Of a stretch of DNA of 64,000 nt, positions 1-64,000 are shown one piece after another (position 1 is the first letter of the stretch; each line of letters opens with the position of its first letter). The notes beneath the pieces are model-generated. The model searched no databases and was not told the DNA's origin. It saw only the letters and a program-made list of their open reading frames with translations. A program made the translations under genes and the position numbers. Source of the stretch: Tribonema minus (Eukaryota; Sar; Xanthophyceae; Tribonematales; Tribonemataceae); NCBI GenBank assembly GCA_017506865.1, contig JAFCMP010000490.1, forward strand, positions 558,001 to 622,000, written 5' to 3'.

Positions 1-2
1 CG

Positions 3-3000
3 AGCGTTGACGACAACGAGTGGGCCGGCCTGGTCACACCAACGTTGCATCATAGTGGGGGTTCCACTACGCTGGCCGATGTTGCGGAGGACGGATTGGA
101 CAGCTTGGGGCGTGACGAGGCAGCGGTGGACGCGGCGCGTGTGACGGCATACATCAATGGCCTCATCTCAGCGCTCTACACGCCAGAGAGTCGTACGCGC
201 GGCCCCGGTGCCAGCGATGCTGCCATCTTCCAGTACTATGCTGAGGTGGTAGCGTTGGAGGCGCAGCTACTTCCGCTGACCCAGCAGGTCGAGCCAGGCA
301 AGCTGCGCGGTTCTGTGCATGCTGACGTGCACTCCCTTTTCCGGTGCAAGCTGCGCTCCGCCCGCGCCACGCGCTGCTCATTCATCAAGCGCAGTCTGTG
401 GGACTCTGGTGCGTCCGTCACTGCTATTTCACAGCGCTGCTATGAGCGCCTCGTGGCTAGTGGTGCCATTGACAGCGCTGACGTCCAGAAGCTAACTGCC
501 CCTCGAAGCATTGCCGGTATTGACACGAGCGCTGCCCCGCAGAAGGTCACCACCATTGTGGCTCTGCACTTTGGCGCATTCGGCGCGCATGGCCTTTCCG
601 CACCCGTCATGGCGCTCGTGGTGCCGCATTTGCCGTACGACTTTATTCTGGGGCGCGACTTCATCAACCGTCACCCCTGGACTGCGGTCAACACACCCTT
701 GTACGGCAGTAGCATCAACGACTCCGAACCACCTGGTAGCACCGAGTACAGGTTCAGCAGCACCCCTCCACCTGCCCAGCCCACACGTAGTGACTCAGCG
801 GCCTCCCCATCTCCCTCAACCCCGTGCTACGCGTACGACACGGACAAGCAGTGGGTCGCTGTGGTGCGCGTGGACGCGAATTCACCGGAGACACCTTCAG
901 AGTCCACCTTTCCTGTGTGGATTCAGGTTATGGAGGCAGACGGCGTGACACCAGTGCAGGCCTCGGCGGAGCAGATGGTGCAGGTTCTGGTGACAGCGGC
1001 ACACGCAGGTACTATTGCCAGCACAGAGCTCGCTACGGGCACCTTTGCCAAACCAGTGCTACTGCAGCAACGCGCCAACGCTTCCCTCAACCTGCCACGT
1101 GGCACAGTGCTCGGCAAGGCGATCCCGCTACGCAGTGTACCGGCCAGCAGCATGCAGCGCGAGCACGGCGAGCGCCCGCGCGCGGTCGAGATCTACTGCG
1201 GCGCCTGCGGTATGGCTGAAGGTCTACGCGACTACACCGACATCGCGCTCGCCATCGACCACGAGCAGCGCGCACTAGACATCTATGCCGCAAACCATCC
1301 CGGCACGCAAACATTGCGACGCGACATGGCGCTGTCGGAAACGCGGCGCGAACTCATCGCGGCTATGCGGCGCCTGCAGGCGCAGGTACTCTTCGGCGGA
1401 CCACCATGCACGCGCTACTCGTATGCAGGCACGCGGCTGACTGCACTTGGCATCCAACACCTATATTACATGCTGGAGATTGCCATGGGCGCGGACTGCT
1501 GCCGCCTGCTTCTGCTAGAGAACGTTCCCGGCTTGCAGAGCGCGCCGGAGCTCGCAGAGTTCTTGCGCTGCGCTCGCCACGGTGGTTTCACGCTACAGGA
1601 GGCATTGTACGTACGCGGCGATGACGCGCACCTCGCGCAAACGCGCCACCGCGTGTTCTATGTGCTAGCGCGGCCCGGCAGCGGCGAGCACGACAGCGCG
1701 CGCATGCGCGCGTCCATGGCGCACGCGCGCGAGCTGCTGGCCTTCGCCAAGGCTGGAGCCGCGTACGAGTCAGTGCGTGAGGTCACCGGGGACGTTCCCG
1801 ACAGCAGCGGTCAGCAGCGGCAGTTCTTCACGTCAGTTGGCCGCAACCGTCTCTCCAAGCAGATCTACAGCATGGACGGACCAGCGCCGACTACGCGCGG
1901 CAGCACTTACCGCCGCGACCCCAAGCCCACTGGTGTACAGTGCACCATGCGTCCTATGGATGCCACTCAAGACCCGGCCGAGTTTGCGCGCTCTGAGCAT
2001 CTGCCGTGGTCAGCACTGCGCGCAATTCACAGCTTTCCTGCCACGTACTACAAGTGGGACGCGCCGGAGGGCGGCGACATTGCCGCATATGCGCAGTACC
2101 TTGCCAATGCGGTGGCGCCGCGCATGGCAGAGCTGGTTGGCGACATTTTGCAGCAGAGTGGCGTCTTCCATGATGCTGCAGAACAAGCGGCGCGACCCCT
2201 GCCACCCGAGATTCAGACGCTGATCAACACCGGCACGCACGTCGCTTTCGGCACGTACGGCGTCAAGCTCGCAGCTGCAGCAAGGCAGCGCATGCGCGAC
2301 ATGGCGGCAGGTGCCGCTGCGTCGGCATTGCCTCGCGCGCCCGACAAGTTGCGCGCAGCAGCAGCAGCAGCGCCAGCAGCAGCGGCAGTGGCGGCAGCGG
2401 CGCCTGCGCCGGAGGCAGCAGTGGCGGTACCGACGCCAACTTGTTCGCACCACGCGCGCGTGGCTCCTGCCGCGGCGGCACCTGTGATGACGCCGGCTTG
2501 GACTTCAACGCACGGCGCGCGCGCCGCGGCCTCGGCGGCCGCGGCGGCGCCGGCGACAACATCATCATCTGCGCGCAGCACTGAGACGGTGGTCCCCGCC
2601 GCAGCAGCAGCTGCGCATGCCCCGTCATTGCCCACTTCAACGCGCGCTGCAGCGGCGGCGCCTGCCGCGGAGGCGGCACATGGCACCTTTTCGGGGGGGG
2701 GTGAAGGTGGTGGCAATGCGCTCAGCGGCATCTTTTCGCTGGACATGCGCACGGAGGAGTGGCGCCACACTAGCGACGCGGACACTGACGCGGACGCTGG
2801 AGCGGCTCCCATGGACACGGCGGCGGTGCGCGAGGCGCTGCAGCAGCAGCTGGGTGAGTCAATCTCCTTTGAGCCAGAGCAGGGGGATGCAAAAGTACAT
2901 ATACCTGATAGTGGTGGCGTTGCTTTGGGGACTTATGCTCACGTAGACCCCAAGGTGAACGCAGCACTAGACAAGGCTCGCGCGTGCTTGCCAGCTCATA

Positions 3001-6000
3001 TGTTGGCAGTGCGCGTGGACCTTGAGGGGTGGAATGCGGACCAAGTGGCGCGGCTGTGCTTCATGTTGGCAGAATACGCCAGCAAAACCTTCTCTAAGGA
3101 TAAGTGGGATGTAGGGTTCTGTGATGCCCTGCCTTTCCGCCTTGACTTAAAGGAGGGCACTATGCCGTGCCACGACCGCCCCTACAGGTACTCCCCTGCA
3201 ATGACGGCACTTATCAAGGTTGAGATTGACAAGCTGCTTGCGGCCGGCATCATACGACCCTCTTTGTCCAACTGGGCGTCCCCTGTAGTGGCAGTGCTCA
3301 AGCCAGACGGCACAGCACGAATCACTGTTAACTACAAGAAGCTCAACGCCCAGACTATAGTGCCTCAGATTCCCATCCCCAACATTGAAGACTTGCTCAA
3401 CAGTCTTGGTGGATCCTCTGTCTTCAGCACTATGGACATCACAAGCGGCTACTTCACCTCTGCCATCAGCCCTGATGCCATCCCCCTCACCGCTATGGTG
3501 ACCTCGTTCGGCCTCTATGAGTGGTTGCGCTGCCCCCAGGGCGCTGCCGGTACGCCTGGACATTTTACACGCCTCATGCAGACAGTGCTCGCGGGCCTTA
3601 ATCGCGTGCAGCCCTACATTGATGACGTCATAGTGTCCAGCTCATCCATTGATCGGCACCTCAGCGACCTTAAGGGTGTCTTTGCCCGTTTTGATCAGCA
3701 CGGTATGAAGTTAGCCCCTGCCAAGCTCCACATAGGCTGCAAACACGTCAAGTTTCTGGGCCACATCGTCGGCGTAGATGGCATTAGGCCAGATCCTTCT
3801 AAGGTTCAAGCCCTGCTCGAAATGCCTGAGCCCAGCAACCTCTCGCAGCTACGTGCGTGGCTAGGCCTCGCCAACTACTATCGCCGCTTTGTGCGCAGCA
3901 TGGCTCAGCTAGTGGCTCCTCTCACCGCTCTAATGGCGAAAGGCGCGGAGTTCAACATCAGCAGCGAGCAGCAGCGCGCCATGCGCGCCGTCAACGAGGC
4001 TTTGGCGCTGCATACCGTCATGCGCTACCCCGACTACGCTGCTGCCGCCAGCGGCGCGCGCCCCTTCATCCTCGCCACCGACGCCTGCAAGGAGGGCTTC
4101 GGCGCTGTGCTGTCACAGGCTGACGCCAACGGCGTCGAGCAGCCCATCGCCTTCACCTCCCGCGCGACGCTGCCCAATGAGCGCAACTGGTCTACCACGG
4201 ACTTGGAGGCCGGCGCCATCGTCAACGGCATCAAGAAGTTCCGCCACATGCTATGGGGCACCCCCTTCACGCTCTACACCGACCACCGCGCCCTGCAGTA
4301 CATGGAGTCTATCCGTGAGCGCACCGCGCGCGGCGGGCGCTGGGCAGAGTTCCTCTCAGCGTTCAACATCAATGTGGTGTTCAAGAAGGGCAGCGCTCAC
4401 GGCAACGCCGACGGCCCAAGCCGCAATCCACTTCCCGCAACTGCCGCGGACGCCGCCGAGGCGACGCGCGAGCGGCTCCTGCACGCATACGGCCTGGAGG
4501 CCGTTGATGCCCACCGCCTTGAGGCGCTCGCCACCGGCGAGTACTTGGAGGTTTGCATGCTCATTGTTGACGCATTGCAAGGGGGCGGCATGGCGGAGAT
4601 AGCTGCTATGTCGGAGATGGCGGGCGTGGCTCCGGGGGCGTGCGATGCGTTTGCCCACCATGAGGAGCTGGGGCGGCTTACCCCCGGTGACTGGCAGCGT
4701 GAGCAGTGCGCGGATAAGCAGCTCGGCTCGCTACACGCCTTCTTGGCGGACGGCGCGCTGCCTCACGACGCGGCGCTTGTTACGCAGGTGAAGCAGTGGG
4801 CGCAGCACTGCACTCTGCGCGCTTGTGGCAGCAGTCAGCTTCTAGTGCGCAACCCCCCTGACACCCCCAACGTCACGCAGATTGTTGTGCCCCGTTCCTT
4901 GCGCGCCCTTGTCCTAGATGCCTTTCACGGTAGTGCATGGGCAGGCCATCAGGGCGTTAAGCGCACTTTAGAGCGTGTTCGTGCTCATTGCTGGTGGCCC
5001 AGTTGGACGCGCACAGTCAGCTACTGGGTTAGTCATTGCTGGCCTTGCCAGGCGTACAAGAACACTGGTAAACTCTCGCGCCACCCCCTCGTTTGGCGCG
5101 AGAGACCCTCCTCCCCCTTTCACACCATTGCTATTGACCATTTCGGCCCGCTGCCCCTCAGTAACCGCGGCCACGCCTACATCCTTGTAGTCATGGACTT
5201 ATATAGTGGCTGGGTGTGGTGTTATCCTATCACCCCAGACAACTTCAACTCTGTTGGCACGGCTCACATCTTAGTCAACCAGCACAGCACACTCCATGGC
5301 ACACCTGCCAAACTCCTGAGCGATAGAGGCAGCATTTTCATGTCGGCCCTTGCACGCGCATTCTATCAGCAGATGGGTACGCGCAAACTGAGCACTACCG
5401 CATATCACCCTGAGTGTAACGGCAAGTGCGAACGGTTCATGCAGGAGCTGGCACAAATGTTGGCAATGACAGTCAATAATGCAGCGGGGGATTGGCCAGA
5501 CTGGCTGCCTCATATTGCTTTTGCGCACAACACGGCACACAACCGCGCAACCGGCGCGACTCCATACCTACTTGCCACCGGTCGGGAGGCCCACTACGCC
5601 TTACATCTCCTTCTAGGCAGGTTGCAGAAGCCCATAGCGCCCCCAGGCACGAGCCCCTCCGTAGCTGAGCTTGTACAGGAGCTTACGCAGCGCCAGCGCG
5701 CCGCACACGATGTTGCTGCGCAGCGACACGCGCTGCGTCGCGCCCGTGTGCTGCGGGACAACGAGGCGCTCGCGCGCGCCTTTGGCTTGCGCACACACTA
5801 TGCGGCAGGCGAGCGCGTGTGGTACTACCATGCGCCGCGCACGCATGCTGCCGCCGGCGACATCGACCTCAACCCGACTTCACCTACGTTCGGCACGCCA
5901 CTTCGGACGTTGTTCAGCAAGAAGCTGCTCGACCGCTGGCAGGGCCCCTATAGGGTCCTCGCCGTTGGCCCAAGCGTCTTCGGCGACAAGCCGGTGCAGT

Positions 6001-6860
6001 CCGGTGTACTGGTCATCGACATGAAGGAGGGCCCCACGCGCGTCACGCGCCACCTGGTCAAGCTGTGCCGTGACCCCACTGACGACAGCGAGGGGCCGCC
6101 CGGGACACTGCCGGCCGGTTTTGCCCGCTACCTGCTCGCCAAGCATTGGCATGGCCGATCGCCCGGCTCACTCACTGCCGATGATGTAACCGCCGACCCT
6201 GAGCGTCACGGCGTGGAGGCCGTGATGCGCCATCGCCTTGTTGCGGAGGCGCGCGGCCGCGGGCAGCGCCTGCAGTACCTCGTGCGCTGGGAGGGCAACG
6301 TTGCCAACTCTTGGGAGGACGCATTCAACATGGACGCGTGCCCTACGGCGCTGCACGAGTACTGGACTACGCTGAGCCGCGCCGCCGACTTACGCGATGA
6401 CTTCGCGATCGACGGCGCCGGCACGGAGGTCGTCAGGAGGGAGCTGCGCAAGGCGGAGAAGCAGCGCGGCATCGGAGGCGTCTTAGCTGTGTGTGGGCGG
6501 GGGTCATACGAGCTCGCGCCCGGTGCGCATGTTGTCATGTCGGCACCCAGTAGCAGCATATTGCTGAGCACTGCTGTCAGGGGTATGCAGATCATGGTAG
6601 CCTATCAAATGACTACTTCTGACGGCGCAGTGTACACACAGTGGCATGAGGGTGAGGTCGTGGGCGTAGTCCAATCCGCTAGCCGCACACGCAAGCAGGC
6701 ACCGCGTCTCAGGGTGTTCTGGGTTGCTGAGGGCAAGTACTCGGTACTGCCGCTTAGTGCTGACACGTATGGCACCGCGCCTACGTCACCGCAGGGCACG
6801 TGGTTTCTGTGTGGCAGCAGGGCGCAGGTCAATGCGCTTGAGGGCAACGCAGTGCAGTAG
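3..6860 (+). CDS. Ty3/Gypsy pol polyprotein with embedded C5-cytosine DNA methyltransferase (5' partial)
   Basis: One frame is open from the left window edge to TAG at 6858-6860. Domains in order: a retropepsin (active site DSGAS near 400-415, then ILGRDF near 650); a DNA cytosine-5 methyltransferase at about 1170-2150; an alanine-rich linker at about 2270-2700; a reverse transcriptase (YIDD at 3615-3626); RNase H (acidic residues in ATDACKEG, TDLEAG, TDHRAL, NADGPSR); an integrase with an HHCC finger near 4925-5050 and a D,D,E core (AIDHFG, LLSDRG, KCERF); a GPYR motif near 5940; and a chromodomain-like tail at about 6210-6360 (YLVRWEG, SWEDAF). The methyltransferase keeps motif I (VEIYCGACG, 1185), the catalytic PPC (Cys codon 1407-1409), ENV (1518), QTRHR (1638) and motif X (AYAQYLANAV, 2085). 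Gag must lie left of the window. The absence of stops or frameshifts suggests a young copy. The role of the methyltransferase is inferred: it may methylate element DNA or host chromatin. Confidence 0.93.
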   Translation, partial: SVDDNEWAGLVTPTLHHSGGSTTLADVAEDGLDSLGRDEAAVDAARVTAYINGLISALYTPESRTRGPGASDAAIFQYYAEVVALEAQLLPLTQQVEPGKLRGSVHADVHSLFRCKLRSARATRCSFIKRSLWDSGASVTAISQRCYERLVASGAIDSADVQKLTAPRSIAGIDTSAAPQKVTTIVALHFGAFGAHGLSAPVMALVVPHLPYDFILGRDFINRHPWTAVNTPLYGSSINDSEPPGSTEYRFSSTPPPAQPTRSDSAASPSPSTPCYAYDTDKQWVAVVRVDANSPETPSESTFPVWIQVMEADGVTPVQASAEQMVQVLVTAAHAGTIASTELATGTFAKPVLLQQRANASLNLPRGTVLGKAIPLRSVPASSMQREHGERPRAVEIYCGACGMAEGLRDYTDIALAIDHEQRALDIYAANHPGTQTLRRDMALSETRRELIAAMRRLQAQVLFGGPPCTRYSYAGTRLTALGIQHLYYMLEIAMGADCCRLLLLENVPGLQSAPELAEFLRCARHGGFTLQEALYVRGDDAHLAQTRHRVFYVLARPGSGEHDSARMRASMAHARELLAFAKAGAAYESVREVTGDVPDSSGQQRQFFTSVGRNRLSKQIYSMDGPAPTTRGSTYRRDPKPTGVQCTMRPMDATQDPAEFARSEHLPWSALRAIHSFPATYYKWDAPEGGDIAAYAQYLANAVAPRMAELVGDILQQSGVFHDAAEQAARPLPPEIQTLINTGTHVAFGTYGVKLAAAARQRMRDMAAGAAASALPRAPDKLRAAAAAAPAAAAVAAAAPAPEAAVAVPTPTCSHHARVAPAAAAPVMTPAWTSTHGARAAASAAAAAPATTSSSARSTETVVPAAAAAAHAPSLPTSTRAAAAAPAAEAAHGTFSGGGEGGGNALSGIFSLDMRTEEWRHTSDADTDADAGAAPMDTAAVREALQQQLGESISFEPEQGDAKVHIPDSGGVALGTYAHVDPKVNAALDKARACLPAHMLAVRVDLEGWNADQVARLCFMLAEYASKTFSKDKWDVGFCDALPFRLDLKEGTMPCHDRPYRYSPAMTALIKVEIDKLLAAGIIRPSLSNWASPVVAVLKPDGTARITVNYKKLNAQTIVPQIPIPNIEDLLNSLGGSSVFSTMDITSGYFTSAISPDAIPLTAMVTSFGLYEWLRCPQGAAGTPGHFTRLMQTVLAGLNRVQPYIDDVIVSSSSIDRHLSDLKGVFARFDQHGMKLAPAKLHIGCKHVKFLGHIVGVDGIRPDPSKVQALLEMPEPSNLSQLRAWLGLANYYRRFVRSMAQLVAPLTALMAKGAEFNISSEQQRAMRAVNEALALHTVMRYPDYAAAASGARPFILATDACKEGFGAVLSQADANGVEQPIAFTSRATLPNERNWSTTDLEAGAIVNGIKKFRHMLWGTPFTLYTDHRALQYMESIRERTARGGRWAEFLSAFNINVVFKKGSAHGNADGPSRNPLPATAADAAEATRERLLHAYGLEAVDAHRLEALATGEYLEVCMLIVDALQGGGMAEIAAMSEMAGVAPGACDAFAHHEELGRLTPGDWQREQCADKQLGSLHAFLADGALPHDAALVTQVKQWAQHCTLRACGSSQLLVRNPPDTPNVTQIVVPRSLRALVLDAFHGSAWAGHQGVKRTLERVRAHCWWPSWTRTVSYWVSHCWPCQAYKNTGKLSRHPLVWRERPSSPFHTIAIDHFGPLPLSNRGHAYILVVMDLYSGWVWCYPITPDNFNSVGTAHILVNQHSTLHGTPAKLLSDRGSIFMSALARAFYQQMGTRKLSTTAYHPECNGKCERFMQELAQMLAMTVNNAAGDWPDWLPHIAFAHNTAHNRATGATPYLLATGREAHYALHLLLGRLQKPIAPPGTSPSVAELVQELTQRQRAAHDVAAQRHALRRARVLRDNEALARAFGLRTHYAAGERVWYYHAPRTHAAAGDIDLNPTSPTFGTPLRTLFSKKLLDRWQGPYRVLAVGPSVFGDKPVQSGVLVIDMKEGPTRVTRHLVKLCRDPTDDSEGPPGTLPAGFARYLLAKHWHGRSPGSLTADDVTADPERHGVEAVMRHRLVAEARGRGQRLQYLVRWEGNVANSWEDAFNMDACPTALHEYWTTLSRAADLRDDFAIDGAGTEVVRRELRKAEKQRGIGGVLAVCGRGSYELAPGAHVVMSAPSSSILLSTAVRGMQIMVAYQMTTSDGAVYTQWHEGEVVGVVQSASRTRKQAPRLRVFWVAEGKYSVLPLSADTYGTAPTSPQGTWFLCGSRAQVNALEGNAVQ

Positions 6861-7017
6861 TGTAATGTTCAACTTTGCATGTGATAGTCGTGCATAGCAT
6901 ATGTGCGCTGGGTGAGAGACAGTTAGCATATGGGCTGTGTGCAAGTCTTGCACTTGTGTTGTGTTGTGGATACACATAGTGAAGTCATGGTTGCTTCCCT
7001 GTCGTCGGGCTTAGCAA

Positions 7018-7110
7018 AGCCCTAGGGGGGGTGACTGTGGTGACACTGGGTTGTGTCACCTGTTTCAACGGTCAGTTCTTCAAGGGCCGTTCCGAGACAG
7101 TTCTTGACAG
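7018..7110 (+). other. Candidate polypurine tract and truncated 3' LTR of the Gypsy element
   Basis: A run of seven G at 7025-7031 is followed at 7032 by TG, the usual first dinucleotide of an LTR. The segment up to 7110 contains short internal echoes (TGACTGTGGTGACACTGG). No matching 5' copy is in the window, so the LTR call cannot be confirmed. The same bases could be the 3' flank of the opposing Copia element. Confidence 0.35.
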
Positions 7111-9255
7111 TTACAAAAGTTGAGGTTGGCGATCACTTCGGAGTGAGCGATAGCCTGATAACACACACACACTTGCTCGAGTGCTGCTGTGAGTGTCAGT
7201 GTGCTGTCTGCTCTGTTTGTCAGTGCTCACGTGCAGTGCAAGCACATCAGCCGGCTTGGGCAGTGGCTTGGTGAAGCCGTCTGCGTACTGCTGCTGTGTA
7301 CACACGGCCGTGACATCGATGACTTTGGCTGCCACTTGCTGTCTGGTGTAGTGGTATTTGACGCCAATGTGTCTAGTACGCTGCTGCGCGTAGGGGTTGG
7401 ACGCCAGCTGTAGCGCCCCGGAGTTGTCCTCGTACAAGGGCATGGGCTGCTGGCCACTCACCCCCAGAAAGGCAAGCAGGCCCAGAAGTGGAACCGCCTG
7501 TTGTGACGCGTGGTACAGCGCCACATACTCCGCCTCCGTAGTGGAAGTGGTGACGAGGCCCTGCTTCTTGCTGCGCCATGCGACCGCCGCTCCCGCGAGC
7601 ATGAAGACAAAGCCCGATGTTGAGCGCCTGTCGACCGGGTCGCTGGCGAAGGACGCGTCCGCATAGCCGATCAGTTAAAGCCGCTTGCTGGGCCTGAACG
7701 TGAGATTGTAGTCCTGTGTGCCCTTGAGGTACGCCAGTGCGCGTTTGGCGTTGCGCATGTGATGCTGGCAGGGGCTGCCCATGTGCTGAGCCAGTTGAGC
7801 AACTGTGTAGGCGAGGTCGGGGCGCGTGCTCGTTGACAGGTAGAGCAAGCCCCCGACCATGCTCCTGTAGAGCTCAGCTTGTGCAGGCTCCAAGGCTACT
7901 GAGGTGATGAGCTTGTCACCTTGGTAGACGGCCGGTGTTGGCGCGGGGTTGCAGTTAGTCATGTTGAACCTGCTGAGCAGTGTGGCCGCATAGCTGTACT
8001 GGCCAAGGCTGATGGTGTGGCTGGTGGTGTTGTGAGTGATGTTGATGCCCAAGAACCACTTGAGCTCTCCTAGATCCTTGATGGAGAATCGCTGCTGCAG
8101 CTTGCTGGTGATGCTGGTGATGAGCTGGCCGTTGCTCGTGCCGGTGAAGAAGATGTCATCGACGTAGATGAGAACTTCAAGGATGACGCCGGTCTCGGCG
8201 TCGAACAAGACGCACGGGTCGTAGTCGCAGCTGGTGAAGCCCTGCTGTAGTAGGTAGTCTGACACTGTACGATGCCAGGTGCGGGGACTCTGCTTGAGTC
8301 CGTAAAGGCTCTTGTTAAGCCGTAGCACAAATTGAGTGCCGTCTGCTGCGTGCTGCTCGTACCCCTCAGGTTGCTTGACGTAGACCTCCTCCTCCATGTA
8401 ACTCTGGACGAAGGCGTTGTTGACGTCGATATGGCGAAGCTGCCAGCCGTTGTGAGCTGCCAAGGCGATGACGGTGCGCAGCGATGCCATGTGCATTACT
8501 GGCGCGAAGGTATGCTGGAAGTCGACGCCGGGCTGCTGTGAAAAGCCCTTTGCTACGAAACGAGCTTTGTGTACCACTACCTCCCCCAGCTCGTTGCGCT
8601 TCTCCTTGAACAGCCACCTAGAGCTTACCACGTTCATGCCGCTGGTCCGCGGCACCAGCTCCCAGGTGTTGTTGTCGATGAGGGCGTCGTACTCCTTCTG
8701 CATGGCTGCACGCCACTGTACCGATACTACCGCCTCGCCGTAGCTGCTAGGCTCCGATGAGCTGGTTTCAGCTGCTGCTGCGAACGTTTCGAAAGCGGTA
8801 ATGGTACTGGGCTCCTCGGAGCTGACGCCAGCAACAGCTGCGAATGCCTGAAAAGCATTGAGGTCGGCGCGCTTGGCCGCCAGCTCGTCGCGTAGGGCAG
8901 CTCGCGTCTGGGCGCGAGTGACCGGCCCACGTGCGGGCGGCAGTTGAGGTAGCTGCGGCTGAGGATGGTCGTTTTGCTGCTGCTGCGGCGGCGGCGGTTG
9001 CAGTGGTGGCTGCGGCGGGGCTGCGGGCTGCTGCGTCGCGTCTGCAGGCTGTTGCTGAGGTAGCGGCTGCTCTGGCTCTGGCATGCCGATGGTGATGTAC
9101 TGCTGTTCAAGCTGCACACCGGTGGGAAGTGCAGGCGCGTCGCGAGGGTCCTCGATGAATGTGACATGACGCATCTCTATGATGCGCCGCGTAGACTCGT
9201 TGTAGACGCGGTAGGTGTTGCTCTGCTCCGCGTAGCCGAAAACCTCCCCCGCCAT
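7111..9255 (-). pseudogene. Copia reverse transcriptase and RNase H, interrupted by a stop
   Basis: From 9255 the frame reads FGYAEQSNTYRVYN, then a proline/glutamine-rich linker, then RT (NNTWELVPR, SSRWLFKEK, KARFVAKGF, HIDVNNAF, LNKSLYGLKQSP, IYVDDIFF) and the start of RNase H. TAA at 7675-7677 falls between PSKRL and LIGYADASF. After the stop the same frame continues to 7111 with RNase H motifs (TTEAEYVAL, YEDNSGA, YADGFTKPL). One nonsense mutation therefore splits an otherwise good RT-RNase H. Confidence 0.88.
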
Positions 9256-11414
9256 GCCCTAGGGCCAAGCTTACCCTCCCTGGCGCCTGGCTCCAGGTGC
9301 ACGTACGCATGCGCCCCAAACACCCTGAGGTGCGCAAGGTCCGGCACCTCGTTTGTCCATGCCTGATAAGGCGTCATGCCACCGAGTGCCCGCGTTGGAG
9401 AGCGGTTGCGGATGTAGTTGGCGGTCTGCAGCGCCTCTGCCCACAGAAATGGGGGCAGCGATGTGTCGTACAGCATGCACCGAGCCATGCCGAACAGGGT
9501 GCTCCACGACCGCTCTGCGACGCCGTTCTCCTGCGGCGTGTACGGCGCTGAGTAGTCTGGAGTGATACCCGCGCTGTTGCAGTAGTGGATGATGTCCTCG
9601 CTGATGAACTCGCGAGCGTTGTCGAAGCGGATGCCGCGAATGTGGATGCCCTGTTTTGCCATGGCGAAGACGAGCTTGTGCGCGTTGTCGGGAGCGTCGC
9701 TCTTGCGCTTGCAGCAGTAGATGAAGCTGTAGCGCGTGCTGTCGTCCTTGAAGCCTTGCGCATAGCTGTAGCCTTGTAGCGACGCAGGCGTGATGGGACC
9801 TGCGAAGTCAGAGTGGAAGTGACTGCCGCGAGTTGAAGTACCTGCTGGCTTCGATGCTGCTGCTGCTGGCGGCTGATGACGCGACTTGGCGAGGGCGCAG
9901 GTCGAGCAATCCGGAAGCTGCGCCTTGCTGACTGTCGTGCTGATGCCTGTGCCGCGGTCCTTGGCCAGGGCCTGTACGTCCCTCCAGTTGAGGTGACCCA
10001 ACCGTCGGTGCCAAAGTTGAGCTTCGGCAATTGTAAGTACTGCCGCCAAAGTCTCGATCGGCTGCTTGCGGCGAGACGGAGGACGTAGGCTGATGTAGTA
10101 TAGGCCGTTGCGGAGCGTAGTAGGGATGAGCACCTTCCCTTTGCTGATGCCTTGAACCTTCTTGTTGCTGAACTCGAAGGTGCCACCTGCAGCCTCGAGC
10201 CGCGAGTAGCTGATGAGGTGCGAACCTGCACCTGCTGCGATGACCGAGTCGGTGAACTTGACGTCGGTGTAGCTGCCGTTCTTCGTCCGTGCCGACAGCG
10301 TGACATCTGCGATGATGTCAACTTCGCACAAACCTCCGACTCCTTTGATCTTCTCGCTGCAAGGCCGCTTGTTGGACAGGGCGATGCTAAAGTCCCAAGG
10401 CAGGAGTAGAGGATCGAAGACGTACCGATTGCTGCCTGTGTCGATGGCAGCTTGGAAACCGTGCTGGTCGCCATTGGGGTGGCTGCTGTTGATGGCGAAG
10501 CCGAGTGGGCCATCTTGTCCAGCCGAAGAGACATCGTAACCCTCTGATCGTCGCCCGTTGCGATTGCGCCGCTCACGAGCGAGCAGCTCGCATTCGCTGG
10601 TGGAGTGCGTGTCACTCTTGTGTCGATGACACCACTTGCCGCTGGCACCAGCGCTGCTGCTGGGAGTGCTGGGGCGATGGCGCTGGCCCTTCTGCTGCTT
10701 CTTGGCGTGGCAGTTGCTGGCCTTGTGTCCGAACTTGCCGCAGGAGCGGCAGGAACCTCGGAATGCCGGCGTCGAAGCTGAGAGGGCTGTGAGAAACCCC
10801 TGCTCCCGCTGGCTGTCGTACTCCGTCCGGAGCGCTTGCTGGATGTCTGCAAAAGACATGGCGCCGTTGACCATGATGATCTTCTTCACGGTGTCGTAGG
10901 CGCTAGGCAATCCCCGGAGGATCTGCCCGATCAACGTGGTGTCCGTGATCGTTTCTCCTAAGGCGGTCAGCTTCGCCTTCAGGTTCTGCAGCCGCATGAG
11001 GAAGTCGTCCGTGTCCTCGCCTGGCTGGAGGGAAGTGCGTTGGAACTCGCTGGTCAGGGCCATGGTGCGAGCCCGCGTGTTGCCCTCGTACTTGGCGGTG
11101 AGTGCCCGCCATGCTCCGCGACCATCTGCTGGTGGCCCTGCGGATTGCCGTGTCACTGCGTGCGCAGCGCTGGCTGTGAAGCTGATTGATCCCACCAGAC
11201 AGCCGAAGAAGTGTTGATTCATCTTGGCGTAGTCGTCCTTGGCTTTCAGCTGCGTCTCCTCTGTGTCGGAGAGCCGGAAGTTGAGAAACTCTCCGGAGAA
11301 CCCCTTTGATGCCATGATGGCTAAGAAGAGGTAAGAGAACTGGTCCCAGTTCTCGTGTTGCCCATCAAACTGTGGCAGCGGCACCTTGGTGTCCATCCGC
11401 ATGGAGGCCATCAT
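9177..11414 (-). pseudogene. Copia gag-protease-integrase part of the polyprotein
   Basis: The frame starts with ATG at 11414 and runs 745 codons. It shows a UBN2-like Copia Gag, a CCHC zinc knuckle (CRSCGKFGHKASNC), an aspartic protease motif (AIDTGSN), and an integrase with an HxxxH/CxxC finger (LWHRRLGHLN, CSTCALAK) and a D,D,E core (HSDFAGP, RFDNAREF, ENGVAERSW). It runs out of the correct frame just after GPRAWRG, where the RT frame takes over one base away. The overlap of about 80 bases and the G-run at the switch point to a single-base indel. A programmed frameshift is not excluded. Confidence 0.88.
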
Positions 11415-12635
11415 AACCTGACGGAACTATAACACCGTGGCAGAGTAGGACACCCGAGGTGGACCCAACGCAAAGTGCAGAATAGCACTAGACCAGGGCA
11501 GGCTGGTATTGCAAAGAAGTGATTATTGTGCAGGAGCGTGAGCAAGCGGAGAAATAGCCCTGAGTCAATGGCGGAACAGTACCGGACTGGTGCTGGAACA
11601 TGCAGTGGTGGACTAACAAGAGAAACTCCCAGAATGGGGAGAAACCTGTGTAGGTATGCATGCACATGCAAGTAGGGTATGTAGGTATCATACTCCGTCA
11701 ACTATAGTTACAACCACTGTTGCCTACAAACTACAGATACTTGGCAGCAGTACATCAACCAGCAGCAGACCTGAAGCTACAACAAGCAGCACTGTATGGT
11801 TCTAGGTCTTCGCTCCTTTGTCAGACACAGCAGCAACTGTGTGCAAGTCAACCAGTTGAGGTAAAATGTCAGCACAACAACCAGATCGACCGCGAAGATC
11901 CAAGGCAGCACGCTGTCAAGGTGCAGTCCCAGCTCCAGTAGCAGCTCGCCAGTAGTTATAGATCCCCATCGCCTCAACGCTGCTAATCAAGCCGGACTTC
12001 AGCAACAGCAGCAGCAATATGGTCTGCATCACAGCGGCTTACCTGTGGTGCAGTCCAAGCGCTCAGCCAAGTCCGAGATCCATTGCTGCTGCCAGATAAA
12101 GAATGAGTAGGCACGCTCAGGCACAGCAGCAGCAGCTCACCTGCACCAGCTGAGGTGTCGTGATGTGGAGTCTTCACGGCGGTCGCTGCTGCTGTCCTGG
12201 CACAAGGCGCCACGCGCTGCTGCTGTCCTGCAACAGCAGCACCTCGACGGCCCTGTTGTTGCTGGGTAGCACGGCGTCGATGGCTGTGGTGGCAGGGTGG
12301 TGGCAGTGAAGTGCTGCCATGGTCCTGACACACCAACGGCATTTCCGCTGCAATCTGTAGGCACCACCAGTAGGCACGTGTTGTCTGCACGTTGGAGGCA
12401 TGCCACACCGATGTCTCAGGGTACCGAGAGATAAACGTTTCATGTCCCCCAACACCAAGGCCGCCATGCCGTCACCTGTGAATAAGGACACCAAATTCCA
12501 TACTGTGGACCCTTGATAACGAACAGCTTCGTTTTGTTCACGCACACTATCCACAGGCGCACGCTGACACCGCCGCAGCAGTGCCCACATGCTACATGTA
12601 AATACAAACACATCAAGCGCTCACTGAAATGGTTG
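11415..12635. other. Non-coding stretch with scattered CAG/CTG runs
   Basis: I see no gene here. The left part is upstream of the Copia gag and should contain its leader and 5' LTR, but no primer-binding site or LTR boundary could be recognised. The part at about 11990-12280 is rich in CAG/CTG triplets, which keep several frames open by chance. Confidence 0.5.
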
Positions 12636-13908
12636 CTACAGCTCCGCTTGCGCCGCAGCATCGAGCGATAGACCGTCGAAGCCGCCGTGACCGTTCTTGG
12701 CGAGGAATTCCCTGAGCTTATTCGGCTTGGGAGTGCGCGGCTCGATGTAGAAGTATGTGGGGACACAAGGTTGATGCGGGTGGTCGATGTACCACTGGGT
12801 CAGGCGGCTGTAGCACTTGCGGACAGGGGGGGCGTAGTCGTCCCGCAGATGCTTTGGTGTGTAGCTGCCGTCGTTTGTTGCCATGAAGTACGCAAGGCGG
12901 CTCATTGGTGGCGTAGCCGGTTGTTCACTGTCCTGCTCCTGAGAGGGAACAGAGGGTGGGTGGGGAGGGGGGGTGAGGGGGGGAAACATCATGGTGTGCT
13001 GCATGCATGTAGCCAGTGCTGATGATGAATTCATGTGAAAGTGATGTACCTGGGGAGCAATGACACATCAAACACATACTTTTGCTGTATACAACAAAAG
13101 TCGCGCATGTACACATGAACCACTCTACATCTGTCAATGTCGCAGTGCTTGAAAATACTTTGAAGTATTAAAACTTCATACACAAGACATGACCGCGGCG
13201 CCTGCACAGCTCAGAAACTGCTGTGATGTTACTGGCAGAACGCTGAGGTGCACGATGCGCTTGTTAAATTACGCATACTTCTTGATTGTAAATGTATGCC
13301 TCAATGCAATCAAAACACTCATAAGCCGATGAGGCTTCCCAGACACATGCTGGCACCCTTCTGATGTGCTGCATAAGCATACCTGAATGCGAATTGAAGC
13401 ACTGCAAGTACGCTTGTAATATAATACATGCAATATATAGTGACGTAATGCAGCGCACACACATACCTCAACGTCGTAGTCATCATCAGTGCTCAGGCTG
13501 ATGCTGCTGCGCCGGCTCAGGCTTGCAGTGTCGCCGTCAGTGTTGCATTCGGTATCATCCTGCTGGAGGCCAGACTCGACCCGTTCCAGGATGGTCTTGC
13601 TGCTGTGCTGCAGGGACAGGGCAGTGGAGAGGGGGCATGGGGCTTTGAGTGACCATGAAACATTGGCGCCGCGGCATGCCAAAATTTCAGAAAGGAATAT
13701 CCATGACATGAGCGTCAAATATTGAAACGAAATGGATATGCATGCTGGTGACAATATGTAGTGGTGGAACCACTGCAGCAGCTTGTAAAAAACAAACAAC
13801 CAATTGGCAGTGCAGTCAGCAAAAGCCCCCTACCTGTTGACTCGCAGTAGAAAAGCAACTGTTGCTGAGGAAGCTCAGCGACCGAGTGTCCCGTCCTCCT
13901 GCACGCAT
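12636..13908 (-). CDS. Hypothetical protein, three exons, 172 aa
   Basis: Proposed exons are 13834-13908, 13467-13607 and 12636-12938, all joined in phase 0. Splice sites are good: donor CAG/GTAGGG, acceptor CCCTGCAG after a long pyrimidine tract, donor GAG/GTATGT, acceptor CCTCTCAG. The first two exons give a serine- and acid-rich, probably disordered stretch. The last exon gives a folded-looking segment with a conserved feel (PKHLRDDYAPPVRKCYSRL, PTYFYIEPRTPKPNKLREF). I do not recognise the family. The last exon is the best supported. The ATG at 13908 is the first in a frame that otherwise meets a stop; further upstream exons beyond a glutamine-coding CAG tract near 14145-14176 are possible. 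Confidence 0.55.
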
Positions 13909-14138
13909 CGAAGTCAGTCCAGAACCTGACCAGTGCCTGTACTTTGCCGACGTGCTGGTTGCTGGCCTTCATGTTGGCGACGGGCGGTAGCCTCCACAGA
14001 AGTGAAAAACGCCTTTATGCAGGTGTTGGAGCCGGCGGTCGACACTTGAAGTCCCGATGGCGCAGGACTCGTGCTCGGCTGCCGAAGAAGGATAGTGCCA
14101 CCCTAGGCCTTGAGAGACAGTTATACGGCGGGCTGTAT

Positions 14139-14142
<4 letters not shown>

Positions 14143-14173
<31 letters not shown>

Positions 14174-14177
14174 TGCT
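14143..14177 (+). repeat. (CTG)n microsatellite
   Basis: About eleven CTG triplets with one TTG interruption. On the - strand they read CAG and could encode polyglutamine if part of a 5' exon of the 12636-13908 gene, but no start or splice context supports that. Confidence 0.85.
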
Positions 14178-16697
14178 GCCGATGTTGCTGCAGAGTGAAG
14201 TGAGGCATCGTCCACACCACCCTGGTTCCGCGCTGCTCGGCGGCTCGCTGAAACACAAGCTTCAAATAGAAAGCCGGCGGACCCTCCTATTCAACTCAGA
14301 CTGGATGAACTCGCTGCAGACAGGACACCACCGAGATTGAGGCGAGGAGAGCTTGCGGGGGACGGGCATGATGGTATACGAAGCACCACGCGCCTAGCAG
14401 GCGACGGCGGGACAAATGGATCTTTGCGCGCGTTCCAGCAAGACGCGCAGCTGACGCAGGAGTACAACACATTAGTCCCGCGATCCATTGCAATGATATC
14501 CGCAATACGACGGCTCCAGTGCCAGTGGCTTACAGAGCGGCGAAAGCACCGAACAACGCTGCTGCTGAATTTATTCATGCTTGCGAGATCGGCGCGTGAG
14601 GGCTAGCGTTCAGACATACATTGCGCAGCATGACAGCAAAGCACACCTTACACGAACAACCGTGATGCTCATGTGGGCAGAGGTCGTCAAAGGCTCGGCA
14701 AGCAGCTATTGCGTGTTTATGCCTAGTCAGTTAAGCGTGACCCCCGGTTTAATGTCCACCCCGCCAAAAATGAATCAATGATTTCACAATGAAGCATTCA
14801 TCCTCTTGTGTGAATGAACATGAGTAACTGAAGGCAGCTCGTTGCCGATGCATCAGATTCTCAGTCCACCACAAACAGAAATTTTCGACCATGTGCTTCT
14901 GCTTGGCCAGCCTGAGGGACGTTCATGAGTGCACTCCGACTCGCTGATAGCCATTCATGGCTTGCAAGAAGAGGTGCCTCAAGATCTCTGCAGTTTGTGC
15001 ATCCTACAGACCCTGCACTCTCAAGCTCCAAGGAAAAAAATATTCATTACACTGCAAGACAACGGGAGTGTTGGCCCTTTTTCTGTAGCAGGGTTTTGGC
15101 GCCTCAAGCGCAAGAACTGTAGGCCCATCAGCATCAAACCTTAACTTTACCTTGGGCTTTTGGGCACAGCCCAGTCAAAGGCCCAGGTGGCATTAAAGTC
15201 GCAGAGTGCGGCTTCGCTGCATGCGCACAAACCCATGTGGCCTCTGGAATCTCAGACACGTGACACACCTTTACCGCAAGGGTGTCCAGTTGCCTGTACG
15301 CTGTAGTGTCCAACCAAGTCAAATTGGTAGCTGCATACTTCGTTACAACACGTGCAGCCTGCGGGCTGGCCCTTGGGGCTTACAGACTACCCTCGAATGA
15401 TTGTTGCCACCGGAGAGATCTTGCATTTTGCCTGCTTCTGCTAAGGAAGCGTGCTGAACGCAAGCTTTTCTGACACAGCATGTCCTGCTCCTTCAAGATA
15501 GAGTTGTTGCAGTGCGTCCCGTGCAGCACTTGTTGCTGCAGCGTCAAGCTTGAGTCATTGGCTGCATCATAGTCTAAAGCCCCGAGCCAGGCTGAATCAG
15601 AAAATTTGACGGCTGCAGGATATGCTGCGTTGCTGTAGCAGAGTCGGTAGGTATGGGGAAGTCAGAAGCGGCTTGCGAAATTCGCAGTGTGGGGGTGGGA
15701 GACAGTAGAGAAGTTCAAGCTTTTTTGAGGACTGGACGGGAGGCACAGCTACTAGCTACCACTGCGCTTCTTGGCTCCACGAGGAAATCAGGCGTCGAGG
15801 AGGGTCGACAACAAATGCCAAGAGGATGGGTAGGTGTGGGGAAACAGAGAGGGGGGGGTTCCTGAGGGGGGGGGCAGACTGAGTAGGCGTACCGTCACCA
15901 GGACTGTTTCCACGCAACGTGCATTCATGAAAAATCAACCGACAACATGTATGTTTGCGTGCAGCAAAGCAACTTTCTTCGTCAATCTATATCCACAATT
16001 GCCAACCAGGAATTGCTGCTACTACAACTGCCAACCAGGAATTGCTGCTACGCACTCACTTCAATACTTCAAGTTCAGCCTGCAGGCTCGGGCTGCCTCG
16101 CCATTGTGGTTGAGAATAGGGTCAGCTCAAAGCATTGTTGTGTGAGAGAGTGAGAAGCAACTTCCAGCAGCACCATGTCACACACAACAGGCAGGCAGGC
16201 AGGCAGGCAGCGCATCACTCGCTATGTATCCCTGTCTCATATTTAGTGACTGCAGTAATGTGCCCAGGGACGGCAGACCGGAGCGCAGAGGAGCGGAAGG
16301 GGGGGGGGGGGCGGCGGACAGCAGTTGGGTAGCAGCCCAAATTGCAATCGCATGCCACCCTCGTAGACAGGAGCTAAGCAAGCGTCACTGCAACCCTCCG
16401 TCGCTGGACACTGCGCCCATCACAGCGCTGCGCAGCGGCAGTGGCTGGCCCGCATGTGCTCGACTAATCGGTTGTTGCTCCAGGCGCAGCCGAGCCCGCC
16501 TCCCTGCCTGCACAGTGGCGCGAGTGGCATGGTAGTGGAGGCAGGCGTGAATGAGCGTGCGTGGTTGTTGTGGTGAACACGCACACAATTGCTGCTTTGG
16601 AGTCAGAACTGCATGTAGTAGTAGCGCCAATTGCTGCAAGGCCAGGCATAGTTTCAGTCATACCATGATCGTGTCCCTCCTGAAGACATGGGGTGAC

Positions 16698-16740
16698 TGT
16701 GTGTCAGGCAATGCTTATGTGTGTCAGGCAATGCTTATGT
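16698..16740 (+). repeat. Tandem duplication of a 21-base unit
   Basis: The unit GTGTGTCAGGCAATGCTTAT occurs twice in immediate succession downstream of XPO1. Confidence 0.8.
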
Positions 16741-17118
16741 CTGACAGCACCAAGCAAAACACACAACACGTAGTCTCTCAAGTATAGTCATCTCAAGTAC
16801 CACGCAGTGCCGCAGTAAACGCGTGCGAACTGCTCCAAAAGGGTCCTGTTGCTGGATTCAACGCTGCACAGAGTCACCTCCATTCACCTCCATGCACGAC
16901 TCATTCCCTTGCCACCCATTTATGTCTCTAATCCCCCCATCAAAACACAATAACTTGTACACCTCCACAAGCGCTGGCAACCGCCATTCATAAAAATTTG
17001 AAGTACTTTGTGAAGTGTATACCTGGTCCTCTGCCCGCCAAGCCTGTGCCCACTCAGCGCCTCTTCCTGCAGCCAACTAACTTGAAGTATAAGCAAAGCA
17101 TAGGGAGTGACGCTCCCA

Positions 17119-20100
17119 TCAGAGATCGCCCATGTCCTCCTCCGGCCGCTCGTGCGGGTTCACCAGGCCCGGCACCGCGAGGCGCGCTTGCAGGAGCGCC
17201 TGGTCAGCAGCTGCCTTGTAGGCCTGTGGTGTAGAGCGGGAAATGTCGTTCAGGGAGAGGCATGTGCGTTAGTGACGGTATACATGAGGAAAGGCCTTCA
17301 GAGAAGTTGGGTGTGATGAGCGTATGTTCGGGGCCTGGGAGCCGCGAGGCGCGCATGCAGGAGCGCCTGGTCAGCAGCTGCCTTGTTGGCCTGTCGGTCA
17401 GGGAGGAAAATGCGCATTAGTGCTGTCGTTCAGGGAGGCAGATGTGCATGAGTGACGGCGTAAATAAGGCATGGTCTTCAAATAATTTGGTTGTGCCTGG
17501 GCGTAAGTTCGAGGCCTGGGAGCAGCGAGGCGCGCTTGCAGGAGCGCCTGGTCGGCAGCTGCCTTGTTGGCCTGTCGTTCAAAGAGGGTATTGTGCATTA
17601 GTGACAGCGCAAATCAGGAATGGTCTTCAGATAATGTGGTGGTACTGGGCGCATGTTCTTAAGAGGCCTGGGACCGTAACGCGTGCGCGCAGGAGCTTTG
17701 ACACATTGAGAGAGTGCGCATCGGTCACTGTAGGTAATGAAATCATGTGGCACAACCCGCCCCCCCTTGGCATGCTGGCTGCAAGCACAGGGAGTTCCCT
17801 GTCTTTCAGCTTCTGCAAGTATGCCCAATAGAGCGCTCGGTCACACCGTGACATCCCGGATTCATTCGATTACTTTAAAGTACATGGTGTGGCTTCAACA
17901 CGCTTGCGTGCACTCTCGGCCACCCTGCCTCCTCTCTCTGACTCCTTTTCACCGGCGCTGTCAAGCTGCAACGGTTCAATTGATCAAGTGCTGTACCTGT
18001 GTTTCCTCGTAAAACAGCTCCTGGCTCTCCTCTGGTGAGAACTCCTTGATGGTGATGAGGAAGTCTCTCAAGTGCTGCTTGAAGGCGTTCAGCTCCATTC
18101 GCTCATCAAACAGCCCCCGCACAAACTCCACAGCCTGCAAATACGCGGTGGACAGAGGCGCATCAGTGACTGGTGTTTGATGTATGCGCTGCGGTCGAAA
18201 AACGGCTGATTGAATGCGTACTTAATATCAGTTGTGTGGTTTGTGCAGCATCGAGCGTCGCTCATTGTGGTATGCCCTGTATGGCGCAGCTCACGGGCGC
18301 AGCAATGAACATGCAGAATACGACGTGAATGCACCTATTGGATTGTGGCTGCAGCACTTTGAAGCAAGTGGACGTTACGGTCAACCCGCTACATGGATTC
18401 AAAGGCTGCGGTCAACCAGATCACACATAAGCGCTGCTGCTGAATAAGCCTGCCTTTCGAAGTTGGCCGATGTAGGTGTCAAATTCATCATGAGCCCATA
18501 AATTGAACTGGAAGAAAACTTCAGTGGAGATGTTAGATCTACTGCTCATTTTGTGCACTCAGGTCCGCAAAACAACTTCAGGGCCAGAAGGCGCCGCCTC
18601 AAATTCCGCCTGCGCTTGTGTTGGCGGTTTGAGGCACTCACGTTGGCCCGCGTGAGGTTTTGCGGAAAGGACTGCAGCAGCATGTCGCACACGTACTCCG
18701 CAAGGAACTGCTTGTTGCCCTCTGCGCCCGGCGGCAGCGGTCGGCCTGCGGCCGCCGCCGCCGCAGCTTGTTGTTCGTTCCAGAGTTGTACGGTCACCTG
18801 TGCAGGGATCCAGACAGTTTAAGATATGGTCAATCTGACTTGAGCATGGTAAGGTGACCGCTCAGGGTACGGTTAAAGTGTTGCGCACGGGACCAGACAG
18901 TCAAGCCACTGCAAACTTGAGTGCAGTACTTTGATGTGTCGGCTCAGGGTCCGTGGAGGATGATCCTCTGGCTGACAGTCAGGCACACACCTTGGGCGCA
19001 AGCGAAAAGCCAGGCGCACTTTTGAGCCAACCTGAGCAGATTGGTAGCAGTGCGTGATTAAAAGCGGTAGCGAGCTCTGTGGCAAGAGTCAAATAGTCAT
19101 GTCAGTGCTCAGCTGAAGTGCTGATACATACACTCGCACCCTGTACACGTGTTGCATTCGTTACAGAAAGCGCATAAAAGGCCAGGTGCAGGGGCATTGT
19201 TGCCCCTGCTATTCAGCTCTTTTGTTGAGCACTGCGGCTCAACATCCAGCTCGCAAGGAGGCAAGAGGCAGGCGGCGGGTGGGACGCACCTGACGTACGT
19301 GCCTGTGCCTAAACAGGTTCTTTCTGTGTGCGCGTGTGATGCGGCAACACAGCGAGCTAGTCTACAGAATGGAACATGTGAGGCCTGCCTGCACATTACA
19401 CAATGGCGTCCCCGCCCTCCGTTTGAAGCTGGCGGAGCAGTGCACCAACACATCACATCTGGTGCGCTGAGGCGGTGACATGCGCTCATCGCAGCTCATG
19501 TGAACAGCAGCCCCGCAACGGCACTGCAAGTCCTCAGCAGAAAACAGAATGGTTGCGCCGCAATGGCAAGATTAAAGTTCCACTTCAAAAATGAAGGACT
19601 TCCCACATAAAAAAATACCAAACAAGACAAACCCTGCATCTACAAAGTTGCATATCGCTACTTAGAATGCTTCTACATACATACCTGGCCCGCCTGCGTG
19701 AGGTGGAACATGTGCCTCACCAGCGTGGCGTGCGCCTTGAAGCAGGACTTGCACAGCATGTCCGTATGCTGAGCTTGACGTTCCGCTTCAAACATGGGGA
19801 AATATCCGTACCAAAGAAGAAACGAGACAAATCCTACAGGCACACGAAGTTGCGTGCTTCAAAGTACACATGTACACACATACCTGGCCCGCCTGCGTGA
19901 GGTGGAACATGTGCCTGAGCAGCGTGGCGTGCGCCTTGAAGCAGGACTCGTCCAATTAAAACAAAAAGACAAATCCTGCACCCACACGAAGTTGCATACT
20001 TCAAAGTACACATGTACACACATACCTGGCCCGCCTGTGTGAGGTGGAACATGTGCCGCAGCAGCGTGGCGTGCGCCTTGAAGCAGGACTTGTGCAGCAT

Positions 20101-23100
20101 GTCCGTCATCACGGCCAGGATGTCCTGTATCAGCGACAGCAGGTACTGCTGGTAGAACCCCTGGGCGACCGCGGGGGCGCGCCCCACATTCTGCGCATAC
20201 ATGGGAGCACGTACACGATAGCGCATGTGAGCACAAACACAGGTAAAGATTATGCACACACACAAACTTGAAAGCAGCTCATGAGGATGGCCACATGCTG
20301 CACATGCAAGCGCGAGCACGCAAATACAAATGCAGCTGCGACAACCGCCAACGCCGTGCGCGTATGCGTGTGCGCGCAGTGACAAACTCGCCTTGTGATA
20401 ACAGCGACGTTGTACACATACACGAATCTGAATGCAGCTTGTGATAGGGCCAAGTTCCGCACGTACACGCACAAAGTCAACTCATAAATTACACAAGCAT
20501 ACGCAAGTACAAAGGCGGCTTGTTTTGACCCTCAAACACATGCGCATGCTCCCTGAGCATTGTATGCTATTGAAAAATCTGTGTTCGAATTAATACGTCT
20601 TTACATTCTAAGATGGTCGTACTGCATAGTAAGGCCGGGTACAGTCATTTCAGAGAGTGACTCACCTGCAGCAGCTCCAGCTGCATGTCAAGCACAGTTT
20701 GAAATGTGTCACTCCGTGTGCTTGATGGCCCACACCACCGCAACATTTGTTCATGCAACAAACAGTACCACCTTTCTTCAGAAGAAGACTAACCTGCAGT
20801 AGCTCCAGCAGTATGTCGAGCCCTGTTTCTGCAATGGTGCCCTCCGTGTGCTTGAAGCCCCACAGTGTGCTTCAAGCCCCACACCACCGCAGCATAGGTC
20901 TTGCGTAAACTACAGAAAGAGTGACAACATGCAAGTATATTACTAACCTGCAGCAGTTCCAGCAGTATGTCGAGCCCTGTTTCTGCAATGTTGCGCTCCG
21001 TGTGCTCGAAGGCCCACACCACCGCAGCACAGGTCTTGCATATCAACAAAACAACACATTTTCCATGGAGAAGACTAACCTGCAGTAGCTCCAGCAGTAT
21101 GTCGAGCCCTGTTTCTGCAATGTTGCGCTCTGTATGCTTGAAGGCCCACACCACCGCGTCAACCACCAGCTTCTGGTGCGCCGGCGGGATCTCAAACAGC
21201 GACCCAAAGCAGTGCGTGTTCACCGCCTGAGCGAGGAGGGCACAAGAATCAGTGCATGACACAGTAAAGGGTTGGTACCGTCATGTGCCTATTAAGGCCG
21301 ACCGGGCCAACAATTGGCGTGTACCGGGCACCAATCCTAATTATGCCCAGGTGTTTTTTCTGGCAGTCTCAATTAGGCCTGGGGGCACATCTGCCATGTT
21401 GACCTCATGGTTGCATGGCCCTATTGTGTGCTCGCACGGTCAAGTTAATGAACCGGAACGCCATAGCAGGCAAGCAGATGGCGAGTTCCATGCTCACGAG
21501 TGTCGTGATATTGATGTGCAGTCTGTTTGCAGCCGCACAATGATGGCTTTCCCCCCGTTCACGACCGTTTCTCGAGATCGCAAAAACAACTTCACCTGTA
21601 AGTTGAATTTCTTGCCGAAACTGGTACTACAGAAAGGCGCTCATGGATGTCATTTTGTGCTCATTTGGGGTTCCTGATGCTCTGTCCTAATTAGGCCTGG
21701 TGCTTTTTTTGCGTGAACCCAATTCAGTGTCCGAGTGCTTTATTTCACGATGCCTAATGTTGGCCCGGTCGGCCTAAATAGGCACATGACGGTACTGTGA
21801 TGTAAAACTTGTTCAGAGCGGCCTGATTTCGTCATGCGCTGGTGTTCAGAGTGAAAGGTGCACTGTTTAGGGTTGGCACTAGCGGCGGGAAATGCGGACA
21901 TCTGTGCATCATAAAAAATTGGAAGATATCGATGAGGTGCTCAGAGAGCCCTCCATGTTCTGCGTACTTCGAGTTGATGATGATGATAAATCTACAAGCC
22001 CTCTGAACATGGCGTCCAAAACAAGCACAGAGTGCAATGCCACGTCTTCTCAACACGGCGCCAATAACGATCAAGGAGTAAAATTGACGCACCTCCAAGA
22101 ACTGGAAGAACTGATGCGGTGCTCGGGGAAGTCCTCCATGGTCTGTAGATGATTGTGAGAAATCATCAAGCCCCCTTGAGCTGGCATCCATAGAGTGCAA
22201 TATCAGGTCTGCTCAACATGGTAACATGGTTAGGTAGCGTAGAGGGCGATACTGCGCACCTTCAAGAACTGGAAGAACTTGATGCGGTGCTCGGGGAAGT
22301 CCTCCATGTTCTGCGTGATCATCATGAGCGTGCACTCAAACACCGCCTCCATGATGCGCGCAACGAACGGCGCCATTTGCTCCTGCGACAATGAGGACAG
22401 GGGCGAGGGATAGGCGTCATTGTGTTGGCAATACTACTTGACGCAAGGCACAGTACAGAAGCGGTGTAGTGACCCGTGCCGCCAACGCAGCGTGTAGTAC
22501 AAACAGTGGCGCAGCAATCATGCGATGAAAGAAACGGCCTGCTAACGCACGTGTGGGCGTGTGTGCTCTGCTCACTGAGTCGTGAGATGTTACAAGAGCT
22601 GCTACACCCGTGTTTTGCAGATTACCAATGCATGTAGCAAGCAAGAAGGGGAGGCTGGCCTATCAAGTGTGCACAAGAACTTGAGTTCAGTGGGAAGCCA
22701 GGGTTACACATGCCCAAAGCGGCATACAAACCCCGCAGAACTGAGCCAGTAGCGGTGCGCTGTGCACTCATTGAGCACGGAAATGGTCGCTGCAAAGAGG
22801 CTTTGAAATATCATACTGCCAATGGCCTCTCAGGAGGTATGGACAAAGGTGTTTTGCACATGTGTGGCGACAGCAGTGTCAGGTGACGTGCGTTGGGCAT
22901 ACCTGAGCACTGATATGGCGGTTGCAAAGAGACTCAAACGCTGTCGGTCACACTGCATTGCACATGTCATGAGCACCAGCATTGCAGTCGCGAAGAGCAT
23001 CTCACACCGTCGCAAAGACCATCAACAAATGCTAGTCACAGCGCCTTGCGCATACCGAGAGCGCAGTGGCAGCGGCTAAAAGCATCACTGACTGCCAGAA

Positions 23101-23896
23101 AAGCGCGTTGCACGTACCTTGAGCACTGATATGGCGGTCGCAAAGAGGCTGAGCACCTCAGGATCCCGCGCCCCCGCAATGTTCCGTTGATAGTCGCCCA
23201 AGATGGGGTCGAGCATGGGGGGTATGAGGTTCTGCGCTACTGCTTGGGGGGGTGATTCGGGCTCGCCGGACCGCTCGATAAACACCTGACAGGGGAGAGG
23301 AAGGGGGAGGGGGGTAACAGGTTTGTGTATGAACGTACGGAGTTGTGACAGGAGGCAGGGGGGGAGGGGAGGTGATAGTCAACTATCAATACTTCAGGCG
23401 ACAGGGCAGTTTGAGGGGGCGGCAGCATTTGCAAGGGAACAGGGCTTGGATGCAGGTATGTCATCATGTTGTATGCAACCTGCAGGCCAGCAGACGACAG
23501 CGCGTTGCAAGTCATAATATTGGCTACATCTGCAAAGCATGTATGCATTGCTTTCAGTGGCATCTACTGAACATCATCAGCATTGGCTCTTCCACTGCCT
23601 CGCTTTAAACGCCAGCTCTTCGAACACTCAAGTCAAGGTTCACACCGCCTGAAAACAAAACGCACCCTTCACAATCTGTGAGGGGTCTCTGACCGGCCTC
23701 ATTGTTCACGCCAGCTCATAGAGCACTTCGCCCACGTTTGTGTGACACACAATTCCATGCATCATTGGTAGTCTGAAGATAAGGTCCGAGATGCTGAACG
23801 TTGCAATTGCAGCCAGCTCACCGTGAGCAGCTGCAGCACCTCCTTCTTCGCCCCTCGCATGGCGCGCACGGGCGCCATTCGTGTTGCCAATTCGCC
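17119..23896 (-). CDS. XPO1: XPO1 exons 17-24: C-terminal HEAT repeats and acidic tail
   Basis: These exons encode residues 734-1091. Exon 18 gives [19 protein letters not shown] and [12 protein letters not shown]. Exon 19 gives [19 protein letters not shown]. Exon 20 gives [19 protein letters not shown]. Exon 21 gives [19 protein letters not shown]. Exon 22 contains an alanine run and [18 protein letters not shown]. Exon 23 gives [20 protein letters not shown] and [10 protein letters not shown]. The last exon ends [17 protein letters not shown] with TGA at 17121-17119, matching the acidic C-terminal autoinhibitory end of CRM1. Confidence 0.95.
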
Positions 23897-26800
23897 CTGC
23901 GCGCGCAGTCGTTTCGGCGCACAACACATCAGCAGCGGAATGAAGTGTAAGTGTGACTTGCCAAAAACTGCAGACCAGCGCTCTAGATGCCAACATCACC
24001 GCTTCCTCGCTTGTTCTCGTGCAGGAGCAAACGCGTCAAGCGGCAAGCTGTTTACGTCTCTTCAAAGTCAGACCACGTGCAGTCAGCCCGAGGAGAACAT
24101 GAAAAACAAGAGGCTTGGCAAAATGCCGCAAACGTTTTTTTTGCTCAAGGGGGCTGCTGCGGAGGCAACCTGGTAGACACAGTCGATGCAGCGTTCGTGA
24201 AACGCAATGCATCAGCAAACAACACATCTGGCTGTGCCTGTGAAGCTTCTCGAAACAGCACAAAGCAAGCAAGCAAGCACCCAAGTTGAAGCTTGTGAGG
24301 TGACGCACCTGCTGCGCCACCGCCTGGCTGATGTTCTCGCTATAGCACTTGTAAATGGTAAGCATGTCGTGGAAGAAGCCCGTGAGCTGCGTTGAGAACA
24401 GGGGCCCCGCAGCGTCGCACACACGCACGTTCGTTCGCAGGATCTTGGTCACCTGCACAAGCCACGCAATGTGAAGCACAGCTGATTAGGGAGATGGGGA
24501 ACAGGCCTGAAGAGTGTGGAGTTTTTGCAAAGAGTCTGGGATAGGCAGCAGCATGTGTATCACTCCTTACTAGCTGGTAGGCTAGCAGAGAAAGCAGCGT
24601 CGCGCACACGCACGTTCGTTCGCAGGATCTTGGTCACCTGGAGACATCGCACGCATGTGAAGTGAAGCACAGCAAATTAGCAAGATACTGTCTTGATGGC
24701 CTCAAGGCAACACGCATGTGAAGCGCGGCAATCTCAGAGTCATGGTCACCTACAGAAACTGCAAACAGAAACTGCACAGGTGAAGCGCAGCTGATCAGTG
24801 AGGTGCTGCAGTCTCAAAGGGCGTGACAGTGGTCCGAAAAGCACTGATCGGGCACCTGGCAGATGTGAGCGCACTAAGGATTAGGGTTAGGGTTAGGCAT
24901 GACAGCGCTCCGGCAAGAAGCAGTGCCCGGCACGAATCACGCACTGGAAGTACAGCGATCAGCGAGATGCAGACTGATGAACAAAGGTCGAAATACAAGA
25001 GTTTTTGTGCTTAAGTAAGAAAATATCCCCTTACAGTTAGACAATATTCTAATTATCGCTGTTGAGGCATGGCAGCGCTCGACAAGCACCAGTGTTGAGC
25101 ACTCACGACCGTGACGGTTTCGGGAAGGAGCATCGTGTCGGGCTGCGCGCTCTCAAAGCTTGATTCGCCACCGACTTGATATTTATCAGCATGAACTGAC
25201 TGTTGTCAGGGTAGCACTCCTTGACGGTGCCGCTGCTTTTCAGACCAGTAGCATATGCGCTGAGGTGTCACTTGCTCCCATTACACAGGGCAAACCCCAA
25301 AGGCAAGCGAGCACTCACATGCTTGATAGTTTCGGGGAGGAATATCAGAGGTTCGGGCTGCGCGTGCTCAAAACTTATTTTGCCGCCAGTTCTTGACAGG
25401 CACGAACTGACGGTCGTCAACGTAGCACTCACATCCTTGGCGGTTTCGGTGGAAATGGCATGTCAGGCTGCGCTCCAGCGCGCGCATGCCACCTACAGTG
25501 TACTCACAGCGCTCGTGAAATGAGGCTACGCATAATCTGCTTGTTATGTGTTGAGCACTCACATCCTTGACGGTTTCGGGGAGGAGTATCGTGTCGGGCT
25601 GCGCCTGCGCGCGCGCAAAGATGTCGCGCCAGCGCGCATTGGGCATCGCCATGAGCCGCTGTAGCGCCGCAGGCCTGTCCACCGCCACCACCGTGCCTCT
25701 GTCGCTCAGCATGCATGCCACCGCCTCGTAGAAGGTGTGCACCTGCGTGTAGCAGTAGCGATGGCATCACATCTGTTATATATACACATGTGTGTTGTTT
25801 TTTTGTCAAGCGAATGTTTATATACATCGTGCCTCTGTCGTTTAGCATGCACGCCACCGCCTCGTGGCAGAGAGAACATGCATGCAGGAGCGCAGTGAAA
25901 TGCACAAAAAGAGGTGCAATGGGTCCGACAACGCCTGCTTTAGAGCATGACCTGAGTTGAAGCGGTTCACGCACGAACTCGTCAATAACCTGCTTCCATA
26001 TGTGGCGCATCTTTCACGTGGTGCGTCTCGAGATCATAAAGTTGATGTTAAAGTTGACAGAGTCTAAAGACCTGAAGTTCAAGTTTAAGTGTTCCACGCA
26101 CAGTTTCGCCAATAATCCAACTCAGAGAACACACGCAACTACCTGGTGCGTCCTTAGGTCAACGTGTACATTGAAGTTCAATCGCGCTTCACCCATGAAC
26201 TCGCCAACGCGCTGTGCTTCCACAGTTATTTCTCACCTGGTGCGTCTCGAGGTCGGAAAAAAAAATAGGTAGTTGCTGGAGCATTTTTCACCTGGTGCGT
26301 TTGAGGTCATGCAATTGAAGTTGAAGTTCATGTTCACATGATTGAAGTTTGAATGGAAGCGCTCCACGCACAGATTTGCCAATAATCCAATTCAGCGAAC
26401 ACACGCGCAATCACCTGGTGCGTCTCGAGGTCGGAGACGATGGTGGGTAGTTGCTGCAGGAGCTCCTCGATGAAGGGCATCTGCTCCCCCACCTGCGTCA
26501 CCACAAACTTCCGCTTGCACTTCTGCGCTATCTGCAAGGGAAGGGGGGGGGCGGGGGGGGGGGGGGGGTATGACGCTGTCAGTGCTCAGCACTGGACCGC
26601 AAGGCATAATCTGCTCCCCTACCTGCGTGACCACACACTCTCGCTTGCAGTTCTCCAGTGTCTGCAATGTTGTGGGGTTGCGCTCAGGGGTAAATGTGTC
26701 TTCATCTGAGAGGGGAAGTATTCATTGCCACTGCTCACAAAGAGGGCATGACCCCCTGCCTGCGTGACCACATACTTACGCCTGAACTTCTGCACTTCTG

Positions 26801-29800
26801 CAGGACCCCAAGAACAGTAGGCACCTGTGTAGAGTGCTCAGCAATGGTTACATCAGCAAGTGGCAGCCTGTTGCGCGGCGTGGCATCAGCGTCACTGTCG
26901 ACTTCTGCTCCAAGTGCTAATAGCATGCATGTGGTTGGGAGAGTGGTGCCAGCACTCAGCACAATAGTCAGCGTACACAATGAAAGCGACCAAAGCGTCC
27001 ACAGATGCAAAAGGCCCACAAAATCACCTCACGGTACACGTGGCAGTAGTTGATAACATGGACTTGATGCTATCCTTGTTGGGGAAGAGTCAAGATGCTT
27101 GAAAGCTGCAGCAAAATATTTGTCACCTCCTAAGCATGTGTTGCCTCCACAGAAGGCCTAGTACGGCTGAAGCGGCTGCAGCGTTGCTGTTGCCGCTGCT
27201 GCTGCCCAGCCGTGGTGTAAATCAAGAACACCAATGCGGCTGCATCGGGGCCCGTCTTATTCCGTTGAGCACTGTCGTGACAGACTGACACCGAACTTCT
27301 TGAAGTAGTTGTTGAGGTAAAAGTGAGTTGACACTGAGCACTGACCTTGAGGAATGTGTCACACGCCATGTCTTGCACGCCCGGATGCGTCTCGTGCATG
27401 AACTGACAGCGCGCACACAGGCAGCAGGGGGAGGCAGACGTGGACTTCAGCATCGATGCTCAGCATTGAGGAGTGCATTGCTCAGCGCAAAAAAAGGTGC
27501 ACCTACTCAAAAGCAAACATCATGGGCAGCATGGTGTCAATGTCCACGCATGCCTAAAAATACAAACAGAGCAAGCACGGCCTGTTTGTCATGGCTGCGC
27601 ATGGTACCATGCGGAGCTTGCCATGAGTTCAGCGCAGGAAGCTTGCTCATGACAATCCGCAGTAACTCGCAGAAAAACGAGTCCCGTTCACCCCGTTGAA
27701 GCTCAAGTAATAGTTCAAACAAAGCTCACATCAAAGTTCAAACATCAAGCTGGCAGTTCTCACCTCAAAGTTCATTGACTATGGCCTCTGCACGAGCTTC
27801 AAGTGCGCGTGCCGCAAGTGCCGCTGTGTACTGCCGCACCACATTCTAAGTTCAGCTGAACACTGAGACATCAACATAAGTGTTGAAGCAATCACCTCAA
27901 GGCCTGGGCATGACGCTGCACAAACCTTCAGCAAACACTCAAGTTGAAGTTCAATTTGGGCTACCAGCTGGAGCTGGCCTACCGAACACGTGATACCTTT
28001 CCATACTAAGCACCCATGCCTCGAATGCTAAAACGCTTGCACACAATCTTTTGATTACTGTGGATATGTTGGCACTGTTTGACTCGTGGCCATTTGCCGC
28101 GGCGGCGGCGACCACGGTTTCTCAGTGGAAGGCACTTGCCGCTAACCATCCCTTGTCACCTAGAGCTCTACGATCTTCTGAATCGTTTCCATTAAAGTTC
28201 TTTATGGCAGCGCTCACCTCGAAGGGCTTGTTGACGATTGGCTGCACAGACTGCAGGTGCGCGCTCAGAACAAGTTACTACTCCCCGCCCAATTAAGTTG
28301 AAGTTCAGACATGAAGTTCTTGTGGCAGCGCTCACCTCGAAGAGCTTGTTGACGACGGTCCGCAGGAACTTCCAGTGCGCGCGGAGGAAGCGCGGGTACT
28401 GGCCCACGACGTACATGATGTTGCTGGCGATGACCGCCTTGTTGTCCTTCCCGCGCTTCATCTCGCAGAGGTTCTGCGGCACATACACAATACATACATA
28501 CAGTAAGTACAATGGTTACATCAGTCGTTGCTGCACCGAGCGCTGCCGTGTGCCTCATCTAGTGCAGGTTCGCGGCACATACATAATGTATGACATTGCT
28601 GGCGATGACTGCCTTGTTGTCCTTGCCGCGCTTATCTCGCACAGGTTCTGAACACAACAATACATCACATGTGGTACTTAAAATGTGGTACTTAAAGCAT
28701 TACTTGTGGTGACATACAGTATGTACAATGGACACATCAGCCATCTAGTGCAGGTTTGTGTCGCATACAAAAGACATGATGTGCTGGTGGTGATGACCGC
28801 CTTTTCGTTTCTGCCGCGGTCCATCTCGCACAGGTTCTGCAGCACAAGCGTTGCGTCGCACGTGAAGTAAGGAAGTAGAAAGTGAAATAAGAAAGCAGAC
28901 GCCAAACAAGAGCCGCGCAGACAAACACGCAGTCGAGCACTGCTGCATGCTTGATCACGTGCAGGTCATGCTGCGCACAGGACAACGGTGTGCACGAGAC
29001 AATGGACAATATGCAGAAGTGGAGCGTTGGAAACCACAAAGTGTTGCGTGCTTCATGTAAGCACAGGTCACGCAGCATCCATATATACCACGTTGTGGAA
29101 TGGCACACTGAACGATGAACAAAAGAAGCTGGGATTGCCTGCGTCTCCCGGGTGTCAAGTTTGCATGACTGAACACTTACCCGCAAGACTACATGTGTTG
29201 CTGTATCACTTTTACGAGCACTGCCATCTACAGGACTTGTCTTGCCACACCAGGCGAAACATCAGAGCAAGGGTAAGTGCAGGTTATGGGCCTGCACTCT
29301 GAATACATCAGCCTCGCTCACACCCACAGGCTCTGCCGACAAGTATTATGGTTCTGCACTGACAACGCAGCACGACCACAGAGGGTTCACAGCTGCAAAT
29401 CTCATGCCATGCGAGTGCGACCAAGTGTAGACAAGTTGTGTGCACTCACCAGCAGGTCCTTGATGACAGTCACGAGGAACCGCTTCTCTTCCTCCTGCTC
29501 GGGGCGGGGGGGGGGGGGGGGGTACAGCAGACGCACAGTGAGGCACACACAACCCCTGGACCACAGGCTGAACAAGAGGTTGTTGTTGTGCATGGCAGCG
29601 CTTGGTGCACTGCAGATGGTATGGGTAATCGGTGTTTACCGGGCACCAAGTCGCGAAGCAAGATATGCATGATAATTATGGTTGCAGCAGGTGAGCGGAA
29701 TAGAAAATGCAAACCGAATATGGGGCTAAACCGCGCCCTAGCTTATGTCCACCCCCCCACCCCCACGCTTCCAGCGCAGCATTTGCAAATCAGACACTGT

Positions 29801-32800
29801 GCCTCAATGTATTGAGCTTGCTGCAGCTGGAACCAGATCACGTGCAGTGACTTTGCACCAGCCAACTTGGCTATAATCACCACCAACAGCGCATCGGCAT
29901 ACCCTGACTCTTACAGTACCGTCTTGTCGATAATGAAGGTCACTGGACGGCTTTTTTGTTAGTTTTAACGCCAGCATAAAAACATAGGACACCCTTTTAA
30001 TTGCTTCACCAAAAAGATGTCCACCCCTTATTTTATTGCTTCAGCAATAAGATGTTCACCCCTCTTTGTGTGCTACACAGTACCGATACCAACGACGAAG
30101 TTCACTCCGTCAAACGCAAAGCTGAACTTCAAGTTGCTCGTGCTGGAGCTGGGCATGCGGCACTGCTGTACGTTGCTGCGTGACTGGCTTGAAGCCTAAT
30201 AGGCGCTGTTTACCAGCTTTGACCTCTGTTCTATGGATATGCAGCAGCACTGGCACTCAGCACCTGGCACACCTGCAGACGCGGACCCTGACAAAACTGG
30301 CGAGGGACGAAACGTTCTTTCTGCGGCGTTCGTTGGTGGTTGCGGCACGCGAGCGAATCCATTATGAAGAAGAACGAAGTGCATAGCAGTCGATCTGTGT
30401 AGCCTTCTTAAAATGCGTCCGCCACTTCTAATTAGCTCCGCAAAAAGCACGTCCACCCCCCCTTTTTACGCGAAAACAAAAAAGCCGTCCAGTGACCTTA
30501 ATTATCGACAAGACGGTATATAAGTCCAACACAAGTCTGACGGCATGCGAGGTGAAGTGATGACATGGCTAGCAAGTGACTGAGCACCGACCTCGCTCAT
30601 GGCGCCAGAGATGCTGCCGATGGCCCAGCAGAGCGTGTTGAGGTTGTTCCAGCTGAACTCGCGGCCGTCGACCTGCCGCGCAAGCAACAACAGTGAGTCC
30701 CAGTCATGAGTCGCAGTCATGAGTCATGATTCGATACGGTGCAATGACGCTTCATTCGATATAGCGGCGTCCGATGGCACGGCAGTGATAGCGTTTGATT
30801 GATTGAAGGCATGGCGCCGTCCCTGCAATCGGCAGGGGACCACATCGCAGCTTGAAGACCGTGACCCTCGACAAAGGCACCAGGGCCACCTACAAGGACC
30901 TGCGCACTGCACTGGCTGGGGAGGAGGGGATAGCAGGCTGCTGTCAAGAATTGTTAATTCAAGAAGCGTGAATTCAAGAAGCGTGGCTCAGGGAGCGTGA
31001 ATCCAAGCAGAGTGAATTCACGCTTCTTGACAGCAGCCTGCTGCGTGGCAAGCCCTTCCTCACCAGCCAGTGCAGTGCGGACGTCCTTGTATGTGGCCTT
31101 GGTTCCATCGTCAAGGGTCACGGTCTTTCACGCCTGCAGGCATCACTCCGAACAGACAAGGCGACAAGAGGAAATGGCCTACCTCTGGTACTCCATACGC
31201 AGTTCAAAGCGTGCAATAGCCCTGTGTGTGTACATGACCTGAAGAGTAGCGCGGGCTCACAAATACACGTAAAAGGTTTTACATGAAAACAGCTGTGCCA
31301 CCGCGCACAGCAGCGTCTCACCCACGACCTCAACTTGAACTTACACCACGCTGATCACTGCGCAGCAATCACAGCAACCTGCAGTCACACCTTGTTGCGC
31401 ATGAACGCAGGCGCACTGCGTATGCGCGGACGATTTGCGCACCGGCTCGGCGCTGCGCACTGATAATCCCGCCGCAGCAAGCGCGACTTGAACCACAACA
31501 AGCTGCGCGCCTACGTTTGAAGCGCGCTCCGCGCCTCTTGTGACATGAAGTTCTAATCGCACCACGCTGAGCGCAGCGCGCAACACCGCACCAGCTGCGC
31601 GACTCTACATTCTCTAAACTGAAAGTGTGCGCCGCGCCCCTCGTGACATCAAGTTCAAGTCGCACCGTACGCTGCGCAGCAACCGCACGCACGCACGCAC
31701 CTGCAGGCACAGCTTGTTGAGCATGATGCTCTCCGTGTCCTCGTAGTGCAGGTGACTCGCACCACAACAAGCTGCACAACTCTACATTTGAGTGTAAGTT
31801 CAAGTTGCACTATGCCGCGCAGCAACCGTGCACGCACCTGCAGGCACAGCTTGTTGAGCATGATGCTCTCCGTGTCCTCGTAGTGCAGGTGACTCGCACC
31901 ACAACAAGCTGCACAACTCTACATTTGAAGTGTAAGTTCAAGTTGCACTATGCCGCGCATACCGCACGCACCTGCAGGCAAAGCTTGTTGAGCATGATGC
32001 TCTCCGTGTCCTCGTAGTGTAGGTGCGTCAGGTACACGAGCGTCTCGCGCATCGTCTTGTACTGCGCGATGGCCTCCGTGTCGCGCGTGGTTTCCCGAAC
32101 AATCTCCCCGTTCTCATCCTCGACAATGAGCACCTCCTCCGGCTTGCTCATGCGCATGATGAGAACGTGGCGTATGCGCGAGAGGATCCCCTTGTACGCG
32201 GCCGTGCGCCCCTCTGCACGGGGGTCAGCGGGTACGGCCAGCCCCCCTGCGAGCCCCCCTGCTGGCCGGAACGCCGAGTCGCTCTGGTACAGGTCCTGTG
32301 CGAAGAGGATGGGTTTGGAGTGTCAGTACGCTGGGAGGACATGAAGTGCAGCGTGAGTGTTACTGCAGCAGTTTTTGCAAGACGTCAAGTCGCTCTGGTA
32401 CAGGTCCTGTGTGAAGCGGGTGGAGCAGATGTGGATCCAGAGAGTGTCAGTACGCTGGGAGGACAGTGTACCGCTGATGAATACTTGGCAGTACAACGCT
32501 GACAGGGGAGTGTAGATGGCTGGCGGCCTGCAACAGACAGATGCTCTTGCAGGTGGTGCATTGTGAGTATTACTGCGGCAGTGTTTGAATAACGTCAAGT
32601 CGCTCTGGTACAGGTCCTATGTGCAGTGGGTGTGGAGCAGAGACGGGTGCAGGCTGTCAGTACAAGGGGGTGATATCCCGGTACTACACGAACCAAGGCG
32701 CTTTCTTGGCATGCATGCCTGAGGCAGCGCGCGGTGGAGAGGACCTGAAGACCTCTTCATCCGCAATGTCTAGCCATACACATGAGTAAACTCTTGTTGC

Positions 32801-35800
32801 CCTTTCTGCATGCGCATACCTGAGGAGCGCAGGGTAGTACTCTGCACACTTTGGAAGACCTCGTCGACCGAGACCTCCAAGATGCGCAAGACGTAGCTGA
32901 GGCCTTCGAGCAGCGCTGCCATACCCCCATTGCTAGAGTTGTCAGCCGATGCCTCTTGTCGGCTTTTTCGTCAACAGGGTCCCGGTCGGCTCGGCTACAC
33001 CGGCTAGCCGATGCTTGGTATATGAGTCGGCTTTCCACCGGCTTTTGGTCGGCTTAGGAGATTGGACCGGCTTCAACGGTGTCGGCAGCGTTTTTTTTTT
33101 GTTGGCTCGGCTCCTTCCGAGCCTCAGTTTCCACTACTCTGGCACTCATCTGACACTGTAAGGCTGATGCAGTACCGATGCTCAGGCAGCCACCCCAGAG
33201 CATACGTATACGAGCGCACGCACCCCACACGGTCCCACACACTCAGTTCAATTCAGAGTTGAAGTTGGTCTAGGCTTAGGCTTGCGTTTGTTTGGCTGTA
33301 TGCCTTTGCGGCAGTACGTGTGACAAATGCTTTCCGTACTGCCATGCTCAGCAGACTGCATCAACAGCACCGGCTCTGCGCATCTCTGGTGTTTTTGTTG
33401 CGTGAGTCAGAACCTGGTGATTCGCGTATAGGCAGCATCGTAGAGGCTGCATGGTCCGTTGTCATCTGTAAGGCACCTAATCGCCTCCTTGGGTGCCTGA
33501 AGTCACTTCAGCAGCTCCTGCTTGCTCTCTGACTGCATTGCGCATTTCTCAAGAAAAGCCGACAAAAAGCCGGGGTATTGATCAGCTCGGCTAACCGGCT
33601 ACACCGGCTAGCCGAAGCCGACCGGCTTAGCCGGTGGTCGGATGACAACTCTACCCATTGCACTTACCAGGATCTTGCGCCGCTTGCCATTGCTCTAAGG
33701 GCATATTTCTGCATGTATGAAATACACCTGATATATATGACATACCTGAGACAGCGCGTGGTAGTACTCGAGGCAAATCTTGAAGACCTCGTCGTCCGGG
33801 ACCTCCGAGATGCGCACCACGTAGCTGAGGCCTTCCAGCAATGCTGCCATGCCCTCTGGCACCTCTAGCGTGCTCAGGTGCGGGCGCAGGAAGCCCGTGA
33901 AGAACAGCGCCAGCTTCTTCACAAACATCTGCGGGGAGGAGTGGGGGGGGGGTCAGCAAGGACGGGCGGAGGGGTGGGGGGGTGGGGTCAGTAAGGACGG
34001 GTGGCGATTGGGGGAGAGGGGGGGGGGGGGGGGGTAGAGTAGGATAGGGATTTGGCGGCAACAGGCGTGTGCGCAGCGCAAGTGGAACCGTGCCAAGGGA
34101 CGCTGTGATGTGTAAACAACGGGATCGGTGATGCTCAGCGCAGCACCACAAAAGGTGAGTTGTACTCAAGGCCGAGCTGATGTCGAGCACCTGGATGACG
34201 CCAACACAAATCTAACTCTGACCCTAGCCCTAAGCCTACCTCTCAGCACAGAAAGCGATGGACGATGATGTTGCTGAGCGTTCAGGATGGGCATCTGCCA
34301 AGGCAACGCATGCTTCGTGCGACAGCCTTCATGTCCTCAGCATGCCCAAGCAACAACACTGACACGTACCCTGACAACATTGCACAAGATGCACTCCTGC
34401 TGCTGGAGGCTTGCGTGACATCATAATGCAGCACTCGGACTTTCGGAGCTTGCCGGGCATTGTGCCAGCACATCAATCAAAAGCTTGGTCTCTGCACCAA
34501 CATCACCAGCATATGCCTGAAAGGCCATGTGACTGGTGTGGTCGCATCACAACAGAAGTGTCACCACCTCCACTTTTCTGCGCCCTACTCACTTAGCATA
34601 TGCCTGAAAGGCATGTAAACGGTGAGGTTACATTGCAACAGGAGTGTCATCACGTCCACTTTGTTCACGCAGCTCATCCACATGAGTGTACCTGCGCAGC
34701 AAGAGAAACTTCTGAGCGAGCGCGCGACTGTGGTGATTTTCCCTGCAAATTCGTCTGGCACCTACAGGAGCTGCTTGTGCACATGTCGCGCATGCCATCA
34801 CATGCTCCTCGAATATCAACAGACCCACTGATGCTCATGAATTCGCGCATGACTTCCTGCGCCACATGGCGCAAGGCAGCCAGCACACCTAATTCACGCA
34901 TGAATCCATGCGCTGTGCGGCGTACCCGCACCGGCTCAATCTCATTCATGATCATGAATTCGCGCACAATCTCCTGCGCCATATGGCGTAAGGCGACAAG
35001 CACATTGAATTCATGCATGAATTCATGCCTGCCCGGCCTCAGACAGGTGTACGACGACAAGCGCACTCAACTTGCGCATGAATTCATGCGCTGCCCGGCG
35101 TACACGCACCTGCTAAGACTCGGATGGGCGCAAGGTGACAAGCACATTCAATTCACGCATGAATTCATGCGCGGCGCAGCGTACACGCACCTGCTCGGCC
35201 TCTGACAGGTCAGGGTATGCGCGCACGAGGTCCACGTCTGCTGGCATCAGCTTCACCAGCTGCAGAGTGACACGGGGCAGCTAGGTGGTCAGCGACAGAT
35301 GTCAGTACCCAGGGGGTGCAGGAGAGCCAACTTCATAGGACACGTGGTCGCTGCTCTCTGCAACGCATGCACGCAACAATACTGATGCACAATGAGCTGA
35401 ATTAGCTGTACAACAAATTGACGCTCGTTCAAGTCGCCCTACCTTACTCGTGCCCATCACTGCAAGGCCGCATTTGCCCGCAGCAACTTTTGAGAATAGG
35501 CTGCAGAACGTCAACATATATCACTCAATCCAGCTGCCACTGACCATTGATAGCTGATCAACTAACCCACAATCATGCACAGTAGAGTTAGGATTACAGT
35601 TGGGGTTAGCTGCAGGGCGCCGCGCGTGTATCCCATGCCCGGACCCCCAAGCAGCAACCGCGGGTACATAGCTGCGTCAGTGTGAAAGTACGACCCACAC
35701 GCACACGCACACACACACACACCGGCAATGACACCCCATGAGGCATTGGGCTCGATTATTCCACGACCTATTCTATAACGCCGATGGACATGCTGCGACA

Positions 35801-38800
35801 AGACTCAAGCACGTCTCTCGCATGGTCATGTGCATTCCGTTTACAAAAGCTTACACTGTAAGCTACTTCAAGTACACTTTATCACCAATACCTGTTCCAT
35901 GACGCCAATGAACATGTTGCGGAAGAAGGGGTCGTATCGCGCCGGCAGGTTGTTGAGTACGCCCACTTCGGTGAGGCACTCCAGCGCGGATACCCGAAAC
36001 GCCGGTGCGGGGAAGAACTGCAGATACACACACATGCACAAACATACATACATACCATGACAATATTGGCATGGGCGCTGCATTGTGATTAAAGAGTTTA
36101 CTGCTCGCCACTGCTGAGCGGTTGCAGCCCCAGCGAGTACGTTCAGCAACATGGCAAAGGGGCGCATCCTTTCATTCGCTGCAATGTTAGCGAGCTGCAT
36201 GTATGCACACATGAATGCACACGGCTAGGTGTTGTGAGTGCCTTGATGGTCCTGCATTCCGCAACGTCTTCGCCAGTGCTGATGCATCCAACAACTTGTA
36301 AGATTGAAGCAACACATAGGCACACGTTGCTTGCACATGCACCTGGAAAACTCGCAACGACCGCCCTCTCGTCTAGCAACAGACTTTCGAGCTACAACGA
36401 CAAGCTGCTGACAAGTTCCCCCAGCGCATGAGGTCTACTGCCACAAATTTGATGAGGGTGATGATGAGGTTGACGTCCCTTGTCTACTCTGGACCGACCG
36501 GTCCAGATGTTGTGAAGTCTGCAGCATCGAAGCACTCACACGTAGCACTGCTGTCTTCGCCACTTGTGCACCTTTGCACTATTGTGAAAAGATGCGATGT
36601 GCCCAAGTGAGCACGCACCAGTTGCGTGCCAGTGCAGCTGTGCATGCTTGGAAGCACTCCTGCATTTGCACTCCTAGATGAAAATCTATAAAGCATATGT
36701 ACGTGCATGAGCAGCTGCATCTAGTGGTGTGTTGAGCTGGAAGTTGCTTGAAACCTAAACACTTGGACGCGCCACGAACCACCGCAGCACGTGTTTGTAA
36801 ACTTCAACTTCAGCGTGATCTGTCCATCAAGCCCGAGTCAAGTCCAGAGTGCTGCAATTTTCACATCCGAGCGGGAACCTCACAGCGGAGCTCTTCCCGC
36901 TATGCGCAAGCTGGCGCGCTGTACGCTCAGAACCGCACCTTCGTGGTGAGCAATGCGATGAGCGATGTGTTGAAGATGTGTTTGAGACGTAGTCCACGGG
37001 GATTCACGTGATGAACCTCGTGTGAGGTTTGACCACACAAGGGAGCGCTTTCCACAATGCGCTTTCGAGTTTAAATGCTGAAGTAAAAACAGGTGCGCAC
37101 CCTTGTGGTGAGCGTTGCGATGAGCGACGTGTCGAACACGTAATCAACGGGGATCTACGTGATGAAGCGGTGCAGCGTCTCTGCCAACACCAACAACTCA
37201 GAGAGGGATCTCTGTGCTTCCGCACTTCACAAGGCCTTCCTACCGTGCAAAAGCACTTGTGAAGTATGCGGCATCACCGAAGCAACAGGTACGCACCTTT
37301 GTGGTGAGCGTTGCGACAAGCGACGTATTGGAGGCATAATGGACAGGGATCTATGCGATGAGGTTTGACCAGACAACGGAGCGCTTTCCGGCCATGCGCT
37401 CTGGAGTGAAAATGCTGAGGTAACTTGCACGCACCTTTGTGGTGAGCGTTGCGATGAGCGACGTAATGAGCACATAGTCCACGGGGCTCCACGTGATGAA
37501 AATTGTGTGAGGCTTGGCCACACAACGGAGCGCTTCCCATGCATACGTTATTGTGAAGTTACCCAGCGCTGCTGAAGCCACAGGGGCGCACCTTTGTGGT
37601 GAGCGTTGCGATGAGCGACGTGTTGAAGACGTAGTCCACGGGGATCCACGTGATGAACCGCTGCAGCGTTTGGAGCGTCACGTTGAGCAGCGCCACGCGC
37701 ACGCTGCGCGCCAGCACAAAGTCGCACAGCTCGTAGATCTTGGCGAACTCGCCCTCCAGGCTGGCCTTCATCGTGGTGATCTGCGAGCGCGCGCGCGCGC
37801 GTCCTGATGAGTCTTGAAACTGTCGCTGATGAAGCACGCGTGTCTATGGCGCAGTCTATGCTTGACTCTGTACTTGAGTGCATGTACATTTCAAGCAACT
37901 GCACACAGTTGTAGATGCAGGTAGTACGACTAGATAGCGGCAAGTCGCACGCAGCGAACACATCACTTTTGCTGTCAATGGTGCAGCCATCATGGCGTCC
38001 AGTAGAACAGCATAAAGGCCTCAGCAACGTCGCATTCGTGTTCATACGCAACTCGTGCGCATGTGGCTTCATGCTCATTGTGGTGCTTCAGCCGAGGTCG
38101 TGTGAACTTTGGCGCGCAGTAGTGACGCTGCGAGAAGTAGATATCTGCGGTGTTTGGGAGTAAGAATCACAGCATATGAGAGACGCTAGGAGAGCCCAAG
38201 CGGCGCCGGTAACTCCACAAAGAACTTGACTGACACCCGCCACATGGCTACGAAAAGCAGAGGAGCCACCACCGCCACATTGGTCCAGGCACTGAGTCAA
38301 CAGGCATCATGGATGCTCACACAGATGCACTCAGCAGCATCCTGCATCTGAACTGAGCCATGCTGCGAAAATACTTCACTTCGAAGCATATACATACATA
38401 CCTTTGCTGCTGTCATGGACTCCTTGCCGAAGTCAAAGACCTCCTCGCTCAGCAGCTTGAGGATCTGCATGTTGTTTTCGCAGATGACCTGAGTCGCAAA
38501 ACACCGCAAGCACATGACGAACTGTCAGCATGTGCAGAGTGTACATAGTGACACAATTGCAGTACTTCATGGAAAAGGTACATTGCGCCGAAATTACTGG
38601 TCAACCGATCAAGCGATGCACATACATTGTGTGTGAGCACGGTCAACTCATGACCATCGTGTGTGAGCGATGGCTGCTTGCTACCTTTGGATTCCTTGCC
38701 ATATACCACCATATCTTCAGAAGTAATCAGCGGATACTCGGTGCACATAAATCAGTATCAAGGTTATCACATGTAGATCAACTCGCTCCAGTTGTGTGCT

Positions 38801-41800
38801 ACGATCTCAAATACAGTCCGTCAGAACGCATTGTCTCATCCAGCCCAAGCAGCAGCGCTCAACAGCCAGCACAGTTCCCGGGTACCAATGCGGACAGCAC
38901 CGATGCATGCTGCTGCTCGCTGCCACCAGCACAACTGCCCACCACTACAGCAGCCTTCTCTATGTACCAACGTGACACAATGCCCTATCAACAGCAGCCC
39001 GAACTTCAAGTTCACGCCTGGCATCACACGAGCACAATCAACTCTGGTAGACTAACAGCAGCAGTAGCGGCCATGCAGCCTCTGAAGTTACAGAGCGACT
39101 ATCGCTGTGTGTATACATACATACATTCTCTATGAGCTGAATTGGGTATCGTCATAGCGGGGTGCTGTGGAAGTCACGAATAAGAGGTCAACTTGAGCCT
39201 CGCATGCCTTCTTCACCGCTAGACACGAAAAGTGTTCGATGCCGCCGCTTGAAACCCAACACCCAGCACTCGTACAGTCATCAGCTTCTGTACCACTTGT
39301 CCTGCGTACATGCAGCGCTCTTGAAGCACTGAGAGCGCTGTAGAAGTTTGCGCTTGCGAATTCGCCATTGTCAGCACCACCAAGCTGAGTATGCAGGCTG
39401 GCTAGTTGTTGACTCCTGCTATCCTCCGCCTTCTTCTGACAGTGATGTGTGTCCAGCTTGCACAACTTCAAAGCCACCATTAAAGCGCTTGAAGTACAGG
39501 TCAAATTTGGGCAGGCTCAGCGCGATTGATCAAATCAACTTTGGCCAGCTGCACATGCAATATTGACTTGTGTTGATTGCAGACAATCTTCAGCAGTATC
39601 ACCGGTTGGGACCTCTCTCCCCATTGCAGCCAGCAATAAGCGTGTCTGGCTTGCTAGCACGCTTTTGACAAGTGTGCTCAATTTGAACCGTGTTGAAGTT
39701 GCATGCTGCACTGCTCATGCTCCAGTGAAGAAATTGGCCTGTCATTTTGCTCCTGGATTGCCGCCTGCCTTCTCACCAGCATTTCTTGGCGCACTTGTCC
39801 CATTGCAAGCATCTGCCCCATCGATGTTGCACTTGCAGAGACGATGCCCATTCAGAATGACAGCCAGCTGCGCAGTCCCTTCAAGCTACACACTTTACTG
39901 AACCTGCGCGTTGCTGTGCGCATCACTGTTGAAGTTGACGTCATCGAGCGTGGGCGTCATAATAATGGCAGATGCACCGAGCTTTCATGAGTGCGCACCC
40001 GCCTTGTGCATAATCGTAGACTTGCCTTGTAGCACAGCGGTACTTCCTCACCGCTCAAAAGCAATATTGAAGCCATCACCTCGCTGGTCTTGCTCAGCGC
40101 CACAATGTCGGACACGAACAACCTCAAGAGCAAGCTTGAAGATTGATGATGATGACGTTGAAGTCACGCACGTCGCCGTCTGCAAGAAAAGTTGAAGTTT
40201 CTCAGAAGCAATGTTGAAGTTGAATTTCACGCACCTTGCTGGTCTTGCTGAGCGCGACAATGTCCGGCACGAACGACAGCCAGTTGTGCAGCCACTCCTA
40301 ATGGACGACTTGCCTGCCTAATGGACGACTTGCCTGCCGCAGAGGTACTTTCGATTCCGCGCTCAAGAGCAACGTTGAAGTTGAATGTTGAGGTTAAGTT
40401 ACACACCTCGCTGGTCTTGCTCAGCGCCACAATGTCCGGCACGAACGACGGCCAGTTGTGCGGCCACTCCTGCTTCAGCACCCCCACCAGGACCCTGTCC
40501 AGCTTCCCCAGCAGCACGCGGTTCTGCGCCATAATCTCGTCCGACTGGCTCAGCGACACAATCATGCCCGACACAAAGTTGCGGATGCCCTCGCGTTGGA
40601 CCTGCGCGCAACACGTAAAGCATGACGCGATGCCACAGCACAGCAGCAAAGTATGAGTTGAGGTTGAAGCATTTAGATGCATAGAGTGTGACCAGCTGGG
40701 GCAAGACATCAGAAAAAAACATCTGGCTCAGCCACACGATTATGCCCGGCACAAAGTCGTGTATGCCCTCGCGTTGTTGACTTAAAAGACTGCGCACGGG
40801 GAGTAGGCGTATCGCAGCGCTAAGGCGAAGCTGTAGAGTAGAACTGGGAGCGTTGCACTCAACATGGTGTGTCTGACTGTGTGTGGAAGCTACGCCTGAC
40901 ATAAAAGGCAGACCTTGTGCTACAGGCAGGCACCTGGCACACCGCCGTCCTGGTCTGATTGAATATATGCTGCCACACTATTCAGACTGTAATTACTGAA
41001 TACTGGTGAGGTCACAGCTGCTTCAAGTACAACTTCAACTTCAACCAACCATCTGCGGCATTCTGCGGCCTGATCGCCGTGTGCTGGCAATGATGCTGAA
41101 GAACATTGCACTGACTAGAGCATGACATGCCTCGTCAAGTCCAGAAGCAAACTGCGCCGCCGCAGCGGGTGTTGATAAGCTGCAGTCACTAAGGTCAATT
41201 GTATCTGCTCCGGACCAGCATCTTATGCTCGCCCTTCAAACCGGCGGTCTGGCGCAGCATGGTCTGAGCTCAGCAGCATGCCGCACCAGCCCTACTAGTA
41301 TATACATATATACGCACCTGCGGTAGCGCTTTCCATAGTGTCTGCACCGACTAGTTCATACATACATGCGCCTGCGGTAGCGCTTTCCACTCAGCATGGC
41401 CAGAGCTCAGCAGCATGCCATGCCAACACTCCTACTCTGGTTCATACACACGTGGGCACCTGCGGTAGCGCTTTCCACTGCATTTGCACCTACTGGGTTA
41501 TACACACATGCGCACGTGCAATACTGCTGTACACTGCGACTGCGCCTATTAGTTCATACATAGATACGCACCTGCAGTAGCGCTTTCCGCGTCTGCATAT
41601 ACTAGTTCATACATACATACGCATCTGCGACAGCGCTTTCCACTGCGTCTGTGCCTACTAGTTCATACATGCATACGCACCTGCAGTAACGCTTTCCGCG
41701 TCTGTATATACTAGTTGATACATACATACGCACCTGCGGTAGACCTTTTACTGCATTTGCACCTACTGGTTCATACATACACACCTGCAGTGGCGCTTTC

Positions 41801-43871
41801 CACTGCGAGCACTTTCCTCTGTGCCTGCACCTGGTAGTTCGTACATACATACGCACCTGTGGCAGCGCTTTCCGCTGCGTCTGCACCTGATAGTTCATAC
41901 ATACATACTGCGCCTACTAGTTTGTGTATACCTACGCACCTGCGGTAGCGCTTTCCACTGCGTCTGCACCACGTCATCCAGTATCTGCAGCCCAAAGAAC
42001 TTTGTCTGCGGGCTGGCGGTCCCCTCCAGAATGTCCTTAGACCGCGTCCACATCTCCTTGTGGTCCTTCAGCTGCATCAGCAGCCGATTTGCCTGTTGCG
42101 CAGCAAGTTACACATCCCATTGGGTTACTGGCTGTGTCAAAGCATATCTAAGGCAAAGCTTGTTGTGGCCAATGCCACCAGGCAATGTGAGTGAAACCTG
42201 GAACTGGTTTCATCACGTGCAGTCCTGTTTACATCTTGTGATTTGCAGTGACAGCTGCATCTGCCTTGTTTTCGCGCTGGTGGCAATATACGTGGTCTGT
42301 ATATGCATCATGCGGTCAGGTCATGCTTGTAACGCTGCCACAACGTTGAAAAAACGTTGTCAGCTGCCTGCTGCTCTTGGAAACTGTGCTCGCTGGAATA
42401 AGCTGACATGATTGGTGTCCGCCGGCGCTCGATTATAGATCTTCAACTTCAACGTGCGATAGCCGTTGAACTAATAACGTGAGTCGATCTCAGCTGGCAC
42501 CCCTGCAGGGACGCAAGTCATTACAAAAGCGGTTGCAAAGAACCAGTGCAGCTATCTTGCTCGTGATACGCGGTGCCAGATGACACACCTGCCGCTGCCT
42601 TGACAGCTCATTTGACTGTAACAGGCGCTGACGCACAGGAAGGTGGTACAACTTATATTACTTGCGCATGTGAACAGCATGTGGCCTGATTGTGTCGCAG
42701 CAGCCGTATTGGGCTGCTAGGCTTTCAGCCAATTTTGCCAACCCCAGCTAAAACTCCAATCCTGCTTCGGCTGCTTCTCATTCATGAGATTTCAGCAAGA
42801 TTGACCTGCCCTCACTGTTGAGGTAGTGATTGACAAAGAGTCAAATGCGCGTTCTGCATGCACGCTCTAATGCCTGCGCTCCTGCCAAAGGCAATGTCCT
42901 GAACCTGAGGACAGCGAGCTCAGGGCCAACCCGGCACATAGGCGCTCCCGATCCAATGATTTAGCACCTCTGCTGGTGTAGGCATACTGAATTGGCGCCG
43001 CCCGCAATCTGCGACTTCTATCTTCAGTTGACTTCTTCGTTGATGCTTGTGTATGCTGTATTGAAAAAAGCGCTGCCCAGTGATTGTGTCAGGCAGGCGA
43101 GGCTCTTGTGTTCGCATCTGTTGCTGCTGTCAGTTGCGCCAGTCATATGTGACATTTACCATGCAATCCAGCAGCGCCGGGTCAACAACGTGTACTTCAA
43201 GTAAAATATGACAAAGCGCGTTGTCACACGTACGTGGCCAACCCGGTGCTGCGACAACCACGCAATGCACGCTTCAGCTACATACGACATTGCACATTGA
43301 TGTAAGTATTGATCTTACCTGTTGCTGCTGAGGTTGTACATATTTCTAGGTGGCAGTGGTCAATTGAAGTAGCACAACGTCAACTGTGAGCGTGACCAAG
43401 ACCCCCTGTACTGATGCCATTACCTCCCGGATACCAATGTTACCACCTGACCTGCTGTTGTTTTGCGAATCATACCTGCGGCTGCTGCAGATTGTGCACG
43501 CCGTCCGTGGCGGTGACCACTTGAAGCTGCAGCACCAAGGAATCAGCTATATCACGTGATCTGCCGTTACTGTGTGGAATCGTACCTGTGGCTGCTGCGG
43601 ATTGTGCGGGTCATACGTGGCAGTGACCACTTGAAGTAGCAGTACCAGGTCAACTTCATGAACATGACCAAGAGCCCTGACTGATGTTGTTCGATGAGCT
43701 ACATCACGTGAACTGCTGTAATCTGTGGAAACAAACTGCCGTTAGTATGTGGAAACGTACCTGTTGCTGCTGCGGGTTGTGCGGGTCGTACGTGGCAGTG
43801 ACCACTTGGTCCAGCAGCGCCAGGTCAAACGGCTGGCTCATGTCCATCAGCTTTGCCGCCGCCGCCTCCAT
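17119..43871 (-). CDS. XPO1: Exportin-1 (XPO1/CRM1), complete, 24 exons, 1091 aa
   Basis: Karyopherin that carries leucine-rich NES cargo out of the nucleus with RanGTP. Exons: 43761-43871, 41940-42092, 40407-40601, 38402-38488, 37592-37780, 35892-36017, 35191-35259, 33746-33928, 31972-32295, 30592-30672, 29450-29494, 28336-28473, 27346-27402, 26415-26531, 25563-25742, 24309-24452, 23822-23896, 23118-23285, 22260-22382, 21080-21226, 20026-20190, 18642-18797, 17997-18134, 17119-17223. Every exon length is a multiple of three and every junction is GT-AG. The joined protein reads colinearly with plant and animal CRM1 (1071-1075 aa) from [17 protein letters not shown] to [11 protein letters not shown]. 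Highlights are [12 protein letters not shown], the acidic-loop region [47 protein letters not shown], and the cysteine in DMACDTFLK. Introns are 0.4-1.9 kb and full of duplicated exon edges. Confidence 0.97.
17318..17700 (-). repeat. Three copies of the exon 24 5' edge in intron 23
   Basis: Units near 17318-17400, 17495-17585 and 17655-17700 repeat the start of the last exon and its acceptor (GCAGGAGCGCCTGGTCAGCA on +) with a period of about 170-180 bases. This is an acceptor-side array, the mirror of the donor-side arrays elsewhere in the gene. Confidence 0.88.
19677..19955 (-). repeat. Two copies of the exon 21 3' edge in intron 21
   Basis: Copies at about 19677-19775 and 19881-19950 are very close to the exon 21 end (GTGAGGTGGAACATGTGCC on +) and keep the CAG/GTATGT donor. 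Spacers between units also match. Confidence 0.92.
20660..21040 (-). repeat. Three copies of the exon 20 3' edge in intron 20
   Basis: Copies at about 20665-20745, 20786-20900 and 20946-21040 match about 90 bases of exon 20 plus the GTTAGT donor. The nearest copy is almost identical over AGCAGTATGTCGAGCCCTGT (+). One copy contains a further internal duplication. Confidence 0.92.
21276..21794. mobile_element. MITE-like TIR element in XPO1 intron 19
   Basis: Termini are inverted for about 40 bases: the left end begins TACCGTCATGTGCCTATT and the right end is its reverse complement, with one or two differences. TA occurs at both outer ends (21276-21277, 21793-21794), consistent with a TA target duplication. 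No transposase frame is seen, so it is non-autonomous. Confidence 0.88.
21903..22150 (-). repeat. Two copies of the exon 19 3' edge in intron 19
   Basis: Copies at about 21903-21975 and 22088-22150 match exon 19 (TGCTCGGGGAAGTCCTCCAT on +) with increasing decay away from the exon. Confidence 0.85.
22750..23090 (-). repeat. Copies of the exon 18 3' edge in intron 18
   Basis: At least three copies near 22760-22805, 22895-22945 and 22963-23005 match exon 18 (GAGCACTGATATGGCGGTYG on +). A weaker fourth is near 23050-23090. Confidence 0.8.
24309..33928 (-). CDS. XPO1: XPO1 exons 8-16: acidic loop and NES-binding groove
   Basis: These exons encode residues 311-733. Exon 9 (31972-32295) carries the HEAT 9 acidic-loop region, then [16 protein letters not shown]. 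Exons 10-12 give [31 protein letters not shown] and [20 protein letters not shown]. Exons 12-14 form the hydrophobic NES groove of HEAT 11-12 by homology: [47 protein letters not shown]. Cys581 in exon 13 corresponds to human Cys528, the residue alkylated by leptomycin B, so sensitivity is predicted. Exon 11 is only 45 bases and is preceded by a 16-base C tract on the coding strand. Confidence 0.95.
24598..24760 (-). repeat. Copies of the exon 16 5' edge in intron 15
   Basis: A near-perfect copy at about 24600-24645 (CACGTTCGTTCGCAGGATCT on +) and a decayed one near 24735-24757 repeat the exon 16 start and its acceptor. Confidence 0.82.
24878..24896 (+). repeat. Short interstitial telomere-like repeat
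   Basis: About two and a half copies of TTAGGG inside XPO1 intron 15. Similar GTTAGGGTTAGGG occurs near 58572. Too short to mean more than a chance or repair-derived insertion. Confidence 0.6.
25105..25872 (-). repeat. Copies of both edges of exon 15
   Basis: Donor-side copies lie at about 25105-25165, 25313-25376 and 25421-25470 (CTTGACGGTTTCGGGGAGGA-like on +, each with GTGAGTGC). An acceptor-side exon copy lies at about 25823-25872 (GTGCCTCTGTCGTTTAGCAT on +). Confidence 0.8.
26010..26800 (-). repeat. Copies of both edges of exon 14 in the flanking introns
   Basis: Intron 14 carries four short copies of the donor edge (about 26010, 26145, 26228 and 26285; CACCTGGTGCGTCTCGAGGT on +). Intron 13 carries two copies of the acceptor half (about 26600-26662 and 26745-26800; CTACCTGCGTGACCACA on +). 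Confidence 0.82.
28205..28845 (-). repeat. Copies of both edges of exon 12 in the flanking introns
   Basis: Intron 12 has a copy of the exon 12 3' edge at about 28205-28262 (GCGCTCACCTCGAAGRGCTT on +). Intron 11 has two copies of its 5' edge at about 28567-28650 and 28750-28845 (ATCTCGCACAGGTTCTG on +), including the acceptor. Here both splice sites have decoys. Confidence 0.85.
29917..30518. mobile_element. MITE-like TIR element in XPO1 intron 10
   Basis: Inverted termini of about 45 bases begin TACCGTCTTGTCGATAAT and continue through GGTCACTGGACGGC and a T-run. The two ends differ at one or two places. TA flanks both ends. Internal direct repeats of AAAAAGATGTCCACCCC type are present. No coding capacity. 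Confidence 0.9.
30853..31130. repeat. Long imperfect inverted repeat (hairpin) in XPO1 intron 9
   Basis: The arms at about 30853-30950 and 31023-31130 are reverse complements over about 100 bases (ACTGCACTGGCTGG, GCAGGCTGCTGTCAAGAA), separated by about 70 bases of GAATTC-containing short repeats. Both arms read as protein in corresponding frames ([14 protein letters not shown] on + in the left arm, [14 protein letters not shown] on - in the right arm), so they look like two inverted fragments of one coding sequence. Confidence 0.85.
31695..31920 (-). repeat. Tandem copies of the exon 9 3' edge in intron 9
   Basis: Two clean copies (about 31699-31775 and 31830-31917) of the exon 9 end, with the donor, sit in a unit of about 130-140 bases (AGCTTGTTGAGCATGATGCT on +). 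More decayed units continue leftwards to about 31380, recognisable by the recurring CATTTGA/AAGTTCAAGT and CCGCGC pieces. Confidence 0.9.
32717..32925 (-). repeat. Two copies of exon 8 sequence in intron 8
   Basis: A short copy at about 32717-32765 and a long one at about 32820-32925 match exon 8 (GAAGACCTCGTCGWCCGRGA and ACGTAGCTGAGGCCTTC on +). The longer copy spans over 100 bases of the exon and ends just before the terminal inverted repeat of a MITE-like element. Confidence 0.88.
32934..33653. mobile_element. TIR element of a second type in XPO1 intron 8
   Basis: The left end is TAGAGTTGTCAGCCGA and the right end its reverse complement with one difference (TCGGATGACAACTCTA), with TA at both outer ends. 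The interior has many CGGCTAGCCG and GGTCGGCTT-type short repeats next to the termini. About 720 bases; no transposase seen. Confidence 0.85.
34826..35190 (-). repeat. Repeats derived from the exon 7 edge in intron 7
   Basis: Units of about 70-90 bases carry GAATTCATGC-type palindromic pieces and degenerate copies of the exon 7 end (GCGTACACGCACCTGCT on +, and CGGCCTCAGACAGGT). Three to five units can be made out next to the true exon 7 donor at 35190/35191. Confidence 0.7.
35191..43871 (-). CDS. XPO1: XPO1 exons 1-7: N-terminal Ran-binding HEAT repeats
   Basis: These exons encode residues 1-310. The start ATG (43871-43869) lies in [15 protein letters not shown], matching the N-terminus of plant XPO1 (KLRDLSQP). 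Exon 2 gives the importin-beta N-terminal-like segment ([23 protein letters not shown]). Exon 3 gives [17 protein letters not shown] and [13 protein letters not shown], where plants read WPAKWTSFIPDLV. Exon 4 gives [19 protein letters not shown]. Exon 5 gives ELCDFVL and [11 protein letters not shown]. Exon 6 gives [18 protein letters not shown]. Exon 7 is short and variable ([20 protein letters not shown]), as this region is in other species. Confidence 0.95.
36927..37502 (-). repeat. Four copies of the exon 5 3' edge in intron 5
   Basis: Copies at about 36927-37016, 37098-37180, 37290-37368 and 37430-37502 match exon 5 from the donor through the segment encoding WIPVDYVF. The shared core on + is TGGTGAGCGTTGCGATGAGC. 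They are separated by unrelated-looking spacers of 60-110 bases. Confidence 0.9.
40076..40300 (-). repeat. Two copies of the exon 3 3' edge in intron 3
   Basis: Copies at about 40076-40128 and 40230-40300 match the exon 3 end (TCGCTGGTCTTGCTCAGCGC on +), the second for about 70 bases with few differences. Confidence 0.88.
41314..41936 (-). repeat. Array of about ten copies of the exon 2 3' edge plus donor in intron 2
   Basis: A unit of about 50-85 bases repeats with centres near 41320, 41374, 41460, 41515, 41570, 41622, 41680, 41732, 41785 and 41857, ending at the real exon 2 donor (41939/41940). Each holds up to 30 exon-derived bases (core CTGCGGTAGCGCTTTCCACT on +) followed by an ACTAGTTCATACATAC-type spacer. 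Most keep the GTGCGT donor, so the pre-mRNA has a ladder of potential 5' splice sites. Confidence 0.9.
43473..43655 (-). repeat. Two degenerate copies of the XPO1 exon 1 3' edge in intron 1
   Basis: Copies begin at about 43473 and 43584 and match the real exon 1 end and donor at 43759-43830, including intronic bases around the donor (TGTGGAA..CGTACCTG on +). Each retains a donor-like GTAYG. The true site is the copy attached to the full exon. Confidence 0.85.
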
Positions 43872-44723
43872 GGTTCCCGCCCTGAGCCCCTTCTCACTGC
43901 TGCCGCACCTGCGCTATGAAACGGTGCGGCCCCTCCGCTGCGCACGGTGATTGTGTAGTGGCGAAGATGCGCATGTGCGGCGTCACTTGCATGCAGTGCA
44001 GCTAGTGTATATGACAACAACACATTCAGTGTGATGCTGCCATCAAGGAGGTGTTTGCGCATGCCATTGCAGGGATTTTAAAGGGCATACTCACATTGGG
44101 GCATTCGAGACCGATGCCAACAGCGTTCATTACTAGCACCTCAAGGCTCCCAGCTGCTGCAGGTGACAATGTGTGACCCACAAGCTCTGCATGTGGTAAT
44201 CGCTGTGCATTCGTCGCCCACTGCTAGGACCACAGGTAAAAAACAGACTTGAAGTTATCGCTGCAGGTTTCAGTAACAGCGCAGGGCATGGAACGCACTT
44301 CTGCACAGCTCACGACCGCACTGAGAATTGTGCTAGTGAATGACATTTCACCTTTGATGTAATGCACTGCAGCTATGGCAGTAGCACTGAACGTAGTGAA
44401 TAATTCAACTACGCACGACGTTGAAGAAGCTGCTCAGGTGTGCCGGACATTGCAGCGGCAAAGTGAGCCTCTCAAACCGGTCATGGTGGCATAAAGGTGG
44501 CGGAAAACGATAGTAAACCCCAGACATTTCCACAGATACTAACTGCCACCGACACACGAAGCCCAGGAGCACTGAAGTACCAACGCAACACCAAGCAAAT
44601 CATGGGCCATCGCTGCATCCTTTCCTCTATGTGTTGGCCTTGCCGCTTACCTTCCCACCTATACAGAGTAGCAATGGTACGAGACAGGCCCTCAGCGCTG
44701 CAGGATGCAAAGGACCAAGCGCA
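43872..44723. other. Upstream region of XPO1
   Basis: This should contain the XPO1 promoter and 5' UTR. I see no TATA box or other defined element and no gene. Confidence 0.4.
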
Positions 44724-46870
44724 TCAACCGCCTGGCTTACGTTGGCGAGAGCACGTCAACACACGCGAGTGCAAAGGCCTCTTATCAGTACCTACAGAAT
44801 AGCGGCTCGAAAGATGGATTGAAATCGGCAGCTCGGAAGCACTGCGCGAAAGCAGCAGCTCATTCAGCAGCGCTTCTGGGGTCCCCGGCTGCAGCTCCGG
44901 AGTAAGGCTGGCTTGCGTAGGGGCACGTGATGCGGCTGTGGCGCTGCCGGGACGAATGAGCCTTGGCCGGCATCGCAATCGTTCTGCAATGGGAACAGCT
45001 TCTAAACAGACTTCGGTCATTGACACCTCAGGGTGCACGAATGCCGTGATATTGGGGATAGCAGCCACCTCTCGCCCCTTCTGCAACCAAGCACACACAC
45101 ACCTGAAAGGATGTCGACGATAAAATGTCGTCGATTCAGTGCTCCGTCCCCACCCACAGAGCCTGCTGCGCGTTTCGCCTCGCTAGCGCCCTAGCACACA
45201 CCCTCCAATGATCAGATGCAGCCCACCATTTTGGGCAGTTTGCGCTTTTCTCGTGGGCAGCTCCCTTGACGTGCCTGCAGATTTGCGCCTAATGATTGTT
45301 CAGGGCGTGTGTGCTACCGCAATCCCGCGCTGGCCCTGCTGGAGCCGACCTGCTTCCCGTCACACGAACTTCACAGATCCAGGCGAGCATTTGCTCACGT
45401 ATACCTACCTACCCATTTTTGCGTGAAATCGAGCCATTGATCTGTGTGTTTGTTTTTGTGACTAGCTCTGATGTGCTGTCATGGCACCATCATGCCTGTG
45501 TGGTTATGAGAACCGTGAATGACTGCCGACACCGTGCAGAAAGCATTCACAGGCTTGACTTGCTGAGCATCAGCTGCAGTAATGTTGCCCTTGCGTTACC
45601 TGGTAAGCTTTTACCAAATGCCCAATAACCATTTATCTTTCATGTACGTGCGTTCAGTACAGGCACAGCCATTCAATGTGCATCAAGCCACAGCAGGCAA
45701 TCAACAGAATGTGACCTCCCCCGCACCCCCGCAAGTCCGCAATGGTTTCTGTAAGCGCCTGCCTTTGTGCCAGGGACACAGTCGGTGCAAAATCTGGACA
45801 CATACCATGCGGACAGGCGAAGTCTGCCTGGCAGTAGATTTATCAGCCATACCTTTGCATATTGTCAGTGCAGGCGAGGTTGCTGCATAGGAGTATACCC
45901 TAAGATGACATACGACACACAGCCTCCTGTGTGGACCTTTATGGACATGTGCACATGTCCATGAGTGCATACTGTCTGCATGTTGTTTCACAAACAAGTG
46001 TGCAGATATGTTCTGTGTGAGATACGCAGTATCTGCTGGCACTGATGCTGCCGTGCGGACCCTGGCGCTAGTTCACATTGAGCACCTGTGCCAGTGCCGG
46101 CCGCTGCATCGACGCTGCCATTGCAAATGCCAAAGCGAAGGGCATGAATGTGGCCATGCCTACCCGTGAGTGAGAGCGTACTGCCACAAAAAGTTGCAAT
46201 ACTGACTGCACAGCTGCAGGGCTAGCTGTGGACTTGCTGCTGGGCAGCTGCCGTTGGGTAGCAGCTCTGGAGCTGCGTCACAACAGATCAACACCATGCC
46301 ACAACTCGTTCACTTCCAAATGCAAGCACATGATGGACGAATGGGCTACCCACGCAAGTCACCTCAACAGCGGCCCTGAGAATGGCAAATGACCTACGAT
46401 CCAAGTCTTAAGGATGGCTGCAAGAAACTGAGAGCTATTTGAGAATCCACAAGCTTCAAAACTAAGAATGGAATGTCAGTCAAGGTAATCTGACGCAATG
46501 GCTGCTTCGGTCGCATCGCGCTCCGACACTGCCCTGCAGATATCCACACTGCCGTCACTAACCTGCAGATATGAACGCTGCATCGCTGCAACTCGCACCG
46601 ACTTGCTCTTCAGACTGGGAGGAAAGGACTACTCAGTTCAACGCACACACACGTACGCACACACCAGACCAAAAGTCATGAGCAGAGCGTTGTGTATTCG
46701 CTTGGCTAGGTCCAAAGGGGTACAGTGCACACCCGTATCCGGCACATGCGCAGACGCGTTTCAACCGCAAGTTCCTCAACTGCAAGTTCCTCCCCCCCAT
46801 CCATCCCCTCCAGCGAGAGTCCGTCGCCAATTTCTCCCAGCTCCATAGCCAGGCTCTCCGTAACTGCCAT
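44724..46870 (-). CDS. Tentative six-exon gene of unknown function, 234 aa
   Basis: Proposed exons are 46733-46870, 46563-46614, 46086-46159, 45716-45758, 45533-45573 and 44724-45080. The phases join without stops (0, 1, 0, 1, 0). The model starts MAVTESLAMELGEIGDGLSL and has an acidic N-terminal segment. A hydrophobic, possibly membrane-spanning stretch follows in exon 3 (MATFMPFALAFAMAASMQ). The long last exon has a good acceptor (TTGCAG after a TG-rich tract; KGREVAAIPNITAFVHPEV) and ends with TGA at 44726-44724. The exon 4 donor (GTCACA) and the exon 3 and 4 acceptors are weak. The first and last exons are the best supported. I do not recognise a family. Confidence 0.35.
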
Positions 46871-46999
46871 TCAGCAGCTGAAGGGGGGGAGGGGGGGGGG
46901 GCACACGCGGCGGTGGCCGCAACGACAGTTCTGCAACCGTAGCGCCCCTTGACCCCAGTCGCGCCACTGGGTGTCTTTTGCTTTACGGGAGACGGACGG

Positions 47000-48387
<1,388 letters not shown>

Positions 48388-49278
48388 GGTGGCTGGGGGG
48401 GGCGGGCAGCGGACACACGCTCTGAAGTGCTCCTCCGCTTGCACACCAACCAAGCTCGGTAGAGGTACATACAGTATAGGTAGGGGCAGACTCACTCATG
48501 TGATCCGAGTCACAAATCAGGAAGGGAAGTGACAAGCCCGCTGCAACTCAGCAAAGCAGTGATGCATGGCCATCAAAAACTTGCTTCTGTCATGACACGC
48601 TCCGTGATCCTGCTGACGTGCCACATATCACACAGCCAATCCTGGCCGCACATTGCATACACCAATGGAACAGCCATGCGCCGGTGTGGCGGTGGCCGTG
48701 CGCAAGCGTGCCGATCCTCTGACACCAACCATTGCCAAACGCAGCTATGTAGATGCCCTCAACAGCAGCAGGAAGCCTGATTTTGAGCCAAACACAGCTT
48801 TCTGCACCTAAGCGAAACATGTACGACGAAACCCTTGCAACAGGTTCGGAGCACTCTCGTTCACGTCACTGCCTTCGAGTTGTAGATGTCATACAACTAG
48901 TAGATGAGGGAGACGTTGATATGTACCAGGCCAGCAGACAGGGAGATAGGCATATGCAGCCGCGTATGAGCACGGCAGGTGCAGCGCTACTTCAAGTTCG
49001 AAGGAGGCAGAGTAGAGCTGAGCAGCAACATGAATTAGAGTAAAGCTGATTGAGAGAGAGCAGCAACATGAATTGTTTGCGATATTTGCCAGCAGTTGTT
49101 GAAAACGGCAGACGCTAGAGGTGTATATACCTGTATATACCTACTACTTGGCGACGCAAGTTGGCGTCAATTCGAAAGTTGTGCAAGAATTGCAGCGAAT
49201 CCTAATGGGCCTTTTAGGGTTGGCCTGCGCCAAAAGCAAACCAAGCGGCGTGTGAGACTTGGGTCCTCGGTCAGCAAT
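48388..49278. other. Divergent intergenic region between RPS27 and the cysteine-repeat gene
   Basis: About 890 bases that should hold two divergent promoters. A duplicated segment (GAGCAGCAACATGAATT at about 49019 and 49060) and a GTATATACCT duplication near 49122-49141 are visible. A 96-codon open frame at 48753-49043 shows no coding features I trust. Confidence 0.4.
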
Positions 49279-52200
49279 ATGCAAACAAGACTAGCAATAT
49301 TGATGCTGTCGTGCTTTGCCCGTGCCTCTGGATTGACGGAGCCTGAGGCAGCTTTGCGAGGGCCAACGCTAATTCCTGAGAAAGGCAAGTTGTAGTTTTA
49401 AAAAGTATGAGGTTGCTGCTGGCACTGCCGTGCTTGTAGTATCGCGCAGAAAAGCCTCCTTTGCTTCCTCGGTGCCCGCTGTGAAATCGATGCACGTCTG
49501 CAATTCACGACGGTTCTTGTTCGCCCGAGTGTATACAGTTGCTGGCATGATCATCACTATCATCGTGCTCAAGCATGCTCACGGTGCCTCACGTTGCACA
49601 ACTCCTGCAACATGTTGCATGCAGAGTGTATCGGGAGAGGCAAGGACAAGAAGGTCAACTGTTGTACCGAGAAGCAGCCCTGCAGTTTTAGGGTAAGGCA
49701 GACAGACAGCATCGGATTGCCGCTCGTGTATGTATCAAGTACAGGCTTATCACACGACAAGAACTTCATGACGTGCTCAGTCATGGCTTCGGCGGCTGTT
49801 CTTGTCAGGTATACCTATGCCGTACAGGCACTTGGACAAAGTGCGACACTTTCAGACTGTCATACGACATGTAGATTCCTTACAGCTAGATGCCAATCAT
49901 CTGGGCTTTTTCGCGCCCTGAGCGAGAATTAATAAAAAGTACAACAAGCAACAATTATTATGTTCAGTCTCATAAATGTTTGTGAAGGGACTGGCGATCA
50001 TGATGCACCCAGACATGTTTTCAGGCAGGGTAGGGAACATGCAATGCATTCAACAGGTGTCAGGTCGTCAGTGCCCTTTCAAAGTGTGTTTAGACGCAAC
50101 CACACGCGCAGAGCCTCATAGCATACACATGGGGGTGACGGGAATGCTGGATCAGGTGTTGTGTAGTGCAGGCGGTAAAGTTGCCACATGTACCGCAGTG
50201 CGCCCAAGCCATATGGTGCGGTCGATTGACTGCATGCATGTTGGCTACTGGTACGCACTGAACATGCCGTCTATTGCAAGGCCTAGGCCTTCACAACTAT
50301 CTTGGCACAGGTCGTACATTATCACCCCCCCCCCGGCTGGTCATGCAATGAGGCCCCACCATGTGCAACAACTTGAAGGGGTGGGGGCATGAGATGTGGA
50401 TGTCAGCCAAGATAATGGAAGCCTACTAGTTCATGGTGTAGTCCAGGTAGCTAGTCATGACCTGGTGGCACGTGCGCACTGCAAGGGCGTTCAATCATGC
50501 TGCACGGCTGACAGCTGCCTACCCTACTAGCCTAGCAGCACTACACACAGCTCCCAAGCATGTGGAAGTCAACGAGGCACAATGAGCTGCTACAATTGAC
50601 GGGTAGCCCTTGAATAAAGGACATGTATGATGACCATACCATATTTGGTACTGCATGTTATTCAAGAACGAGAGACAATCCCACCTGTGAGCGGTGCAGT
50701 TCAGGTCACCTCAAGCTGCTTAAACAGCCTCCAAACTCACCAAGCACGTCAACACGCATCATTGACCGCGCCACACAAATCATGCATGATGCACCAGGCG
50801 CCACTTTCCTGCGTACGTAGTGTACACGTGCGAATCCTTGCGAATTGCATATGAAGTACTTCAATAAGCTCAAACTTGTGCTGAGCATCACTTCTTGCAC
50901 TTGAACCATATTGCACGGCCAACAGATGGCACCTCACATACAACTCCCGAGCGTACATATGTAGAAAGTGATGAAGCACATCAAGAGGCCCTCGGGACGC
51001 CAATTGAGGGACTACCAGGTCATTGAGACCACACTTAATGACGTGATCTGCTTTGACAATATAATATTTGCGAGGTTGTACTTCACCCTTTGGACTGAGA
51101 CAACCCGTGCATGGCACAGTTATGGCCCCCCTCGGAACGTACCGCAGCAAGCACCCTCAGGTCTTCCGCAGCACTTCAGCATCGGAGTGCGCCGTGCATT
51201 AATCACGCCATGCAACTGATGCACCAAGCACCGCTGTTGCATGGTTATGCCGCCTCGTGCACTTGACCTCGCACAACTGCAAAGTGAGCTCATATCAGTG
51301 AGCTCATATGCCAGCCTGCCAGTGGCATCTGGCACTGCATTGCATGTCCGTTGTTAGCTGACCCATCTGACTCGGAGCTTGTTGTCTCTATGCGCCTGCC
51401 CCCGCAGAGCCAGGAGAGCAAGGTCCAGTATGACTGCATCGGGACTGAGTCGTGCCGGGTGAGCGTTGAATTCTGCGTCCTCTTGACGTATGTCAGAACT
51501 TATGCGACCTCTTGCTCGGTATTGTGTACTGTAGAGGTCGCAGCGCCCTCAGTGAATATGGTCAAAGCGCGTGCCTCCTCACTCTATCGCACTGTGGCAT
51601 CTCACGACGCTCATTAAGGAATGGTGCAGACCTGCATACCTGGTTGTGGAAGCGCCACTACAGCTGTGCTGAGCGGTGTCACCAGTTGCAGTGAACCAGG
51701 TGCCAGCGTTTATTATAATCGATGAGTCCAGGCTGTTGTACCGCATTGCAAGTGTCCCTGCCGGGCAGCATGTGGCTTCTCTGGTATGCCCGCTTGGTGT
51801 GGTCAGATCTCGCAGCTGCCCTTGTGAGGCAGGGTATTCAGATCTGTCACTCACGCGTGCGACTTCTGCCTGGAAGTGCTCGAGGTGAACAATCTCCCCA
51901 GTGTCGTCGCAGATCGTTGCACCATTTGGTGACGGACGGCTCTGTGCACCCTTGTGGCTGGGGTTACGGGAATGCCAGCCACGGTCCGCAAATGTCGCAG
52001 TTGTTATGGTGAGCTCTATGGTTGTGCGGTTCCAATGGCCTTGTCGACGCCATCACAAATGACCGCGCCTGCAGACGTGCGCGCGTGGGTGTGTGGGCGG
52101 GTGGGTGGGGGGGGGGAGGCAAAGCCCTCCATCTACATTCAAGAGTTTCAACGCAGGGCAGCATACCCTCAATTCACTACTGGCCGTGCACCCCAGGTCT

Positions 52201-55200
52201 CTGAGGCCCTTCGGACCAGCCGTTGGTGGCTTATCTGGAGGGGTCCGCTCCACTGCATGGCCTACGGTACACATTAAGTATGGTGTGCGGCAAAGTGGTG
52301 ACGTCCTTGAACGCCACTGACTGCAGCGCCCTTTTAAAAAGCCAACATATGAAAGTGGCGACGAAGAAAGCAGGAACGCGCGCATGTGGTAGACTACATA
52401 TGTCACTGGAGCCCCAAGATAAGCCATGCGGAGTCACTTGTGATCTACCTGGCCTTCGGACGTTGTGAGGTGCAGCAATACCATTCAGTTCAAAGGGTGC
52501 CCACCCAGGAGGGGTGCAGCCGCCCCCGTGATGTCAGCATTGCTCAGGTCCATGAGTGCGGTGGAAGAGGCGGTACGCAACTTAATGTTCCAATCCGTTC
52601 CTGTTTGCACTTCATGCGCTGCTGGCGCAGAGTACGCGTTTTGGCGACAAGACCAGTGCCAGGTGCCTAGTCAAGAATGCCTGCCAGGTACGTTTTTGGT
52701 GAGCGCTAGCGCTTCCCGCTACTGCCTGAGCTCCAGAGTTGTCGTAGCCTTGCGGTGTAGATGCAGTGAAAGCAGCGAAATCAAGGCTCTTGGGAAGGCG
52801 CAGGCAAATATGCCTACATATGCTGCAAGATTATCTACGGACGCCCCGACTGATTGATGCAGACATGAGATGACCCCCTTTTGAGGTGTCCGCCATTCGC
52901 GTGAGTGATCGATCATGCACATGGAGGTGGGACGTGGTTTACAACTTACGTCATACTTGAATGGTGGAGCATATGGGTGTACATCATTTTGGCAGTACTT
53001 GTGCTGCTCATGAGGCTTGCAATGCAGTCAGGGCGACATTTCGCTTTGGTACTGCACGCTGGCAGCCGCACATAGCTTCCATGCTCTATACGCTGTGTGT
53101 CACAGCCTGCTGATCCAATCAGGATGGCCGATGACGTGTTGCGCATCCTTAAGTAAAGTAATTACACTGCGACCGAGCGACAGCGCCTTCAGCATCAAGA
53201 AGCGGCAATTGTGTGTGTGCCACGAGGTGTCAGGAACTCTGCATTTCGATGCAGTAGCAGAGCACTGGCACTGGTGCCAACACACGTGGGCGCATCGCGT
53301 TGTATTGTACCACATTGCCCTGCAGGGTTCCTGACACACCTGAAACGTGTCCGTGGCTGTCGACAGTGGCGAATCATTACACGTGCGCACCATCGCTATG
53401 CTCAATTGCTTGTGACTCATGCCTAGTCAGTGCCGGGAGGTGCACACATCATCAACTGGCAGGAAGCTCCTGCTGTGACCTTTTTTATTACTTTTTCTAC
53501 CGTGCCCGCTGTGCCTGAGGCGACAGCTGAATGCTGCACGATTCGTACTTGTGTGTGCAGGATGCAATTTTCCGCAAGGGGTCCATCGGCAACTGCGAGA
53601 CGCCTTATGCGTGCCTCGGGGTGAGTTGGTCGATATACCGTATATGCCCCAGTAAACGCCCCCCCCGGCGTGCGGATCTGGGACTTTGCACAGCACGCCC
53701 ATGGGCGTATACAGGAGCGGGGGGGGCCGTACAAGGGGGGGGGGGGGCTTAGCTGCTCCAATTTGAATTGCCAGCTAGCAGGGGGGGCGTTTACTAGGGC
53801 CCGGAGGGCGTTTGAGCACAAAGTTGTGGTGGCGATAGCGGACATCTCTGATAACGGCAATGGCGGTGCTGGCGAAGCTGCTGCAGCTACATCAGCTCTT
53901 GTCAAGCGAGCATTGTTGCCTGTGTGACCATGCATCGGCAGTAGAGAAGCTCAGACCGATAATGAGTTCAAGTTCGGCTTAAAGTTCAGCTTAATTCGGC
54001 TTCGCCGGGGGTGTTTTTTTGCGAGCCAACCTGCAACCATTTGGTTGCTAGGGGGCGTTTATAAGGGGGGGGTGGGCGTTGTTGCCCACTTTGCCCTGGC
54101 AGCACGCCCATGGGCGTTTACGAGGGGGGGGGGGGCTGTACAAGGGGGGGGGCGTTTACTGGGGCATACACGGTAGTTTCTTTGCAAGGACGTCACGTGA
54201 CGCTATGGCGGCCTCCACGATAAGAGGACATAGGCTGACTCATTGGTGCTGCTTTCACAGTCCTCATCTTTTTCACCACCCGAATGCTCATGCAACACGA
54301 AATGCATGCCTTTGACGGAATTGAGAGCACTTGAGCGCGCACGTCTGAATGTCAAGCGATGCCTTTGTTCGCACGAGTGCGTAAATCAGAGGGCATCTGT
54401 CTACCGGCGCGCTTACGGGCACATACCGTCACAGGTGCTCTTAGACCTTTGTGCACAGGCCTGTCGTTAATGGGCTCAGTTCTGACACTTCGCTGCTCTG
54501 TTGGCTTTATAAATACTGTCATAAAAATGCGTGCCAAATGAGTTCTAGTGTTTGCATACATGGGATCTGAGACTGCCACCTGTCAATTTCCCTGCCCTCT
54601 CTGCCAATGTTACTGCTGCCAGGCGACGTTCCTCAGGAAAGGCAAGCTCGTCAGGTGTCACGTCGAGCGCGGCTGCCAGGTGAATTACAGCAATGGGCTT
54701 GGTGTCAGTGCTCAGTGACTGGCATGACCTACGTCTTTTAAGCGTGTGTACACAGGAAGCAAATAAGCAAAGGAAAGATCACAAATGCAGTTTAAAACCG
54801 ATGTCCTGTACGTTCGAGGTTCGATTGTCGATGCGCGGATGGATGCTGTGTACCATGAGTCTTGCTTTTCTGCGATGCGCACTCTTTGGACTTCAATGTA
54901 GTGGTCTAATTTAGAAGTGCTGCATGAAGAGCACCGGTCTCAATTGACAGCGGCAGCGGAGATGCTGCGCCATGGTGTAAACAGAATGAGCGATGCGGTT
55001 CAAGCTGTGAGGAAATGACCGGCCTTGAAAATCCAAGGGAGACCTGCGGGCTGCCCATGCAACTGGTGGCGATGGTACATATCGACAGTATACAATAACT
55101 ATTTAAGAAGTGGACTGCCTGAAAGGCTATGCCCAGTGCTGACAGCTTTGTTTCAAAACACCACATGTGTGGTATGCATGCATGATGTGCGTATGATTGC

Positions 55201-58200
55201 ATGTCACTCACGCTCTGCCACAACGTGTGAGACTGTCTGATGGATGCAGATTAGATGCTTGCCGCACCCGCGTGGGGGGCGGGCATGAGTACTGTGCGGT
55301 CAGGACTTGCATAAGGGTTGGGAATGGGGGGGGAAGGCCAGGAACGGAAAGCCGGCATAGGCCATACAGCACCTCCTCACTGCCCTCATCGATGAGTCAT
55401 TACATACACTACACTCCAAACACACCCTCAAACATATTCCACTGCCAGATACATTGCTATTCAAGTAACTCGAAGTAGCAACAAGCGCAGCAGCCTCGCA
55501 ACACCAAAAGGCGTTAATCACGCTTCACTCTGTAATCACTGCCACCCTCAGCCGCTGTCGTATTGATGCTCAGCACCTATGCGTGATCTATGGCCTTCGT
55601 GTTCTTCCTCCTGCGTACTGCTTGTGCTGTCCTTACCTGCGGCAGTCGGTCTACATCAATGAGGGCAGAGAGGCACTCTGCAAAGTGAAGAACGCCTGCG
55701 TGGTGAGTGGCTGCGATCTCAGAAATGACACTTTTATAAATAACTAGATTGGTGCGCTGCAGTATGTATGTACCTGCTTACACATTGCAGTACTTCTTTG
55801 AAGTGCCTTTAATGTCTCAGAGTTGCATGTTGAGCAACTTCTGTCTTGATGTGCACGAGCGCTTGCATCGCAAAGTGCTTGCAACCTGATTGATGAGCTA
55901 ACTGCAGCATGCAATATATATACTGCTACACTTGGAGTCGCAGCATAGCCCCACCATTTTGCAATTGGATAGCGTCAGCTTGGGGTCCAAGCTCTGACTC
56001 CAGTAGTCGGTAGACACAACAAACTTCATTTCCACGCATGGCCATTGAGCACAACAGGAAACTGAACGCTGCCGTCTCACCTGATCTTGTGTGACTGGCC
56101 TGAGCTCACGTGGACAGAACCAGAATGATCCGCTACGCACACACGCAAGCATGCACAGTACGCTTGCGCAGCATGCTTGGCCATGCTAGTACCTGCCGTC
56201 TCGTAAACTCGGGCACAAGGAGTGAGCCGAGTCAAGCTGCACCGCTGGTGGCCTCATCAACTAAGAACTGTCAGGTGTGAGGCGCGTAATCCATTGTGCT
56301 CATGCACTTTGTTGCGCTGGCATTGTGCTGCGTACGCCTGCAGTACTTCAGCATTGGGAGGGGGTCCAAGGCCACGTGCACGCGACCCGGCGCATGTCAA
56401 GTGAGTGCGCGCATCGTATCTTTCGGCGTATACAATCACATTTATCAATGGTGCCAAGCTTTTGACATCCTTGCAAGAAGACGCTTCAGCCAGTGTTGCT
56501 GCGGTTACGTGGTTACTGATTTTAAAGCCCCAAAGCATGAGCGCGGTTGGTCAGAGCCACACGCTACACACAGAGTGCATTGGGCAGCAGCCTGTGTAGT
56601 GTGTGCGCAAGCTGAATACGGCTTTTGCACAGGATTTGACGCAAAGGTTACCCGTCACCATCCACAGTACTTGAACAAGTATGACATACATACCATGCAG
56701 TACACATGTCGACACTGCAAATGCCAACAATGTGCGAGCTCCGCTGCTACACTTAACTTATTGAGGCATGCACCAGGTGTTGAACAGGGGGCTTCCTGAT
56801 GTCTTCTTCTTTGCTTTGAACTGGAAGTCTCTGCGGTGCACCATGCCATACCATGCATAACAATGGCTCGGTCAACAGCGCAATGTTTCTCGGTTTTTCC
56901 CGCTGTCACAGAGCTTGTTCATCGTGGGGAAGGGCGCTATGGTCGACTGCCAAGGCCAGGCCTGCGACGCAAGTATGAGCATCCCGATCCTTCAAGGATG
57001 AAGCACTGCACGCGTGCGACCTTCGCTAACTCTGTGATGCTTCACAAACTTCACAGCGTGTTTGTCACAATAGCCGGCAGTTGATCGATAGAGCTGGTGC
57101 TGCTGCTTCTGCTACAGTCGCGTACAGTGCTCGTTGTTCAGCGCCCCTGATACTCGATGATGAAGTGCCCATCACACATTGCAAGTTCAAGGTGGTATGC
57201 TGTGCAATACTGTGCAAACTTATCCTTCAAGGCACGATAGCGCCTGTTGAATCTTCACACCACGGAGCACAACAGCTGTCTGGTGACATGGCTTTGTTTT
57301 ACCCTAGTCTCTTGCGGGTGGTGGTGCATGCAGGCTACCAAGTTTCTGACCGACGAAGGGCCGGAAATCAAATGCAGCGGAGACGGCTCATGCAAGGTAA
57401 ATCACTGCATCTGAAGCATCCAGATTAGAGCTTATTTGCGGTATGCTGTATCGTCTGCTCATAAATTTGAGAATGGCCTTCAACAATCAGCATTTCCAAC
57501 ATTATACGGTCAGATCTGTTGTACCTTCAGTGACTGTAGTGGTTTGCTACGCGGAAACTTGTTTCCTGCTGCCGTGACGCGCGAGAGATGATAACTGTGG
57601 CAGCGACAATTGCCAGGACACAACCAGCAGCCGTATGTCAGTGCTCGTTATGCACCATCTCCATCTATCTGTTGAAGGTGCTTGAACAACGGTTTGAGCG
57701 GCGTGTGCGTGAAGCTCCTGCCATATTTCTATGAAAAACGTGAATGTGGCTTCATTCACTCATCACCATTGTGGCAACTTAAGTCCAGCTGCTGAAGGGC
57801 GTCAGACGACGCTGCACGTGGACGTTGCTCAGCAGATTTTATACTGATACTCTGTGTCTTCACATATTTTCACACTTGTAAATTATGCCCCAGCAGCAGT
57901 TGTGCCTGCACCTATGCGTTGCCAACGCCTGTGCGCTTTTCGTTATGTCATTGCCGTCTCTGTGTGTTCGCCCCTTCTGTGTTTCACAGTTTATTGCAAA
58001 AGTATGGCTCTCATATGCAGCAGCTCATTGTGCACGCATGCAAGCAGGCTGGGGACCGCGTCACTGTGACTAAAGCTGAAAATGAAAATGACTTCACAAT
58101 CAAACAGAAAGAATTGTTGATGCTGCGCTGCTTCATTGCCCTTGCCACCCTCTCAGTTGTGGCAACCCCACTAAAGGTTCTCACTACTTTTGTTGCCATT

Positions 58201-61200
58201 CATTTCATGTTCATTTGTGTGCACTCTGTTTTGCCCTTGGCAGGAGCTCATCGTCTTCTGCGGCGGGACCAAGAACCAGAATGTGAGCATTGTGCTGAGC
58301 TCATGTTTTGTCACGCTGCGCATGCCACATGTAGAGCACGTGCATGACCAAACCAGGCCTCCCAACACTTTTTCGGCAGGTTGGTGGTGTGATGGCTTGC
58401 TTGGCTTGCTTGAGGTTGCAGCAAGCTATCTCAATGAACAAAATTGTTTGGGTCAGGTTGGTTAGAGGTCAGCAGCCCTACTGATGCTGAGAATAGCACC
58501 CTGGATTTGCGGTGTGCCATTGCTGCATCGCATGCTGATGGCAGGAATGCGCCTTATGACACCATCATCAAGTTAGGGTTAGGGTCAGCTTGGGAGGTTA
58601 TCAGCCCTACGCATGCCACATGTGACGCATAAGGAGGCTGTTGAGGCCTCGGCCAGGGGCTCAAGCGTCTCATTTTTTGTGCTTGGCCAGTATACTCTGA
58701 CGTGCTCAGCTGACGGAAACGGCACAAAGCATGACCAAACCCACCCCACTAGGTCGCTGGCACGTCAGCGCTGCTTTTGATGCCTGCGCGAGCCTAGTTC
58801 CGTCTGCCATCAAAGTAGAACTATATATTTACAATTATGTAATGCTCGCAAAAATCAGCATTTTGTCGACCTCAAATTTCAGCGAGCTTCTGGAAGACTG
58901 GACTTCCTGATTAGAGCTTCGGCTTTCCTTCATTTTTGTAAACGATATATATGTTTTTCTTTCCTTCCGGGCCACCGCCTTCGCATAACCACTCGCAAAA
59001 CAAGAGTCAGTCATTTTTTAGCCACAGCACTGTCGATCGCCGTGCACATCGAGATAGAGCGTGTGCGATGGCTTCAGATAATGCTGAGCAATAGGAAATA
59101 AAAAGCCATGTAGTCAGACATGCTGAATGTGTGCGGCGTCTATCGCGGCTCATTCAGCTGCACGCAGAAAAAATGTACGTCGAAAACAGAACAAAGCGTA
59201 CTCATCGAGATAGAGCGCGTGCGATGGCTTCAGGGACTGCTGAGCACTAGCAGAGAACAGCCATGCAGTCAGCACTGGCGCTGAGTGTGTGTGGCGTGCT
59301 ACCGCTACCGGCAATTTGACAACTTCAAACTCAAAAACAAAAATAGTGTGTCCCTCGTTAGCGTGACGAGAGATGCGCAGCGCATGGATGACACCGCCGT
59401 CGCTGCCATACACCATGACTTTGCGAAGCGGATAGCTTGTTGGCATTTTTCGCAGATGTATCTTCGGAGTGACCGGTCTTCTTGTGTCTGCTGTTTCTCA
59501 TCCTGCACGCTCTGCCGCTTGTGTGCCGCCCACAGTGCACAGCCGTCAAAAGCATCACCCACTGCTCAGGGGCGGACAGCTGTCACGTAAGTCGAAGCTC
59601 TAGAGTTTGCTCTGTCCATTGCCATATAGCCATTTTGCTCGACAGCTGCCATGGAATTTACAGTCTGGCGTTGCGACAGCCATGTATCAAGGATTTCTTG
59701 TAGAGGTATATATTTAGACCACCCAAAGGGCTCCTCGTCCTTTCTTAGCTCAGCACATATGTTAACACTTCACTGAGGGAACGTTTGTGCCACGTGTGCA
59801 CTCCAGCTTCGCTCTGCTGCCACGATTAGCCACTTACTTTCCAGGCATATGCTGTCATGTGCTGTGATCCCTCTGCCGAGGTAGCCAGGGGCATATGCTG
59901 CGGTCCGCTGCGGCTTGATGACCAGAGGACAGGCCTTCTCTGACCTGGCCAGGCAACTGACTCACGCCTCGCACAGGTGCACAATATTTCACTGTATCGT
60001 GTCACCATAATTATCTTTGAACGCCTGTTTTGCCCACCGCTGTTGCAGGGCGCAATGTTTCGCAGCAAGCACGTTACGGCCCACTGCTGGTCAGGCAACT
60101 GCCAGGTTAGTAGGCCGATAACACAGGCGCCCTGCACTCCCATGCTAAGTGAGTCAAAAGCTGAAGGTAAAACTTACCTGTTCTATGGAGAACTGGCGTG
60201 AGCAAATCACGTACACCACGTTATGTCTGCTTGCAATGCCTTTCCAGTGAGTGCGCTTATGCGCGTGCGCTTGGCGACACTCAAGCAGGCTGCCACACAA
60301 GCACCTGATGTCAGGTACCGTAGATCACGGAGTATAAAACCCCCCTCTTGTATAAGAACCCCCCATCGTATACTGTAGTATAAGACCCCCCATCTCCCTA
60401 GGGAGGTATGTGTGTGTGTACGCAAGACCGGGGGTATGCTGTATAAGACCGGGGTAAGCACGTGTTGTATAAGACCGGGGTCGTAGACAACGAACACATG
60501 GTAGTTACGCAAACTTCAAGTCGTTTTGGCATAATTCAGCGCGAGGGACAGTTGTGGTGCACCGCAAAATCAGGTGGTGCGAGCTGCGTTACTGCGCAAT
60601 GCCTCTGCAGCCGTGAGTTGTAGTGCAAAGGGCGTGTCTGAACCAGGCGTGCTAGAATAGGAGCTGCAGAACGTTCATTTGTGGCCTGTTGCTTGCAGTA
60701 GCTGTGTGCAGCAGTACATATCATGCGATATGTGCTACCGCAGCCACTCACGCGCGTGCAAGACGGGGGGTACGTTGTATAAGACCCCCCCCCGGTATAA
60801 GCGCCCCCGTCTTCCGAACACGGGCCTCGCAGCGTGCTAAAACGGGGGGGTTTCATACTCCGTGATCTACGGTAGTAGAGTACCATTGTGTCCTCCATTA
60901 ATGGACGGAGACATGCCTCTGTGCCCATAAATAGAGAGCACAGCTGCACGAAATCACAATTTAAACAATCGCCAACTGTATGTAGAGGGTCCAGAGCCGC
61001 TGATCAGCAGGCACATAAATGCAACTCAGCCTAGTTTCCCCTAGAGGTACATGATCTTTCTACCCCCACCCCCTGCAGTTGTTGAAGCATCAGTACAATG
61101 TATCCCCCTACTCTGCAGCGCGCATGCTCGTACGCCATTACACGGTCTGAGTTATGAGTGCTTACTCCGCAGCATCGTGTGCTAAGGCCGCAGACAATGC

Positions 61201-61767
61201 CCAGTGCTGTATGGTGAAACGGCGCCCTTGCCGACACTTCGTCAGAGTCGGTCGCAAGCAATTTGCAGGTCAAGTGCGCTCACAACATGCAGCGGTGGGA
61301 TTTAGGTAGTGCGGCGCTATATTGGCGCGCACTGTGGCACGCTCGGATGACCCGAGCGTGCTTGACTTGCACCAGCCCGGAGATGGGGCCACCAGCCGAG
61401 TGCGCGATCGGCCCTCTTCTTCGCACACACACAAAAGCCACCTCCTGACATAGGCATCTGCAGTGGCATTACTTAGCGACGTCACTTTTCATGCAGGGCA
61501 CCGCGTCAATGTGTGAACAACAAGCATGTACTCCATGTGAGCAGTCTCACCACATCGACAAGCGAACACCCTCTGCGAAGTGTCGCGGGTATACCTCCAA
61601 CCCGCGCTCTTGAACAGTAACCTTACTCGGAAGCATTCCATCTTTTGTGAGTGCAGGGCGCCAAGTTCACGGGCGGAGCCTGCTGTTACGGCAGCGGCTG
61701 CCCCAAGGACGCGCCCCTGTGCACCGGGCGCGCGTGCCCCGCCAACAGCGGGCCCGAGTGCGCCTGA
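49279..61767 (+). CDS. Secreted cysteine-rich repeat protein, one small exon per ~19-residue unit
   Basis: Exons: 49279-49384, 49625-49692, 51408-51458, 52631-52687, 53561-53620, 54623-54679, 55646-55702, 56344-56400, 56912-56968, 57334-57396, 58244-58282, 59536-59586, 60049-60105, 61657-61767; about 296 aa. A tentative extra exon is at 50311-50364. Exon 1 encodes a signal peptide (MQTRLAILMLSCFARASG). From exon 2 on, all junctions are phase 0 and most exons encode 17-21 residues, typically with an aromatic or Ile near position 4, Gly near 7, Cys near 12 and Cys near 18. Examples: STRFGDKTSARCLVKNACQ, ATFLRKGKLVRCHVERGCQ, SVYINEGREALCKVKNACV, YFSIGRGSKATCTRPGACQ. The last exon is Cys-dense (GGACCYGSGCPKDAPLC) and ends ECA-stop. 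Two introns use GC-AG (donors at 49385 and 56969). I do not recognise the family. Extracellular or cell-wall location and disulfide-bonded units are inferred. The 13-residue exon at 58244 is the least certain. Confidence 0.75.
50311..50364 (+). CDS. Tentative additional repeat exon of the cysteine-repeat gene
   Basis: After a good acceptor (CTTGGCACAG) the frame reads VVHYHPPPGWSCNEAPPC, placing an aromatic at position 4 and Cys at 12 and 18, exactly the spacing of the other units. The donor would have to be GC (GCAACA after the last Cys); an in-frame TGA follows soon after. It may be a live exon or a decayed one. Confidence 0.4.
53636..54175. mobile_element. MITE-like TIR element rich in C/G tracts, in an intron of the cysteine-repeat gene
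   Basis: About 30-base inverted termini begin TACCGTATATGCCCCAGT and run into a C-run; the right end differs by one base. TA lies at both outer ends. The interior has several G-runs of 8-13 and a duplicated CACGCCCATGGGCGT block. The left end lies only 15 bases past the donor of exon 53561-53620. Confidence 0.9.
59045..59300 (+). repeat. Direct duplication in an intron of the cysteine-repeat gene
   Basis: Segments at about 59045-59145 and 59206-59300 share CATCGAGATAGAGCG, GCGATGGCTTCAG, GCTGAGCA and a GTGTGYGGCGT end, a period of about 160 bases with moderate divergence. Confidence 0.75.
60316..60874. mobile_element. Second C/G-tract MITE-like TIR element in the same gene
   Basis: About 30-base inverted termini begin TACCGTAGATCACGGAGTAT and continue into AAACCCCCC; one difference between ends. 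TA flanks both. The interior repeats GTATAAGACCGGGG and GTATAAGACCCCCC in both orientations. Confidence 0.9.
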
Positions 61768-61970
61768 ACGCTGGCGCCTGAGCGCTGCCGCCTGAGTGCT
61801 GCTGCCTGACTGCTGCCACCTGAGCGCTGCCGCCTGAGCGCTGCTGCCGAACCGCTGCTGCTGCCTGAGCGTTGCCGCCTGAGTGCTGCTGCCTGAGCGA
61901 CGCCACCTGGGTGATGTCACACGTGGTGCTGCCACCTGAGCACTGCCACACATGGTGCTGCCACCTGGCT
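61761..61970 (+). repeat. Minisatellite of about 14-15 bases starting at the stop codon
   Basis: A unit close to CGCCTGAGCGCTGC repeats roughly 13 times with substitutions and a few expansions. The first unit contains the TGA that ends the cysteine-repeat gene. Units degrade to the right (CACCTGG, CACATGGTGCTGC). Confidence 0.88.
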
Positions 61971-61975
61971 GCATG

Positions 61976-62933
61976 GATCAGGGCAAGTTCCAATGGCTGA
62001 CTTTGCGACAGTCACTTTTCGGGCGTGGTCAGCGCCCGCTCCCGCCCATTGTAAAGTGCGGCGAGGATGGCCGTAGTGCAATTCTGACTTAAGCAAACGT
62101 TCACAACGTGTGAGGCTTTATCGATGCGTGTGGCTCCGTCGAACCTTGGCATCGTACCCTCTGCGATGCCATTTACGTTGGCCTTTGTGATTTTTCTTTC
62201 TTTTTTTCCCTGGTAGAGACAGCGCATCTCTCCAGCATGGCCAGTGTGCGCCTGTCGCATGAGGTCAGTCATCCAAATCAGTCGCAGATTTCAGCAACTG
62301 GTGCGACCAGGCAGTGCGCCTGGTGTCAAAGGCTTACTGCATCGTCGACATTGAACAAAGATCCCGTGGCAGGCTGAAGCTTGCAATGGCTGGCTGCGTG
62401 CACCAGACTAGAGCTGCGGATGTACCACAGCAGATTAATGGCTTCCCTAAGTGCATTTCACCGACAGGGCTGAGTTACGCATGGTCAGTTGTGCATCCTC
62501 CATGCTGGTCCAGCCTGTGAACACCGCTCATGAAACAGTTGACATCACACATGTAGCTGCATGGTAGACCACCGATAAGCGAGATATTGCAAAGGTCCAT
62601 AGCAAGGGGCGAAAGCCTCTTTGCATGCTGCCAGTCGACGTTGCCACTGCTGCACTTTCAAAATGAATTCATCAACGCGGAGTAACACACTGTCACATTG
62701 TCGATTTTTTTTGCCTTTGCTGGTGCTGCTGCTGCGCATTGCTGTGTAAATTAAAGGCTCATAGGCTTATACAGTACAAATATAGCATTTGCACAGTGAG
62801 TACTACTTCAAGTAGCGCACAAAAGTATGCTGCTTGTAGTTTGATGCCTGCTTCGACAGCATTGTCGTGCAGACATGTTGTACTGCCAACCACTTCAACG
62901 TTGGTAGCTGCACGAGGTCGATGCTGAACCCTG
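61976..62933. other. Stretch without a supported gene
   Basis: This should include the 3' UTR of the cysteine-repeat gene. I see no convincing exon, RNA gene or repeat apart from a T-rich run near 62195-62210. Confidence 0.4.
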
Positions 62934-64000
62934 AGGCGAGCACATCACACTGTCAGCAAAATCCGCGGCAGCATACGCCAAGGGCATCTGGCAGCAGGTT
63001 GATCACGACCCATCCGGTGACCGTGCCCCTTCAGGCAGCAGTACCTGCAACACTGGGGCACACCATGCCAAGCGTGTGCAGGAGATGAGCACCATGTATG
63101 GTTGCACGGCAGAAGACTTCCTACGGGCGGTAAGGAAGCTGAGTGCATGCACAGGTGCCTGCGGTCTGGTCCATATGTCAGCCAGCGCGGGGCAGAGGCA
63201 ATGCGCGCTGACCTCGCCATGCCACACGTGTCGATGGAACGGAAGCGCCCCCACGCGCGCACGCCCGGCAGTACCCCCGGGCCAGTCCGAGGGCGGGGGT
63301 GCGGGTAGCGACGGCGCGGCCGCGGCGGCGGGGGCTGCCGCAGCGACACCTCCAAAGCCACCGGCGGTGCCGGCTAGTGGTGCTGCCAACTCAAAGTCCA
63401 GCAAGAAACGCCCGGCGGCGACGGCAACCGGCGCGCAACGCCGGCGCCGAACGGCAGCTGCTGCGGCACCGCCTGGCAGCGCCGGCAGCCGCACTCAGTC
63501 TATCAGCCTAAGGCTGCAGGACAGCAGCCCCCCCCACGGGACGGCCGTGGGATGGGCGGACATGGACTTGGACCCGCCGGACGATGCCGCGTCACCGCCC
63601 CCCCCGACCACCACCACCAGTGGCAGGCCCTCAAAGCCCCAGGCACGAGCATCCCTGGCTTGGGACCTCTCGACGCCCTCAGTCGTCCACGCATTTGACC
63701 AGACCAATGACTCAGAGGCGGATCTACTGCTGCTACGGTTCACCACGACTGCCAACCCCTTCCGCACTCAGCTGCAGTGCACCCAGTGGGCACGGCTAGT
63801 GGAGCACGCCACACGACTACTGGCGGACGCCACAGACAGTGCACGTGAGGCGGCACGGGTGCGCCTCCACCATGGTGCCGGGGCGTTTGCTCATCAGGTT
63901 TCTCAGACTCTAGTGCAGCGCGGCTACAGGCTGCTGCACCTGCTAGCAGCAATGGCCTTCGGTAGGCAACCGGAGGGAACCGGTATGCCGCCTGCGGCCC
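62934..64000 (+). CDS. Open frame running off the right edge, unknown product (partial)
   Basis: After an in-frame TGA at 62931-62933 the frame stays open to the window end, over 350 codons. The first ATG is at 63085 (MSTMYGCTAEDFLRAVRKLS); alternatively an exon may start after the acceptor-like CACTGTCAG at 62956. Content: a Cys-containing N-terminal part, a long Ala/Pro/Lys/Arg-rich middle, then a more regular helical-looking end (QWARLVEHATRLLADATDSA, LVQRGYRLLHLLAAMAFG). The composition (GC-rich, alanine and proline linkers) resembles the Gypsy polyprotein on the left, so a Gag-like retroelement protein is possible. This is only an inference, and an antisense frame is open over part of the region. 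Confidence 0.4.

Follow-up and report, generated by a model that had tools for sequence, protein, structure and literature searches.

We have analysed a window of 64,000 nucleotides from contig C490 (JAFCMP010000490.1, positions 558,001 to 622,000) of the xanthophycean alga Tribonema minus. The window begins inside a Ty3/Gypsy retrotransposon that carries a C5-cytosine methyltransferase (DNMT) domain in pol, and upstream contig sequence was used for the left end of the element. The element and the Copia element in which it is nested are described in Table 1.

Table 1. The DNMT-bearing Ty3/Gypsy element and the enclosing Copia element. Positions refer to the window; those preceded by C490 refer to the contig.
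Feature	Position	Strand	Evidence
Whole Ty3/Gypsy element with DNMT in pol, 9208 bp	C490:556041-565248; window part 1..7248	+	LTR pair and 5-bp target duplication
pol open frame, stop-free	3..6860	+	opens upstream of the window at L009:6569
Aspartyl protease-like domain (PF13975/PF13650)	396..671	+	profile match below curated cut-off
C5-cytosine methyltransferase domain, 347 aa, motifs I to X	1158..2198	+	profile match, alignment, predicted fold
Motif I (SAM loop), one glycine replaced in this copy	1188..1214	+	comparison with other copies
Motif IV, catalytic Pro-Cys	1404..1409	+	alignment A1
Motif VI, ENV	1518..1526	+	alignment A1
Motif VIII, QxRxR	1638..1652	+	alignment A1
Motif X region (ANAVAP)	2103..2120	+	alignment A1
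Reverse transcriptase (RVT_1)	3297..3770	+	profile match above curated cut-off
RNase H (PF17919/PF17917)	3963..4364	+	profile match above curated cut-off
Integrase zinc-binding domain H2C2	4887..5063	+	profile match above curated cut-off
Integrase core (rve)	5115..5411	+	32.2 bits, below the cut-off of 32.6
Chromodomain	6213..6368	+	below cut-off, E 6.8e-5
Purine-rich stretch before 3' LTR, likely polypurine tract	7023..7035	+	sequence
3' LTR, 213 bp	7036..7248	+	2 differences from 5' LTR, C490:556041-556253
Target-site duplication AGCCG	7249..7253	.	second copy directly left of 5' LTR
Remainder of Copia element hit by the Ty3 insertion	7254..11700	-	sequence, LTRs
Copia LTR	11419-11700	-	partner C490:555390-555671; duplication ACTAT on both sides

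The order of domains in pol, protease, reverse transcriptase (RT), RNase H and integrase followed by a chromodomain, is that of chromodomain Ty3/Gypsy elements, and the 213-bp LTR pair with AGCCG at either end has the structure of an LTR retrotransposon. A preliminary description made from the sequence alone had proposed a DNMT captured between protease and RT of a Ty3/Gypsy polyprotein with an uninterrupted pol. Profile matches and the predicted fold bear this out, and the identity of the domain as a captured C5 methyltransferase is hardly in doubt. Motifs I, IV, VI, VIII and X occur in order, as had been described, although motif I is altered at one glycine in this copy. DIRS-like split repeats, as in Klebsormidium nitens, were ruled out, the second repeat pair being the LTRs of the enclosing Copia element. 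The latter lies on the opposite strand to the nested Ty3 element, its 282-bp LTRs show 4 differences, and it contains no DNMT match among the genome matches listed. From 12000 to 64000 the window holds only eight frames of at least 180 aa and several local repeats at 17-25 kb, and neither a tRNA nor an Rfam match at gathering score was found there.

The window copy looks non-functional, as its gag and primer-binding site are mostly deleted and the motif I glycine is replaced. Relative to a copy on contig C66, ~2.99 kb is missing, the deletion running from within the primer-binding site, most of which is lost, through nearly all of gag and leaving the zinc knuckle. Thus, gag and primer-binding site being taken as the mark of an autonomous copy, this one is not autonomous. 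Glycine occupies this position of motif I in each of the 6 further complete copies read from the 99% subfamily; its replacement need not be fatal, because the distant lineage D has leucine there. A functional element, as had been proposed, is not supported in view of these losses, of which those of gag and the primer-binding site could not have been seen because the window starts inside the element. The accompanying suggestion of a recent element fared better, as the two differences in 213 LTR positions support a probably recent insertion. Other copies with long open frames exist in the genome. In the C66 copy, which has LTRs of the same kind and AGCAA at either end, gag occupies 1118 codons from stop to stop and includes a zinc knuckle; one TAG closes it, and pol follows in frame. 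In both copies read, a single in-frame TAG followed by GGG separates gag and pol (L040:4424-4426 and, in L009, just before position 6569, at which the pol frame of the window copy starts), an arrangement which suggests a candidate for stop read-through.

The domain is abundant in the genome. A search with Pfam DNA_methylase yielded 378 candidates, 123 of them scored, and joining several match lists by hand gave 359 DNMT places, a rough figure which holds among the matches listed, may include pieces of one broken copy and has element context shown for part of the places. One place comprises DNMT matches within 1.6 kb on one strand; four rows representing stand-alone genes (C223 twice, C181, C523) and repeats or second pieces of counted places were excluded, and a fragment at C264:327 lies outside the figure, which becomes 360 with it. 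A search for the integrase H2C2 domain gave 433 candidates, 150 of them scored. For 119 of these 150 Gypsy-type integrases (98 in a first pass with a shorter DNMT list), a listed DNMT is found on the same strand no more than 9 kb upstream, while the corresponding controls gave 5 with DNMT on the opposite strand and 2 with DNMT downstream; 31 have no listed DNMT upstream. These counts rule out a one-off chimera, the outcome which the preliminary description had set against its own claim, as other copies keep the domain.

DNMT is present in all twelve lineages and sublineages read (A, B, C, D, E, F, G, H, I, J, Jdel and K), of which A/B and J/Jdel are sublineages at ~64-66% identity, and a Ty3 lineage lacking the domain was not found among them. 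The sample is biased, because lineages other than J and K were picked from DNMT matches; J and K, chosen from the RT and integrase lists, respectively, as having no listed DNMT, both have one. In A to H and J the domain precedes RT. In Jdel and K, of which the DNMT stretch alone was read, integrases lie downstream by coordinates. Lineage I (L038) is arranged differently: the domain follows RNase H and precedes integrase, and a single stop codon separates its frame from that of integrase. This arrangement is suggested to represent a family, because five integrases, L038 included, have DNMT 1.1-1.8 kb upstream and there are eight further near full-length matches at 45-46%. Further DNMT groups, at ~41% to K, are found among the matches listed. 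An open frame of 6208 aa with a K-lineage DNMT and integrase was observed at C311 ~4021-8857, perhaps two elements in tandem.

Trees of DNMT (54 rows) and RT (20 rows) recover the same main groups: {A,B,C} with support of 100/99 and 100/100 in the DNMT and RT trees, respectively, protein P0003 falling inside the group in the former; {H,J} with 96/90 and 100/100; {E,F} with 100/99 and 97/100; and {D,E,F,G} with 94/91 and 92/94. The trees disagree at weak nodes, {H,J} joining {A,B,C} in the RT tree (80/82) but the others in the DNMT tree (86/87), and {D,G} is a starred group in the DNMT tree only. Combined, the trees show a DNMT history that runs largely parallel to that of RT. A result against a single capture is that the retroelement label changes three times in the free DNMT tree, with starred branches forcing two of these changes, and that a single change occurs in none of the bootstrap trees; here P0003, a close relative of A and B, is counted as an outsider. 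With P0003 included, a single retroelement clade is not rejected (AU p 0.502), the constrained tree being slightly better than the free one. In a tree of motifs I-VIII without J, the 16 retroelement rows form one side of a branch with support 52/91, which is not starred. Branches are long in I, J and others. One old capture of the domain would be compatible with these results, as the DNMT and RT trees agree in their main groups; two captures, with I apart, would also be possible.

Conservation and substitution patterns suggest that the domain is maintained. All 12 sequences of alignment A1 share Pro-Cys, ENV and RxR without exception; the alignment covers eight lineages down to 18% identity and is without F, J, Jdel and K, of which K keeps Pro-Cys and ENV. 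The ratio ω was calculated by NG86 for DNMT and RT of copy pairs. DNMT values are 0.11-0.14 in D (four pairs, dS 0.01-0.14) and 0.23 in H, and, in deep pairs, 0.20 for A-B, 0.14-0.19 for C and 0.21 for E-F, with dS >1 in all three and saturated for A-C DNMT and E-F RT. Near-identical C pairs give 0.44-0.63 from few changes, and pairs of the decayed lineage G give 0.51-1.12. RT of the same pairs gave 14 defined values, 11 of which are 0.06-0.25, the others being 0.36, 0.46 and 0.72. DNMT diverges faster than RT, with identities of 64.3 vs 81.8% for A-B, 60.3 vs 82.5% for C and 62.3 vs 90.3% for E-F, and the faster change extends beyond the target-recognition region. Judged from these ratios, DNMT is under strong purifying selection in most intact lineages. 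A functionless passenger hitch-hiking with its element, a view to which the lineage G ratios and the damaged window copy lend themselves, is thus extremely improbable, since ω is low in D even at dS 0.01-0.14, catalytic residues are kept across deep lineages and every lineage read has the domain.

The active site is not conserved in every branch. Motif IV reads STRC in the copy read of J (L042) and SSC in that of F (L041), in place of PPC, and J has at least 21 full-length matches at 96-100%. In Jdel (L123, C214:53150-54100) the whole motif IV loop is cleanly missing and ENA replaces ENV, in a frame of 3455 aa. The Jdel sequence was read in C214 only; at least 27 loci, C214 included, give a match pattern of two abutting pieces without query residues ~79-102, the longest frame having 3455 aa, and the other 26 are known from this pattern. 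Matches to F, J and Jdel are all multi-copy. Many copies do keep the domain, but an intact active site is not universal, one multi-copy sublineage being without the catalytic loop. Over the rest of the domain J and Jdel differ with dS 1.46 and dN 0.22 (ω ~0.15, 299 codons), and the remaining Jdel domain seems to be kept for another reason, e.g. nucleic-acid binding or polyprotein folding. The value of ω does not date the loss of the loop, because it comes from one pair and is averaged over both branches.

These observations lead to the proposal that the main job of the domain is not catalysis but nucleic-acid binding, assistance to RT or polyprotein folding or spacing, methylation being secondary or lost in several lineages. 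The long-framed Jdel loci, the STRC and SSC sequences and the low J-Jdel ratio are all in its favour. A purely structural part would, however, have no need of the invariant Pro-Cys, ENV and RxR of alignment A1 or of the Pro-Cys and ENV of K, and the ratio carries the averaging noted above; for the group as a whole we regard the proposal as unlikely. A broader scenario remains speculative, and we incline against it: one old capture of a non-DNMT3 enzyme would have made DNMT a core domain of the whole xanthophyte Ty3/Gypsy assemblage, the domain would either have shifted once within pol, to between RNase H and integrase, or have entered by two captures, and a dead but selected pseudo-enzyme would be carried by at least one sublineage that is amplifying, so that a second, non-catalytic function in retrotransposition would exist.

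The type of enzyme was investigated by comparison with known structures and proteins. The best PDB match of the A1 profile is DNMT2 (E 1.6e-26), followed by M.HhaI (4e-20) and DNMT1 (1.2e-18); at E up to 1 no DNMT3 chain is found in the best 60 of 62 matches and DRM2 appears only at E 0.48. Another comparison of the domain gave no DNMT3 row among the 50 matches listed, and the trees contain no DNMT3 sequence. The element-borne enzyme therefore appears to differ in type from the published DNMT3-type ones. DNMT2 is a tRNA methyltransferase and CFT is a DNMT2-type motif. Methylation of RNA, whether that of the element itself or the tRNA that primes it, is accordingly suggested by the best PDB match, but this match is limited to the catalytic half, DNMT2 (3 rows, with P0058) forms a separate clade in the tree of motifs I-VIII, and a joint retroelement and DNMT2 clade is neither recovered nor rejected (AU p 0.143). 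With the window domain alone DNMT2 (25.2 bits) does no better than a prophage methylase (27.3 bits), and CFT was not seen by eye in the element domains. An RNA substrate is, thus, quite improbable.

Used as a query, region 385-735 of the whole frame gave no match at E up to 0.001, and the domain alone matched 11 proteins, comprising the close relatives P0002-P0008, P0012, which is a Tribonema minus protein holding a DNMT relic, and three more distant methylases. P0012 itself aligns piecewise to contig C30 of the present genome, with identities of 74-97%. A profile search matched 148 proteins, the best 120 of which were listed, and viral contigs gave 243 relatives, of which 80, at identities of at most 33%, were kept. 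Three stand-alone methylases of 367-390 aa (L001:1405-2574, L002:1459-2559 and L003, on C223 and C181) form one clade in the DNMT tree, and the two of them compared with PDB are nearest to M.HhaI. They possibly derive from integrated giant viruses; a passage of PMC13236599 describes xanthoviruses in Xanthophyceae. Another row, L004:1498-2088 (C523), is an exon of a probable host DNMT2 and clusters with human and S. pombe Dnmt2. A defensive role, in which the element methylase marks or harms invading DNA viruses, has a general precedent in a proposal excerpted from PMC6338049, and the three HhaI-like small methylases of maybe viral origin occur in the same genome. As the sequence gives no pointer to viral DNA as substrate and the domain tracks RT and integrase and not host genes, we consider this role very improbable.

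Elements of this kind are known. As far as the relevant part of PMC5890265 goes, element-borne DNMTs in print come from dinoflagellates and one charophyte, and a passage of PMC12344493 places them in streptophytes and dinoflagellates only. KnitGypsy-Dnmt3 of K. nitens resembles the present elements in having a C5 methyltransferase in Ty3/Gypsy Pol, and in being multi-copy, under purifying selection and intronless (PMC5890265, in part). It is set apart, in its published description as excerpted, by a DNMT3-type enzyme and DIRS-like repeats, whereas the Tribonema elements have ordinary LTRs and a PPC motif IV, occupy hundreds of places in many lineages of a stramenopile host and carry the domain at two positions in pol. 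SymbioDIRS-Dnmt3 and SymbioLINE-Dnmt of Symbiodinium likewise number hundreds in several subfamilies with conserved catalytic residues, the former with DNMT in Pol beside RT, but these are DIRS and LINE elements with a DNMT3-type or, in SymbioLINE, an orphan DNMT, in contrast to Ty3/Gypsy elements with an H2C2/rve integrase (passages of PMC5890265). The same source, in part, describes DIRS elements with a Dam-like methylase, an accessory methylase which acts on adenine and is structurally unrelated. An orchid Ty3/Gypsy element shares the possession of an accessory nucleic-acid-modifying domain, but this is an m6A RNA demethylase in a plant host, called recent in the passage concerned (PMC9289625). 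The claim of a new host group is limited, because, in a passage of PMC6338049, the hosts given for Ty3/Gypsy and DIRS elements that encode Dam or Dcm already include stramenopiles besides charophytes and red and green algae; this passage treats the two element classes together, as it does methylases of adenine and of cytosine, and does not identify a stramenopile Ty3/Gypsy element with a C5 methyltransferase. No report of such elements in Xanthophyceae was found in the open-licence literature, preprints excluded. The present case therefore belongs to a known kind, with another enzyme type, a large scale, two positions in pol and one dead branch. How a retroelement benefits from a methyltransferase becomes testable here, because the natural active-site-dead relatives provide a built-in comparison with elements of the same class, in the same genome, whose catalytic site is intact.

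Our preferred reading, at slightly below even odds (roughly 0.45), is that the window holds a decayed copy of an old and diverse Ty3/Gypsy group in which DNMT is a standard part of pol and methylates the element's own DNA. That the domain mainly serves such methylation in lineages whose site is intact is proposed tentatively, with some leaning to the contrary. DNMT would be made within Gag-Pol at a fixed ratio to RT, and the packaged enzyme would methylate CpG sites in the double-stranded cDNA or in the newly inserted copy. New copies would then arrive in the nucleus resembling the methylated repeats of the host, a resemblance that could reduce detection or damage and allow the elements to persist. 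In yeast, SymbioDIRS-Dnmt3 enzymes, which are of another type, methylate CpG, while KnitGypsy and SymbioLINE DNMTs gave no methylation, a result called inconclusive by the authors (PMC5890265, passages on these assays).

A CpG footprint is observed in the copies. In all six copy pairs compared, C-to-T change at CpG exceeds that at CHH by a factor of 2.3-3.8; three of the pairs are drawn from three D copies and so share sequences. Changes per site are 0.0072-0.152 at CpG and 0.0019-0.040 at CHH, CHG being near CHH. The footprint is no proof of self-methylation, because no control, such as a DNMT-free Ty3 element, separates host from self, and it may be explained as well by host methylation. Tribonema minus encodes DNMT5, CDCA7 and HELLS, according to a passage of PMC10538959. 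The coding part of the element is not CpG-depleted, with an observed/expected ratio of 1.0 vs 0.77 in window positions 12001-64000. Two of the four differences between the Copia LTRs are, by eye, CpG transitions.
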